Positions 1 to 64,000 of a DNA stretch of 64,000 nt are shown piece by piece (position 1 is the first letter of the stretch; each line of letters begins with the position of its first letter). This DNA is from Caenimonas koreensis DSM 17982. Its GTDB lineage: Bacteria; Pseudomonadota; Gammaproteobacteria; Burkholderiales; Burkholderiaceae_C. The notes under the pieces were generated by a model, which ran no database searches, was not told the DNA's origin, and was given only the letters and a program-made list of their open reading frames with translations. The DNA lies in NCBI RefSeq assembly GCF_009646335.1, contig NZ_WJBU01000013.1, positions 62,001 to 126,000 of the forward strand. The letters are read 5' to 3'. The position numbers were made by a program, and so were the translations under genes.

Positions 1-1120
1 CGCTCGGCCGGCCCTTCGCATCCATCAGGCTGATCAGGCCTTCGCCCACGGCGAGTTCGGTGATGGCCGATTCGATATCCAGCCCCGGCTTCGGCCGCAT
101 CGTTTCCGCCGTCGCCTTTACGGCCTTCTGGTCGCGTGGCGTAAAAGCGCGCAGCGCATGCTGCACGCGATTGCCCAGTTGTGCGAGCACGGAATCCGGA
201 ATATCGAGCGGGTTCTGCGTCACGAAATACACGCCGACACCCTTGGAGCGCACCAGCCGCACAACAAGCTCGATGCGCTCGACCAGGATCTTCGGCGCTT
301 CGTCAAACAGCAAATGCGCCTCGTCGAAGAAGAACACGAGCTTGGGCTTTTCGGGGTCGCCGATTTCCGGCAGCTGCTCAAACAGCTCCGACAGCATCCA
401 CAACAGGAAGGTGGCGTAAAGGCGAGGGGAGTTGAGCAGCTTGTCGGCAGCCAGGATGTTCACGATGCCCAGGCCCTTCTCATCCGTTTGCAAGAAGTCC
501 TGGATGTTGAGCATCGGCTCGCCGAAGAAGCTCGTGCCGCCTTGCGTCTCGATCTGCAGCAGGCCGCGCTGGATGATGCCGATGCTGGCCGGGCTGATGT
601 TGCCGTACTCGGTGCGGTAGTCGCCCGCCGTGTCGCCCACGAGCTGCAGCATGGCGCGCAGGTCTTTCAAATCGAGCAGCAGCATGCCCTGGTCGTCGGC
701 GATCTTGAACACGAGGTTCAGGACGCCCGCCTGCGTTTCATTCAGGCCCAGCATGCGGCCCAGCAGCAGCGGGCCCATGTCGGAGATGGTTGCTCGCACC
801 GGGTGGCCTTGCTCGCCGAACACGTCCCACAGCGTGGTGGGCGCAGCGAAGGGCTCGGGCGTGGGCAAACCGCGATCCTTGATGACGGCGGCCATCTTTT
901 CGGGAATCTTGCCGGCCTGGCTGATTCCGGTCAGGTCGCCTTTGACGTCGGCCATGAAGACGGGCACGCCAATCTTCGAGAAGTTCTCGGCCATCGTCTG
1001 CAATGTCACGGTCTTGCCGGTGCCGGTGGCGCCTGTGATCAGGCCGTGGCGATTGGCCAGGCCGGGCAGCAGGAGGCATTCGGTCTGTGCATTCTTCGCG
1101 ATGAGGAGCGGGGTGGCCAT
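1..1120 (-). CDS. HerA-like helicase/ATPase (DUF853, YjgR-type), C-terminus outside window
   Basis: P-loop ATPase of the HerA/FtsK-like group, close in layout to E. coli YjgR; its cellular role is not firmly established. Reading from the ATG at 1118-1120, the Walker A motif GATGTGKT is at residues 30-37 and the Walker B/DEAH box (FFFDEAH) is near residues 264-269. About 373 codons are visible and the frame is still open at base 1, so the C-terminus lies outside the window; family members are about 500 residues. The gene diverges from yebC across roughly 70 bases that must hold both promoters. The family call is firm; the function in DNA handling is inferred from the fold. Confidence 0.85.
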
Positions 1121-1189
1121 GGTGTGAAAAGTAGAATCAGGGTCACAGCAATATAGCAATGCCGAGCAGGGCGCAAAGGAACTTCATTC

Positions 1190-1915
1190 GTGGCCGGACA
1201 CAGTAAATGGGCGAACATCCAGCATCGCAAGGGTCGCCAGGACGAAAAGCGCGGCAAAGTCTGGACGCGCGTCATCCGCGAAATCATGGTCGCAGCCCGC
1301 CTGGGCGGCGGCGACCTCAGCATCAATCCGCGCCTGCGCCTGGCCGTTGAAAAGGCCAAGGCCGCCAACCTGCCGATCGAAACCGTCAAGCGCAACATCG
1401 ACAAGGCCACGGGCAACCTCGAAGGCGTCAACTACCAGGAAATCCGCTACGAGGGCTACGGCATCGGCGGCGCAGCCATCATCGTCGACACGATGACTGA
1501 CAACCACGTGCGCACCGTCGCCGAAGTGCGGCATGCCTTCAGCAAGTACGGCGGCAGCATGGGCACCAATGGCTCGGTGGCCTTCCAGTTCCGCAATGTC
1601 GGCCAGCTGATCCTCGCGCCCGGCACGAATGAAGACAAGGTCATGGAAGTGGCGCTCGAAGCAGGTGCGCAAGACGTGATCACCGATGCCGATGGCGCGA
1701 TCGAGGTGCTCACCGAACCTGGCGACTTCGAGGCGGTGAAGAACGCGCTGGAAGCCGCGGGCCTGAAGGCCGAAATCGCCGGCGTGACGATGCGTGCCGA
1801 CAACATGGTTGAACTCACGGGTGAAGACGCCGTGAAGATGCAGAAGCTGCTCGATGTGATCGAAGACCTGGACGACGTGCAAGACGTCTTCCACAACGCG
1901 GAAATAGAACAATGA
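1190..1915 (+). CDS. yebC: YebC/PmpR-family protein
   Basis: The 241-residue product begins [15 protein letters not shown], the diagnostic N-terminus of the YebC/TACO1 family, and has the usual family length. Members have been described both as DNA-binding regulators (PmpR) and as factors that relieve ribosome stalling during translation. The start is a GTG at 1190, chosen because it gives the canonical N-terminus and has an AAAGGA ribosome-binding site about nine bases upstream. It is the first gene of the co-directional run that continues with purD. A palindromic repeat fills the gap to purD. Confidence 0.95.
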
Positions 1916-1920
1916 GCCCC

Positions 1921-1993
1921 CACGCTCCGCACCTTGTGCTTTCGCTGCCCCCCGAGGGGGCTGGCCTCCTAGAGGCGGCTCGTCGGAGGCACG
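1921..1993. repeat. Comamonad-type intergenic palindromic repeat carrying the purD Shine-Dalgarno site
   Basis: This intergenic stretch holds two adjacent hairpins. One is GCCCCC-CGA-GGGGGC at 1947-1961 and the other is GCCTC-CTA-GAGGC at 1964-1976. The general form (a CTCCGC-rich start, a CCCCCCGAGGGGG core and a GGAGGCAC end) resembles a repeat common between genes of Comamonadaceae; this is from memory and was not searched. The 3' end contributes GGAGG at 1985-1989, five bases before the purD ATG. The element therefore supplies the ribosome-binding site of the next gene. Confidence 0.7.
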
Positions 1994-1994
1994 A

Positions 1995-3296
1995 ATGAAG
2001 GTTTTAGTTATCGGTGGCGGCGGCCGCGAACATGCGCTCGCCTGGAAGCTCGCCCAGTCGCCCAAGTTGCAGGCTGTTTACGTGGCCCCGGGCAATGGCG
2101 GCACAACGCTCGACTCGCGGCTTGAAAACGTGCCCATCACCGACATCGTGCAGCTGCGAAAGTGGGCCATCGACAACAAGATCCAGCTCACCGTGGTCGG
2201 CCCTGAAGGTCCCTTGGCTGCTGGTGTGGTCGATGAATTCCGCGCGCACAACCTGCGCGTGTTCGGCCCCACGAAGCAGGCCGCGCAGCTGGAAAGCTCC
2301 AAGGCCTTTTCAAAGGCGTTCATGAAGCGCCATGGCATTCCCACGGCGGAATACGAAACCTTCTCCGATGCAGCGCTCGCCCATGCCTATGTGGACAAGA
2401 AGGGCGCGCCCATCGTCGTGAAGGCAGACGGCCTTGCGGCAGGCAAGGGCGTGGTCGTGGCCACCACGCTCGCCGAGGCGCACGACGCCATCGACTTCAT
2501 GCTGCTCGACAACACGCTTGGCGTGCAGCACAACGATGGCGGCGCGCGCGTCGTGATCGAAGAATTCCTCGTCGGCGAAGAGGCCAGCTTCATCGTGATG
2601 TGCGACGGCAAGAACGTTGCCGCGCTTGCCACCTCGCAAGACCACAAGCGCCTGCTCGACGGTGACGAAGGCCCCAACACCGGCGGCATGGGCGCGTATT
2701 CGCCAGCGCCCGTTGTCACACCCGACGTGCATGCGCGTGCCATGCGCGAGATCATCCTGCCCACGATCAAGGGCATGGAAAAAGACGGCATCCCGTTCAC
2801 CGGCTTCCTGTATGCGGGCCTGATGATCGACGCCAAGGGCCATCCGAAAACGCTCGAATTCAACTGCCGCATGGGCGACCCGGAGACGCAGCCGATCATG
2901 ATGCGGCTGAAGACCGACCTGTACGACGTGATGCTGCACGCCACCTCCGGCACGCTCGACCAGATCGACATGGAGTGGGACAGGCGGCCCGCGCTCGGCG
3001 TGGTGATGGCGGCCGAGGGGTATCCGCTGAATCCGCGCAAGGGCGATGTAATCACCGGCCTGCCCAAGCACGAGAGTGACGACGTGACGGTGTTCCACGC
3101 AGGTACCCAGGCGGTGGACGGCAACACAGTGACTTCCGGTGGCCGCGTGTTGTGCGTCACCGCGCTGGCTGATACCGTCAAGTCGGCGCAGCAACGCGCC
3201 TATGAAGTCGCGGAGCAGATTCATTTCAAGGGCGCGCAGTATCGCAAGGACATCGGCCACCGCGCCATCCGCGATCACGGCGCTCCCAAAAGCTGA
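1995..3296 (+). CDS. purD: Phosphoribosylamine-glycine ligase (GARS)
   Basis: PurD catalyses the ATP-dependent joining of glycine to 5-phosphoribosylamine, the second step of de novo purine synthesis, in the cytosol. The 433-residue length matches the family (E. coli 429). The N-terminus [18 protein letters not shown] is the PurD signature. The ATP-grasp core includes [15 protein letters not shown] near residue 150, and the metal/ATP-site region [11 protein letters not shown] lies near residue 290. The ATG at 1995 is preceded by GGAGG, which belongs to the upstream repeat. It sits in the yebC-purD-hemF run; purL, another purine gene, lies at the other end of the window. Confidence 0.97.
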
Positions 3297-3309
3297 AAGC
3301 GATCAAGCT

Positions 3310-4221
3310 ATGACCGACGTCGACATGGTGCGTGACTACCTGCTGGACTTGCAGGAGCGGATCGTCACGGAGTTCTCCTCCATCGATGGCGGCCACTTCA
3401 TCAAGGAAAAGTGGAAGAAGGAGAAGGGCGAGCCGCTGCAGGGCGACGGCATCACCCGCATCATGGAAGGCGGCTCGGTGTTCGAGCGTGCAGGCTGCGG
3501 TTTTTCGCATGTGGTGGGCGACAAGCTACCGCCCTCGGCCACACACAACCGGCCTGAGCTCACGGGCGCGGCTTTCGAAGCGCTGGGCGTGTCACTCGTG
3601 TTCCACCCGCGCAACCCGTATGCGCCAACGGTCCACATGAACGTGCGCATGCTCGCCGCGATTCCCGCTCAGGGCGAGCCGGTGTTCTGGTTCGGCGGCG
3701 GCATGGACTTGACGCCGTATTACGGCTTTGAAGAAGACGCCGTGTTCTTCCACAGCGTGTGCAAATCCACGCTTGAGCCCTTCGGCGCGGACAAGTATCC
3801 GAAGTTCAAGACGTGGTGTGACGAGTACTTTTACCTGAAGCACCGCAACGAGCAGCGCGGCATTGGCGGCATCTTCTTCGACGACTTTTCAGAAGGCGGC
3901 TTCAACAACGCCTTCGCGATGATGAGCTCGGTGGGCGACTCGTTCATTGATGCGTACGCGCCGATTCTCAAGATCCGCAAGGACACACCCTACGGCGAGC
4001 GCGAACGCGACTTCCAGCTGTACAGGCGCGGCCGCTACGTGGAGTTCAACCTGGTGTGGGACCGAGGCACGCACTTTGGCCTGCAATCGGGTGGCCGCAC
4101 CGAGTCGATCCTCATGTCGATGCCGCCGCTGGTGGCCTGGGCTTACCAGCGCCAGACCAAGCCCGGCTCACCCGAGGATGACCTGTACACGAAGTTCCTC
4201 GTGCGGCGGAACTGGATTTGA
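3310..4221 (+). CDS. hemF: Oxygen-dependent coproporphyrinogen III oxidase
   Basis: HemF performs the two oxidative decarboxylations that turn coproporphyrinogen III into protoporphyrinogen IX, using O2, in heme synthesis. The 303-residue product has the family's usual size. Visible signatures are the conserved stretches [37 protein letters not shown] and [10 protein letters not shown], and a C-terminal region [20 protein letters not shown]. The ATG at 3310 follows the purD stop by 13 bases. The gene's TGA overlaps a TTG start for nadD, which suggests translational coupling. Presence of the aerobic enzyme fits an oxygen-respiring organism. Confidence 0.97.
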
Positions 4222-4823
4222 CCGGTCCCGGTCCAGCGCGTATCGGCGTGTTTGGCGGCGCGTTCGACCCGCCGCATGTGGCGCATGTGGCGCTCGCACG
4301 GGCAGCCGTCAGCCAGCTCGCGCTTGATGAGCTGCGCATCTTCCCGACGGGGCAGGCGTGGCACAAATCCAATCAACTGACGCCTCCTGACGACAGGCTG
4401 GCCATGGCGCAAATTGCTTTTGGCGGCCTTGCGCGCACCGTGGTTGACGACAGGGAACTGCGCCGCCCCGGCGCGACCTACACCGTCGATACGCTGCGTG
4501 AACTGGTTGCACAGCACCCCCACGCGCAGATTTTCCTGGTGATGGGGCAAGACCAGGCCGTGGCATTTCCCAGCTGGCGCGAGTGGCAGGCGATTCTTGC
4601 GATGGCGACGCTCGCTGTGGCAGCGCGGCCATCAGCCATTGCGGCGCATGACCACCCTGGCTTGCCTGCGCAGGCCCGGGTGCAGCCGCTGGCGCTGCCC
4701 GCCATGCCCGACAGTGCCACCCACATTCGACAACTTGTGGCTCGCGGCGAGGGAATCGCCGAGCTAGTGCCACAGGGCGTTGCAAGTTATATTGCCTCCC
4801 ATCACCTTTACCAACGTACCTGA
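4218..4823 (+). CDS. nadD: Nicotinate-nucleotide adenylyltransferase
   Basis: NadD transfers AMP from ATP to nicotinate mononucleotide to make deamido-NAD. The 201-residue product carries the nucleotidyltransferase motif [15 protein letters not shown] near the N-terminus, with the HxxH histidines, and a late DSATHIRQ that stands in for the usual ISSTxIR motif. The TTG at 4218 overlaps the hemF stop codon; no better start lies upstream of the GVFGG motif, so the start is reasonable but not certain. Its stop overlaps the ATG of rsfS (TGATG). The nadD-rsfS-rlmH order is widely conserved in bacteria. Confidence 0.93.
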
Positions 4824-5650
4824 TGACCCAAGAAGCCGCAGCCAAGAAAGACACGCAAAGACTCCAGAGAGCCATCATCGATGGCCTCGAGGATGTGAAG
4901 GCACAGGACATCGCGGTGTTCAATACCGAGCACTTGTCGCCATTGTTCGAGCGCGTCATCGTGGCGTCGGGGACATCCAACAGGCAAACCAAGGCGCTGG
5001 CCGCCAGCGTGCGCGATGCAGTGCGTGAAGCCGGCTTTGCCAAGCCGCGCATCGAAGGCGAAGAAAACGGCGAATGGATCATCGTGGACTGCGGCGCCGC
5101 CGTGGCGCACATCATGCAGCCGGCGATCCGCACCTATTACCACCTCGAAGAGATCTGGGGCGAAAAGCCCGTTCGCCTGAAGTTCGGCGCGGCCAAGCCG
5201 GTGATTGCACAGGCTGAAGAGCCGGCGAAGAAGGCAGGCAAGACGGCTGGAAAGACAACGGGCAAAGCAACGGGCAAAACCGCAGCCAAACCGGCAGGCA
5301 AGACAGCCGGCAAGTCAGCAGCCAAACCCGCAGCGAAAAAGCCCGGGAAGATCGACCCGCGCACTCAGCTCACGAGCGATCCGCGCAGCGATCCGGTGAA
5401 CGATCCGCGCAAGGCGGCGGAGCCGGTGCCCGACATGGCACCCGAAAAACCGTCTCGCGCGCAAAAGGCAAGGGCGGCTGCGGCGTGCGCTGATGCCGCG
5501 GGCGCAGCGCCGGCAAAGAAAGCTTCTTCGCGATCGTCGCCTGCCAAGGCGGCGCCGAGAAGTGCGTCGCGCGCCCCTGTGAAATCTGCTGGCGCCGGAA
5601 AAAAACCAGCCACCAGGTCTTCCAGCAAGAGCCCTTCTCGCAGTAAATGA
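4823..5650 (+). CDS. rsfS: Ribosomal silencing factor RsfS with long basic C-terminal tail
   Basis: Residues 1 to about 125 form the RsfS/Iojap domain, which binds ribosomal protein uL14 on the large subunit and blocks subunit joining. The RsfS fold shows as [20 protein letters not shown], with [14 protein letters not shown] and [10 protein letters not shown] at its end. Family members are normally about 105-150 residues, but this one has 275. The extra 145 residues are low-complexity: (K-T-A-G-K)-like repeats at about 131-180, a short DPR-rich stretch, then Ala/Lys/Ser/Arg-rich sequence resembling histone-H1-like bacterial tails. Its start overlaps the nadD stop and its stop overlaps the rlmH ATG, so the tail is not a sequencing run-on into noncoding DNA. 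Confidence 0.93.
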
Positions 5651-6114
5651 AGCTGGTGGTCGTTGCGGTCGGCCAGCGGGTTCCCGACTGGGCCAGCACC
5701 GCGTGGGACGACTACGCCAAGCGCTTTCCGCCTGAGCTCAAAGTCGAGCTCAAGGCCGTGAAGACCGAGCCGCGCGGCTCCAAGACCATCGAAACCCTGT
5801 ATGCCGCCGAGCGCCAGCGCATCGAGCAAGCCATCCCCAAGGGGGCGCACGTTGTCGCGCTCGATGAGCGGGGCACATCGCTCACCACCGTTGCGCTTGC
5901 CGCGCGCCTGAAGGCATGGCAGATGCAGGGTGGCGACGTTGCTATCGTCATCGGCGGCCCCGACGGGCTGGACCCGGCGTTCAAGCAAGCTGCGCACGAG
6001 AAAATCCGCCTGTCTGACCTGACGCTGCCACACGCCATGGTGCGTGTGTTGCTCGTCGAGCAGCTGTACCGCGCCTGGTCAGTCAATGCCAACCATCCGT
6101 ACCACCGTGAGTGA
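5647..6114 (+). CDS. rlmH: 23S rRNA (pseudouridine1915-N3)-methyltransferase
   Basis: RlmH is a SPOUT-class methyltransferase that acts on 70S ribosomes at pseudouridine 1915 of helix 69. The 155-residue length is exactly family-typical. The signatures are LDERG near residue 75, the SAM-binding knot sequence IVIGGPDGL, and the C-terminal [20 protein letters not shown] followed by NHPYHRE. The ATG overlaps the rsfS stop (ATGA). Its 3' end overlaps the start of maf, so the block is probably one transcript of ribosome-related genes. Confidence 0.97.
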
Positions 6115-6712
6115 TTTCATCTACCTCGCCTCGCAAAGCCCGCGCCGGCGGCAGTTGCTGGAGCAGCTTGGCATTCGCTACGAGCTGCTGCTGCCCGACC
6201 CGGGCGAAGACACCGAAACAATCGAGCAAGTGATGGGCTCTGAGGCGCCGGCGCGCTATGTGCAGCGCGTCACTGGCCTGAAGCTCGACGCAGCGTTGGC
6301 GCGGCTGAAGCAACGCGGCTTGCCGCCAGCGCCCGTGCTGTGTTCGGACACGACTGTGGCGTTGGGCCGCACGATCTACGGCAAGCCGCAGGACGAGCGC
6401 GACGCCGCCCGCATGTTGCGCGAGCTGTCGGGCCACACGCATCGCGTGCTCACGGCCGTGGCGCTGGGCGTCGGGCGCCGGCGCTTGCAGGCGCTGAGCG
6501 AATCCCGCGTCACATTTACTCCTCTCTCGCGCGCAGACATCCAGGCCTATGTGGCCAGCGGCGAGCCGATGGGCAAGGCCGGCGCCTATGCCATCCAGGG
6601 CCGCGCTGCGGCGTGGATATCGCATATCAGCGGCAGCTATTCCGGCATCATGGGCCTGCCCATGCACGAGACGGCGCAATTGTTGCGGCAGGCGGGGCGG
6701 GCCGCGACCTAA
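6107..6712 (+). CDS. maf: Maf-family nucleoside-triphosphate pyrophosphatase
   Basis: Maf proteins hydrolyse non-canonical or pyrimidine nucleotides (dTTP/UTP type, as YhdE) as a house-cleaning activity and have been linked to septum inhibition. The motif [12 protein letters not shown] at the N-terminus, CSDTTVALG in the middle and [12 protein letters not shown] near the C-terminus are diagnostic. The start is ambiguous: GTG at 6107 gives [13 protein letters not shown], the usual family beginning, while ATG at 6086 would add seven residues; neither has a clear Shine-Dalgarno site. Either start overlaps rlmH. In E. coli maf(yhdE) is next to rng; here another gene lies between them. Confidence 0.93.
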
Positions 6713-6777
6713 GTCTCCAGCGGAACCCAGGCGCCGCCTTTGTTACTCATTCCACATCAACTGATGAGGAATGCATC

Positions 6778-9153
6778 GTGAGTCTTCTCAGCCGTATTGC
6801 CGGCGCAGCCAGGCGCGAACGCATCCAGCAAACTTCGAGCGAGGAGTCTGCACCCCTGCTGAAGCCGGGCCAGGGAAAGGCCCCGCCCGCTGAAGCACAC
6901 ACTATGAGCGGCATGCTCGCGGCGGATGCCGACATCGTCCAGCTGCGTGACGATATCGCGGCAGGCATCACCACACTGATAGCCGCCGTGCAGAAGCGCG
7001 ATGACGATCAGATGCTGGCCGCTCAGCAAGACCTCAATGCTGCGCTGCAGGGTCTCTTTGAATTCGGCCTCGCAGTCGACGAGGAACTGGCCCTGATCGT
7101 GGCTGAAAAGCTCGACGAATTGCCCGGCGGGGAACTTGCAGAACTGGACGAGCTGCTGGCCGAGCTCGAGTGGGATGGCGACATGCCGTCGGGCTTCCAG
7201 GTGTTGACCCAAGGCGTGAAGTCGGCCCTGGAGCAGCAGGCCATGACCGAGGCGGCCAAGGACCCCGCCGAGTTCGCACACTGGAAGCGTGAACACCGCG
7301 ACATCGGCGTACAGCTGAACTGGCTGGCCAAACCCATGAGCGGCAGCACCACCCTGGGCCGTGCCGCAGCAACGCTGCCCAGCTTGATGGAGCGTGACGA
7401 CGGCACCTTGCGCAGCGCGCTCAAGCCCGACGGCACCGCCCCGCAGCGACTGGTGCACGACTTCGAGCAGCACGTGGCCTTGTTGCTGCGCGACTGGAGC
7501 AACGCGCGGCTGGTCTGCCTGAAATACAACCTCGACCATTTGCCCGCGCCCTTGGACGCACGATCGGCTGGATGCGTGAACATCATTGCGCGGCAGCTCG
7601 CAGCTATCCTGGACAAGCGCGGCGTGAACGAGCCATTTCCCGAGCCGATGATCCTGCAGCTGGCCAACAACGCGATCGATCCGGATGTGCTGGCGGGTTG
7701 GTTGAGCGAAGGCCGGGTCGATGCGCAGCATGTCGAGTCAGTTTTCGCCCGCTGGTCCACTCACTCGCTGGAGCAGGTCGCGGCTCTTGAAGCACGCGAT
7801 CCGCACAAGTACGGCGAACTGGCCGGGTACGCGAACGCAGTCCTGCACGAGCGCAAGCATGACGGGTTTGTTCCCGCAGCGCCCATGCTGGCGCACGCAT
7901 CGGCGTCACGCTTTTTCCGCGTTGACTCGCGCATGTCAGTCGCCCTTGAGCAAGCGGCCGACACGTCGCGCAAGTTCGTCGCGCGCTACACCACCTGGGG
8001 TTCGCGCCTGAGCCTCGGGTCGGTGCTGAACACCACGCTGCGCTACCTCACACTCAGCGAGCCTGCACGCAGGTTCGGCAACTGGGTGCAGCGTGGGCAT
8101 GACTCCGGCGCGCGCTATGCGGCGGGTGCGGTCATCAAGGGGCTGGCCAGCGTGACGGGTGGCGCATCGGCCATCGTGGCGAGCACGGTCACGGTCGCGG
8201 AAACGATTGTGTCGAATGTCGTCAACATCAGCGCGCGCGCTATCGGGGGCCTCACGCTCGCCCTGGCAGGCGCAGGCGCGAAGCTCGTGGGGCTGCTGAG
8301 CCCGTCGGCAGATCGCGCGGGCGACAAGATCGTGGGCACGGCCAAGGGTCTTGTGAACGGCATCTCGCTTGTGGCACCCAAGGGCCGGCAAGTCGCGATC
8401 CCGCCGCAGCTGGTCGGGCGCGCTGCCAAGCTTGCTCTGCTCGCGCGTATCACCGGCAGCACGACGGCTGCCGTTAGTGAGATGGACCTGCCGCATGGGT
8501 TCACGCGGGCGCATCTCGGCATCATTCCGCGGGAGATCCTTTCGGTCGAAGGCGGCGGCTCGGGCACGGTCACCAAGCTGCGTTTCGACGAGAAAAGGGG
8601 CGTGCTCACGGGCGACCGGTGGTCGGGGTTGAAGGTGGGTGTGTACGTGGAGGAAGACGAGCAGGGCAACGGCATTGCATTTCACCTCTCGTTTGTGGGC
8701 ACGCAGGCTGGCCGCCCGGCGACGTTGAAAAGCGATGCCGCGCAGAGCTTCTTCGGCTTTGAAGACAGTGCATTCCAGGAGGCCGACGCACTGGTCAAGG
8801 CGTTCGTGCAGCGCTACGGCGCGGACCGCGTCAAGCTGCAAGGCCACTCGCTGGGCGGCGGGCTCGCGCAATGGGCCGGCATCCGCAACAGCGGCGGCGA
8901 CTACCCCGTGCAGGTCACGTGCTTCAACGCGGCTGGCCTTCACATCGCCATGCGCAACCGCCTGGGCGACGCACTGATCGCCCGCTCCGATGTGGAGCAC
9001 TTCAACACCGCGAAGGACGTGCTCAGTCAGCGTGTGGAAGGGGCGCGCTCGCCGTTCCTGGGTGCACAGGTCGGCCGCCGCTATGTCATTCCGGACAGTA
9101 AAGGCCACTCGCTGAGGCATCACGTGGACGGCCTCGAGCAACTGGCTGCGTAG
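6778..9153 (+). CDS. Large protein with C-terminal class-3-lipase-like hydrolase domain
   Basis: The 791-residue product is not a recognised named family. Residues about 650-791 look like an alpha/beta-hydrolase of the lipase class 3 type: GHSLGGGLAQW has the nucleophile elbow GxSxG with Ser691, and His777/781/782 near the end are candidate catalytic histidines. Residues 1-440 are acidic to mixed and helical in character. Residues about 450-510 form a glycine/alanine-rich hydrophobic segment that could contact membrane. No signal peptide is seen. The GTG at 6778 is chosen because TGAGGA lies eight bases upstream and the frame before it is the maf shadow. Substrate, location and role are unknown; a phospholipid substrate is only a guess from the fold. 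Confidence 0.7.
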   Translation: MSLLSRIAGAARRERIQQTSSEESAPLLKPGQGKAPPAEAHTMSGMLAADADIVQLRDDIAAGITTLIAAVQKRDDDQMLAAQQDLNAALQGLFEFGLAVDEELALIVAEKLDELPGGELAELDELLAELEWDGDMPSGFQVLTQGVKSALEQQAMTEAAKDPAEFAHWKREHRDIGVQLNWLAKPMSGSTTLGRAAATLPSLMERDDGTLRSALKPDGTAPQRLVHDFEQHVALLLRDWSNARLVCLKYNLDHLPAPLDARSAGCVNIIARQLAAILDKRGVNEPFPEPMILQLANNAIDPDVLAGWLSEGRVDAQHVESVFARWSTHSLEQVAALEARDPHKYGELAGYANAVLHERKHDGFVPAAPMLAHASASRFFRVDSRMSVALEQAADTSRKFVARYTTWGSRLSLGSVLNTTLRYLTLSEPARRFGNWVQRGHDSGARYAAGAVIKGLASVTGGASAIVASTVTVAETIVSNVVNISARAIGGLTLALAGAGAKLVGLLSPSADRAGDKIVGTAKGLVNGISLVAPKGRQVAIPPQLVGRAAKLALLARITGSTTAAVSEMDLPHGFTRAHLGIIPREILSVEGGGSGTVTKLRFDEKRGVLTGDRWSGLKVGVYVEEDEQGNGIAFHLSFVGTQAGRPATLKSDAAQSFFGFEDSAFQEADALVKAFVQRYGADRVKLQGHSLGGGLAQWAGIRNSGGDYPVQVTCFNAAGLHIAMRNRLGDALIARSDVEHFNTAKDVLSQRVEGARSPFLGAQVGRRYVIPDSKGHSLRHHVDGLEQLAA

Positions 9154-9185
9154 GCACAAGCGCCGGCGCTGTTATCCTCGCGCCG

Positions 9186-10661
<1,476 letters not shown>

Positions 10662-10686
10662 CTGCGCCTTTCAGCTGATTGCGTTC

Positions 10687-10727
10687 GGGGGTGGGCTGCG
10701 GCCGTCGGGCGGCCGTGACCCACCCCC
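10687..10727. terminator. Strong stem-loop between convergent genes
   Basis: GGGGGTGGG (10687-10695) pairs perfectly with CCCACCCCC (10719-10727). A nested CGGCC/GGCCG pair lies inside the loop. It falls between the 3' ends of rng (+) and the fusion gene (-), where a bidirectional terminator is expected. There is no run of T on either side, so factor-independent termination would be atypical. Confidence 0.55.
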
Positions 10728-10745
10728 AATCGCTCAGTACGTCAA

Positions 10746-13025
10746 TCAGCGCGCAAGAACCAAGCGCACCTGCTCCAGCACCCGATCGGGACCGATGGCG
10801 ACAAGGCAATCACTGCGGCTTTGTCGATGGTCTTCGCAGCCCGCCTTGCCGCAGGGCACACAAGGCAGATCGCTCTGCAGCAACGTGACATTGCCGATAC
10901 GCTGCACGAGCGTCGAGCGTTCGAAAATTTCGCTGGCGTTTGACTTTGCGGGCCAAGGCGCCCAACGCATCGGGTTGGTGGGGCCGAAGATGGCGATCAC
11001 CGGCACTCCCGTGGCAGCGGCCAGATGCGAAACGGACGTGTCCGGGCCGATGTAGAGCGCGGCACGTTGGAGCACGGCCACGAGCTGGTTGAAGTCGAGC
11101 TGGCCGGATACGTCGAGCAACTGCGGCGCCGGCGCGAGTGTCAGCAGCGGCGCGATGCACTCCTTGTCGCGTGCGCCTGCGCTGCCGGTCAGCACGACCT
11201 GGCGGCCCATGGCCAACAGTGCTTTGACCAGTTCTTCGAAGTGCGCGACGGGCCACTGCTTGTAGGGCCACATCGAAGGCGCGTGGACCACCACGGCGCC
11301 GGGCTGCAGGGCTGCTGCGATGTCCCCCGGCAAGTCGCGCGGCGGCGGTGCGATCACATCGGCTCGCACGCTCGACTCATCGAGCCACGGCGCGATCAGC
11401 GATTGCTTCTCCGCTGTGACGTGCACAGTGCCTTGATCGCCTGCAGCGACCACCGTGTGCCTGAGCAGGACGCGCTTGACCCAGTTGCTGCGACCGGCAG
11501 CAGGCACGATGCCGGCGCGCTGCGGCGCGGCGATCCAGCCGAGCAGGTGGGCGCGGTCGCCGGGGTCGGTGACAAGTGCGAGGTCATAGCGGCGCCACAG
11601 CCGCGACGCCAGCGAACGTGCGTCGCGCCAGCCGGATTTCGCGGGCGTTTCGAAGTAGCCGTTGATGTCTGCGTTATTGCGCAGCATGCCCAGCGTGCCC
11701 GCAAAGCCGATCACGTCGATGCGGGCATCCGGCCAGCGCCGGCGCGCCGCGCGGATCAGCGGTGTGGTGAGCAGCACGTCGCCGATCTGGCGCGTGGCGA
11801 TGATGAGCACGCTCCTGACTTCGTCGGTATCGCCATGGCGCGTGGCTCGCGCTTGCGCCAGCAGGCAGGCCACGAGGGCCATGTAGAAATGGCCTTCGAT
11901 GAAGTCCAGCAAGAGCGAGTTGAACAGGCAGCCGATGGCGAAGGCGACGACCACCGCGCCGAGCTGCACGCCAATGGCTGGCGGCGCGCGCAGGGCCGCG
12001 CGAAATGCCGCTGCGAGCCATGCAATGAACAGCGCTGCGCCCACGATGCCGCCGCCGATCAGCTGCATGAAGTATTCGTTGTGCGGATTGGTGCTGCGCA
12101 TCCAGTTCACGTTGGCGCCTTCTACCGGCGTGCGGTAGATCTCGTCGGCCATCTGCGCATGCACCTGCGTGTAGTTGCCGTAGCCCGCGCCGGCCACGCC
12201 ATACCGCTGCGCCAGGGCCAGCGCCACACGCATCAGCTCGACGCGGATGCCGGTGGAGGTGACAACCGTTTCATCGCCGCCGGGGCTCATCGACAGCGTT
12301 TCCTTCATGCGCGAGCCTACGGTGCCCGATGTCCAGGCCAGCGCCAGGACCACCAGCAGGCCGGCCAGCGACGCGACCCATCGCACGCGGCGCGTGCTGT
12401 GCAGCCAGACCGTCAGCACGGCCAGCACGATGACGAGCAACTGGCCCGTACGCCCGTCCAGCCCGAACAGCACGGTGAACGCGAGGAAGGCCGCAACGAC
12501 GCGGGCGGGCCAGGGCTGCGGCGTGTCCTTGGCGCGCATGACGACCAGAAAGGCGCACACGGCCAGCGCAAAGCCTGCCGAGATGCGCCGCTTGAAAATC
12601 ATCGCCTGCAGTTCAGGATGCAGCGGCGCGGCCCACACCATCAGCGCAAGTGCCACAGCGCCTGCGAACAGCGACAACATCAGCACCTGGCGGCGTCGCG
12701 CGTCGCGCAGCACCGAATACAAAATCGGCGCGAGCAGCAGCTCCTGGTACTGGCTGATGGCCTGGCGTGACGACGCTGAGTTGCCGCCGGTCACCAGCGT
12801 CTGAATCACGATGTAGGCGAAGAGCCCCAGCCCCACGGCCATGACGGGCTCGTTCCACGGCGCTTCACGCCACAGCCGCCGCGCGGGCCAGAAGGCCAGC
12901 ACCACGATGAGGGCGAGTGCAAATGCAACACCGGCCGACGAAAACGGCGTGAAGAACCCCAGGCCCGCGAGCCCCACGACCACGCACGCGTGCCACACCC
13001 CCGTCTGGGTGATCCTGTCTTTCAT
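10746..13025 (-). CDS. Fused O-antigen ligase-like / glycosyltransferase family 9 protein
   Basis: A single 759-residue frame joins two proteins that are usually separate. Residues 1 to about 395 are a polytopic membrane protein of the O-antigen ligase/Wzy type, with many hydrophobic helices and the characteristic STNPHNEYFMQLIGGGIVG loop. Residues 403-759 are a GT9 (heptosyltransferase-like) domain: VLIIATRQIGDVLLTTPLIR at its start, HAPSMWPYKQWP for substrate binding, and YIGPDTSVSHLAAATG followed by FGPTNPMRW. This would put a periplasm-facing ligase and a cytoplasmic sugar transferase in one chain. The ATG overlaps the stop of the upstream flippase gene, so the two are coupled. Which sugars are handled cannot be read from sequence. 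Confidence 0.85.
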   Translation of the reverse strand: MKDRITQTGVWHACVVVGLAGLGFFTPFSSAGVAFALALIVVLAFWPARRLWREAPWNEPVMAVGLGLFAYIVIQTLVTGGNSASSRQAISQYQELLLAPILYSVLRDARRRQVLMLSLFAGAVALALMVWAAPLHPELQAMIFKRRISAGFALAVCAFLVVMRAKDTPQPWPARVVAAFLAFTVLFGLDGRTGQLLVIVLAVLTVWLHSTRRVRWVASLAGLLVVLALAWTSGTVGSRMKETLSMSPGGDETVVTSTGIRVELMRVALALAQRYGVAGAGYGNYTQVHAQMADEIYRTPVEGANVNWMRSTNPHNEYFMQLIGGGIVGAALFIAWLAAAFRAALRAPPAIGVQLGAVVVAFAIGCLFNSLLLDFIEGHFYMALVACLLAQARATRHGDTDEVRSVLIIATRQIGDVLLTTPLIRAARRRWPDARIDVIGFAGTLGMLRNNADINGYFETPAKSGWRDARSLASRLWRRYDLALVTDPGDRAHLLGWIAAPQRAGIVPAAGRSNWVKRVLLRHTVVAAGDQGTVHVTAEKQSLIAPWLDESSVRADVIAPPPRDLPGDIAAALQPGAVVVHAPSMWPYKQWPVAHFEELVKALLAMGRQVVLTGSAGARDKECIAPLLTLAPAPQLLDVSGQLDFNQLVAVLQRAALYIGPDTSVSHLAAATGVPVIAIFGPTNPMRWAPWPAKSNASEIFERSTLVQRIGNVTLLQSDLPCVPCGKAGCEDHRQSRSDCLVAIGPDRVLEQVRLVLAR

Positions 13026-14749
13026 TGCGCCCCGAACTGCAGTGCGTGAAGCCGCGCGTACAGCCCGCCGCTGGCGACCAACTGCGCGTGCGAGCCGCTC
13101 TCGGCAATACGGCCCTGGTCGAGCACGACCACACGGTCGGCGTGTTCGATGGTGGACAGCCGGTGCGCAATGATCAGCGTCGTGCGGCCCGCCATCAGGC
13201 GCGTCAGCGCCTCTTGCACTTGCCGCTCCGACGCCGTGTCCAGCGCGGACGTGGCTTCGTCGAGGATGAGGATGGGCGCGTCCTTGTAGAGCGCACGCGC
13301 AATCGCCAGCCGCTGGCGCTGGCCGCCCGACAGCTGCGCCGCGTTGTGGCCCACCATCGTGTCAAGCCCATCGGGCAGGGCAGCGACCACATCGCCCAGG
13401 TTGGCCGCTTCCGCGCATTGCGCCACGCGCGCCTTGTCCATCTGGCTGCCGAGTGCAATGTTGGCCGCCAGCGTGTCGTTGAACATCACCACGTCCTGGC
13501 TGACGAGTGCGAACTGCCGGCGCAGTGAGTCGAGCTTCCAGTCCGTCACCGCATGCTCGTCGAGCAGCACCGTGCCTGCGGTCGGCTGCACGAAGCGCGG
13601 CAGCAAGTTGGCCAGCGTGGTCTTGCCAGAGCCCGACGGGCCGACGAGCGCGATCACCTGGCCGGGCTCGACCACGAGAGACACCTGGTCGAGCGCGGGC
13701 TGCGCGTCCTCGCGATAGACCACCGACACATCCTTGAATTCGATATGGCCGCGCGCCCGGTCTGCCGCATGCGTGCCGCCCGATTCAGCGGGCGTTTTTT
13801 CGATCAGGTCCATGGCACGCTGCACAGCGGCCAGGCCGCGTGAGATGGGGTTCGCCACCTCAGACACGCGCTTGATCGGCGCGATCAGCATCAGCATCGC
13901 CGTGATGAACGACGCAAAGGTGCCCACCGTGATGCCGCCACGGCTTTGCCACAGCGCGATGCAGATCACGATCGAAAGCGCTGCCGCCGCGAGCATGTGC
14001 GTCATCGGCGTGATCGTGGCGGAGGCCACTGCCGTCTTCATCGCGAGCCGGCGCAGCGAACTGCTCAGGCCAAAGAAGCGCTCGGCCTGCGAGGCCTGCG
14101 CGCCATGCAAGCGCACCACGCGAGCTGCGAGCACGTTTTCTTCCACCACGTAGGCGAGATCGTTCGTGGCGGTCTGCGTCGCCCGTGCGATGCGATACAG
14201 GCGCTTGGACACCGTGCGGATCAGCCAGGCCACGCCCGGCACGATCAGGAACACGATCAGCGTGAGTTGCCAGTTCAGGTACAGCAGGTAGGCGAGCAGG
14301 GCGATGAGCGCCACGCTGTCCTTGAGCAGGCCGATCACGGCGTTGACCAGCAGCGTTGCGCCGTTCTGGACTTCAAAGACGACGGTGTTCGACAAGGCGG
14401 TGGCGTTCTGCTCGCCGAAGAGCGCAAGCCGTGCATCGAGCAGACGGGCAAACATGTCGCGGCGCAGCAGCAGCAGGCCGTCTTGTGTGATCTTGGCCAG
14501 CGCGATGTCGGCCAGGAAACCTGCGAAGCCGCGCACGGCAAAGATCAGCAAGAGTGCGGCGGGCACCATCCAAAGAGGAATGCCGCCCGCCTGGAAGCCC
14601 TTGTCGAGCAACGGCTTGAGCAGGGCAGGCACCAGTGGTTCGGTGGCCGAGGCGACGATGGTCGCGAGGATGGCTGCGATCCACGCGCCGCGCGCCCTTC
14701 CGAAGTAGGGGATCAACCAGCGCAGCGTGGCCGAATTCGGCCGGATCAT
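13022..14749 (-). CDS. msbA: MsbA-type lipid A / LPS core ABC flippase
   Basis: A half-size ABC exporter of 575 residues: a six-helix transmembrane domain (about 1-310) followed by a nucleotide-binding domain. The latter has Walker A GPSGSGKTTL, signature LSGGQRQRLAIARAL and Walker B ILILDEATSALD. MsbA flips lipid A-core across the inner membrane. The assignment over other exporters of this architecture rests on its coupling to the ligase/GT9 fusion gene downstream (4-base overlap) and the divergent LPS-type glycosyltransferases upstream. The ATG at 14749 has no obvious Shine-Dalgarno site. Confidence 0.85.
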   Translation of the reverse strand: MIRPNSATLRWLIPYFGRARGAWIAAILATIVASATEPLVPALLKPLLDKGFQAGGIPLWMVPAALLLIFAVRGFAGFLADIALAKITQDGLLLLRRDMFARLLDARLALFGEQNATALSNTVVFEVQNGATLLVNAVIGLLKDSVALIALLAYLLYLNWQLTLIVFLIVPGVAWLIRTVSKRLYRIARATQTATNDLAYVVEENVLAARVVRLHGAQASQAERFFGLSSSLRRLAMKTAVASATITPMTHMLAAAALSIVICIALWQSRGGITVGTFASFITAMLMLIAPIKRVSEVANPISRGLAAVQRAMDLIEKTPAESGGTHAADRARGHIEFKDVSVVYREDAQPALDQVSLVVEPGQVIALVGPSGSGKTTLANLLPRFVQPTAGTVLLDEHAVTDWKLDSLRRQFALVSQDVVMFNDTLAANIALGSQMDKARVAQCAEAANLGDVVAALPDGLDTMVGHNAAQLSGGQRQRLAIARALYKDAPILILDEATSALDTASERQVQEALTRLMAGRTTLIIAHRLSTIEHADRVVVLDQGRIAESGSHAQLVASGGLYARLHALQFGAQ

Positions 14750-14812
14750 GTCGAAGGAAGGAGCAACGGGTCAGCCCTCATAATCGCGAGCACCAAATTA
14801 TCTTCGACTTGT

Positions 14813-15592
14813 GTGAGCCCTTCTTCTGCGGTGCCCGCCAGGCCCGGTTACGACCTGACCGTCACAGTGATCACCCGCAATGAGGGCGCGCGTCTGTCTG
14901 CGTGCCTGGAGTCGGTGTCGTTCGCGGGCGAAGTCGTTGTTGTGGATAGCGGCAGCACCGACGACACGGTGCAGATCGCCACTGCGCATGGCGCCAAGGT
15001 CACTTCAACGGGCGACTGGCCCGGCTTTGGCGAGCAGAAAAACCGCGCGCTAGCCCTGGCAACAAAAACGTGGGTCCTGTCGATCGACGCTGACGAGCGC
15101 GTGACGCCGCCATTGCGCGAGCAGATCATGGCGGCCATGGCTCGCAACGATCACGCTGCGTATTCAGTCAACCGCCGCTCCAGCTACTGCGGCCAGTACA
15201 TGCTGCATTCGGGCTGGTACCCCGACCGCATCGTGCGGCTGTTCAAGCGCGGCAGCGCAAGGTTTTCCAGTGACCTGGTGCATGAGTCGCTGCAGGTGCA
15301 AGGCAGCGTCGGCCAGCTCGAGGGCGACTTGCTGCACGAGAGCTTTGACGACTTCGAAGCCGTGCTCGACAAGACCAATCGCTATTCGACTGCGGGTGCG
15401 CTCGCGCTGCACAGCAAGGGCGTGAAGGGCTCGCTCGCCAAGGCCGTGGGCCACGGGCTGTGGGCTTTCGTGCGCACCTACGTTTTCAGGCGTGGATTTC
15501 TCGATGGAAAGCTCGGCCTGGCGCTGGCGGTCTCCAACGCCGAAGGCACGTATTACCGGTATCTCAAACTGTGGCTTCTCCAGCGCCGATGA
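14813..15592 (+). CDS. GT2 glycosyltransferase, LPS core type (WaaE/KdtX-like)
   Basis: A GT-A fold family 2 transferase with VVVDSGSTDDT (nucleotide-sugar binding) and SIDADERVTPPL (the DxD metal site), plus DLVHESLQVQG and a basic C-terminus with FRRGFLDGKLG, as in WaaE/KdtX proteins that add a sugar to the LPS inner core. From the GTG at 14813 it has 259 residues, the normal length; a second GTG at 14831 is possible. Its stop overlaps the next gene's ATG. It diverges from msbA across about 60 bases. The sugar and acceptor are not known. Confidence 0.85.
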   Translation: MSPSSAVPARPGYDLTVTVITRNEGARLSACLESVSFAGEVVVVDSGSTDDTVQIATAHGAKVTSTGDWPGFGEQKNRALALATKTWVLSIDADERVTPPLREQIMAAMARNDHAAYSVNRRSSYCGQYMLHSGWYPDRIVRLFKRGSARFSSDLVHESLQVQGSVGQLEGDLLHESFDDFEAVLDKTNRYSTAGALALHSKGVKGSLAKAVGHGLWAFVRTYVFRRGFLDGKLGLALAVSNAEGTYYRYLKLWLLQRR

Positions 15593-16431
15593 AACTCGGA
15601 TTCGTTGTCCTCACCTATAACCGACCTCTTGCTTTGCTGGCTGTGCTGCGCGCATTGGCGCCGCAGTGCACGAGCGACATGACCGTGGTCATCGCCGATG
15701 ACGGCTCCACGGCCCAGAACGTCGCTGCGATGCGCAGCGCCATGCCCGCCTTCGCATGCCCGGTGCGGCACCTGTGGCACCCCGATGTGGGCTTCACGGC
15801 TGCGCGTGCGCGCAACCAGGGCGCTGCCAACGCCGATTGCGACTACATCGTGTTCCTTGACGGCGACTGCGTGCCCAACGCGCACTTCGTGCAGGCGCAT
15901 GTGGCGCTGGCCGAGCAGGGCTGCTTCGTCAACGGCAGCCGCGTCCTGCTCAGCCCTGCGCTCACGGCGCGCGTCGAGCAACGCGAGGCAGAGCTGCTGC
16001 AAATGGGCACCGCCGGCTGGTTGCGGCTGCGCCTGTCGGGCGATGTGAACAAGCTCTCGCACCTGGTGGACTGGCCGGGCGCGCCCGGGCGCATTCATGA
16101 GCGCTTCAAGTGGAAGGGCATCCGCAGCTGCAACTTTGGCGTCTGGTATCGTGACTTCAAGACGGTGAACGGCTTTGACGAATCGTTCGAGGGCTGGGGC
16201 CACGAAGACGCCGATCTCGTGCTGCGGTTGCATCATGCCGACGTGAAGCGCAAGAATGGCTGGTGCGCCACCGAAGTGTTCCATCTCTGGCACGCCGAGA
16301 ACAGCAGGGCCCGTGAAGCAGTCAACCGCCAGAAGGTACTCATCCGCGAGCACAGTGCTATCGTGCGCGCCGAGCAAGGGTTGGGGCAGCTCCACCATGG
16401 AGCAGCGCCAACCGTCACCGATCTGAATTGA
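15589..16431 (+). CDS. GT2 glycosyltransferase with galactosyltransferase-like C-terminal domain
   Basis: This 280-residue enzyme has the GT2 sequence FVVLTYNRPLAL, IADDGST, FLDGDCVP (DxD-type site), and a C-terminal half with FNFGVW-like SCNFGVWYRDF, VNGFDESFEGWGHEDADL. The last motif (the GWGxED box) is shared with chondroitin polymerase-like and galactosyltransferase domains. It is cytosolic or membrane-associated and probably acts on the same surface glycan as the preceding transferase, to which it is coupled by an ATGA overlap. tolB follows after a short gap. The donor sugar is unknown. Confidence 0.85.
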   Translation: MKLGFVVLTYNRPLALLAVLRALAPQCTSDMTVVIADDGSTAQNVAAMRSAMPAFACPVRHLWHPDVGFTAARARNQGAANADCDYIVFLDGDCVPNAHFVQAHVALAEQGCFVNGSRVLLSPALTARVEQREAELLQMGTAGWLRLRLSGDVNKLSHLVDWPGAPGRIHERFKWKGIRSCNFGVWYRDFKTVNGFDESFEGWGHEDADLVLRLHHADVKRKNGWCATEVFHLWHAENSRAREAVNRQKVLIREHSAIVRAEQGLGQLHHGAAPTVTDLN

Positions 16432-16466
16432 ACTGAACTCCAAACACGATGGTGAGACTAACGAAC

Positions 16467-17756
16467 ATGAATCAACCTCTTTGGGGCCGGCGCCGTGTGG
16501 TGGGCCTGCTGGGCGCCGCAGCCGCCTTGCCCGCCTTGCCGGCGCTGGCACAGTTTCGCGTGGAAGTCTCGGGCCAGGGCCTGACTCAACTGCCGATTGC
16601 GATTGCGCCGTTTCGCGGCGAAGGCCAGTCGCCACAGAAAATTTCTTCCATCATCCAGGCCGACCTCGAACGCAGCGGCCAGTTCCGCGCTGTGGACGCA
16701 GCCAGTGCCTCGCTCGACGAGACAGCACCGCCCGACCTCGGGCCGTGGCGGCAAAAGGGCGCTGACTCGCTCGCGGTCGGCAGCGTCACCAAACTCGCAG
16801 ACGGCCGCTTCGACGTGCGCTTTCGCCTGTGGGACGTGGTGCGGGCACAGGGCCTGGGCGCGCAGAGTTATGCCGTCACGGCGGCCGATCTGCGGCTCGC
16901 GGCGCACCGCATTGCCGACTTCATCTACGAAAAGCTGACCGGCGAGCGTGGCATTTTTTCAACCCGCATTGCGTACGTCACGAAGGCGGGCCCCCGCTAC
17001 AACCTGTGGGTCGCCGATTCGGATGGCGACAACGCGCAGTCGGCCCTGGCCAGTGCAGAGCCGATCATCTCGCCCGCATGGTCGAGCAATGGCTCGCAGC
17101 TGGCCTATGTGTCGTTCGAGTCGCGCAAGCCGGTGGTGTACGTGCATGAGGTCGCCACAGGCAAGCGCCGGCTGATCGCCAATTTCCGCGGCTCCAACAG
17201 TGCACCGGCCTGGTCGCCCGACGGGCGCACACTGGCTGTCACGCTCAGCCGTGACGGCGGCTCGCAGCTCTACACCATTGACGCCAACGGGGGCGAGCCG
17301 CGGCGCCTGACGCAATCGTCCGGCATCGATACCGAGCCGCTCTACAGCCCCGATGGGCGCATGATTTACTTCGTGAGCGACCGCGGTGGCGCGCCGCAGA
17401 TCTATCGCATGCCCGCAACCGGCGGCAGCCCCGAGCGCGTGACCTTTACGGGGAGTTACAACATATCGCCCGCGATGAGCCCCGACGGGAAAGCGCTCGC
17501 CTACATTTCTCGAATCAATGGTCAATTCAAGCTGCAGGTGATGGAGCTGGGTGGTGGCGCCGTCGCGTCGATCACGGACACGTCGGCCGACGAAAGCCCC
17601 AGCTTTGCACCCAATGGCAGGCTCATCATGTACGCCACGCGCCAGGGCGGCGCAGAAGCACTGATGACCACCACGCTCGACGGCAAGATCAAGGCGCGCC
17701 TGGCCGGCCAGGGCGGCGACATCCGCGAGCCCGACTGGGGCCCGTTCCAGAAGTGA
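16467..17756 (+). CDS. tolB: Tol-Pal system protein TolB
   Basis: TolB is the periplasmic beta-propeller of the Tol-Pal envelope complex, linking TolA to Pal during cell constriction. After an N-terminal signal sequence (GRRRVVGLLGAAAALP... ending ALAQ) comes the N-terminal TolB domain. The beta-propeller follows, with repeated blades of the form WSPDGRTLAV, YSPDGRMIYFVSDRGG and MSPDGKALAY. Two starts are possible, ATG 16449 and ATG 16467; the second gives a more usual signal peptide and follows GGTGAGA. The paired arginines resemble a Tat signal but are not a clear consensus. Pal and CpoB follow; tolQRA are not in the window. Confidence 0.95.
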   Translation: MNQPLWGRRRVVGLLGAAAALPALPALAQFRVEVSGQGLTQLPIAIAPFRGEGQSPQKISSIIQADLERSGQFRAVDAASASLDETAPPDLGPWRQKGADSLAVGSVTKLADGRFDVRFRLWDVVRAQGLGAQSYAVTAADLRLAAHRIADFIYEKLTGERGIFSTRIAYVTKAGPRYNLWVADSDGDNAQSALASAEPIISPAWSSNGSQLAYVSFESRKPVVYVHEVATGKRRLIANFRGSNSAPAWSPDGRTLAVTLSRDGGSQLYTIDANGGEPRRLTQSSGIDTEPLYSPDGRMIYFVSDRGGAPQIYRMPATGGSPERVTFTGSYNISPAMSPDGKALAYISRINGQFKLQVMELGGGAVASITDTSADESPSFAPNGRLIMYATRQGGAEALMTTTLDGKIKARLAGQGGDIREPDWGPFQK

Positions 17757-17763
17757 AGCAATC

Positions 17764-17770
17764 AGGAGGT
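17764..17770 (+). promoter_or_regulatory. Strong ribosome-binding site of pal
   Basis: AGGAGGT lies six bases before the ATG at 17777. It decides the start of pal against an upstream in-frame ATG at 17753 and gives a proper lipoprotein signal peptide. Confidence 0.8.
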
Positions 17771-17776
17771 ATTGGA

Positions 17777-18307
17777 ATGATGTTTTTCAAACGCACGTTG
17801 CTCGTCGTGGGCATTGCAGCCGCCATGGCCGGGTGCTCCAGCGTCAAGCTCGACGATGTTCCTGTCGAGACACGCTCGGCCGTGACGCCCAGTACAGGCA
17901 GCGCCCCCGGCACTGGCCAGAGCACCGTGACACCGGTAGTCACCGACGACGCCAACGGCAACCGCGGCGGTCCGGTCAATACATCGCGCCTGGTGTACTT
18001 CGACTACGACAGCTACGTGGTCAAGCCAGAGTTCCAGCGCCTGATTGAAGCGCACGCGGCGTGGATGAAGGCGAACCCTTCGCGCCGCGCCAACCTCGAA
18101 GGCCACACGGACGAGCGGGGCGGTCGTGAATACAACCTCGCGCTCGGCCAGCGCCGCTCGGAGGCCGTGCGCAGGTCGCTCACGCTGCTGGGCGTGCCCG
18201 ACAGCCAGGTCGAGGCCGTGAGCTTCGGCAAGGAAAAGCCGGCCGTGCCGGGCAGCGGCGAAGAAGCGTGGGCGAAGAACCGCCGCGTTGAAATCGTCTA
18301 CCGTTGA
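17777..18307 (+). CDS. pal: Peptidoglycan-associated lipoprotein Pal
   Basis: Pal is an outer-membrane lipoprotein that binds diaminopimelate-containing peptidoglycan and TolB. The 176-residue product has a lipobox AMAGC with the lipidated Cys at residue 20. A disordered linker follows, then an OmpA-like domain: FDYDSYVVKPEF, NLEGHTDERGGREYNLALGQRR and KNRRVEIVY at the end. The Asp and Arg residues of the DAP-binding loop are present (HTDERG, NRRVE). Its stop overlaps the ATG of cpoB, and the operon order tolB-pal-cpoB is standard. Confidence 0.97.
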   Translation: MMFFKRTLLVVGIAAAMAGCSSVKLDDVPVETRSAVTPSTGSAPGTGQSTVTPVVTDDANGNRGGPVNTSRLVYFDYDSYVVKPEFQRLIEAHAAWMKANPSRRANLEGHTDERGGREYNLALGQRRSEAVRRSLTLLGVPDSQVEAVSFGKEKPAVPGSGEEAWAKNRRVEIVYR

Positions 18308-19122
18308 TGATGGCCCCCACCGTTCGCACTGCACGCCGCCTGCGTCCCATTGCGTGGCTGCACGCGCTCGCTGCGGCTGGCATTGCAGTCGCTGCACTTG
18401 GCGCGAGCCCGGGCGCTTCGGCCGCATTGTTTGAAGACGACGAAGCCCGGCGCGCCATTCTTGATTTGCGCCAGCGCGTGGACGCCAATCGCGTCGCCAC
18501 AGAGCGTCAGGCCGAAGACGCGCGCGCCGAGGTGCAGCAGTTGCGCCGCAGCATGCTTGAGCTGCAAACCCAGATCGAAATGCTGCGCGGCGAGCTGGCC
18601 CGCATGGTGGGCCAGAACGAGCAGCTGCTGCGCGAAGTGGCCGACCTGCAGCGCAAGCAAAAGGATGTGCAGCAGGGCATCGACGAGCGGCTGCGCAAGG
18701 TCGAGCCGGCCAAGGTGAATGTCGACGGGCGTGAATTCATCGCCGAGCCGAATGAGTCGCGCGATTTCGAGAACGCGCTCGCGGTGTTCCGAAAAGGTGA
18801 CTTCCCGGCTGCGCAAACGGCCTTCGCGGACTTCATCAAGCGCTATCCGCAAAGCGGCTTCCGCCCGACGGCGCTGTTCTGGCTGGGCAACGCGCAGTAC
18901 GCCAACCGCGACTACCGCGGTGCCATCGCCAATTTCCGCGCGCTGCTTGTCGCAGCGCCGGACCACCCGCGTGCAGCGGAGTCTGTGCTGTCGATCGCCA
19001 ATTGCCAGATCGAGCTGAAAGACACGGCCGGCGCGCGCAAGTCGCTCACGGAGCTGGTCAAGGACTATCCGCAGTCCGAAGCGGCGCAGGCCGCCAAGGA
19101 ACGGCTCGCGCGCCTGCGGTGA
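18307..19122 (+). CDS. cpoB: Cell division coordinator CpoB (YbgF)
   Basis: CpoB is a periplasmic protein that links Tol-Pal activity to PBP1b during septation. The 271-residue protein has an N-terminal hydrophobic signal region ending near ASAALF and an alpha-helical coiled-coil segment (about residues 45-115, heptad-like LRRSMLELQTQIEMLRGEL). The C-terminal TPR repeats begin near residue 150 (ENALAVFRKGDFPAAQTAFADF, FWLGNAQYANRDYRGAIANF). Three adjacent start codons exist at 18304-18310; ATG 18307 overlaps the pal stop. The gene's stop overlaps the GTG of tcdA. Confidence 0.94.
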   Translation: MMAPTVRTARRLRPIAWLHALAAAGIAVAALGASPGASAALFEDDEARRAILDLRQRVDANRVATERQAEDARAEVQQLRRSMLELQTQIEMLRGELARMVGQNEQLLREVADLQRKQKDVQQGIDERLRKVEPAKVNVDGREFIAEPNESRDFENALAVFRKGDFPAAQTAFADFIKRYPQSGFRPTALFWLGNAQYANRDYRGAIANFRALLVAAPDHPRAAESVLSIANCQIELKDTAGARKSLTELVKDYPQSEAAQAAKERLARLR

Positions 19123-19928
19123 TCGCGCACGATACCTCCGCTGACCTGCAACGCCGCTTCGGCGGGCTCGAACGCCTCTACGGCGTTGCCGGCGCAGCGG
19201 CGATCAGGGCCTCACATGTGGCCGTTGTCGGCATAGGCGGCGTGGGCTCCTGGGCGGTTGAAGCGCTTGCGCGCAGCGGCGTGGGCCAGCTCACGCTGAT
19301 CGATCTGGACCACGTGGCCGAATCCAACATCAACCGCCAGGTGCATGCCACCGGCGCGAGCGTTGGCAAGGCAAAGGTGCAGGCAATGGCCGAGCGCATT
19401 GCCGACATCAATCCTGCGTGCGTTGTGCATGGCGTCGAAGAATTCGCAGACGCCGACAACTGGGCGCAGCTCGCACCCGCTGGCGTTACCGCCGTGATCG
19501 ACGCCTGCGACCAGGTCAGCGCGAAGGTCGCGATGGCCGTGTGGGCGCAACGCACGAAGGCGCTGTTCATCACCGTTGGCGCGGCAGGCGGCAAGCGCCT
19601 GGCGCACCTGGTCGATATCGATGATCTGTCAAAGACCACGCACGACCCCTTGCTCGCGCAGCTGCGCTACCGGCTGCGCAAGTCGCATGGCGCGGCGAAA
19701 GAGGGCAGGAAGATCGGCGTAACCTGCGTTTTCAGCAGGGAAGCCGTGGCGCCGCCCGACGCGTCGTGTGCCGTGCCGGGCGATGCGACTGGTGATGCGT
19801 CTGGTGATGCCTCGAGTGATGGCACGCTCAACTGCCACGGCTACGGCTCGGTCGTGAGCGTCACCGCCACCTTCGGCCAATGCGCTGCGGGCTGGGTTCT
19901 TGATCGCATCGCGACGCGCAAGCCGTAA
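19119..19928 (+). CDS. tcdA: tRNA threonylcarbamoyladenosine dehydratase TcdA
   Basis: An E1/ThiF-fold enzyme that converts t6A37 of tRNAs to the cyclic form ct6A using ATP. The 269-residue length matches E. coli TcdA (CsdL). Motifs seen are VAVVGIGGVGSWAVEALARSG (nucleotide site), NINRQVHAT with the catalytic arginine, VIDACDQVSAK, and SVVSVTATFG near the C-terminus. GTG at 19119 is chosen because it overlaps the cpoB stop (GTGA) and gives the usual N-terminus. Near residue 220 is a short repeated insert, GDATGDASGDASSDG, built from near-identical 12-base units; its length could vary by slippage. Confidence 0.93.
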   Translation: MIAHDTSADLQRRFGGLERLYGVAGAAAIRASHVAVVGIGGVGSWAVEALARSGVGQLTLIDLDHVAESNINRQVHATGASVGKAKVQAMAERIADINPACVVHGVEEFADADNWAQLAPAGVTAVIDACDQVSAKVAMAVWAQRTKALFITVGAAGGKRLAHLVDIDDLSKTTHDPLLAQLRYRLRKSHGAAKEGRKIGVTCVFSREAVAPPDASCAVPGDATGDASGDASSDGTLNCHGYGSVVSVTATFGQCAAGWVLDRIATRKP

Positions 19929-19937
19929 CCCGCAGGC

Positions 19938-19943
19938 TATAAT
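19938..19943 (+). promoter_or_regulatory. -10 box of tRNA-Lys
   Basis: A perfect TATAAT lies 13 bases before the first base of the tRNA, directly after tcdA. No good -35 match is seen at the usual distance. It suggests the tRNA has its own start site rather than relying on read-through from tcdA. Confidence 0.65.
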
Positions 19944-19955
19944 CGCTGGCTTTGT

Positions 19956-20031
19956 GGGACGTTAGCTCAGTTGGTAGAGCAGCGGACTTTTAATCCGTTG
20001 GTCACAAGTTCGAATCTTGTACGTCCTACCA
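19956..20031 (+). tRNA. tRNA-Lys (anticodon TTT)
   Basis: A 76-base cloverleaf with the 3' CCA encoded. The acceptor stem is GGGACGT/ACGTCCT (the first pair is G-U), the D arm GCTC...GAGC and the T arm GTTCGAATC. The anticodon loop CTTTTAA places TTT at 19989-19991, which reads AAA/AAG lysine codons. It has its own -10 box upstream and a hairpin terminator downstream, so it forms an independent single-gene unit. Confidence 0.97.
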
Positions 20032-20038
20032 AATTTCC

Positions 20039-20072
20039 AGAGGGGATGGCTGTCATGGTCATTCCCTCTTTT
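20039..20072 (+). terminator. Factor-independent terminator after tRNA-Lys
   Basis: A 10-base-pair stem (20039-20048 with 20060-20069, one G-U pair) with an 11-base loop is followed at once by a short T run. It ends just at the stop codon of the convergent gene, so it may also act for that gene. Confidence 0.8.
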
Positions 20073-20860
20073 CATGGGTCCACCTCGTCCAGCCTGCGCT
20101 GGCCTTCGGTGGTCTCCAAGGTCCTCAGGATTCGCCGGAATTCAGTGGCAAGCTGCTCCCGGGCCGTGGCCTGAAGGTTGTGAAGCGCCCAGCTCAAGCT
20201 CATGGACCGGGTCGACACGGATCCTCGCTTCGAAGCGAACATGATGCAGTTGCCATACTCGCGGGAATCGACACACGCCACTCCTGCTTCGAAGACCTCG
20301 GCGACGGACTGGCAAATTTGATCGAATGCCGGTGTCGAGTGCAGGTTGTTCACGACCAGCAGGCCACCGGGGGTGAGCGCGTTGAAGCAGTCCTGATAAA
20401 ACCCGGTGGAACACAGCTGCGGCGACTGCCCCTGCTGGGTAAAGCCATCGATCAGGATCACGTCGAAGCACGGCGGGTGGTTGTGGACGAAATCGGCACC
20501 ATCGGCTTGCACCACACAAAAGCGCTCGCTATCGGCAGGCACCTCGAATTCGTCGCGCAATGCGATGACGTGCGGGTTGATTTCCACCACGGTGATCCGC
20601 GCGGCAAGATTGTGAAAGCAGAACTTTGGCAGTGACCCGCCGCCCAGGCCAATCATCAGGATCTGCTCGGGCTGCGCCTTGGCGAGCATGAAGCCCATCA
20701 TGGTCTTCGTGTAGTCAACGTCCAGCACGGATGGCTGGCCGCGTTTCATGCTGCTCTGCACACCGTCGAAGTCGAAGTACATCGACTTGGCATCGCCGAT
20801 GTCGAAGACCAGCGGTCGGCCGTGCTCGTCGTCGGGGGGCATCGCTGACGGGTTTTGCAT
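20072..20860 (-). CDS. Spermidine synthase-fold (SpeE-like) protein
   Basis: A Rossmann-fold protein of about 262 residues with MIGLGGGSLPKFCF (glycine-rich nucleotide-binding loop), ITVVEINPHVIAL (acidic residue that binds the ribose) and FDVILIDGF, the layout of spermidine synthase and related aminopropyl- or methyltransferases. It lacks flanking speD or other polyamine genes, so true polyamine synthesis is unproven. An upstream TTG at 20890 keeps the frame open, but the ATG at 20860 is preferred. The gene is convergent with tRNA-Lys and shares its terminator region. Confidence 0.75.
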   Translation of the reverse strand: MQNPSAMPPDDEHGRPLVFDIGDAKSMYFDFDGVQSSMKRGQPSVLDVDYTKTMMGFMLAKAQPEQILMIGLGGGSLPKFCFHNLAARITVVEINPHVIALRDEFEVPADSERFCVVQADGADFVHNHPPCFDVILIDGFTQQGQSPQLCSTGFYQDCFNALTPGGLLVVNNLHSTPAFDQICQSVAEVFEAGVACVDSREYGNCIMFASKRGSVSTRSMSLSWALHNLQATAREQLATEFRRILRTLETTEGQRRLDEVDP

Positions 20861-20912
20861 GCGAACGCCATTATCCGCACCGGCGCGCAACCGGCCCCAT
20901 GCACGCAGCGCT

Positions 20913-23900
20913 TCAGTCGAAGCGAAACGTGTAGATCAGGTCCACCGCGGTGCGCTCGCCCGCCTGACCACGCACGGTCAGCTTCTTCGACACGTCGTAG
21001 AACACGAACAAGGTGCCCAGCGCACCTGAGAGGCTGCGTTCATACGACGCATAGAAGTTGTCGGCAAACCGTTTGCCCAGCGTCACGATGGCGCCGGCGC
21101 TGCTGTCTTTTCGCACCGACAGCTGGTCAAGCCCGATGCGCGACGCGATCGTCTGCGAGCCGGGCTTGCGGTTGGTCAGCAGTGCCAGCGCCGCTTGCTG
21201 CACCAATGCAGATTCAGCGCCGTCAGCCGGGGCAGGGCGCCCGGTCACCAGCCATGCGAGCTTTTCGGCATCGGGCAGGTCGGGCTCCGAATACAGGCGG
21301 ACAAACGGTGCCAGCGCAGTGCCGGTGATCAGCACGCCGACGCGCTGCGTGAGGTTGGGGCGCAGCGCGAGGATGTCCAGGTCGGGGTTGGATGCCACAC
21401 CTGTGAACCGCACCACGCCGCGCTCAATGTCCAGCCGCTGGCCGAATGCGACGTACTCGCCGCTCGCTGTGCGCAGCGTGCCTGTCAGCCGTGGCTGTGA
21501 GAGCGCCTGCGCCGTCAATGCGAGCGTGCCTGCGATGCGCGCTCGCAGCCCGCGTCCGCTCACGCGGAAGTCGTCGCCCATGTCGAGCTCGACCGCCAGC
21601 GACAAAGGCCGGCTCGACTCGCGAGCCTGCGCGCTGTCGGCCTTGCGGTCCTTCACGGTGCCGGCAAATTCGGGCGAGCCGCGCACGACCACGTCATCAC
21701 CCAGGCGCGGGGCGATGTCGTCGGGCAGCGTGATGCGCGCCTGGTCGACCTTGAGCTTTCCCTTGATCGTCGTGGCCGAGGCATCCACCACAGCTTCCAG
21801 CGAGCCCGACAACGTGAGCTCGCGGTCGGCGCGAATACTCGCGCGCAGGCGTGTGAGCTGCGCCGACGCCTTGAGTTGGGGCGCACCGTTGACCCATGCC
21901 AGGTCGCCGCTCGCCGCCAGCGTGCCGCCCGCTCCGCGCTCGCCCGCGCCGTGCAACGTGAACTCGTTGATGCGAATGGTGGTGCCTTCCAGCGTGCCGC
22001 GCAGTCGACCGCCGCCGAGCTCGACACCGTCCACCACCGAGCGCAGTGCGAGGTCGTCCGCGGCGATGGTGCCCGCGAGTTGCGGCTGCGCACGCGTGCC
22101 TGTCGCGCGCACATCGGCCAGCAGCGATCCGCGCAGGCGCCAGCCCGGCGGCGCAAGCAGCGACCACACGCCCAGCTTCGGCAGCTGCGCGCGCAGGCTC
22201 GCGTCGATGGGCGCGTCAGCCAGCCATTGCCAGCCGAGTGCGCCGCCCGGCGCCAGGCGCGTCACGAGCCGGCCATCGGCCGTGCCCGCGCGCTCGCTGT
22301 CCCACTTCAAGGTGGCGGTCAGTTGCTCGCCCCGGCTCGCAATGGCCAGGCGCGCTTCACGCACGCCTGCCGGAACGCGCTGGGCCGGGCCAGTGCCCGA
22401 GTCGGCGAGCACCGTCAGGTCGCCGCTGCGGCGGGCCAGCGACGCGTCCAGGCGCAGGGTGCGGCCCAGCGATGCATCCCATTGCCCGTCGAGGAGCATG
22501 TCGCCCGCCAGCGCCGAGCCGGCCAGCTGCGGCTGCAGCAACTCGAGCCAGCTCATGGGCAAGCCGTTCAGGCGACCGGCGGTGCGCAACTCGCCCGCAC
22601 GGCGCTGCACCGGCTGCCAGATGAGCGTGGCTGGCGGGGCCGCCTTGCTGGCCGCTGCCGACGGCGCTGCCACGGACGCGGGTGCGGGGGCAGACAAGGC
22701 GGCGCTGCCCGCGCCCGCGTCAAAGTTCGCACCCGATCCGCGAATGTCCAGGGGCGCCTGCAGCGCAAGCCGCCATGCGCCTGGCGTCGACGGTTTGTCC
22801 TTGAACTGTGCGGACAGGCTCGCGAGCGTTGCTCGCCAGTCGGCCGCGCTGCCGCTCACGCGGACGGCGCCGCTGCCAGACGCGTCGATCGTGGCGCTGC
22901 GCTCACCTTGCTGCGCGGCAGCATGCACGGCGACGGCTGCGTTGCTCAAACGCCCCTTGACCGACGCCGTCAGGTCACTGACGGACCACGCCTGCACGGG
23001 CGAAGCAGGCGCTGAATCCGCTGCATCGCGCGCGGGCTGCAACATCAGCTGCTGCGAAGCCAGCGTCGCGTCGACGGCCGGGTCGCGCCAGCCACCTTGC
23101 CAGGCCAGTGCAAGGTCCGCCCGGCCCGCGACGGCGGGCCAGCCCGTGGCAGCTTGCGCAAATGGCAGGCGGGCAAGCCACGTGCGTGCCTGCGCCAGGT
23201 CGGTGGCACGCACGCGGAGTTTTCCGGAGCCCCTGGTTTCAGAGATGGCGCCGTCTGCCTGTGCCCCCACACCTGGAGCTTGCAGCGACAGGCGTGCGTC
23301 GCCGGAGCGGTCATCGACGCGATAGTTGACGGAGCCCGAAGCGCTCGCGTCGCTCATGCGCGCCTCGAACTCAGGCACCGACAACAGCCCCTCAGCCCAG
23401 CTGCCGCGTACGCGCAAAAGCGTGATGGCGACAGGCGGCAGCGATTTTGCGCGGTGAGGCGCGGCCCGCCCGTTGCCACGCAGGTTGGCGTTGAAGGCAA
23501 CGCCTGCGCCTTCTTGCCGCACGTCGAAACTGCCGCCCATCGGCAGCGCGGCGAGGCGGCTGTTCAGCGATGAAGGGTTCAGGTCGGCAACGCTGCCCTG
23601 CACCAGCCAACCGGCTTTCACGTCGGCGGTCACGCGGGTCCTGGTGTCGGCCTTCGGGGTGGCCTTCACTGCGGGCCGCCACGAGCCGGTGGCCTGCAAT
23701 CGGCCTGCGCCCAGCCTGGCCTCCAGCGACTTCACCAGGGCCGCGCCGGACCGCCATTCGCCCAGGGCCTGCACGGCGTCAACAGGCAGTTTGCCCGCGT
23801 CCCACGGGCCTGCGTCGGCATTGCGAATATCGGCACTGACTTGCCAGTTTTGTGCGCCTGCGGGCGTCACAGCGAGCTCGCCGGTCAGCGCCGTGTGCGG

Positions 23901-24740
23901 TGCTGCTTTCCACACGCTGGCCAGGTCGAGCTTGTCGAAGCTCGCTTGCGCCTGCGCGATCGGTTGCGCGGCCCAAGGCGTGATGCGCGCGGTGGCGCTG
24001 GCCTGCGTCACCGGCTTGCCACCCGGCATCGCCTGTACCTGTGCGGTGGCCGCCAGGCTCTCCAGCGGCCCGGCCAGCGTCGCATTGAAGCGCACCGGCA
24101 CGCTGCCCGCACCGGGCACCGGCGCATCGAGCTCACCAGAGAGCGTGGCGTCGAGCGGCAGTGGCCCCTTTGCGCCGAGGCTGGCTTTGCCGCGATAAGC
24201 CGTGCCGGCCCAGGTGAGTTTGTCCAGCCGCAGCCAATGGGCCTTGCCGTCGTACCAGTAGCGGCCTGTGAGGTGATCGCCGCTCATCACCTGGGTGGTC
24301 ACCCATTCGATGCGATCGACAGACAGATCGTCCAGGTCCACCTGCACCGGCAGCGAAAGGTCCGTCGGCGCCGTGCTCGGGCCTGATGGAGGGCGCTGGT
24401 CGGTGATGCGCACCAGTGCCGCCGAAATGCGGTCGAATTTCAGCGTGCCGCCGAACAGCAGGACGGGTTGCCACGCCAGCACGACTTGCTCTGCTTCGAC
24501 CTGCAAACCGCCTCGCTGCCACGAGAGGCGCTTGATCGCGGCGCCACTGCGCAAGGAGCCTTGCGCCTCCTGCACGTCGATGGGCTGCAGCTGTTGCACG
24601 CGTTGCAGCGCCCATTGCAGGGACGACTGCGTGCCCGTCCACCACCACAACGCTGCCAGTCCAGCCAGCACGAGCACGATGACGCCCAGCAGGAACGTCG
24701 GCACGGGCTGCCAGTCGCGAGAAGGCCGGGGCTGCTTCAA
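20913..24740 (-). CDS. tamB: Translocation and assembly module subunit TamB
   Basis: TamB is a very long periplasm-spanning protein anchored in the inner membrane; with TamA it aids outer-membrane protein insertion and phospholipid transport between membranes. The 1275-residue product has one N-terminal transmembrane helix (about 15-35, VIVLVLAGLAALWWW), a long beta-rich AsmA-like body, and the conserved C-terminal DUF490 region with QRVGVLITGTALAPFVRLYS and YLSF-like YTFRFD at the end. It begins inside the 3' end of tamA (4-base overlap), so the two are translationally coupled, as is usual for the pair. Confidence 0.93.
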   Translation of the reverse strand: MKQPRPSRDWQPVPTFLLGVIVLVLAGLAALWWWTGTQSSLQWALQRVQQLQPIDVQEAQGSLRSGAAIKRLSWQRGGLQVEAEQVVLAWQPVLLFGGTLKFDRISAALVRITDQRPPSGPSTAPTDLSLPVQVDLDDLSVDRIEWVTTQVMSGDHLTGRYWYDGKAHWLRLDKLTWAGTAYRGKASLGAKGPLPLDATLSGELDAPVPGAGSVPVRFNATLAGPLESLAATAQVQAMPGGKPVTQASATARITPWAAQPIAQAQASFDKLDLASVWKAAPHTALTGELAVTPAGAQNWQVSADIRNADAGPWDAGKLPVDAVQALGEWRSGAALVKSLEARLGAGRLQATGSWRPAVKATPKADTRTRVTADVKAGWLVQGSVADLNPSSLNSRLAALPMGGSFDVRQEGAGVAFNANLRGNGRAAPHRAKSLPPVAITLLRVRGSWAEGLLSVPEFEARMSDASASGSVNYRVDDRSGDARLSLQAPGVGAQADGAISETRGSGKLRVRATDLAQARTWLARLPFAQAATGWPAVAGRADLALAWQGGWRDPAVDATLASQQLMLQPARDAADSAPASPVQAWSVSDLTASVKGRLSNAAVAVHAAAQQGERSATIDASGSGAVRVSGSAADWRATLASLSAQFKDKPSTPGAWRLALQAPLDIRGSGANFDAGAGSAALSAPAPASVAAPSAAASKAAPPATLIWQPVQRRAGELRTAGRLNGLPMSWLELLQPQLAGSALAGDMLLDGQWDASLGRTLRLDASLARRSGDLTVLADSGTGPAQRVPAGVREARLAIASRGEQLTATLKWDSERAGTADGRLVTRLAPGGALGWQWLADAPIDASLRAQLPKLGVWSLLAPPGWRLRGSLLADVRATGTRAQPQLAGTIAADDLALRSVVDGVELGGGRLRGTLEGTTIRINEFTLHGAGERGAGGTLAASGDLAWVNGAPQLKASAQLTRLRASIRADRELTLSGSLEAVVDASATTIKGKLKVDQARITLPDDIAPRLGDDVVVRGSPEFAGTVKDRKADSAQARESSRPLSLAVELDMGDDFRVSGRGLRARIAGTLALTAQALSQPRLTGTLRTASGEYVAFGQRLDIERGVVRFTGVASNPDLDILALRPNLTQRVGVLITGTALAPFVRLYSEPDLPDAEKLAWLVTGRPAPADGAESALVQQAALALLTNRKPGSQTIASRIGLDQLSVRKDSSAGAIVTLGKRFADNFYASYERSLSGALGTLFVFYDVSKKLTVRGQAGERTAVDLIYTFRFD

Positions 24741-26545
24741 AACACGAATCCCACTCGCATGTGCAGCCTGAACTTGTGCGTGCGCACGCCATAGGCCAGG
24801 TCGGCCTGCAGCGGGCCGACAGGGCTCATCCAGCGCACGCCCGCGCCGACGCCCACGGCCGCACGGAGGTCGCCCACACGAGACGCAACGGCGCCTGCAT
24901 CAGCAAAGAGCGCGCTCTCAAAAGCGGTGCGGCGCCCGTTCCATTCAATGGGCCGCTGCCACTCCACGCTGCCCACCGCGAGGTAGCGGCCCGGCACCAC
25001 CTGGCCGCCCGGCAGCGTGACACCGATTTCCCGCAAGCCGTAACCGCGCACCGACGTGTCGCCGCCTGTGCGAAACAGCTGTGTGGCCGGCAGTTCCGCC
25101 GCGGAACGTGCCAGCACCGCACCAGCCTCGCCGCGAATCTGCAGGCGCCCCTGTGCCAGCGGGCGCAGCCAGAGCCCGCGAACGACGGTGCGCTGGAACG
25201 GGCTGCGCTGCCCTGTGAGGGTGAAGCCACCGCCGAACTCTATGCCGACGCCCCAGCCGCGTGTGGGGGACGTGTCGCTGTCGAAATACCGGCCCGTCCA
25301 TACGTAGTTGGCCGAGATCGCACTGCCTGCTCCGTTCTCCAAACCCGTCACAGGCAGGCCCGCCTGTGTTTGCACCGTTGCACGCTCCAGCTGCAGGTAC
25401 ACGCTGCGCTCGATGTGTTCTTCGCTGCGCTGGCGGCCCAAGCGCAGGCGCTGGCCATGGGTGATCAGCGTGTCGTCGTCCAGCCGCTCGATGCGCCCGA
25501 GCGCACCCCAACGCCAGCCACGCTCATCGGGAATGGCCGTCCACTCAGTCTGGGCTGAAGGCGTCTTGCGATCGATGTTCACGTCGGTCACGGCGCGCCA
25601 GCCGATGCCGGGCACGCGGTTATGGATGTATTGCACCGACGCGCGCGCGCCGCTGTCGGTCGTCAGGCCAACGCCGAGCACCACTTTTTGCAAGGGCGCT
25701 TCGCCCACGGTGGCCTGCACCGGCGCTGCCGATGGGTCCGACTGCGGGTCGACCAGCAGGAACGCCGAGTCGAAGTAGCCGCTGCCCGTGAGCCGCAGTT
25801 GCGCCTGGATCAGCTGGTCGCGGTCGTACGCCGAGCCGGGTGGAAGGCGCGCCAGGCGGGGCACGAGGCTCGGGTCGTAGCGCTTGACGCCGGTGACCTG
25901 CATTTCCCCGAGCCGGTAGAGCGGCCCTGAGTCGAGCCGCACGCCCAGGCGCGCACTATGGGCAGGCGCGTCGATGTCGGCCGTGCTCTCGGCGATTTGC
26001 CCGGCGAGATAGCGCTTGAGCACGAGCTCGCGCTGCGCCTGTGCCTTGGCGTCGTCCCAGCCGCCTTGCGTGAAAGCGCGGCCCGCCGGCAGGAGCCACT
26101 CGCCGCGTATCGTTTCGCGCTGGCGGATGGCATCGGCATCGGTGCTGGTGGCGATGTCACCTTCGAAGGTGATGGCGACATCGCTGACGACGGTGGCGGG
26201 GCCTGTATCGACAGCGATGACCACGACCGGGCGCGGGCCCGGCTCGCGCGTGACCAGCACGCGCGGCGTGAAGTAGCCCAGCGTGGCAAGCAGTTCGCGC
26301 ACGTCGCGCTCGGCCAGCGTCATCAGGCGTGCAAGCTCAGCATCGTCGAGGTCTGCAACGTCGCGATAGCGGTTGAGCTCCAGGTGCCTGCGCAGCAAAT
26401 CCCGCACGGCTTCGGAAGCACGGATGTCGATGTCGAACGAGGCAGTGGCCGGGGCAGGGCGTGCGGCTTGCGCAGCCACGTGGTGCGGCAGTAGCAGCGA
26501 CGCAGCCGCTATGGCCGCGCCCAAAACAAACTTCGAGGCGGTCAT
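24737..26545 (-). CDS. tamA: Outer-membrane protein TamA (Omp85 family)
   Basis: The 602-residue product has a cleavable signal (KFVLGAAIAAASLLLPHHVAAQ), POTRA domains over roughly residues 35-280, and a C-terminal Omp85 barrel. The barrel carries the FRTGGDTSVRGYG motif (VRGY/F type) and ends in a phenylalanine (HMRVGFVF), as outer-membrane beta-barrels do. It is the partner of TamB, which overlaps its stop codon. The upstream intergenic gap of about 150 bases holds a CGTGCC/GGCACG hairpin (26562-26584) and no further gene. Confidence 0.93.
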   Translation of the reverse strand: MTASKFVLGAAIAAASLLLPHHVAAQAARPAPATASFDIDIRASEAVRDLLRRHLELNRYRDVADLDDAELARLMTLAERDVRELLATLGYFTPRVLVTREPGPRPVVVIAVDTGPATVVSDVAITFEGDIATSTDADAIRQRETIRGEWLLPAGRAFTQGGWDDAKAQAQRELVLKRYLAGQIAESTADIDAPAHSARLGVRLDSGPLYRLGEMQVTGVKRYDPSLVPRLARLPPGSAYDRDQLIQAQLRLTGSGYFDSAFLLVDPQSDPSAAPVQATVGEAPLQKVVLGVGLTTDSGARASVQYIHNRVPGIGWRAVTDVNIDRKTPSAQTEWTAIPDERGWRWGALGRIERLDDDTLITHGQRLRLGRQRSEEHIERSVYLQLERATVQTQAGLPVTGLENGAGSAISANYVWTGRYFDSDTSPTRGWGVGIEFGGGFTLTGQRSPFQRTVVRGLWLRPLAQGRLQIRGEAGAVLARSAAELPATQLFRTGGDTSVRGYGLREIGVTLPGGQVVPGRYLAVGSVEWQRPIEWNGRRTAFESALFADAGAVASRVGDLRAAVGVGAGVRWMSPVGPLQADLAYGVRTHKFRLHMRVGFVF

Positions 26546-26697
26546 GGATGCCTCAAGTATGCGTGCCTCGTAGCTCGCGGCACGTAGTCCTATTCCGACG
26601 TTGCGGCGGCTCGGCTTCAGGCTGGGCTGGACCCCGAGTCGCGAAATCCTTTATGCGACACTCGACCATCAGATTCAGCATGCAATAAAGGCAGGCC

Positions 26698-26958
26698 ATG
26701 GCCACCCTCAACATCGGCAACAGAGAAACCCGGCGCGAGATCGTCGCGCGTCACAAGGCCCACGACCAGAACGGCGTGGAGCAATGGATTGATGAAGTCG
26801 TTCCGTCCACCCGCGAGCTCGACGCCAACGGCAACTGGTCGGCATGGACAGAAGGCCCGCGCCAGTTCTGGCACGGCAAGATCATCTGCGTGAAAAAAAG
26901 TGAAACCGAGTTCGAGCCGGTGATGACCGACGACGTGCTCACGCTCGATCAGCAGTAG
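26698..26958 (+). CDS. Small hypothetical protein, 86 residues
   Basis: A short soluble-looking protein with no signal peptide or membrane segment, acidic at its C-terminus and rich in Glu/Asp/Trp (WIDEVVP, GNWSAWTEGPRQFWHGKI). I do not recognise the family. It reads in frame from ATG 26698 with no competing gene on the other strand, and has the codon bias of its neighbours. It stands alone between tamA (divergent) and a convergent acyl-ligase gene, with a hairpin just after its stop. No function can be assigned. Confidence 0.6.
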   Translation: MATLNIGNRETRREIVARHKAHDQNGVEQWIDEVVPSTRELDANGNWSAWTEGPRQFWHGKIICVKKSETEFEPVMTDDVLTLDQQ

Positions 26959-26974
26959 CCACCGCCGTGATGGC

Positions 26975-26995
26975 GCGGCCTTTCGTTCGGGCCGC
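26975..26995. terminator. Short hairpin between convergent genes
   Basis: GCGGCC (26975-26980) pairs with GGCCGC (26990-26995) around a 9-base loop. It lies between the 86-residue gene (+) and the adenylate-forming enzyme (-). There is no T run, so the terminator role is inferred from position. Confidence 0.4.
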
Positions 26996-27018
26996 CTGGT
27001 GCTTCGGACGCCTGGTGA

Positions 27019-28461
27019 TTAGGCCGCCTTGTGCTTGTCGGCCAGTTCCAGCCGCAGGATTTTGCCCATGTCATTGCGCGGCAGTTTGTCCACCCGCACC
27101 ACCTTCAGGGGCGGCAGGCTGGGAAATGACGCGCCAATGCGCTTGATGAGCCGGGCTTCATCGAAATCCGCACCGGCGACCACGGCGATGTGAGGCCACT
27201 GCTTTGCGGCTTTGTCGGCCACCACAAACGCTGCAGCCTCGACCACGCCCGGCACTTTGGCTGCGACTTCGTCAATCGCGTTGGGCGTGACTTTCACGCC
27301 CCCGAAGTTCATCACTTCAAGCGCGCGGCCCTTGACGAACAGCTCGCCATCCGGGCCTATCGCGCCGAGGTCACCGGGGTAGAACCACGTATCGCGGAAG
27401 GTCTCGGCGGTGGTCTTGTCGTCGTCAAGGTAGCGGTGGACCTGGCCGACGTTGCGCGTGCGCACGATGCCTGTCTCGCCCAATGGGAGCGTGCGCCCGG
27501 CCTCATCGACGATCTCGATTTCTGCCGGCGGGCATACGTAACCTGTCAGGCCCGGGCGGAAGTCCACGTGTGCGGCGGGGGCCAGGGTCGCGGTGCCAAT
27601 TTCGGTCGATCCGTACACCATCATCAGCGACTGACCCAGCCGCGCGCGGGCAGCCTGGTTCAATGCGCGCGGCAGCACGCTGCCGGCCACGTAGGTCACC
27701 AGGTCTCGTTGCGGCGTGAAATCGGCCGGCAGGCTTTGCACCAGTTGCTCCAGCTGCGCCGTGGAGACAAACAGGTGCGTGGGCTTGTCGCGCAGCAGCT
27801 TGATCAGCGGCTTGTTGGGCCCCACGGTGGTCAGCAGGACGACACCGCCAGCCATCCAGGTTGCAAGGGGCCAGACGATGCCGCCGATCGAGGGCATGCC
27901 CATCAGGCACAGCGTGCGCGACGTCGTCGTCAGGCCGTAAGCCAGTGCCATAGTGCGCAGGCGTTCGTCGAATTCGCCGGCCGTGAACATCGCGAGCTTC
28001 GGCAGGCCGGTGGTGCCCGACGACATGACGATGCGGGCGGGTTTGGAGGGGTCGAGCAGCGCTTCCTGCGCGGGCGCGATCGGCGCGGCCTCGGGGTCGA
28101 GCCACTCTTTGGTCATCGTGATGACCTTGGCGCCGGCGTGCGCGAGCGGTGCATCGGTGACCACGACGGTGGGCTTGAGCACTTTCAGGCCGGAAGCCGT
28201 GCATTCACAGGCCAGCAGGGCGAGCCGCGAGAGGGCGATGTTGACCAGCCAGGCTGCGTAAGGTGTGCCCACAACAACCGCCACGCGGCTGTCGGCCGGC
28301 AGGTTCTGCTCCTGCAACAGCCGCGACACGCGGTCGATGGCTTTGCAAAAACGCCGGTACGTCAGGATTTCAGTGTTGGTGACAACCGCCGGCTCGTGCG
28401 GCGACATGCGCGCGTGGAGCTGGATGGCGGCAAAGACGGAGGGAACGGGCAGTTGGGGCAT
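27019..28461 (-). CDS. Adenylate-forming enzyme (AMP-dependent acyl-CoA synthetase/ligase-like), copy 1
   Basis: A 480-residue ANL-superfamily enzyme. The ATP-binding loop is MSSGTTGLPKLAMF, the A5-like motif is YGSTEIGTATLAP, and WFYPGDLGAIGPDG precedes the hinge. The C-terminal catalytic lysine lies in PRNDMGKILRLEL. The family activates a carboxylate with ATP, usually passing it to CoA; the substrate is not readable here. At 480 residues it is shorter than most acyl-CoA synthetases (520-560). It is 14 bases downstream of a paralogue with the same motif order, and the two look like a tandem duplication. No acyl carrier protein or polyketide gene is nearby. Confidence 0.85.
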   Translation of the reverse strand: MPQLPVPSVFAAIQLHARMSPHEPAVVTNTEILTYRRFCKAIDRVSRLLQEQNLPADSRVAVVVGTPYAAWLVNIALSRLALLACECTASGLKVLKPTVVVTDAPLAHAGAKVITMTKEWLDPEAAPIAPAQEALLDPSKPARIVMSSGTTGLPKLAMFTAGEFDERLRTMALAYGLTTTSRTLCLMGMPSIGGIVWPLATWMAGGVVLLTTVGPNKPLIKLLRDKPTHLFVSTAQLEQLVQSLPADFTPQRDLVTYVAGSVLPRALNQAARARLGQSLMMVYGSTEIGTATLAPAAHVDFRPGLTGYVCPPAEIEIVDEAGRTLPLGETGIVRTRNVGQVHRYLDDDKTTAETFRDTWFYPGDLGAIGPDGELFVKGRALEVMNFGGVKVTPNAIDEVAAKVPGVVEAAAFVVADKAAKQWPHIAVVAGADFDEARLIKRIGASFPSLPPLKVVRVDKLPRNDMGKILRLELADKHKAA

Positions 28462-28475
28462 GCCGGCTTTATACG

Positions 28476-29915
28476 CTACGGCGTACCCAGCCCAGGCAGC
28501 TCACGCCGCAGCACTTTGCCCATCTCGTTGCGTGGCAAGCGGTCCACCTTGATCACGCGCAGCGGCGGCAGCGCTGCAAAGCTGGCTGCCGCATGCCGCA
28601 CCAGTGACGCCTCATCGAAATCCTTGCCCGCGACGACCGCGGCGCACACCGACTGATTGCCGCTGTCGTCATTGGCCATGAACGTCGCGACTTCGACCAC
28701 GCCGGGCAGCTGCAAGAGTGCCAGGTCAATCACCTCTGGCGAGATCTTCACGCCGCCAAAGTTCATCACGTCGCGCAGCCGGCCCTGGATGTGCAGCTCG
28801 CCTTGCGCGCCAAGCACCCCCACGTCGCCGGGGTAGAACCAGCCATCGCGAAAACACAGCGCGCTGGTGGCCGCGTCGTCCAGGTATTCGGTGACGACGC
28901 CCTCGGTGCGGATGCGGACTTCGCCCGCCTCGCCGGGTGGCAGCGGTGAGCCGCTTTCATCGACGATCTGCACTTGCGCAGGCGGGATGACAAAGCCCGT
29001 CAAGCCCGGCTGGTGCTCGGCAATCACAGCGGGCGCCAGCGTGACCGTGCCCATTTCGGTGGAGCCGTACACGATCCAGAGTGATTGGCTCGGGCGCAGC
29101 CGCGTCTGCCTGCTCATGTGGCGGGGCAGGGCGCTGCCTGCGACATAGATGTCCAGCTGGTGCGTCGGCACGAAGTCGCGCGGCAGCGTCTTGACCACCG
29201 CTTCGAGCTGCGTGGGCGAGATGAAGATCGTGTTCGGGCCATGGCGCAACAGGTGCGGCAGCGGCTGGTCTTTGTGCAGGCCGATCAGCACCACCGAGCC
29301 GCCGGCCGTCCACGTCGCCTGCGGAAGCGCAAAGCCGCCAACGGTGACGATGCCCATCACGCTCAGCATGCGTGACGACGGCCCCAGCTTGTAGGCAATG
29401 ACGTCGGCCCGCGCGCGCCGGGCCATCTCGTCGACGGTGAACACCGCGAGTTTGGGCACGCCCGTTGTGCCCGATGAGAGAACGATGCGGGCCGGCGCGT
29501 GCGGGTCGTGCTGCGGCTCGTTCAAAGGCAGCAGCAGCGGCGCGTTCGTCTCTGCCCAGCTGGCCTCGGCCTGGATGACGCGGCCCTGCGGATAGTCAAG
29601 ATCGTGGTCGGCAATGACGACATCGGCGCGCAGCGTCTGCAGGTCAGCCATGCTGGCGGAGGCAGACAGCAAACCCAGCCGCATGAGCGCGATCGTCACC
29701 AGCCAGTGCAGGTAGCCCCAGCCCACCGCGACGGCGACGCGGCTGCCCGCGGGAATGTTCCGGGCCGCGATCTGGTGCGCGACCCTGTCGATGTGCAGCG
29801 CAAACAGCTTGTAGCTGATGACGGACGACTCGTTGATCACCGCCACTTCATGGGGCGTGCGCTGGGCGTGAGAGCGGATGGATGAATAGAGGGTGGTTGA
29901 AAAAAAGTGGCTCAT
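28476..29915 (-). CDS. Adenylate-forming enzyme, copy 2 (tandem paralogue)
   Basis: About 479 residues and co-linear with copy 1. LSSGTTGVPKLAVF is the ATP loop, YGSTEMGTVTLAP is the A5-like motif, WFYPGDVGVLGAQG the hinge region, and PRNEMGKVLRREL holds the catalytic lysine. The ATG at 29915 is chosen over the GTG at 29921 because it matches copy 1's N-terminus. A TATAAA-like -10 sequence lies just upstream. The two copies keep the same catalytic residues but differ widely elsewhere, which suggests different substrates or a heteromeric pair rather than recent redundancy. Confidence 0.85.
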   Translation of the reverse strand: MSHFFSTTLYSSIRSHAQRTPHEVAVINESSVISYKLFALHIDRVAHQIAARNIPAGSRVAVAVGWGYLHWLVTIALMRLGLLSASASMADLQTLRADVVIADHDLDYPQGRVIQAEASWAETNAPLLLPLNEPQHDPHAPARIVLSSGTTGVPKLAVFTVDEMARRARADVIAYKLGPSSRMLSVMGIVTVGGFALPQATWTAGGSVVLIGLHKDQPLPHLLRHGPNTIFISPTQLEAVVKTLPRDFVPTHQLDIYVAGSALPRHMSRQTRLRPSQSLWIVYGSTEMGTVTLAPAVIAEHQPGLTGFVIPPAQVQIVDESGSPLPPGEAGEVRIRTEGVVTEYLDDAATSALCFRDGWFYPGDVGVLGAQGELHIQGRLRDVMNFGGVKISPEVIDLALLQLPGVVEVATFMANDDSGNQSVCAAVVAGKDFDEASLVRHAAASFAALPPLRVIKVDRLPRNEMGKVLRRELPGLGTP

Positions 29916-29949
29916 GGCCACTCTTTTATACGCCTTGCGGCGTGGCTAC

Positions 29950-30444
29950 TCAACCATGGGCAGGCAGCATCAGGTCTGCCTTCAGCGCGACGCGCACGCA
30001 GTCTTTGATGTGCTCTTCGCCCAGGTAGCGAATGGCCGCGTAGCTCATCATGGCCGACACGGCCTGGCCTGCGATCGGCACGTATTTGGAAGCCTGCTTG
30101 ACGGTGATGCGCTTGCCCATGTGCTGGGCCATGCGCATGACGAGGTCGCGCGTCACGAACTTGCCGATCAGCACCGAGCCCACGGTGGCGATGGCCTTGT
30201 CGGCCTGCACGCGTTTGTGGGCGGGCAGTTTGTCGAGCTGCGCGGGCGTCAAGCCAAACTCGGCATTGATGGCCGGCATCAGCCGCGAGAGCAAGGCGGC
30301 GTCGACCATCCAGTCGAGCCCTGGAATCGGCACGGCGCCTGCAACTGCGCCTGCGATGGCGCGGCGGTTGAGAATCTTGCGGCTGCGGCGCACCGCGTCC
30401 ATCAGGATCGGATGGTCGGCAGCGAGTTGGAGTGCGGTCGGCAT
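29950..30444 (-). CDS. EcsC-like small membrane-associated protein
   Basis: A 164-residue protein with hydrophobic helices (AGAVAGAVPIPGLDWMVDAALL, GQAVSAMMSYAAIRYLG) of the kind seen in EcsC-family or DUF697-like proteins. The PIPGLD sequence after a glycine/alanine-rich helix is typical of that group. Function is unknown. It lies upstream of and co-directional with the two adenylate-forming enzymes, 34 bases from the second; whether it belongs to their operon is open, since a small GC hairpin lies in the gap. Family call is tentative. Confidence 0.55.
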   Translation of the reverse strand: MPTALQLAADHPILMDAVRRSRKILNRRAIAGAVAGAVPIPGLDWMVDAALLSRLMPAINAEFGLTPAQLDKLPAHKRVQADKAIATVGSVLIGKFVTRDLVMRMAQHMGKRITVKQASKYVPIAGQAVSAMMSYAAIRYLGEEHIKDCVRVALKADLMLPAHG

Positions 30445-30502
30445 CGCCGTAGTGTCGCCCGAAAGCGCCCTGGCGTGGGGTGCTGGCGGCTCAACTGGCG
30501 GG

Positions 30503-32523
<2,021 letters not shown>

Positions 32524-32527
<4 letters not shown>

Positions 32528-33777
32528 TGATGCGCCGCAGCGACCCTCGAAAATGCCTGCGAAAAATCAGCGATCAAGTCGGCCTGTGCCTCGATGCCCA
32601 CCGACACGCGAATGAGCGAATCGGCAATGTCCATGCTCTTGCGCTGTTCGGCGCCCATTTCCCAGAAGATGGTGCGCGCCACCGGAATGGCGAGCGTGCG
32701 GTTGTCGCCCAGGTGGCTGGACTTGATGACGATCTGCAGCGCGTCGAGCACATCGAACGGATCGACACCATCGACAGTTTCAAAACTCAGCAGCGGGCCG
32801 AAATTGCGGAAGAGGGCGGCTGCGCGATCGTGCTGCGCGTGGCTCGCAAGGCTGGCGTGGTGCACGCGCGAGACAAGCGGCTGCGCTTCAAGAAACTTCG
32901 CGAGCGCGTTGGCATTGGAGCAAGCCTGCTCCATGCGCAGGTGCAGCGTCTCCATGCCGGCCGCGATGCGGTGGCCGTGCTCGGAAGAGAGCGTCGCGCC
33001 CATGTCGCGCAGGCCCTTCTTGCGGATCTGCAGCAGGCCCCAGGTGGCAGGCGCGCCCTTCTTGTAGGCCGGCAGGATGTGCGGGTAGGTGGACCAGTCG
33101 AACAGGCCTGTGTCCGTGATCGAGCCGCCGAGCGCGTTGCCGTGACCGCAGATCGCCTTGGAGAGCGAATGCACGACGAGCGTGGCGTTCACTGATTTAG
33201 GCTGGAACAAGTCCGGCGTGGTCATCGTGCTGTCGACGATGTAGACGATGTTCTTCGCTTTGCAGATATCGCCGATGGCTTTCAGGTCAGCGATTTGCGT
33301 GCGAGGGTTGGCGATGGTTTCGACGAAGACGAGGCGTGTCTCGGGGCGAAGCGCTGCTTCGACGTTGGCTGCATCGGTTGCATCGACCAGCGTCACATCG
33401 CAACCGAGCTGGGTGAGGGTGTTGAACCAGCTGGCCGTGTTGCCGAAGAGGAAGCGGCTCGCCACCACATGGTCGCCCTTGCGCAGCAGCGCCATCATCG
33501 TGGAGCAGATGGCCGCCATGCCGGTGGCGAAGCAGACGGTGCCGATACCGTCTTCCATCATCGTGAGCTTGGCTTCGAGCGCCTGCGTGGTCGGGTTGCC
33601 TTGGCGGCCGTACACGTGGCCGCTCTTTTCGCCCTGGAACACGGCGGTGAGTTCGGCGGCGGTGGCGTAGCCGTAGGCGGTGGCGATGTGCAGCGGCTTG
33701 AGCACCGCGCCATGCTCGACGCCGCCAAGGCGGTCGGCGTGGAGGATGCGGGTGGAAATGTCTTTCTTCGTCGTCAT
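32524..33777 (-). CDS. Cystathionine gamma-synthase family PLP enzyme
   Basis: A 417-residue fold-type I PLP enzyme of the Cys/Met metabolism family. GHVYGRQGNPTTQALE is near the N-terminus. The cofactor-lysine sequence is HSLSKAICGHGNALGG, preceded by IVDSTMTTPDLFQP. Members make or cleave C-S bonds (cystathionine gamma-synthase, O-acyl-homoserine sulfhydrylase, methionine gamma-lyase). Its subfamily cannot be decided by eye. It sits between prmB and the ABC-F gene on the minus strand, overlapping the latter's start by four bases. No methionine genes flank it. Confidence 0.88.
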
Positions 33778-33846
33778 GCCGCTATTGTCGCGGATGGCTG
33801 TTCGGGGCGCCTTGCCGCGAGTGCAACCGGCGTGAGCCGCGAACCG

Positions 33847-34713
33847 CTAGAGTGCCACCAAAGCCTCACGCGTCACCAGCAGCACCTGGTCATCGCCCGC
33901 ACTCGTCGCAAGCCAAACAACTTCCAACTCCGCAAACGCCGCCTCGAAGTTCTCGCGCTCGTTGCCGATTTCGAGAATGAGAACGGCCTGATCAGTCATC
34001 TTCGCCGGCGCGTCCCTGAACAGCGCGCGAATGAAATCCATCCCATCCTCGCCTCCAGCCAGCGCCAAGCTCGGCTCTGCCTTGTATTCATCGGGCAGTG
34101 CAGCCATGCTCCGCGCGTTCACATACGGCGGGTTGCACAGAATCAGGTCATACGGCCCACGCGCCTTCGCAAGCCCATCCGACTCGATCAGATGAACACG
34201 CTCTTGCAGCCCATGCTTGTCGACGTTGATTCGCGCCACAGCAAGTGCATCCACTGAAATATCAATCGCATCGACCACAACGTCAGGAAACACCATCGCC
34301 GCGATCACGGCCAGGCTGCCGTTGCCGGTACACAGGTCGCACACGTTGGTCGTGCTCTCGGTGAGCCATGTATCGATATCGCCATCCACCAGCACTTCCG
34401 CAATAAAGCTGCGCGGCACGATGGCGCGTTCGTCCACGTAGAACGGCACACCTTGCAACCACGCTTCGCGCGTGAGGTAGGCGGCGGGTTTGCGGGTGGC
34501 GATTCGCTCGGCAATCAGCTCGTCGATGCTGTCGGCCTGCTCGGGTGATACAGCCATGTCGGCGACGCCGTCCAGGTCGTCGAGCGGCAGGCCCAGCTGC
34601 CACAGCACGAGCCATGCGGCTTCGTCGAATGCGTTGGTGGTGCCGTGGCCGAATGCAACGCCTGCGTCTTGCAGCCGCTTCGCGCTGGCCTCGACCGTTT
34701 CGATCAAAGTCAT
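33847..34713 (-). CDS. prmB: Ribosomal protein uL3 glutamine N5-methyltransferase
   Basis: PrmB methylates a glutamine of ribosomal protein L3. The 288-residue protein has a helical N-terminal domain and a SAM-binding domain: NVCDLCTGNGSLAVIAA (SAM loop) and the catalytic ILCNPPYVNARSM. The NPPY box marks glutamine/adenine N-methyltransferases. The PrmB rather than PrmC assignment rests on the conserved link to dapE, whose stop is seven bases before its ATG, and on RSFIAEVL before the SAM domain. It probably shares the dap transcript. Confidence 0.92.
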   Translation of the reverse strand: MTLIETVEASAKRLQDAGVAFGHGTTNAFDEAAWLVLWQLGLPLDDLDGVADMAVSPEQADSIDELIAERIATRKPAAYLTREAWLQGVPFYVDERAIVPRSFIAEVLVDGDIDTWLTESTTNVCDLCTGNGSLAVIAAMVFPDVVVDAIDISVDALAVARINVDKHGLQERVHLIESDGLAKARGPYDLILCNPPYVNARSMAALPDEYKAEPSLALAGGEDGMDFIRALFRDAPAKMTDQAVLILEIGNERENFEAAFAELEVVWLATSAGDDQVLLVTREALVAL

Positions 34714-34720
34714 GCGCAGC

Positions 34721-35869
34721 TCACAGCGTGGCGTTCAGGTTCTCTATCGTGCGCCGGTAGATGTTCTTCAACGGCTCGATCTCGGCAACGGCGACGTTCT
34801 CGTCGATCTTGTGGATCGTTGCGTTGGTCGGGCCGAACTCGATCACCTGCGGGCAAATGCGCGAGATAAAGCGGCCATCGCTCGTGCCGCCTGTGGTTGA
34901 GAGTTCCGTCTCCACGCCGACTTCAGCGCGGATCGCAGCTTGCACCGCGCCCACCAGCTCACCCGGCGTTGTGAGGAAGGGCAGGCCGCCCACCACCCAC
35001 TTGATGTCGTAGTCCAGGCCGTGCCTCGCCAGCACTTCCTGCGTCAGCTTCTGCAGGCCCTCAGGCGTCGATTCGCTCGAATACCTGAAGTTGAAATCGA
35101 CCACCACGTTGCCCGGAATGATGTTGCCCGCACCCGTGCCGCCGTGGATGTTGCTGATCTGGAAGCTCGTCGGCGGGAAGAAGTCATTGCCCCAGTCCCA
35201 TTCGATCGTGCTGAGTTCAGCCAGCGCCGGCATCGCCATGTGGATCGGGTTCTTCGCCAGCTGCGGATACGCAATGTGGCCCTGTATGCCCTTGATGTTC
35301 AGCTTGCCGCTCAGGCTGCCGCGCCGGCCGTTCTTGATCATGTCTCCGAGCTTGGTCACGGATGTCGGCTCGCCAACGATGCAGTAATCGAGCCGCTCGC
35401 CGCGTGCCTTCAGCTGCTCGCAAACGACCACGGTGCCATCCACACTCGGGCCTTCTTCATCGCTTGTGATCAACAGCGCAATCGACAGTTGCGGATCAGG
35501 GTTCGCCTTGATGAATTCCTCGACCGCGACGGTGAACGCTGCGATGGATGTCTTCATGTCGGCTGCGCCGCGGCCATACAGCTTGCCGTCGCGATGCGTG
35601 GGCACAAAGGGGTCGCTGCTCCACTGCTCCAGCGGGCCGGTGGGTACCACATCGGTGTGCCCGGCAAACACCAGCGTTTGCGCAGACTGGCCCTGGCGCT
35701 TGGCCCACAGGTTCGTCACGCGGAAATCCGCCGGGCCGCTCTCGATGGTCTCGCAGGCAAAGCCCAGCGGCTCCAGCCGTTCGCGCAGGATGCGCTGGCA
35801 GCCGTCGTCTTCAGGCGTGACAGAGCGGCGGGAAATCAGTTGCTCGGTGAGATGCAGCGCACGGTTCAT
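34721..35869 (-). CDS. dapE: Succinyl-diaminopimelate desuccinylase
   Basis: A di-zinc M20-family hydrolase that releases LL-diaminopimelate from its N-succinyl form in lysine and peptidoglycan synthesis. The 382-residue length is typical. Metal-site and catalytic motifs are [11 protein letters not shown] (His and the following Asp), [11 protein letters not shown], and [12 protein letters not shown] (the Glu-Glu pair). It is the last of three dap genes here; pilU lies between it and dapD. Confidence 0.96.
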
Positions 35870-35902
35870 TCGCTCAGTTCAGTTGTGGTCAGTGCTTGAC
35901 TG

Positions 35903-37060
35903 TCAGTGCTTGATATCGAGCGTGATTTCCGTGAATGACGGCTCGTCTGCCAGGTCCTCGTCGCTCGCGCCGTCTTCCGGCTGCACCATGTCGGCACCAG
36001 CGGCGCTGTTCTGCAGCCGCCATTGCAAGTTGGTGGGCGAGTCGGCGTAGGCAAGGCCTTCTTTCTTGTCGACGATGCCATCGATGATCAGGCGCGCAAT
36101 GTCTTGCTCGAATGTCTGCGAGCCTTCGGCCATCGACTTTTCCATTGCTTCCTTCACGCCGGAGAAGTCGCCTTTTTCGATCAGCTCGGACACGAGCTTC
36201 GTGTTCAACATGATTTCCATCGCCGGCGCGCGCGAGCCGTGCACCGTGCGCAGCAGGCGCTGCGACACGATGGCCTTCATGGCAGAGGCCAGGTCGCCCA
36301 GCATCGTGGGCCGCACTTCAACAGGGTAGAACGACAGCACGCGGTTGAGCGCCTGGTAGCTGTTGTTGGCGTGCATGGTGGCCAGGCACAGGTGGCCTGA
36401 TTGCGCATAAGCAATCGCGGCGGACATCGTTTCACGGTCGCGGATTTCGCCGACCAGAATCACGTCGGGCGCTTGGCGCAACGCATTTTTCAGCGCGGTT
36501 TGCATCGAGAGCGTGTCGCTGCCGACTTCGCGCTGGTTGACGATGGACTTCTTGTTCTTGAACAGAAATTCAACCGGGTCTTCGATGGTGAGGATGTGGC
36601 CCGACACCTTCTCATTGCGGTAGTCCATCATCGAAGCGAGCGTCGTGCTCTTGCCAGCGCCCGTCGCGCCCACCATAAGTAGCAGGCCGCGCTTTTCCAT
36701 GATCAGGTCGCCCAGGATCATTGGCACCTGCAGGCTGGCCAGGGGCGGAATGTCTGTCGTGATGTAGCGGATGACGGCGGCGTACGTGCCGCGCTGGCGC
36801 ATTGCCGAGAAGCGGAAGTTGCCCACGCCTTCGACAGCGCTCGCCATGTTCAGCTCGCCGGTCTGCTCCAGCTCTTCCATGCGGTGGGCGGGCAGCACTT
36901 CGGCCAGCAGCGTTTTTGGCGCGTCGGGCGGCAGCAGCTGGTTGTTGATGGGCAGGCACTGGCCGTTGATCTTGATCAGCGCGGGTGCGTGCGCTGACAG
37001 GTAAACGTCCGACGCCTTCTTCTCGCCCATCAGGCGAAGGATTCGCTCCATCGTGCCCAT
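35903..37060 (-). CDS. pilU: Twitching-motility ATPase PilU
   Basis: A hexameric secretion-type ATPase of 385 residues that supports type IV pilus retraction with PilT. It has Walker A GATGAGKSTTLASM, the Asp box LTIEDPVEFLFKNKKS, Walker B VILVGEIRDRETM, and the PilU-like stretch YAQSGHLCLATMHANNSYQ in place of PilT's typical TLHTN. The C-terminal 60 residues are acidic and probably flexible. No pilT or other pilus gene is within the window. It is inserted in the dap cluster between dapD (30 bases upstream) and dapE, so it is likely co-transcribed with lysine/DAP genes. Confidence 0.92.
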   Translation of the reverse strand: MGTMERILRLMGEKKASDVYLSAHAPALIKINGQCLPINNQLLPPDAPKTLLAEVLPAHRMEELEQTGELNMASAVEGVGNFRFSAMRQRGTYAAVIRYITTDIPPLASLQVPMILGDLIMEKRGLLLMVGATGAGKSTTLASMMDYRNEKVSGHILTIEDPVEFLFKNKKSIVNQREVGSDTLSMQTALKNALRQAPDVILVGEIRDRETMSAAIAYAQSGHLCLATMHANNSYQALNRVLSFYPVEVRPTMLGDLASAMKAIVSQRLLRTVHGSRAPAMEIMLNTKLVSELIEKGDFSGVKEAMEKSMAEGSQTFEQDIARLIIDGIVDKKEGLAYADSPTNLQWRLQNSAAGADMVQPEDGASDEDLADEPSFTEITLDIKH

Positions 37061-37089
37061 CAGCTTCTCCTCGTTGTAGCGCTTGTTGT

Positions 37090-37914
37090 TCAGTCGCGCA
37101 GCAAATCGTTCAGGCTCGTCTTGGCTCGTGTCTGCGCGTCCACGCGCTTGACGATCACCGCTGCATACAGGCTGTACTTGCCATCGGCGCTGGGCAGGTT
37201 GCCCGACACGACGACGGAGCCAGCCGGCACCCGGCCATAGGTGACCGTGCCCGTGGCCCGGTCGTAGATCTTGGTGCTCTGGCCAATGTACACGCCCATC
37301 GACAGAACCGAGTTCTCTTCGACGATCACGCCTTCCACCACTTCGGAGCGCGCCCCGATGAAGCAGTTGTCTTCAATGATGGTGGGGTTGGCCTGCATCG
37401 GCTCCAGCACGCCGCCAATGCCGACGCCGCCAGACAAGTGCACGTTCTTGCCGATCTGCGCGCAGCTGCCCACAGTGGCCCACGCATCGACCATTGAGCC
37501 TTCATCGACGTACGCGCCAATGTTCACAAAGCTGGGCATCAGAATCGCGCCCTTGGCGATGTAGCTGCCGCGGCGTGCCACAGCGGGCGGCACCACGCGA
37601 ACGCCCGTGGCGGCCATCTCTTGCGCTGACAGGTGCGCGAACTTGGTAGGCACCTTGTCGTAGAAGGCCAGGTCGCCCGAACGCATGATGGCGTTGTCTT
37701 TCAGGCGGAACGACAGCAGCACGGCCTTCTTGAGCCATTGGTGCACCGTCCATTGGCCAACGGCCTGCCGCGTGGCGATTCGCAAGTGGCCGTTGTTCAG
37801 TTCGGCGATTACATGTTCGACAGCATCGACGACCTCTTTGGAGGCGGTGGCAGCAGTGAAGTTGGCGCGGTTTTCCCACGCGTCGTCGATGATTTTCTGG
37901 AGCTGGTCGGACAT
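37090..37914 (-). CDS. dapD: Tetrahydrodipicolinate N-succinyltransferase
   Basis: A left-handed beta-helix acyltransferase that succinylates tetrahydrodipicolinate in DAP/lysine synthesis. The 274-residue protein has the hexapeptide-repeat core ([59 protein letters not shown]). The start at 37914 gives the family N-terminus [15 protein letters not shown]; a longer frame to 38049 is only the dapC shadow. It follows dapC by 16 bases and precedes pilU. The succinylase branch (dapC-D-E) is complete here apart from dapA/B/F. Confidence 0.97.
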
Positions 37915-37930
37915 GTTGTTAACTGGTTTT

Positions 37931-39121
37931 TCAGGAACGGTTCTTGACGAATTGCACGATGCGTTGCGCGGCTTCGAGGCATTCAGCGGTTTCGGCGACG
38001 AGCGCCATGCGAATGCGACCCGCGCCAGGATTCGCCCCGGCGCTCCCATCGCGCGCGAGATAGCTGCCGGGCAACACCGTCACATTGTATTGAGCGTACA
38101 GCTCGCGAGCGAAGTCCACATCGCTGCCTTTGACTCCAGCCCACAGGTAAAAACCCGCGTCGGGTAGCTGCACGTCGAGCACCGAGGCGAGCAGCGGCGT
38201 GACTTCGGCGAATTTCTTGCGGTACATGTCGCGGTTTTCAACGACGTGCTTCTCGTCTTCCCACGCGGCGGCGCTGGCGCGCTGCACCACCGGGCTCATC
38301 GCGCTGCCGTGATAGGTGCGATACAGCAGGAACTGCTTGATGTACGCCGAGTCGCCAGCGACAAAGCCGCTGCGCAGGCCCGGTACGTTGCTGCGCTTGG
38401 AAAGCGAGGTGAATGACACAAGCCGGCGGAAATCCGAGCGGCCCAGCTTGCTCGCCGCCTGCATGCCGCCCAGCGGCGGCTCGTCGCGGAAGTAAATCTC
38501 GCTGTAGCACTCGTCCGACGCGATCACGAAGCCGAATCTGTCTGACAGGGCGAAGAGCTTCTTCCACTCTTCCAGCGGCATCACCGCGCCCGTCGGGTTG
38601 CCGGGCGAGCACACGTAGATCAGCTGCGTGCGCGCCCAGATATCGAGCGGAACGCTGTCCCAATCGACAGCGAAGTTGCGCTTCGGATCGACAGGCGCAA
38701 AGTAGGGCTGGGCGCCGGCCAGCAGCGCCGCGCCCTCATAGATTTGGTAGAACGGATTCGGGCAGACCACGACCGGGTTTTGCGACGGGTCGATCACCGT
38801 CTGCGCAAAAGCAAACAGCGCCTCGCGCGAGCCGTTCACCGGCAGCATCTGCGTGTTGGTATCGACGACCAGGCCATAGCGCGTCATCTGCCACTTGCGA
38901 AAAGCATCGCGCAGCTTGGGCTCGCCCGCAGTGCCCGGGTATTGCGCCAGGCCATCGAGCGACGAGGTCAGCGCGTGCTTGATGAATTCGGGGGTGGGGT
39001 GCTTGGGCTCGCCGATGCCCAGGCTGATGGGGCGGTAGTCGGCGTTGGGCGTGATGCCGACAAACAACTGGCGCAGCCGCTCGAAGGGGTAGGGCTGCAG
39101 GCGGGACAACATCGGGTTCAT
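37931..39121 (-). CDS. dapC: N-succinyldiaminopimelate aminotransferase
   Basis: A fold-type I PLP aminotransferase of 396 residues that forms N-succinyl-LL-DAP. The start [15 protein letters not shown] at 39121 is the DapC beginning. [16 protein letters not shown] and the cofactor-lysine region [18 protein letters not shown] are conserved. It is the first gene of the cluster dapC-dapD-pilU-dapE-prmB. The gap of 91 bases to the divergent alkane-monooxygenase gene must hold the promoter of this long minus-strand run. Confidence 0.94.
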
Positions 39122-39212
39122 CCGGCGGATTATCCCGGAGTCCGCATCTTCGCGACGCGCCATCCAGGCTGGCCTTGCAGCCGCGGCGCAACCGCTGTCC
39201 AATGCGGCTGAT

Positions 39213-40232
39213 ATGGCCCGTCTGCGACTCTCCGACGCGCGTTTCCTTCTGGCGTGGCTGCTGCCGTTCTCGCTGTTGCTCAATCTCACGAGGCATCCAG
39301 AGCAAGCCGCCATCGGCACGCTTATCACGTGGGCCGCAGTGGCCGCCATCGACCAGTGGTGGCCGGGCGCACAGCGTTCGCCAGCGGCGGGCGCTGCGAA
39401 CCCGCTGCTGTCGTGGGTGCTGCGCCTGTTTGTTCCCCTGCAATGCCTGATGCTGGTGGTAGGGCTGCTCGTGGTGCGCGAGGGCGACTGGTGGCGCGTG
39501 CTGGGCTTGTCGTTTGCCGTCGGTTTTGTGACCGGCGCGCAAGGCATCACGTTCGCGCATGAGCTGGGCCACAGCCGCAACCGGGTCGATCGCGCGCTGG
39601 GCTGGCTGCTGATGGCCAGCGTGAACTACAGCCACTTCATGGTCGAGCACTATCGCGGCCACCATCCGCGCGCTGCAACGTTCGACGACCCGGCCACGGC
39701 CCGGCGAGGTGAAACGCTGTGGGGATTTCTGCCGCGCACGTTAGGCGGCAGTTTCATGAGCGGCTGGCGGCTCGAAGCGATCCGGCTGCGGCAGTTCGGC
39801 AAGTCGTGGATGGCGAGCCCGCTTGCGTGGGCGTCAGGGCTGAACGTGCTGATCGTCGCAGTGTTCGCGATTGCCGGTGAGTGGAAGATGCTCGCGTTCT
39901 GGCTGGGCCAATCAGCCTTCGCCATCTGGCTGCTGGAAACCGTGAACTACATCGAGCACTACGGCCTGCAGCGCAGTGTGGATGCCGACGGCAAGCGCGA
40001 CCCCTTCGGCGTGCCGCATGCATGGAATGCGGACCATGTCGTGTCGAACAGCCTGCTGGCCAACCTGCAGCGCCATTCCGACCACCACACCCACGCGTGG
40101 AAGCCGTTCCCGGAGCTGGAGCCTTTGCCCGGGCCGCAATTGCCCACGGGCTACGCGGGCTGCCTGCTGCTGGCTGCGGTGCCGCCGTTGTGGTTCCGGC
40201 TCATGCACCCGCGGCTGGACGCTGCGCGCTAA
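39213..40232 (+). CDS. AlkB-type membrane alkane 1-monooxygenase
   Basis: A 339-residue integral-membrane non-heme diiron hydroxylase of the AlkB/fatty-acid desaturase fold. The histidine boxes HELGH, HYRGHH and LQRHSDHH are all present, and NYIEHYGLQR is the AlkB signature. Several hydrophobic helices surround them. AlkB family enzymes hydroxylate the terminal carbon of n-alkanes using electrons from rubredoxin; no rubredoxin or rubredoxin reductase gene is in this window. It is shorter than Pseudomonas AlkB (about 400). It is transcribed alone, divergent from dapC and convergent with an ArsR-type regulator. Confidence 0.88.
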   Translation: MARLRLSDARFLLAWLLPFSLLLNLTRHPEQAAIGTLITWAAVAAIDQWWPGAQRSPAAGAANPLLSWVLRLFVPLQCLMLVVGLLVVREGDWWRVLGLSFAVGFVTGAQGITFAHELGHSRNRVDRALGWLLMASVNYSHFMVEHYRGHHPRAATFDDPATARRGETLWGFLPRTLGGSFMSGWRLEAIRLRQFGKSWMASPLAWASGLNVLIVAVFAIAGEWKMLAFWLGQSAFAIWLLETVNYIEHYGLQRSVDADGKRDPFGVPHAWNADHVVSNSLLANLQRHSDHHTHAWKPFPELEPLPGPQLPTGYAGCLLLAAVPPLWFRLMHPRLDAAR

Positions 40233-40257
40233 AAAATTTCTCCACCAGCAACGTTGT

Positions 40258-40587
40258 TCATTTCTGGCGTTTGGTGGTGGGTTTGGATTTGTTGTTGGCA
40301 ACGAGCGCGAAGCGGGCCAGCGCGCGTTCCCACATCTTGTCGAGCTCGTCGCGCAGCACGGCGATGCTTTCGGGCTTGACCGAATAGACGTTGCGCGTGC
40401 CTTCGCTGCGTACGCTGACGAGCTCGACCGATTCAAGCAGCCGCAGATGTTTGGAGACGGCGGGCCGGCTCACGGGCAGCTTGTCCGCAATTTCGCCGAC
40501 AGAGCGCTCGCCCTCGATCAGCAGGCGCACGATCTGCTCGCGCGTGGGGTCGGCCAGCGCCGCGTGCAGGGCAGAGGCACGCGTCAT
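40258..40587 (-). CDS. ArsR-family transcriptional regulator
   Basis: A 109-residue winged helix-turn-helix protein. ALADPTREQIVRLL precedes the recognition helix, SVGEIADKLPVSRPAVSKHLRLL, and the wing is VRSEGTRNVYSV. It lacks the paired cysteines of metal-sensing ArsR proteins, so it probably senses something other than metal. Its ATG overlaps the stop of the YciI-like gene, so they form a pair. The palindrome upstream of that gene is a plausible operator for it. Confidence 0.88.
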   Translation of the reverse strand: MTRASALHAALADPTREQIVRLLIEGERSVGEIADKLPVSRPAVSKHLRLLESVELVSVRSEGTRNVYSVKPESIAVLRDELDKMWERALARFALVANNKSKPTTKRQK

Positions 40588-40886
40588 GACGCGAAAGCCG
40601 CATGGGCGTTGAACCACGGCCGGACTTCGAATAGCAGCAAGCCGGACATCACGGTGGGGTCAGACGACGCGACCGCTTCCACATCCTCGCGGCTCACACC
40701 GACGCGAAACACCATCATCCCGCCGGACGTCTCGTCCAGAAACGGCCCGCCACCGAATGACTTGCCCGCTGCCGCCTGCACGCGGTAGTGATCGACATGC
40801 GCCTGCAGGCCCGGCTGCTCACGAAACGGCACACCGGCCACCCAGGCCGGGCCGGGGCGATGAAACACGACGAACTGCACCTGCAT
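40584..40886 (-). CDS. YciI-like protein
   Basis: A 100-residue small alpha/beta protein with the YciI/dimeric ferredoxin-like layout: VQFVVFHRPGPAW, the region HVDHYRVQAAAGKSFGGGPF, and SSDPTVMSGLLLFEVRPW. YciI homologues include dechlorinases and dehydratase-like enzymes, but most are uncharacterised, and no reaction can be assigned here. It is the first gene of a two-gene unit with the ArsR regulator (overlap ATGA) and is divergent from smc. Confidence 0.8.
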   Translation of the reverse strand: MQVQFVVFHRPGPAWVAGVPFREQPGLQAHVDHYRVQAAAGKSFGGGPFLDETSGGMMVFRVGVSREDVEAVASSDPTVMSGLLLFEVRPWFNAHAAFAS

Positions 40887-40918
40887 GGCGGCTTCTCCTG
40901 CTGTGATTTTGCCGACAT

Positions 40919-40952
40919 GGTAACCATACAGTTACGGTAACGCAAGGGTTAC
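40919..40952. promoter_or_regulatory. Palindromic operator candidate between smc and the YciI/ArsR pair
   Basis: A perfect 11-base palindrome GTTACGGTAAC (40931-40941) is flanked by GGTAAC (40919-40924) and GGTTAC (40947-40952), giving a three-site array in the intergenic space. ArsR proteins bind such imperfect 12-2-12-like repeats at their own promoter. The binding is inferred from position and symmetry. Confidence 0.55.
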
Positions 40953-40999
40953 GGCCTTGCCGCTATCATCGCCTTCAGTCAGAACAGCGGGCAGGGCCA

Positions 41000-43900
41000 G
41001 TGCGTCTCAATTCGATCAAGTTATCCGGCTTCAAATCCTTTGCCGACCCCACCAACTTCATGCTCCCAGGCCAGCTGGTGGGCGTTGTGGGGCCCAACGG
41101 CTGCGGCAAGTCGAACATCATGGATGCCGTGCGGTGGGTGCTGGGCGAGTCGCGCGCCAGCGAGCTGCGCGGCGAATCCATGCAGGACGTGATCTTCAAT
41201 GGCACGACGACGCGCAAACCTTCGTCGCGCTCGTCTGTTGAACTCATCTTTGACAACGCCGATCACCGTGCCGGCGGCCAGTGGGCGCAGTTTGCCGAGA
41301 TCGCCGTCAAGCGCGTGCTGACGCGCGACGGCACTTCCAGCTACTACATCAACAACCAGCCCGTGCGCCGCCGCGACGTGCAGGACGTGTTCCTGGGCAC
41401 GGGCCTGGGCCCACGCGCCTACGCCATCATCGGCCAGGGCACGATCAGCCGCATCATCGAGTCCAAGCCTGAAGAGCTGCGCCTGTTCCTCGAAGAAGCT
41501 GCGGGCGTGTCGAAGTACAAAGAGCGCCGACGCGAGACGGAAAACCGCCTGTCTGACACGCGCGAGAACCTCACGCGCGTTGAAGACATCCTGCGCGAGC
41601 TCAACTCCAACCTCGACAAGCTCGAAAAGCAAGCTGAGGTTGCACAGACTTACAACGCCCTGCAAGCCGACGCCACGCTCAAGCAGCACCAGCAGTGGTT
41701 CCTCAAGCGCGCCGAGAGCGAGGCGGACCAGGCGAAGGTCAAGTCAGACGCCGAGAAGTCCGTCAACGAGCTCGAATCGAAGATCGCTGATCTGCGCCAC
41801 ATCGAAAGCGAGCTGGAGACGATTCGCCAGGCGCACTATGCGGCGGGCGACCAGGTGAACCAGTCGCAAGGCCTGCTCTATGAGGCGAGCGCCGAAGTGG
41901 GGCGGCTTGAGGCGGAAATCCGCTTCGTGGTCGAAGGCCGCCAGCGTGTGGAGCAACGGCTGATCCAGCTGAAGGAACAGGCCACGCACTGGGGCACGCG
42001 CAAGGACGAAGCGCTGGCTGAGATTGATACGCTGGCCGGGCAAGCCGTTGACGCTGAAGAGAAGGCCGCGCTGCTCGCTGCGCAAGTTGAAGAGCAGGGC
42101 ATGCAGATGCCCGATCTGGAAGAGGCCGTTCGCACGGCGCAGGCTGCAGCCAACGAGCAGCGCACCAGCGTCGCGCAGGTGCAGCAGCAAATCCAGGTGC
42201 TGGCCGCCGACCAACGCAATATTGAAGAGCAGTCGCGCCAGTTCAGCCAGCGGCGCGAGCGGCTCGTTGCCGACAAGAATGCACTGGCCGCGCCCGATGA
42301 AACCCGGCTTGAAAACCTGCGCACGCAGCTCGCCGCAGCACAGGAAGCCGCCGAGACGGCCGATGCGCGCCTGCACGAGCTGCAAGACCAGGTGCCGCAG
42401 CTCGACGATGAGCGCCGCAATCGCCAGCAGGCCGTCAACACGGAAAGCCACAAGCAAAGCGACTTTTCTGCCCGCATGGAAGCGCTGAAGGCGCTGCAGG
42501 AAAAGGTCAAGACCGACGACAAGCTCAAGCCCTGGCTCGCACGCCACGGCCTGGATGGCCTGCAGGGCCTGTGGAGCCGCATCCACATCGAACAAGGCTG
42601 GGAAAACGCGCTGGAAGCCGCGCTGCGCGAGCGGATGAACTCGCTGGAAGTCTCGCGGCTGGACATGGTGCGCGCCTTCGGCAACGACGCGCCGCCCGCC
42701 AAGCTCGCGTTCTACAGCCAGCCGCAAGCTGGTGTGCCTGAACCCGCTGGCGCGCTGCCGCGTCTGGCAGACCTGCTGCGCCTGAACGACGCAGGCCAGA
42801 AGGCTCTGCTGACTGACTGGCTGCACGGCTGCTACACCGCAGCCTCATTTGAAGATGCGCTGGCCGCACGCGACAAGCTCGCTGCCGGCGAGGCGATTTA
42901 CGTCAAGGGCGGTCACGCCGTCACGCCGCACAGCGTCACGTTCTATGCGCAGGATTCCGCGCAGGCGGGCTTGCTCGCGCGCCAGCAGGAAATCGAGAAC
43001 CTTGAAAAGCAGTTGCGCGCGCAATCGCTGATTGCTGAAGAGGCCAGGTCGGCGCTGGTCCGCGCTGAGGCCGCCTACACCGATGCATCGCAGCGCCTTG
43101 TCACGGCCCGCCGCGACGCGGGCGAGACGCAAAGCCGCGCGCATGAGCTGCAAGTCGAATACCTGCGCCTGACGCAGCTGGCCGAGCAGACGCGCGCGCG
43201 CAGCGAGCAGCTGATGAGCGACTTGTCTGAAGTCGATGCCATGCTGGAAGACCTGCAGGAGCGCCGAGTGACGGCAGAAGGCCGCTTCGAAGAGCTCGAC
43301 ATGCAGCTGGCCGACAGCCAGGAGCGGCATGCCCAGCTGGACGAGCGTGTGATCGAAGCGCAGCGCAAGCTGTCTGAATCACGCGAGCAGCTTCGCAGCC
43401 TGGAGCGGCAGGCGCAGGAAGCGACCTTCTCGCAGCGCTCCGTCGAGGCGCGCAAGGGCGAGCTGCAACGCGCGATTGAAACGGCGGACCAGCAAGCACG
43501 CTCACTCGCCGACGAAGAAGGCCGAGCACGTGACGAACTGGCCCGCCTGACGGACGCTGCTGCGCAAGCCGGTTTGCAGAACGCGTTGTCGCTCAAGCTG
43601 GAGCGCGAGCAGATGCTGGGCGCCAAGCGCAGCGAATACGACGACCTGACGGCCAAGCTGCGCGCCAGCGATGAGCGCCGCCTGCAACTCGAGCGCGAGC
43701 TCGACCCGCTGCGCCAGCGCATCACGGATTTCCAGCTTAAGGAGCAAGCCGCGCGCCTGGGCTTCGAGCAGTACGAACAGTTGCTTGCCGATGCGCAAGC
43801 CGACCTGGAGGCAATTGCCAAGTCGATCGAAGACGGCAAGGTGCGGCTGCCGGGCATGCAGAATGAAATCGACCGCCTGCACCGCGAGATCGCGGCGCTG

Positions 43901-44515
43901 GGCGCAGTGAACCTGGCCGCGCTGGATGAGTTAACCACAGCACGCGAGCGCAAGCAGTTCCTTGATTCGCAGTCGGCCGACTTGACCGAAGCAATGACCA
44001 CGCTTGAAGACGCAATTCGCAAGATCGACGGCGAAACGCGCGAGCTGCTGGCCGGCACCTTCAACATCGTGAATGAACACTTCGGCAGGATGTTCCCCGA
44101 GCTCTTCGGTGGCGGCAATGCCAAGCTGGTGATGACGGGCGACGAGATTCTTGATTCGGGCGTGCAGGTGATGGCGCAGCCGCCCGGCAAGAAGAACCAG
44201 ACGATTCACCTGCTCTCGGGCGGCGAAAAGGCGCTCACGGCCATCGCGCTCGTGTTCGCGATCTTCCAGCTCAACCCGGCGCCGTTCTGCCTGCTGGACG
44301 AAGTGGATGCGCCGCTGGACGACGCAAATACCGAGCGCTATGCGAAACTCGTGTCGAGCATGAGCCGCGAAACCCAGTTCCTCTTCATCAGCCACAACAA
44401 GATCGCCATGGAAATGGCCGAGCAACTCATTGGCGTGACGATGCAGGAGCAGGGCGTGTCACGCATCGTGGCTGTGGACATGGAAGCTGCCGTGTCGATG
44501 GCCGAGGCTGCATGA
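41000..44515 (+). CDS. smc: Chromosome partition protein SMC
   Basis: SMC forms condensin-like rings that organise and segregate the chromosome. The 1171-residue protein has all five parts. These are an N-terminal ATPase head with Walker A GPNGCGKSN (Lys37), a long coiled coil, a hinge at about residues 520-650 and a returning coiled coil. The C-terminal head has LLSGGEKALTAIALVF, FCLLDEVDAPLDDANTERY and SHNKIAMEMAEQLIGVTM. It begins at a GTG and is followed 15 bases later by zipA. The gene order smc-zipA-ligA is common in proteobacteria. Confidence 0.97.
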   Translation: MRLNSIKLSGFKSFADPTNFMLPGQLVGVVGPNGCGKSNIMDAVRWVLGESRASELRGESMQDVIFNGTTTRKPSSRSSVELIFDNADHRAGGQWAQFAEIAVKRVLTRDGTSSYYINNQPVRRRDVQDVFLGTGLGPRAYAIIGQGTISRIIESKPEELRLFLEEAAGVSKYKERRRETENRLSDTRENLTRVEDILRELNSNLDKLEKQAEVAQTYNALQADATLKQHQQWFLKRAESEADQAKVKSDAEKSVNELESKIADLRHIESELETIRQAHYAAGDQVNQSQGLLYEASAEVGRLEAEIRFVVEGRQRVEQRLIQLKEQATHWGTRKDEALAEIDTLAGQAVDAEEKAALLAAQVEEQGMQMPDLEEAVRTAQAAANEQRTSVAQVQQQIQVLAADQRNIEEQSRQFSQRRERLVADKNALAAPDETRLENLRTQLAAAQEAAETADARLHELQDQVPQLDDERRNRQQAVNTESHKQSDFSARMEALKALQEKVKTDDKLKPWLARHGLDGLQGLWSRIHIEQGWENALEAALRERMNSLEVSRLDMVRAFGNDAPPAKLAFYSQPQAGVPEPAGALPRLADLLRLNDAGQKALLTDWLHGCYTAASFEDALAARDKLAAGEAIYVKGGHAVTPHSVTFYAQDSAQAGLLARQQEIENLEKQLRAQSLIAEEARSALVRAEAAYTDASQRLVTARRDAGETQSRAHELQVEYLRLTQLAEQTRARSEQLMSDLSEVDAMLEDLQERRVTAEGRFEELDMQLADSQERHAQLDERVIEAQRKLSESREQLRSLERQAQEATFSQRSVEARKGELQRAIETADQQARSLADEEGRARDELARLTDAAAQAGLQNALSLKLEREQMLGAKRSEYDDLTAKLRASDERRLQLERELDPLRQRITDFQLKEQAARLGFEQYEQLLADAQADLEAIAKSIEDGKVRLPGMQNEIDRLHREIAALGAVNLAALDELTTARERKQFLDSQSADLTEAMTTLEDAIRKIDGETRELLAGTFNIVNEHFGRMFPELFGGGNAKLVMTGDEILDSGVQVMAQPPGKKNQTIHLLSGGEKALTAIALVFAIFQLNPAPFCLLDEVDAPLDDANTERYAKLVSSMSRETQFLFISHNKIAMEMAEQLIGVTMQEQGVSRIVAVDMEAAVSMAEAA

Positions 44516-44530
44516 CGAGGCCGCAGGCGC

Positions 44531-47633
<3,103 letters not shown>

Positions 47634-47742
47634 GGGCGAGTCTCGACCGATTGACCACTCGCGATGCCGGCGCTGGCCATGAGCCTGCCTTGCGTTTGTC
47701 CCAAGTCAAGTTGCGGCGCCATCGCGCCTGTAGACTGGTTGC

Positions 47743-48150
47743 ATGCACAAGGTTCGGCGCTCGCGGCGCTTGCTTGCAGGATGGATGCTGGTGGTGATGC
47801 TGTTCACCCAGCTGGCCATGTCCGCCTACGCTTGCCCGGCCGTTGAGGCATCGCTGTCCGGCACTGTTGCGCAGGCAAGCATGCCGGACTGTGACATGGC
47901 TGGCACCATGGACCCAGACCAGCCACAGCTGTGCCGGGCGCATTGGCTGCAGGACTCGCTGGCCGCGCTCGCCACTCACGGCACGGACACCCAACCTCCC
48001 GCCCCGCCGTTGCTGCTGGCCACGCTGGACTGGACGCAGGTCCTCCTCGCGCCGCAGGGGCGCGCCAGCCAGCCAGCACCTGTGGCCACGGGCGCGCCGC
48101 CGCCGGGCGCGCCACCCATCTACCTGTCGCTTCTCGTCCTTCGCAACTAG
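47743..48150 (+). CDS. Small secreted protein of the metal-efflux operon (unknown)
   Basis: A 135-residue protein with an N-terminal basic stretch and hydrophobic signal (RRLLAGWMLVVMLFTQLAMSAYAC). A short cysteine/histidine- and methionine-containing region follows (ACP, SMPDCDMAG, LCRAH), then a proline/alanine-rich tail. Small Cys/His/Met proteins of this kind often precede Cus-type copper efflux genes, where they may bind copper in the periplasm. I do not recognise a named family; the function is inferred from context. It is 77 bases upstream of the TolC-like gene, in the same orientation. Confidence 0.6.
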   Translation: MHKVRRSRRLLAGWMLVVMLFTQLAMSAYACPAVEASLSGTVAQASMPDCDMAGTMDPDQPQLCRAHWLQDSLAALATHGTDTQPPAPPLLLATLDWTQVLLAPQGRASQPAPVATGAPPPGAPPIYLSLLVLRN

Positions 48151-48227
48151 CGCGCTCGCTGGTTGTAGCCCGCACGTTTGCGGGCTGTGGGTCACGTCTT
48201 GGTGTGTTTCCTTTCGAAGGACTTGTC

Positions 48228-49469
48228 ATGGATATCTACGTCTTGCGGTCGCGCTCATGGCTGGCGTTCGCTGCAGTGTGCTGGCCGGCGTTGTCGCACG
48301 CCGCGCTCGGTTTCGATGAAGCGGCCCGGCTGGCACGCGAACAAGCGCCTTCGTTACTGGCCCAGCGAAATGCGCTCGCCGGCGCGCAGGCCGCCCAGCC
48401 GGCGGCTGCTACCTTGCCTGATCCTCGCTTGACGCTCGGCGTCGACAACCTGCCTGTCAGCGGCCCCGATCGCTTCAGCCTGACGCGCGACTTCATGACC
48501 ATGAAGCGCGTTGGCCTGATGCAGGAGGTGCCTAACCGCGCCAAGCGCGACGCGCGGGCCGGCGGTGCGCAGGCGCGCATCGACCGCGAACAGGCTTTGT
48601 TGCAGGCTGCTGGCCTGACCGTTCAAAGGGAGGCCAAGCTGGCGTGGCTGGCGGTGTACTACGCGCAGCGCCGGTTGGCCGAACTCGACGCGCTCGACGC
48701 GGAGAACCGCGTGCTGCTCGACACCATCGGCCCGCGCATTGCCGCAGGCAAGGCCATGCCCGCAGACCGTGCCATGGCGCAGCAGGAGAAGCTCGCCCTG
48801 GCCGACCGCCGCGACGAGGCGAATCGCGACGTGGCCAAGGCGCGCGCCAGCCTGCGGCGATGGGTGGGAGACCGCGCTGATGAACCACTGGCCGGCGAGC
48901 CACCGCAGGTGACTGTGGAAGCCGGCTCGGTGCGCGCCGGACTGCACAGCCATGCCGAACTTGCGCCCTACGAAGCGATGCGCGCGGTGGCACTTGCCGA
49001 GGCCAGCGAAGCCACGGCGGACAGCCGCGGCGACTGGTCATGGGAGCTGGCCTACAGCCGCCGCGGCGCGCAGTACGGGGACATGGTGTCCTTCCAGGTC
49101 AGCCTCGATTTGCCGTGGCAGACCGAGCGGCGCCAGCAGCCGCAGGCTCTCGCGAAGCTCAAGGAAGTCGAGCGCATCGACGCCGAGCGGCAGGACATGG
49201 CGCGTAAACACCAGGAGGAAGTGGAGGGCCAGCTCGCCGAGCTGCAGGCGCTGGACGCCCAGCGAGCGCGCTTGCAGGCCAGTGGCAGGCCGCTGGCCGC
49301 CGAGCGCGTCGCACTGGCAATGGCCAGCTACCAGGCCGGCCGCGGTGACTTGCCTGCCGTGCTGGCAGCGCGGCGCGAAGCCGTTGACCTCGGGCTGCGG
49401 CTGCTTGATCTGGACTTGCAGCGCGCCTCGTTGCGCGTGCGCCTGACAACCTTGATTGCGGAGCAATGA
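48228..49469 (+). CDS. TolC-family outer-membrane efflux protein (CusC-like)
   Basis: A 413-residue outer-membrane factor with signal sequence (LAFAAVCWPALSHAAL) and two TolC-like repeated halves (LARLEQAPSLLA-type helices, LPDPRLTLGVDNLPV, and the coiled-coil segments RLAELDALDAENRVLL and QRASLRVRLTTLIAEQ). It would form the outer channel for the CusB/CusA pump next to it. A Shine-Dalgarno GAAGGA lies before ATG 48228. One base separates its stop from the adaptor gene. Sequence is only moderately TolC-like; the role is from the operon. Confidence 0.85.
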   Translation: MDIYVLRSRSWLAFAAVCWPALSHAALGFDEAARLAREQAPSLLAQRNALAGAQAAQPAAATLPDPRLTLGVDNLPVSGPDRFSLTRDFMTMKRVGLMQEVPNRAKRDARAGGAQARIDREQALLQAAGLTVQREAKLAWLAVYYAQRRLAELDALDAENRVLLDTIGPRIAAGKAMPADRAMAQQEKLALADRRDEANRDVAKARASLRRWVGDRADEPLAGEPPQVTVEAGSVRAGLHSHAELAPYEAMRAVALAEASEATADSRGDWSWELAYSRRGAQYGDMVSFQVSLDLPWQTERRQQPQALAKLKEVERIDAERQDMARKHQEEVEGQLAELQALDAQRARLQASGRPLAAERVALAMASYQAGRGDLPAVLAARREAVDLGLRLLDLDLQRASLRVRLTTLIAEQ

Positions 49470-49470
49470 C

Positions 49471-51030
49471 ATGAATTCCACCTTCAGCAAAGTGCTTCCC
49501 GGCGTTGTGATCCTGGCCGTGGGCGTCGGTATCGGTGCCGGTATCTCGCATTGGCGCAGCTTTGGCGCGCATGCGGTCGATCCGGCGCCACAGGCAGCGT
49601 CTGCAGCCCCCGCCGCGGCCGGGCGCAAGGTGCTGTACTGGTACGACCCCATGTCGCCCACGCAAAAGTTCGACAAGCCGGGCAAGTCGCCATTCATGGA
49701 CATGCAACTCGTGCCGCGCTACGCCGACGAGGAGCAGGCCAGCGCTGCGGCCAGCCCGCAACTCGCGGTGAGCGCGCAGGCGCAGCAGGCGCTGGGGTTG
49801 CGGCTGGCGAGCGTGGAGCGCAAATCCATCAACGCCGCGATCGATGTGGTGGGCACCGTCGGGCTCAACGACCGCGATGTGAGTATCGTGCAGGCGCGAG
49901 CCGCCGGCTTTGTGGAGCGGGTGTATGCAAGGGCGCCAGGCGACGTGATCGCAGCGGGTGCGCCTCTGGTGGATGTGCTGAACCCGGAGTGGCTCGGCGC
50001 GCAACAGGAGTTCCTGGCGGTCAAGGCCACGAATGACGCAGCCTTGACGCAGGCCGCTCGCCAGCGCCTTGTGCTGCTGGGTATTTCCGCCGCCGCGATC
50101 GAGAAAGTCGAGCGCACCGGGCAACCCACGGCGCTGCATACGATCACTGCTCCCTCGGGTGGCGTGATTACCGAGTTGATGGTCCGCAGGGGCATGAGCA
50201 TTTCACCCGGTATGACGCTCGCGCGCATCAACGGGCTGGACAGTGTCTGGCTCGAGGCCGCGTTGCCTGAAGCCCAGGCGGCGACCATGCAGCCGGGACA
50301 GGCCGTGCAGGCACGCTTTGTGGCGCTGCCGGGCCTGGTCGTCAACGGCCGCATTGCGGCGGTGTTGCCCGAATCCAATCGCGAGACCCGTACGCTGCGT
50401 GTGCGAATTGAGTTGCCCAACCCGGTCCAGCGGCTGAAGGCGGGCATGTTCGCCCAGGTCAGCGTGCGTGGTGCCGAGCGAACGGCCCTCGTGGTGCCGG
50501 CCGAAGCGGTGATCCGCACTGGCAAGCGCAGCCTGGTTTACCTGTCTGAGCAGCCGGGCAAGTTCCGGCCGGTGGAGGTGCAGGTGCGCGAACAGGTCGG
50601 CGAGCAGATGGTCGTGACGGGCGGGTTGTCTGAAGGGCAGAAGGTCGTCGCGTCAGGGCAGTTTCTGATCGACTCCGAGGCCAGCCTGCAGGGAGTGATG
50701 GCACGCGCTGCCGCGCCGGCTGCGCCATTAGCCGCGCCGGTCGCCGCGCCGGTGGCTTCGACACCGGCTGCCTCAACGGAGCCCGAATACCAGACCCGCG
50801 GCATCGTGGTCGATATCGACGCCGATGGCGTCACACTGGATCACCAGGCAGTGGCAGCGCTGAAGTGGCCGCCCATGACCATGCCCTTCAAGCTGGCTGA
50901 CAAGAAGCTGGGGGCTGGTGTGAAGAAGTCGCAGGCCGTTGACTTCAGCTTCGTCAAGCGCGGTGATGACTACGTGATCACTCGTCTGGCGCCCGCTGCG
51001 CCGACGCACGCAAAGGGAGCGCAGCGATGA
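49471..51030 (+). CDS. CusB-like RND adaptor fused to a CusF-like domain
   Basis: A 519-residue periplasmic membrane-fusion protein. After an N-terminal anchor comes a heavy-metal-binding segment ([18 protein letters not shown]). The lipoyl/beta-barrel domains follow, with [19 protein letters not shown] and [17 protein letters not shown]. Residues from about 440 form a CusF-like domain: H458, W466, M469 and M471 keep the exact spacing of the Cu(I)/Ag(I) ligands of E. coli CusF (H36, W44, M47, M49). So adaptor and metallochaperone are one chain. Its stop overlaps the ATG of the RND pump. Confidence 0.92.
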
Positions 51031-54000
51031 TCGCGCGGCTGATCCGCTGGTCAGTCGCCAACCGGTTCCTGGTGCTGCTGGCGACGCTGGCGCTGGGCGC
51101 GTGGGGTGTTTACAGCCTGCGAAGCACACCCATTGATGCGCTGCCGGACCTGTCAGACGTGCAGGTCATCATCCGCACGAGCTACCCTGGCCAGGCGCCG
51201 CAGATCGTCGAGAACCAGGTCACCTATCCACTCGCAACCACCATGTTGTCGGTGCCCGGCGCCAAGGCCGTGCGCGGCTTTTCGTTCTTTGGCGACAGCT
51301 TTGTTTATGTGCTGTTCGACGATGGCACGGACTTGTATTGGGCGCGCTCACGCGTGCTCGAATATTTGAACCAGGTGCAGGCGCGCCTGCCCGCAAGCGC
51401 GAAAACATCGCTCGGCCCGGACGCGACTGGCGTCGGCTGGATCTTCGAATACGCGCTGGTGGACCGCAGCGGCCGCAATGACTTGTCGCAGCTGCGCACG
51501 CTGCAGGACTGGTTTCTCAAGTACGAGTTGAAGAGCCTGCCCGACGTGGCAGAAGTTGCCAGCGTCGGCGGCATGGTGCGGCAGTACCAGGTGGTGGTCG
51601 ATCCGGCCAAGCTCGTCGCCTACGGCATCACCTACAACCAGGTGCGCGAAGCACTGCTGGCGGGCAACCAGGAAACCGGTGGGTCGGTGCTGGAGCTGGC
51701 CGAGGTCGAGTACATGGTGCGTGCCAGCGGCTACCTTCGTTCGCTGGACGACTTCCGTGCCATTCCACTGGCTGCGCGCGGCGGTGTGCCAGTGACCTTG
51801 GGCGACGTGGCAATCGTGCAGGTCGGCCCGGAAATGCGACGCGGCATCGCGGAGCTTGATGGTGAAGGCGAAGTCGCGGGCGGGGTGGTGATCCTGCGCT
51901 CGGGCAAGAACGCGCAGGCAACGATTGCAGCGGTGAAGGCCAGGCTGGCCGACTTGCAAAAGAGCCTGCCAGCCGGCGTGGAAGTCGTCACCACCTATGA
52001 CCGCAGCGCCCTCATCGAGCGCGCCATTACCAACCTGACCCACAAGCTGATCGAGGAGTTCATCGTCGTCGCCATCGTGTGCGCCGTCTTCCTCTGGCAC
52101 CTTCGTTCGGCGCTGGTGGCGATCATCGCGCTGCCGCTCGGCGTGCTGACGGCCTTCCTGGTCATGCGCTACCAGGGCATCAACGCCAACATCATGTCGC
52201 TCGGCGGTATCGCGATTGCGATTGGTGCGATGGTCGATGCGGCGGTGGTGATGATCGAGAACGCGCACAAGCGCATCGAGGCGTGGCAGCACGCCCACCC
52301 TGACGGCGTGCTGCAGGGCGATGAGCGCTGGCGCGTGATGACCGAAGCGGCCGAGGAGGTCGGCCCGGCGCTGTTTTTCTCGCTGCTGATCATCACCTTG
52401 TCTTTCATTCCAGTGTTCACGCTGCAGGCACAAGAAGGGCGCCTGTTCGGCCCACTGGCATTCACCAAGACCTACGCGATGGCCGCTGCTGCGGGGTTGT
52501 CCGTCACGCTCATCCCGGTATTGATGGGCTACTGGATACGCGGGCGCATTCCCGACGAGCGAAGAAACCCGATCACGCGGGCGTTGATTGCGGCCTACCA
52601 GCCCGCCCTTGAAGCCGTGCTCCGGCGGCCCAAGGCCACACTCGTTGTCGCCGTGATCCTGTTGGCGACCACGGCGTGGCCGCTGATGCGACTGGGCGGG
52701 GAATTCCTGCCGCCGCTCGATGAGGGCGACTTGCTGTACATGCCATCTGCACTGCCGGGCATGTCTGCGCAGAAGGCGTCTGAACTGCTGCAACGCACCA
52801 ATCGCATGATCAAGACCGTGCCCGAAGTGCAGCGTGTGTTTGGCAAGGCAGGGCGCGCGGAAACAGCCACGGACCCTGCACCGCTTGAGATGTTCGAGAC
52901 CACTATTCAACTCAAACCGCGTGACCAATGGCGAGCCGGCATGACGCCCGAGAAGCTGGTCGCAGAGCTGGATAGCGCAGTGAAAGTGCCGGGCCTGTCC
53001 AACATCTGGGTGCCACCCATTCGCAACCGCATCGACATGCTGGCCACCGGCATCAAGAGCCCCATTGGCGTGAAGGTCAGCGGCAGCAGTCTTGCCGCGA
53101 TTGACCGCATTGCAGCGGCCGTGGAGCAAGTGGCCAGGCAAGTGCCCGGCGTGTCGTCGGCGCTGGCCGAGCGATTGACGGGCGGGCGTTATGTCGATGT
53201 GCAGATCGACCGCGTGGCTGCTGCGCGCTATGGGCTGAACATCGCCGACGTGCAGGCACTGGTGGCAGGCGCGATCGGCGGCGAAAACGTGAGCGAAACG
53301 ATCGAAGGTCTGGCGCGCTTCCCGATCAACCTGCGCTATCCGCGTGAGTGGCGCGACACGCCGCAGCGGCTCGCCGAGTTGCCGATTCTCACGGCGACCG
53401 GCCAGCAGATCACGCTGGGCACGGTGGCCAAGGTGGCGATCAGCGATGGCCCGCCGATGCTCAAGAGTGAGAACGCGCGGCCCTCCGGCTGGGTGTATGT
53501 GGATGTGCGGGACAGGGACCTGGCGTCCGTCGCCGAAGACCTGCGCCGTGCAGTTGCCGCGCAGGTCAAGCTCGACCCCGGGATGAGCATCGCTTACTCG
53601 GGCCAGTTCGAATACATGGAGCGCGCCAACGCAAGGCTGAAGGTCGTGGTGCCTGCCACCTTGCTCATCATCTTCGTGCTGCTGTACCTCACGTTCGGCC
53701 GGCTCGACGAGGCCGTGCTCATCATGGCAACGCTGCCGTTTGCATTGACGGGTGGCGTGTGGTTTTTGTACCTGATGGGCTACCACTTGTCGGTTGCGAC
53801 GGGCGTGGGCTTCATCGCGCTTGCCGGCGTGGCGGCTGAGTTCGGTGTGGTGATGCTGCTGTATCTCAAGCATGCGTTGCATGACCATCTGGCTGGCGGC
53901 ATCGCGACCACGAAAACCGTGGTGGACGACGCCATCCGCGAGGGCGCTGTGCTGCGCGTGCGGCCCAAGGCGATGACGGTCGCCGTGATCCTGGCTGGCC

Positions 54001-54167
54001 TGGTGCCTATCGTGTGGGGCAGTGGCACGGGCTCTGAAGTCATGAGCCGCATCGCCGCGCCGATGCTGGGCGGCATGATCACGGCGCCGCTGCTGTCGCT
54101 GTTCATCGTGCCGGCGGTGTATGCGTTAATGCGGCGGCCGAAGGGTGGTGCGGCAGTAGCGGCTTGA
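51027..54167 (+). CDS. Cu(I)/Ag(I) efflux RND pump CusA-like
   Basis: A 1046-residue heavy-metal-efflux (HME) RND inner-membrane pump with the usual two sets of six helices and large periplasmic loops. [24 protein letters not shown] is the HME signature. The three methionines that bind Cu(I)/Ag(I) in E. coli CusA (M573, M623, M672) have counterparts at M572, M622 and M671. The TolC-CusBF-CusA operon would expel monovalent copper or silver from cytosol or periplasm. No cusRS-type regulator is seen in the window. Confidence 0.95.
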
Positions 54168-54178
54168 CTGATTTCAAG

Positions 54179-54197
54179 TTGATATCGAATTGATATC
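54179..54197. promoter_or_regulatory. Direct-repeat operator candidate upstream of the toxin-antitoxin-like pair
   Basis: TTGATATC occurs twice, 11 bases apart (54179-54186 and 54190-54197), about one helical turn. It lies 20 bases before the ATG of the antitoxin-like gene, where a promoter is expected. Binding by the antitoxin is inferred. Confidence 0.5.
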
Positions 54198-54216
54198 ACC
54201 GTGGTAGCATCTGGCC

Positions 54217-54543
54217 ATGCACCAGTCATCCGGCCGTCGCGCAACATCATCCAAGTCGGCAGCAAAACCCGCACCTGCGACCAAGGGCGCCGCTCTGCTC
54301 ATGCGGTTTCGCGATGCCGATTCAGCCAACGGCGTGAGCCGCGCAACACTGACGCAGCTTGCTGCCCAGTTGGGGTATGAGCGCGAAACTGAAGTGCTTC
54401 ATTACGCGCTACGCAAACTAGCCGATGAAGTGCTGCCGAAATACGAACTCGACGATGGGCCGCTGACGCAAAAGCAACTTGGCGCCATTCGCAAGGCGGC
54501 CGGCGCTGCCGGGCAGGGCAAACTCAAGTCCAGCCTGTTTTGA
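54217..54543 (+). CDS. Antitoxin-like small protein
   Basis: A 108-residue protein with a lysine/alanine-rich flexible N-terminus (residues about 5-28) and a helical core, VSRATLTQLAAQLGYERETEVLHYALRKLA, that resembles ribbon-helix-helix antitoxins. Its 3' end overlaps the next gene by the TTGA of a start/stop. The neighbour is a MazF/PemK-like protein, so the pair has the standard antitoxin-first order. Function is inferred from that context; similarity to a known antitoxin family is weak. Confidence 0.6.
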   Translation: MHQSSGRRATSSKSAAKPAPATKGAALLMRFRDADSANGVSRATLTQLAAQLGYERETEVLHYALRKLADEVLPKYELDDGPLTQKQLGAIRKAAGAAGQGKLKSSLF

Positions 54544-54974
54544 CGCGCGTGCGAGTCTGGTGGCAAGAGCCCTTGGCGGGCGACATCGTGTGGTGCCACT
54601 TTCCTCAATTGCCCGGCCTTGCTCCGGGGCCCAAGCCGCGACCGGCACTTGTGCTGGAAGTTCGCGAAGTGGTGTCTGGGCGCTTGCGCGTACTCGTCGC
54701 CTATGGCACGAGCAAGAAACTCACGTCGCTGCACGCTGGCGAGTTTGTGGTTGGCAAGGCAGATGTAGGCGCGTTTCGGCTCGCCGGGCTTCAGGCGGAT
54801 ACGAAGTTTTGCCTGCAGGATGCCGTTGAGCTGGACTTCGACGACACGTGGTTCAAGCCGCCTGCGCATCGTCCGTTCGGCGAAAATCCAAAAATCGGTG
54901 TGCTTCATGCGAGTCTCATGCGCAAAGCCGCAAGCGCCTGGAAAGCTGTTCACTCAGCCAGGAAAGTGAAATGA
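54540..54974 (+). CDS. MazF/PemK-like toxin of a type II toxin-antitoxin pair
   Basis: The 144-residue protein has the MazF/PemK N-terminal pattern: [14 protein letters not shown] then [16 protein letters not shown], the beta-strand and RPALV motif seen in these mRNA interferases. It is longer than typical MazF (about 110) by a C-terminal extension of about 35 residues. The start is a TTG overlapping the antitoxin stop, or GTG 54549. Its stop overlaps the ATG of def. A toxin role is inferred from the fold and gene order; activity was not shown. Confidence 0.65.
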
Positions 54975-55516
54975 CAGTCCGCGACATTCTCAAGATGGGC
55001 GACTCGCGCTTGCTGCGCGTTGCACCCCCTGTGCCCGAACAAGACTTCGACTCCGACAAGATTCACCTGCTCGTGTCCGACATGTTCGACACGATGCGTG
55101 CAGTGAACGGCGCTGGGCTCGCCGCGCCGCAGATCGGCGTTGATTTGCAGCTCGTCATCTTCGGCACGGACACCGTCAACCCGCGCTATCCGGATGCGCC
55201 CATCGTGCCGCGCACGGTGCTGCTCAACCCGGTGATCACGCCCGTCGGGTCTGAAGAGGAAGACGGCTGGGAAGGCTGCCTGTCGGTGCCGGGGCTGCGC
55301 GGCGTGGTGCCGCGCTGGTCGAAGATTCACTACACCGGGTTCGATCAATACGGTGACCCGATCGAGCGCACGGTCGATGGTTTTCATGCACGCGTCGTGC
55401 AGCACGAGTGCGATCACCTCATCGGCAAGCTCTACCCGATGCGCGTGCGCGACTTCACGCAGTTCGGGTTCACTGAGGTGTTGTTTCCGGGGTTGGACGC
55501 GGGCGACGATGACTAA
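54971..55516 (+). CDS. def: Peptide deformylase
   Basis: A ferrous metallopeptidase that removes the formyl group from nascent N-terminal methionine. The three motifs are [16 protein letters not shown] (metal Cys) and QHECDHL (two metal His and the catalytic Glu). The 181-residue protein is of normal size. ATG 54971, with AGGAAA upstream, overlaps the toxin-like gene's stop. There is no fmt beside it, so it is probably a second, stand-alone def copy; the partner formyltransferase would be elsewhere. It is convergent with doc, 13 bases away. Confidence 0.95.
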
Positions 55517-55529
55517 CGATCCTTCGCGG

Positions 55530-55922
55530 TCACGCCTTTAGTTCAACGCTGTTCTCCCGCAACCATTCCGCAAATTCCGCTTCGCTGATCTCGCCAGCCG
55601 ATACTGCCAGCATCGTGACTGCCGCATCGGCGTCGTCTGCAGTGAGCGAGAACCCGTTCAGCTCGAGAAAGAGCTCGGCAGCAACGTAGCCTGTTCGCTT
55701 GTTTCCATCAATGAATGGGTGATTGCGAGACAGGCCATAGCCGTAGGCAGCGGCAAGATCGGCCGCATCCGGCGTGCCGTACGCAGCGAGGTTCTCTGGT
55801 CGAGCTAGCGCAGATTGCAACAGGCCCGCGTCACGGATGCCGGCGCCGCCGCCATGTTCGGCAAGTTGTACCTCATGCACGGCAGCGACGACATCTTCTC
55901 GCAGCCATACCCAGCGGCTCAC
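55530..55922 (-). CDS. Doc/Fic-type toxin (death-on-curing)
   Basis: A 130-residue Fic-fold protein with the Doc motif HPFIDGNKRTGYVAAELFL near residue 68, which forms the nucleotide-binding anion hole. GIRDAGLLQSALARPEN is also typical for Doc. Doc phosphorylates elongation factor EF-Tu. The GTG start overlaps the stop of an AbrB-type antitoxin gene (GTGA), so the two are translationally coupled. It points toward def from the other side. Confidence 0.9.
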   Translation of the reverse strand: MSRWVWLREDVVAAVHEVQLAEHGGGAGIRDAGLLQSALARPENLAAYGTPDAADLAAAYGYGLSRNHPFIDGNKRTGYVAAELFLELNGFSLTADDADAAVTMLAVSAGEISEAEFAEWLRENSVELKA

Positions 55923-56143
55923 TTTGCCAATTCGCGCAACACCGCGCGACGCCGCTTCATGACTTCGCGCGCAACGCTCATCTGATGTTCGAACTCCGGG
56001 TTGTGCTTGGTGATGCGTAAGCCGTCAGGCGCGTCTGTCAGGTACAACTCATCGCCCTTCGTCAGATCGAGCTTGGCAAGCAAGTCTTTGGGAAACACCG
56101 CGCCCACTGAATTTCCGACCTGTGTCAATTTCAAGGTGTACAT
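55919..56143 (-). CDS. AbrB/MazE-type antitoxin (partner of Doc)
   Basis: A 74-residue DNA-binding protein with the swapped-hairpin AbrB fold (KLTQVGNSVGAVFPKDLLAKL, a beta-strand-turn-strand with the GNS turn). It is the antitoxin and autorepressor expected of this operon type. ATG at 56143, with an inverted repeat upstream at 56159-56179. Confidence 0.88.
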   Translation of the reverse strand: MYTLKLTQVGNSVGAVFPKDLLAKLDLTKGDELYLTDAPDGLRITKHNPEFEHQMSVAREVMKRRRAVLRELAK

Positions 56144-56158
56144 AGCTCACAGCCCTTA

Positions 56159-56179
56159 AGTAATTACGAATGTAATACT
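56159..56179. promoter_or_regulatory. Inverted-repeat operator candidate of the AbrB-Doc pair
   Basis: AGTAATTAC and GTAATACT flank a GAAT spacer, giving a 21-base near-palindrome 16 bases upstream of the antitoxin ATG. AT-rich inverted repeats of this kind are the usual binding sites of AbrB-type antitoxins. The protein-DNA contact is inferred. Confidence 0.5.
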
Positions 56180-56291
56180 ACGTCAGAGGATGAGTCCATT
56201 CAAGTGCGGTGTGAAGGACCGCGTAGACTGCACCACCGGGCCCGATGCGGCCCACTGGTCCCCACAGCGTGATGCACGCAGGAAGCGTTGC

Positions 56292-56960
56292 ATGTCTGCC
56301 GAGCCGGGGTACCAGGTCAAGTTCGAGACCGTGAGCGGCTCGGGCGCCGACGTCGCGATGCGTTCACTGCTCGACAGATCACAGTTCGACGATCCAGACG
56401 GCCTTGCTGCGTTGCAGGGGATTTCGTCTGCGCAATGGCCGCTGTTCGGGCTGCTATGGCCTTCGGGCCGCGTGCTGGCGCATGCGATGCTCACGTTTGA
56501 ACTGCAAGGCCGGCGTGTGCTGGAGATGGGCTGCGGCCTCGCGCTCGCCAGCCTGATCGTGCACCGCCGCGGAGGCGATATCACGGCAAGCGACTGCCAT
56601 CCGCTGGCGGAAGATTTTCTCGCGCAGAACCTGTTGCTGAATCACCTGCCCGCGATGAAGTACGAGCTGGCCAACTGGTCGCAGCCCAATCCAAAGCTGG
56701 GCACCTTCGACGTGATCATCGGCAGCGACTTGCTGTATGACCGTGGCCAGCCCGAGGCGCTCTCGCAATTCATCGACAGGCACTCCGCTGCCGCTGTGGA
56801 GGTGGTGATTGCCGACCCGGACCGGGGCAACCAGGCGAGCTTCAGCAAGAAGATGGGTGTGCTGGGGTACTCGCACAGCCAGCGCCGTATCTTTGCCTTG
56901 CCGGCGGACGAGCCCTACAAGGGGCGGCTGCACACGTACAAGCGCGATTTGTTCGGCTGA
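56292..56960 (+). CDS. SAM-dependent methyltransferase (family 16/ETFB-lysine type)
   Basis: A 222-residue class I methyltransferase with LEMGCGLALASLIVHRRGG (SAM loop), TASDCHPLAEDFL and FDVIIGSDLLYDRGQPEAL. The layout recalls methyltransferase family 16 proteins, which modify lysines. The SAM sequence is complete. The ATG at 56292 with AGGAA upstream is preferred to the longer frame from 56190, which would cross the toxin promoter. The target is unknown. Confidence 0.75.
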   Translation: MSAEPGYQVKFETVSGSGADVAMRSLLDRSQFDDPDGLAALQGISSAQWPLFGLLWPSGRVLAHAMLTFELQGRRVLEMGCGLALASLIVHRRGGDITASDCHPLAEDFLAQNLLLNHLPAMKYELANWSQPNPKLGTFDVIIGSDLLYDRGQPEALSQFIDRHSAAAVEVVIADPDRGNQASFSKKMGVLGYSHSQRRIFALPADEPYKGRLHTYKRDLFG

Positions 56961-56993
56961 CTCCGCGGCAAGCGCAGGTCGCGCCCCAGCGCG

Positions 56994-59621
56994 TCAAGCC
57001 CCCAACGCCTGCAGCAACTCCGTCTCGATTTCAATCTGCTGCTTGTTCTGCTGCAGCTCCGGCCCGTCGATGAGGAACGTGTCTTCTACCCGTTCGCCCA
57101 GCGTGGACACCTTGGCCAGTTGCAGGTTGATGTTGTGGTTGGCCAGCACGCGCGCCACCGAATAGAGCAGCCCGACGCGGTCGCTCGCCGAAATCGTGAG
57201 CAGCCAGCGCTGCGCTTTTTCGTCGGGCGCGAGCTGGATGCGCGGCGCGATCGGAAAGCTCTTCACGCGGCGCGACACACGGCCACGGCTGGGGGTGGGC
57301 AGCGGCCCGGCTTTTTCGATGGTGAGCTGCAGTTCTGACTCGACCATCGACACCAGTTCGCGGTTGTGCTCGGGCAGCATCGAGCTCACGACCTGGAAGG
57401 TGTCCAGCGCGTAGCCGTTGTTGGCGGTGTGGATCTTCGCGTCAAGAATGCTGAAACCCGCCTGGTCGAAGTAGCCGCAGATGCGCGCAAACAGGTCGGG
57501 CTGGTCGGGTGTGTAGACGAGGATCTGCAGGCCTTCGCCCACGACGGACTGGCGCGCGCGAACAATCGCCTTGGCTGTGCCCGCGTAGCGCGCGAGATGC
57601 CGCGTGTGCCACACGATGTCGCTCGCGTCGTGCCGCATGAAGTAGCCCACATCGAGCGAGTCCCACAGCTTCTTGTGGCCTTCAAACGGCAGGGCGTACA
57701 GCTGCAGCTGCACCAGCGCCTCGCGCTTGCGCGCTTCGATCTCTGCATCAGGGTCAGGTGCGCGTCCGCCCAGCACGCGCAACGTGTAGCGGTACAGGTC
57801 TTCAAGCAGCTTGCCCTTCCAGGCATTCCACACTTTGGGGCTGGTGCCGCGAATATCGGCCACGGTGAGCAGGTACAGCGCCGTCAGGTAGCGCTCGTTG
57901 CCCACGCGCTTGGCAAATGCTGCGATCACATCGGGATTGCTCAGGTCTTCCTTCTGCGCGATGCGGCTCATCGACAAGTGCTCGCGAACGAGGAACTCGA
58001 TCAGCTTGCAGTCTTCCGCCTCAATATCGTGCTGTTTACAGAAGTGGCGCACATCCACGGCGCCGAGCACTGAATGGTCACCGCCGCGGCCCTTGGCAAT
58101 GTCGTGGAACAGCGCGCCGATGTACAGCACATACGGCTTGTCCCAGCCAGCGGCGAGCTGCGAGCAGAACGGATATTCGTGCGCGTGTTCGGGCGTGAAG
58201 AAGCGCCGCATGTTTCGCAGCACCATCAGGATGTGCTGGTCCACCGTGTACACATGGAACAGGTCGTGCTGCATCTGCCCCACGATGCGGCGGAACACCC
58301 ACAGGTAGCGGCCGAGCACGGATGTCTGGTTCATCAGGCGCAGCGCGTGCGTGATGCCTTCAGGCTGCATCACCATCGCGTGGAACGTCGCGTGATTGAC
58401 GGGGTCGTTGCGGAACTGGCTGTTCATCACGCCGCGCGCGTTGTACAGCGCGCGCAGCGTGCGGGCCGACAAGCCCTTGACGCCGACGGTCGTCTGGTAG
58501 AGCAGGAAGGTCTGCAGGATCGCGTGCGGGTCTTTGGTGTACAGGTCGTCGCTGGCGACTTCGATCATCCCGGCTTTGTTGAAGAAGCGGTCGTCGATGC
58601 GCTGCGGCGCATGCGTGTTCGGGTTCAGCCGCTCTTCGATGTTCAGCAGCAGGATCTGGTTGAGCTGCGTCACGGCCTTGGCGGCCCAGTAAAAGCGCTT
58701 CATGAGCGCTTCGCTCGCGCGCCCGACGATGCGGCCCGACTGCGCATCAACTTCGGTCTTGTAGCCGAATGACTCCGCCACGGCCGTCTGCAGGTCGAAC
58801 ACCAGGCGGTCTTCGCGGCGGTCGGCCAGCACATGCAGGCGCGCGCGGATGAGGTTCAGCAGTGCCTCGTTGCGCTTGATCTGGCGCGCTTCGAAGGGTG
58901 TCGCCAGGCCTTTGCGCGCCAGGTCGTCCCAGCTCTTGCCCAGGCCTGCAGCCTTGGCGACCCACAGGATCACCTGCAGGTCGCGCAGGCCGCCGGGCGA
59001 CTCTTTGCAGTTGGGCTCCAGCGAGTAGGGCGTGTTGTCGAACTTGGTGTGGCGCTGGCGCATCTCCAGCGTCTTGGCAACAAAGAACGCCTTGGGGTCG
59101 ATGCTGGCGCGGAATTTCTTCTGGAATTCGGCACAGATCTTGGCGCTGCCCGTGATCAGGCGCGACTCGACGAGCGCCGTCTGGATGGTGATGTCGGTCG
59201 CGGCCAGCGCGACGCACTCTGCCACGGTGCGTACGCTGGAGCCTATTTCCAGGCCTGCGTCCCAGCAGTTGCCGATGAAGGTCTCCACGCGTTGCTTGAG
59301 TTCGGGCTGCGCGTCGAGTGCCTGCCCATCGGGCGCGAGCACAACCACATCAACATCGGAATGCGGAAAGAGCTCGCCGCGGCCAAAGCCGCCCACGCCC
59401 ATCAACGCAAAGTCAGCGGGCAGGTTGGCTGCATCCCACAGGGTTTTGAGCGTCACATCGGCTTCACGCGCCAAGCGCTGCAGCAGCGTGCGGATGCCGC
59501 GCGTCGACGCGCCCTGGCTGCGCATGGTGCTCAGCAGCGCAGCCTTGCGGGCGCGGTAGTCGTCGCGGATCTGTTGCAGGTCGGGCACGGCGCGCGCCGG
59601 CTTGAGCTGCGCAACGCTCAT
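56994..59621 (-). CDS. glnD: [Protein PII] uridylyltransferase / uridylyl-removing enzyme
   Basis: GlnD senses glutamine and adds or removes UMP on PII proteins, setting nitrogen control. The 875-residue protein has the nucleotidyltransferase domain (MGVGGFGRGELFPHSDVDVVVL), an HD phosphohydrolase domain (LFHDIAKGRGGDHS), and two C-terminal ACT domains (LQILVYTPDQPDLFARICGY... LLTISASDRVGLLYSVARVL). The start at 59621 overlaps the stop of map. The map-glnD link is the same as in E. coli. Confidence 0.96.
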   Translation of the reverse strand: MSVAQLKPARAVPDLQQIRDDYRARKAALLSTMRSQGASTRGIRTLLQRLAREADVTLKTLWDAANLPADFALMGVGGFGRGELFPHSDVDVVVLAPDGQALDAQPELKQRVETFIGNCWDAGLEIGSSVRTVAECVALAATDITIQTALVESRLITGSAKICAEFQKKFRASIDPKAFFVAKTLEMRQRHTKFDNTPYSLEPNCKESPGGLRDLQVILWVAKAAGLGKSWDDLARKGLATPFEARQIKRNEALLNLIRARLHVLADRREDRLVFDLQTAVAESFGYKTEVDAQSGRIVGRASEALMKRFYWAAKAVTQLNQILLLNIEERLNPNTHAPQRIDDRFFNKAGMIEVASDDLYTKDPHAILQTFLLYQTTVGVKGLSARTLRALYNARGVMNSQFRNDPVNHATFHAMVMQPEGITHALRLMNQTSVLGRYLWVFRRIVGQMQHDLFHVYTVDQHILMVLRNMRRFFTPEHAHEYPFCSQLAAGWDKPYVLYIGALFHDIAKGRGGDHSVLGAVDVRHFCKQHDIEAEDCKLIEFLVREHLSMSRIAQKEDLSNPDVIAAFAKRVGNERYLTALYLLTVADIRGTSPKVWNAWKGKLLEDLYRYTLRVLGGRAPDPDAEIEARKREALVQLQLYALPFEGHKKLWDSLDVGYFMRHDASDIVWHTRHLARYAGTAKAIVRARQSVVGEGLQILVYTPDQPDLFARICGYFDQAGFSILDAKIHTANNGYALDTFQVVSSMLPEHNRELVSMVESELQLTIEKAGPLPTPSRGRVSRRVKSFPIAPRIQLAPDEKAQRWLLTISASDRVGLLYSVARVLANHNINLQLAKVSTLGERVEDTFLIDGPELQQNKQQIEIETELLQALGA

Positions 59622-60421
59622 GCGTTGACGAAGGGCGGTGGCGGCGGGCTGCCAGCCGACAGCGTCATCACCTCGTAGCCGGTTTCGGTGACGAGCACGG
59701 TGTGCTCCCATTGCGCGGACAGCGAGTGATCCTTGGTAACGATGGTCCAGCCGTCGTTGCCGAGTTCCTTCACGTCGCGCCGGCCTGCGTTGATCATCGG
59801 CTCGATCGTGAATGTCATGCCGGGCTTGAGCACTTCGAGCGTGCCGGGCCGGCCGTAGTGCAGCACTTGCGGCTCTTCATGGAAGGTGCGGCCAATGCCG
59901 TGACCGCAGAATTCGCGCACGACGGAAAAGCCGTTGCTCTCGGCGAATTTCTGGATGGCGAAACCAATGTCGCCCAGATGGATACCCGGCTTGACGTGCT
60001 TGATGCCGTGCCACATCGCGTCATACGTGATATTCACGAGGCGCTTGGCCGCAATGGACACTTCGCCCACCATGAACATGCGGCTTGTATCGCCAAACCA
60101 GCCATCCTTGATCACCGTCACGTCCACATTGACGATGTCGCCCTTCTTGAGCGGCTTGTCGTTCGGTATGCCGTGGCACACCACGTGGTTGACCGATGTG
60201 CAAAGCGAGGCGGGGTAGGGCGGATAGCCGGCGGGCTGATAGCCCAGCGTCGCGGACGTGGTGCCCTGCTTTTGCATGCACTCGGCGGCGAGGCGGTCGA
60301 TTTCCTTGGTGGTGATGCCGGGCTTGATGTGCGGCGTGAGGAAGTCCAGCACTTCCGCGGCCAGGCGCCCTGCGGTGCGCATGCCCTGGATGCCAGCTTC
60401 GTCCTTGTACGTGATCGTCAT
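59618..60421 (-). CDS. map: Methionine aminopeptidase, type I
   Basis: Map removes the initiator methionine after deformylation. The 267-residue protein has the pita-bread fold motifs: VNHVVCHGIPNDKPLKKGD (His and Asp), VDVTVIKDGWFGDTSRMF (metal Asp), GHGIGRTFHEEPQVLHYG and FTIEPMINAG. ATG 60421 gives the usual length; a longer frame to 60517 would run into the repeats upstream. With def in the same window, the two enzymes of N-terminal Met processing are both present but not in one operon. Confidence 0.96.
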   Translation of the reverse strand: MTITYKDEAGIQGMRTAGRLAAEVLDFLTPHIKPGITTKEIDRLAAECMQKQGTTSATLGYQPAGYPPYPASLCTSVNHVVCHGIPNDKPLKKGDIVNVDVTVIKDGWFGDTSRMFMVGEVSIAAKRLVNITYDAMWHGIKHVKPGIHLGDIGFAIQKFAESNGFSVVREFCGHGIGRTFHEEPQVLHYGRPGTLEVLKPGMTFTIEPMINAGRRDVKELGNDGWTIVTKDHSLSAQWEHTVLVTETGYEVMTLSAGSPPPPPFVNA

Positions 60422-60459
60422 CGGCGGATTATCCCAGAGCGCGGCCCGAGCCGCAGGCG

Positions 60460-60501
60460 GTGGGGAGTTCGCGCAGGCGAGTGGGCAGTTCGCGCAGGCG
60501 G
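60460..60501. repeat. 21-base direct tandem repeat upstream of map
   Basis: Two near-identical units of 21 bases (GTGGGGAGTTCGCGCAGGCG and GTGGGCAGTTCGCGCAGGCG, each plus one base) stand head-to-tail in the intergenic region between map (-) and purL (+). They may be a protein-binding site or a simple duplication; no gene lies in this region. Confidence 0.6.
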
Positions 60502-60607
60502 TGTGCGGATAGCGCACGTCGTGCGCAGTTAGAATTCAGGCTCATTTCAAGCGTGCGTCCCAGTCAGCGGCGCGCGCATCCGGATTTCCGCAAACACAGG
60601 CCTCACA

Positions 60608-63600
60608 GTGACCCTGCATATCTCCGAGTTCGAGGGCGGCGTCGCCCTCAGCGATTTCAGAGTCCAGCAACTCCTTCCCCGGCTGCAAGCCATCGACGAG
60701 CGCATCGCTTCGGTGAACGCACGCCTCGTTCACCTCGTGGCCAGTGACCATGCGCCCGATGCGTCCGAACAAGCGCGCCTGGCAGCATTGCTGACCTACG
60801 GCGACCCGTACACAGCCGCGGCCAACGGCGCGCTGATCGTCGTCACCCCGCGCTTCGGCACCGTGTCGCCCTGGGCGTCGAAGGCGACGGACATCGCGCA
60901 CAACTGCGCGATTGCCATCAAACGTATCGAACGGATCACCGAGTTCCGCGTCGTGACCAAGGCCAACCTGCTTGGCCGAGCACCCACGCTTTCGCAGGAG
61001 CAGCTGCAAGCCGTCGCCGCGCTGCTGCATGACCGAATGACCGAAAGCGTGATGTTCGATCGAGCGCAGGCTCGCGGGCTCTTCACCGAGCTGGACGCCG
61101 CGCCGATGGAGCATGTGGATGTGCTGCAGGGCGGCCGCGCGGCACTCGAAGAAGCCAATACGAAGTTCGGCCTGGCGCTGGCCGATGACGAGATCGACTA
61201 CCTCGTCGATGCATTCAAGGGCCTCGGGCGCAACCCGACCGACGTCGAGCTGATGATGTTCGCGCAGGCCAACAGCGAGCATTGCCGCCACAAGATTTTC
61301 AATGCGTCGTTCACGATCGACGGCGTGCCGCAGGACAGCAGCATGTTCGGCATGATCCGCAACACGCACAAGCTCAGCCCGCAGCACACGATCGTCGCTT
61401 ACTCCGACAACGCGTCGATCATGGAAGGCTCGCGTGTCGAGCACTTTGTGGCGGGCGCGGCGCAGGGACAGCTCTATCGCAAGCAGGATGCGCTGCATCA
61501 CGTGCTGATGAAGGTCGAGACGCACAACCACCCGACAGCGATCTCCCCATTCCCCGGCGCATCCACTGGCGCGGGTGGCGAGATTCGTGACGAGGGCGCG
61601 ACGGGCCGCGGCTCCAAGCCCAAGGCGGGGTTGACGGGCTTCACCGTGTCAAAGCTCTGGGGCGGATGGTCCGACCAGCCTGGCGGCAAGCCGGAACACA
61701 TTGCCAGCCCCTTGCAGATCATGACGGAGGGCCCGCTTGGCGGCGCTGCCTTCAACAATGAATTCGGCCGGCCCAACTTGCTCGGCTACTTCCGCGAATA
61801 CGAGCAGCAGACGGGTGATGTCGCTCGCGGCTATCACAAGCCCATCATGATTGCGGGCGGCCTCGGCGTGATCGACTCGCGCCTGACGAAGAAGATCGAA
61901 TTCCCGGCAGGCACGCTGCTGATCCAGCTCGGCGGGCCGGGCATGCGCATCGGCATGGGCGGCGGTGCGGCAAGTTCGATGGCGACGGGTGCCAATGCGG
62001 CAGAGCTTGATTTCGACTCGGTGCAGCGCGGCAACCCCGAGATCGAGCGGCGCGCGCAAGAGGTCATCAATCATTGCTGGGCCGAGGGCGACAACAACCC
62101 CATCCTGGCGATTCACGATGTGGGCGCAGGCGGGCTGTCGAATGCGTTCCCTGAGCTGTCGAATGACGCCGGCCGTGGCGCGCGGTTCGACTTGCGGCAG
62201 ATTCCGCTCGAAGAATCCGGGCTCGCGCCGAAGGAGATCTGGTGCAACGAGAGCCAGGAGCGCTACGTGATGGCGATTGCGCCGCAGTCGCTCGCGCAGT
62301 TCAAGGGCTTTTGTGAGCGCGAGCGCTGCCCGTTCTCAGTGGTTGGCGTTGCCACCGAAGAGCGTGATCTCGTCGTTGGCGCTGTGGACTTGTTTCCTTC
62401 CACGCACGCGGCAGAAGGCAGGGGTGAGGGTGACTCCCACCCCGTCAACATGCCCATGAACGTCTTGCTCGGCAAACCGCCGCGCATGCACCGAGACGTG
62501 AAAACCGTCGCGCGCCAGTTCAAGCCCGTCGATCTCACGGGCGTGAACCTGCAGGACGCTGCGATCAAGGTGCTGGGCCACCCCACGGTGGCATCCAAAC
62601 GCTTCCTCATCACCATTGGCGACCGCACCGTGGGCGGCCTGTCGCACCGCGACCAGATGGTCGGGCCGCGGCAAGTGCCTGTGGCCGATTGCGCCGTGAC
62701 GCTGGCCGACTACGCAGGCTTTGCCGGCGAGGCGATGAGCATGGGCGAACGCACGCCGCTCGCTGCCATCAACGCACCCGCATCGGGCCGCATGGCAGTG
62801 GCTGAGGCGATCACGAACCTGCTTGCCGCGCCCATCGAGCTCTCGCGCGTGAAGCTGTCCGCCAACTGGATGGCGGCTTGCGGCGAAGCGGGCGAAGACG
62901 CCGCGCTGTACGAAACCGTGCGAGCCGTAGGCATGGAACTGTGCCCGGCGCTGGGCATCTCGATTCCGGTTGGCAAAGACAGCCTGTCGATGCGCACACA
63001 ATGGTCCGACGGTGCGCAGAACAAGAAGGTCACCTCACCGGTCAGCCTGATCGTGTCGGCTTTTGCAACGCTGCAAGACGTGCGCGGCACGCTCACGCCG
63101 CAACTCGAGGCCACGCAAGACACCACACTCGTTCTCATCGATCTGGGCAAGGGCCGGCATCGCATGGCGGGCAGCATTCTGGCGCTGCTGCTGGACCAGG
63201 TCGGCAACGACGTGCCGGACCTCGACGACGCACAGGACCTGATCAACCTCGTCAACGCCATCAACGCATTGCGTGCGCAGGGCAAGCTGCTCGCGTATCA
63301 CGACCGCAGCGACGGCGGGCTGTTCGCCGCCGCCTGCGAGATGGCCTTTGCGGGCCATGTGGGCGTCTCGCTCAATGTGGACATGCTGGTCACTGAAGGC
63401 GACGGCATCACCGATAGCCGTGCCGATGTCGGCGACGCCAAGAACTGGGCCGGCCAGGTCAGCGCGCGCCGCGAAGAGCTGACGCTCAAGGCGCTCTTCA
63501 ATGAAGAGCTCGGCGTGGTGATCCAGGTGCCGACTGCCGTTCGCAATGAGGTGATGCAGGTGCTGCGCGAGCACGGCCTGTCCAAGCACAGCCACTTCGT

Positions 63601-64000
63601 GGGCAAGACGCGCCCGGCATCGTCGGAAATCAACGTCGGCAAGGGTGAAGTGCAAGTCTGGCGCGACACGAAGATCGTGTTCTCGGCAACCCTGTCGGAC
63701 CTGCACCAGGTGTGGGACAGCGTGAGCTGGAAGATCTGCCAGCAGCGTGACAACCCCGCCGGCGCAGACTCGGAGCATGCCGCCGCCGGCGATCCGCTAG
63801 ACCCCGGCCTCCATGTCTTCCTCCCTCCCCCCCTGGGGGAGGGGTGGGGTGGGGGCTCTCCCTCGACCCCCCCGTCCCTCAATCTGTCCCGCCCCAAAGT
63901 CGCCATCCTGCGCGAGCAGGGCGTCAACTCGCACGTCGAGATGGCGTACACCTTCACGCAAGCGGGCTTCGACGCCTACGACGTCCACATGACCGACCTG
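60608..64000 (+). CDS. purL: Phosphoribosylformylglycinamidine synthase (FGAM synthase), C-terminus outside window
   Basis: PurL makes FGAM from FGAR, ATP and glutamine in purine synthesis. The single-chain proteobacterial form is about 1,300 residues; 1,131 codons are visible. [19 protein letters not shown] and [19 protein letters not shown] mark the synthase, and the PurM-like repeats follow. The glutaminase domain begins near [18 protein letters not shown] and is cut by the window edge, before its catalytic Cys. Residues 1072-1083 ([10 protein letters not shown]) come from a dispersed repeat inserted in frame. The start is GTG 60608. Confidence 0.97.
63821..63855. repeat. 35-base palindromic repeat, copy B, inside purL
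   Basis: CTCCCTCCCCCCCTGGGGGA is followed by GGGGTGGGGTGGGGG. It matches copy A at 31461-31495 at 32 of 35 positions on the same strand. It lies in frame in the linker between the last PurM-like domain and the glutaminase domain of purL, without any stop or frameshift. Confidence 0.85.

Follow-up and report, generated by a model that had tools for sequence, protein, structure and literature searches.

The repeat found inside purL in the window (i.e. the whole stretch of 64,000 nucleotides analysed here) is probably an intragenic copy of a dispersed ∼42-bp repeat of the TMECO/PIT type, which would enter genes as discrete insertions, survive as frame-keeping copies in loops and fill such loops again in other species. 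The sequence-only reading had taken it for a dispersed element in coding DNA, which stands; it had missed the triplex layout of the element and the reuse of the same loops across species.

Copies in the window and in the genome

The 35-base repeat match in purL (hereafter copy B) spans 63822-63856 (+ strand), one base later than the interval given earlier (63821-63855). Its full extent is 63816..63857 (+ strand) by the genome consensus, in which conserved positions run from -9 to +32 relative to the core. Its host gene, purL (FGAM synthase; 60608..64000, + strand), was identified from its ORF and a family model (TIGR01735, score 1377.2 against a cut-off of 1123), and the window ends before the gene does. 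Copy A (full element at 31456..31497 and 35-base match at 31462-31496, both + strand) lies inside, and antisense to, an ABC-F ATPase gene (30503..32527, - strand; ORF and family model) whose nearest solved relative is YheS. The two copies are identical at 32 of 35 bases on one DNA strand (three differences), and none of 100 dinucleotide shuffles of the window contained two matches at ≤3 mismatches. Both copies are in frame: copy B in a + frame with purL, and copy A in the ABC-F gene, where the other strand gives the peptide PPPQPSPKGGG. The identity and the translation of the element from both of its strands, as first claimed, were thus reproduced.

Copy B corresponds to approximately residues 1071-1083 of the purL ORF, directly before the glutaminase domain (the GATase_5 match begins at residue 1095), in agreement with the interdomain linker proposed at the outset. 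This loop position was taken from domain limits and alignment with solved PurL, because the predicted structure of the PurL C-terminal part is too poor for loop placement (mean pLDDT 59; residues 1-119 below 50). Terminator and promoter scans of 63600-64000 detected nothing, and all Rfam matches at the element fall far under gathering scores.

The proposal of an element also depended on further genomic copies, and these exist: the Comamonadaceae host genome (4.6 Mb, 43 contigs), which named relatives put close to Ramlibacter and Caenimonas, contains 40 core sites at ≤3 mismatches, 20 per strand (three sites for the reversed pattern), and 12 of the 40 form six close inverted pairs. Initial guessed search patterns with A in the stem gave zero matches. 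One inverted pair (L015/L016, G000:C1:40285-40412) flanks a long G/C homopolymer run, which is perhaps an assembly artefact. In an alignment of 30 fetched copies out of the 40 sites, the element has sharp ends (at -9 and +32 relative to the core), a length of ∼42 bp and the consensus (A)CTTGCTCCCTCCCCCTCTGGGGGAGGGYTGGGGTGGGGGCA. At least five of these 30 copies lie in recognised proteins (i.e. purL, ABC-F, AidB-like, xanthine-dehydrogenase-type and metG), and two (L009 and L018) are at gene ends. Of 40 congeneric genomes, 31 also have the core, whereas the reversed control gave 0 hits.

Stop triplets are absent from all six frames of the consensus, as a six-frame translation confirmed, and from every frame in 27 of the 30 fetched copies; three copies hold stops. 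Among controls, the stop-free share is 25% for random 38-mers from these loci and 57% for base-shuffled versions of the consensus, so stop-freedom is partly a product of base composition. The initial suggestion that copies survive in coding DNA through their stop-free frames keeps most of its force, qualified by this compositional share and by the three copies with stops.

Hairpin, third strand and covariation

In the element, a G-rich tail comes after a 9-bp hairpin and repeats its purine strand in mirror image. In copy B, the pyrimidine arm CCCTCCCCC (63823..63831) and the purine arm GGGGGAGGG (63835..63843), assigned from sequence and fold, are followed by the third strand GGGTGGGGG (63847..63855; from sequence), a mirror image of that purine arm in which T stands opposite A; all three lie on the + strand. 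The consensus hairpin is CCCTCCCCC TCT GGGGGAGGG, and that of copy B is CCCTCCCCC CCT GGGGGAGGG. This layout is of the purine-motif intrastrand triplex type, the folding being predicted on paper. A G-quadruplex formed from the four G runs of the element is also conceivable. In RNA folding the hairpin is visible; copy B folds no better than its shuffles (z -0.53 and -0.67) and copy A mildly better (z -1.80 and -1.81).

Under the mirror rule (G on GC; A or T on AT), copies A and B both form nine of nine triplets, as do 65 of 73 distinct copies in 838 kb of loci. When tails were re-dealt among the 73 copies in 1000 deals, nine triplets were reached by a mean of 28 copies and a maximum of 41, and the parallel register fits 23 of the 73. 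The motif scan returned 89 matches in the real loci, three in the reversed loci and none in five mono-shuffles. It required GG at both tail ends, and the test is therefore carried by the middle positions alone. At these positions stem and tail change together: stem p4 and tail t6 are GG in 46 copies, AA in 25 and mixed in two, and stem p7 and tail t3 are GG in 63, AA in seven and other in three. Three subtypes were distinguished, i.e. the G-type, to which nearly all own-genome copies belong, the A-type (stem GGGAGAGGG, tail GGGTGAGGG; 26 of 40 genomes) and the D-type (stem GGGGGAAGG, tail GGATGGGGG; 23 of 40 genomes).

Across the class, the general motif occurs in 56 of 321 genomes (reversed control: three in G000 and four in G208). 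Thinned rows from 24 genomes show p4/t6 as AA in 23 genomes, GG in five, CC in one and mismatched in two; the set comprises 76 rows among the matches listed for the 56 genomes, from which most repeated haplotypes per genome and the G295 homopolymer rows had been taken out by hand. The distant genome G098 has several copies with C at both p4 and t6 (CCCCCGCCC..GGGCGGGGG..GGGGGCGGG) that retain the mirror symmetry; C is uncommon in purine triplexes. Taken from sequence comparison, the stem-tail covariation supports preservation of a triplex-compatible state, and common descent of two or three subfamilies accounts for part of it.

Filled and empty loops in housekeeping genes

The purL linker was compared in 98 distinct alleles from 110 loci (relatives and own genome), with ≤2 substitutions allowed in the core. 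It carries the element in 20 of the 98 (15 forward only, five as a reverse plus forward pair and none reverse only), a count that omits filled alleles at unfetched loci (e.g. G025, with an inverted pair inside purL), and the forward copies share a single reading frame. Unrelated repeats, which we label LSKG-type and VIAS-type, occur in this linker in two alleles each. The repeat-like peptide FALSLSKG is in frame in L040 and L059. In Rhodoferax-like genomes the linker contains VIAS.. peptides (L121 and L134) or, in L138, a long insert with SRVEPGMT, none of them related to the triplex element. When mapped on a tree built from flanking purL DNA (‘quick’ method, 96 of the 98 alleles), element and no-element states need 16 changes. 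An FD-type linker is also found in the solved PurL 1T3T, which we take to be that of Salmonella, and its kin. With this linker assumed to be ancestral and never regained, and with no horizontal transfer, 12 element-bearing groups lacking the FD-type linker count as gains, or nine after collapsing branches <95. Insertion accompanies replacement of the FD-type linker and is not a plain split of it. Two sister alleles (L033 and L034) contain different subtypes at one site.

At a second purL loop, 12 of 91 distinct alleles are element-like by a peptide rule, including a probable decayed A-type remnant in the window itself (GAAGGCAGGGGTGAGGG, 62414-62430, + strand, read as AEGRGEG; assigned from its letters and the peptide rule). 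A further family of RRAGPPQASAAPSGGS- or RLSRAAGAAAPSGGS-like inserts is seen at this loop in L071, L078, L080, L086, L098, L112, L116, L131 and L140 (shortened in L140).

In metG (methionyl-tRNA synthetase) the own copy lies near residue 505, between domains that end at 488 and start at 534. The element occupies the same place in the same orientation in 17 of 26 congeneric loci fetched, where two of the 17 copies are clearly decayed (L211 and L220) and another probably so (L222), and it occurs in none of four metG loci from other families of the order. The own copy in an xdhA-type flavoprotein (xanthine dehydrogenase) lies near residue 401, between domains that end at 392 and start at 412. 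This loop, examined last as a prediction of recurrence, is filled in five of 27 parsed loci (own included; L233 decayed) and empty, as a short loop of the VPRPxxGEFLR kind, in the other 22; the sample was 30 loci, three of them unparsable. In the own genome and L232 it is 12 codons longer than in L241, and these two copies are read in different frames, which counts against a selected peptide. The ABC-F loop is filled in three of 29 parsed loci (30 fetched), and in one more it is filled by another repeat. At L153 this loop contains the peptide VRPEPVEG..STSSTRTES in frame. The copy in the AidB-like acyl-CoA dehydrogenase lies near residue 120, within the AidB_N match (14-183). The empty-site comparison suggested by the sequence-only reading has thus shown loops of relatives that are empty or filled in frame, with xdhA as the cleanest empty site, and gradual low-complexity drift was not found.

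Copies for codon comparison were picked by peptide alone, because picking by DNA pattern biases towards conserved copies. Same-residue codons are identical at 660 of 803 positions in the element against 10693 of 15774 in the flanks for metG (element higher in 117 of 136 pairs), and at 649 of 818 against 14043 of 21734 for purL (113 of 153 pairs), the pairs being non-independent in both genes. The element also retains codons that are rare in the flanks (GGA 3%, AGG 5% and CCA 1% there). This likeness between species may reflect either constraint on the DNA or copies that are young or re-converted. The metG subtype tends to track the A-type fraction of its genome (one-sided Mann-Whitney p 0.017, seven versus ten genomes, kinship-uncorrected). 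Such a match between subtype and genomic pool speaks for conversion or fresh insertion; the stem-tail covariation speaks for constraint.

Explanations, route of spread and known systems

In the explanation that we favour, copies would originate at other places in the genome, alone or in inverted pairs, and are placed as discrete insertions, as filled and empty sites show, by a presumed enzymatic or recombinational route. Gene-breaking insertions should be lost. Insertions of the element that keep the frame in interdomain or surface loops would survive, because stops are missing from most or all of its frames and the peptide it encodes is short and rich in Pro/Gly, and this tolerance would allow the same loops to be filled again in other species. 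Copies might later decay, swap to another subtype or disappear. Passive retention of this kind does not explain the codon likeness between species, unless the copies are recent or re-converted.

Intragenic copies might instead be kept or refreshed for a nucleic-acid role, as a hairpin/triplex or other G-rich fold in DNA or mRNA that could, for example, pause replication or translation between domains. We regard this as doubtful, and are equally hesitant about the fuller claim, in which elements of the triplex type would insert into the same interdomain loops of housekeeping genes time and again and stay there as folded DNA or mRNA, not for their peptide. Stem and tail do co-vary across subtypes and in other families, element codons are more alike than their flanks in metG and purL, the flank-rare GGA, AGG and CCA are retained, and several copies lie between domains. 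However, many orthologues have no element and some copies have decayed (L211, L220 and probably L222), RNA folding gives weak z-scores (-0.5 to -1.8), the same codon pattern would follow from recent conversion or re-insertion and, in the accessible part of Holder et al. (PMC4666352), DMS footprinting gave no triplex in vivo. That the element peptide is selected as a flexible linker seems highly improbable. Coding copies, where seen, keep the frame and are rich in Pro/Gly, and those read forward in the purL linker share one frame, yet frames and strands differ between genes, the xdhA loop is read in two frames in two species, and unrelated repeats occupy the same loops.

An early insertion followed by gene conversion or recombination between copies, which would keep the loops alike with no new insertion, is also unlikely. 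Conversion would fit the metG subtype that follows the genome's own A-type fraction, although that p value (0.017) is not corrected for kinship, and it would fit the different subtypes at the same site in the sister alleles L033 and L034 and the rarity of mixed intermediates. It needs a resident copy, yet filled loops adjoin FD-type linkers in 9-12 separate groups, and xdhA has filled loops against clean empty sites. High G+C and proline/glycine-rich loops could be expected to favour chance low-complexity drift in a GC-rich loop, but the copies share ends and subtype structure; with two matches in 0 of 100 shuffles, and no motif in five mono-shuffles versus 89 in real loci, drift was rejected and has a negligible chance of being right.

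For the favoured explanation by discrete insertion, the means of spread was sought among transposases. The own genome has one Y1_Tnp gene (L031, G000:C38:205086-205415) next to a GGGGTCAG-type motif, an arrangement that resembles TIR-flanked RAYT relatives, and congeners gave 41 Y1_Tnp matches, with at least one in 38 of 40 genomes. The element occurs within ∼1.5 kb of Y1_Tnp at none of the 30 loci fetched among the 41 matches listed; 28 of the 30 carry another motif, GGGGTCAGR, which fits GGGGWSAS, given as the motif of TIR-flanked transposases in the accessible text of PMC3733652. Mobilisation by a linked RAYT gene found no support, as linkage was absent at these 30 Y1_Tnp loci. Target-site duplications were not identified at element insertions. 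The earlier notion of a mobile or duplicating element holds in so far as the element is discrete and dispersed, with empty sites in relatives; because no transposase was found linked (0 of 30 Y1_Tnp loci), ‘mobile’ is read from its distribution. As mobility genes are not reported near the E. coli motifs either, the route is left to candidates, such as a trans-acting enzyme or an error of replication or recombination for which the fold serves as template.

These results tie an intrastrand triplex repeat that has been described biophysically to coding sequence. Natural covariation between hairpin and third strand provides evidence beyond copy counts for a preserved triplex-compatible state, and the loops that recur in purL, metG, xdhA and the yheS-like gene offer sites at which repeat movement, and any effect on replication or translation, can be measured. 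Indels in the linkers of housekeeping genes can stem from repeats, which is relevant to alignments and gene annotation. If the nucleic-acid role is real, stem-tail covariation and synonymous likeness would reflect the importance of folded DNA or mRNA.

The closest known system is TMECO (earlier PIT), for which the accessible text of Holder et al. (2015, PMC4666352) gives 3610 occurrences in 262 proteobacterial genomes. The pattern printed there is a 9-bp hairpin CCCTCNCCC N3-6 GGGNGAGGG, a second loop of 3 and a third strand GGGNGAGGG, with one stem mismatch tolerated; the published motif is reported to fold as a single-stranded triplex in vitro by CD/NMR. The same text reports 23 copies in E. 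coli MG1655, always intergenic, and mentions that mobility genes were not found nearby. The consensus and copy B have the TMECO hairpin (CCCTCNCCC N3-6 GGGNGAGGG, 9 bp), the third strands of copies A and B (GGGTGGGGG) are one letter off GGGNGAGGG, and the copy at G000:C10:76667 fits the printed pattern fully. As far as that text extends, the two share the CCCTCNCCC arm, short loop, GGGNGAGGG arm, 3-base loop and G-rich third strand in the same order, a dispersed distribution, inverted pairs with differing second loops, and mobility genes not found nearby. At one position of the third strand the own-genome subtype carries G where TMECO has A, with a matching G in the stem; and unlike the E. coli copies as described there, copies here lie in frame in coding sequence at recurrent loops.

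Rickettsia palindromic elements (RPEs) are palindromic repeats within protein genes and are not known to share the sequence of the element. The accessible part of Di Nocera et al. (2013, PMC3733652) names RPEs, describes REPs as palindromes of 20-40 bp, single or dimer and some of them wholly intragenic, and places REPs at about one site in recB of two Xanthomonas species. The element resembles REP/BIME sequences as a short dispersed palindrome that occurs in singles and inverted dimers, and differs from REP/RAYT systems by its third-strand tail, by a consensus that contains neither a GTAG nor a CGTC tag, and by the lack of a linked RAYT at the 30 Y1_Tnp loci fetched. GTAG is absent from the palindrome foot in the consensus, where the 5' end is (A)CTTG-like and weakly conserved. 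BRE, dispersed in Comamonadaceae with 29 copies in Polaromonas sp. JS666 and some copies wholly within coding sequences, is ∼90 bp or partial (40-60 bp) and often tandem in the portion of PMC3110155 available, features by which it would differ from the element. That the same loops are used repeatedly was not found described in our literature search, itself partial. REP-like repeats inside genes are known already, and the element is a variant of a known structural kind.
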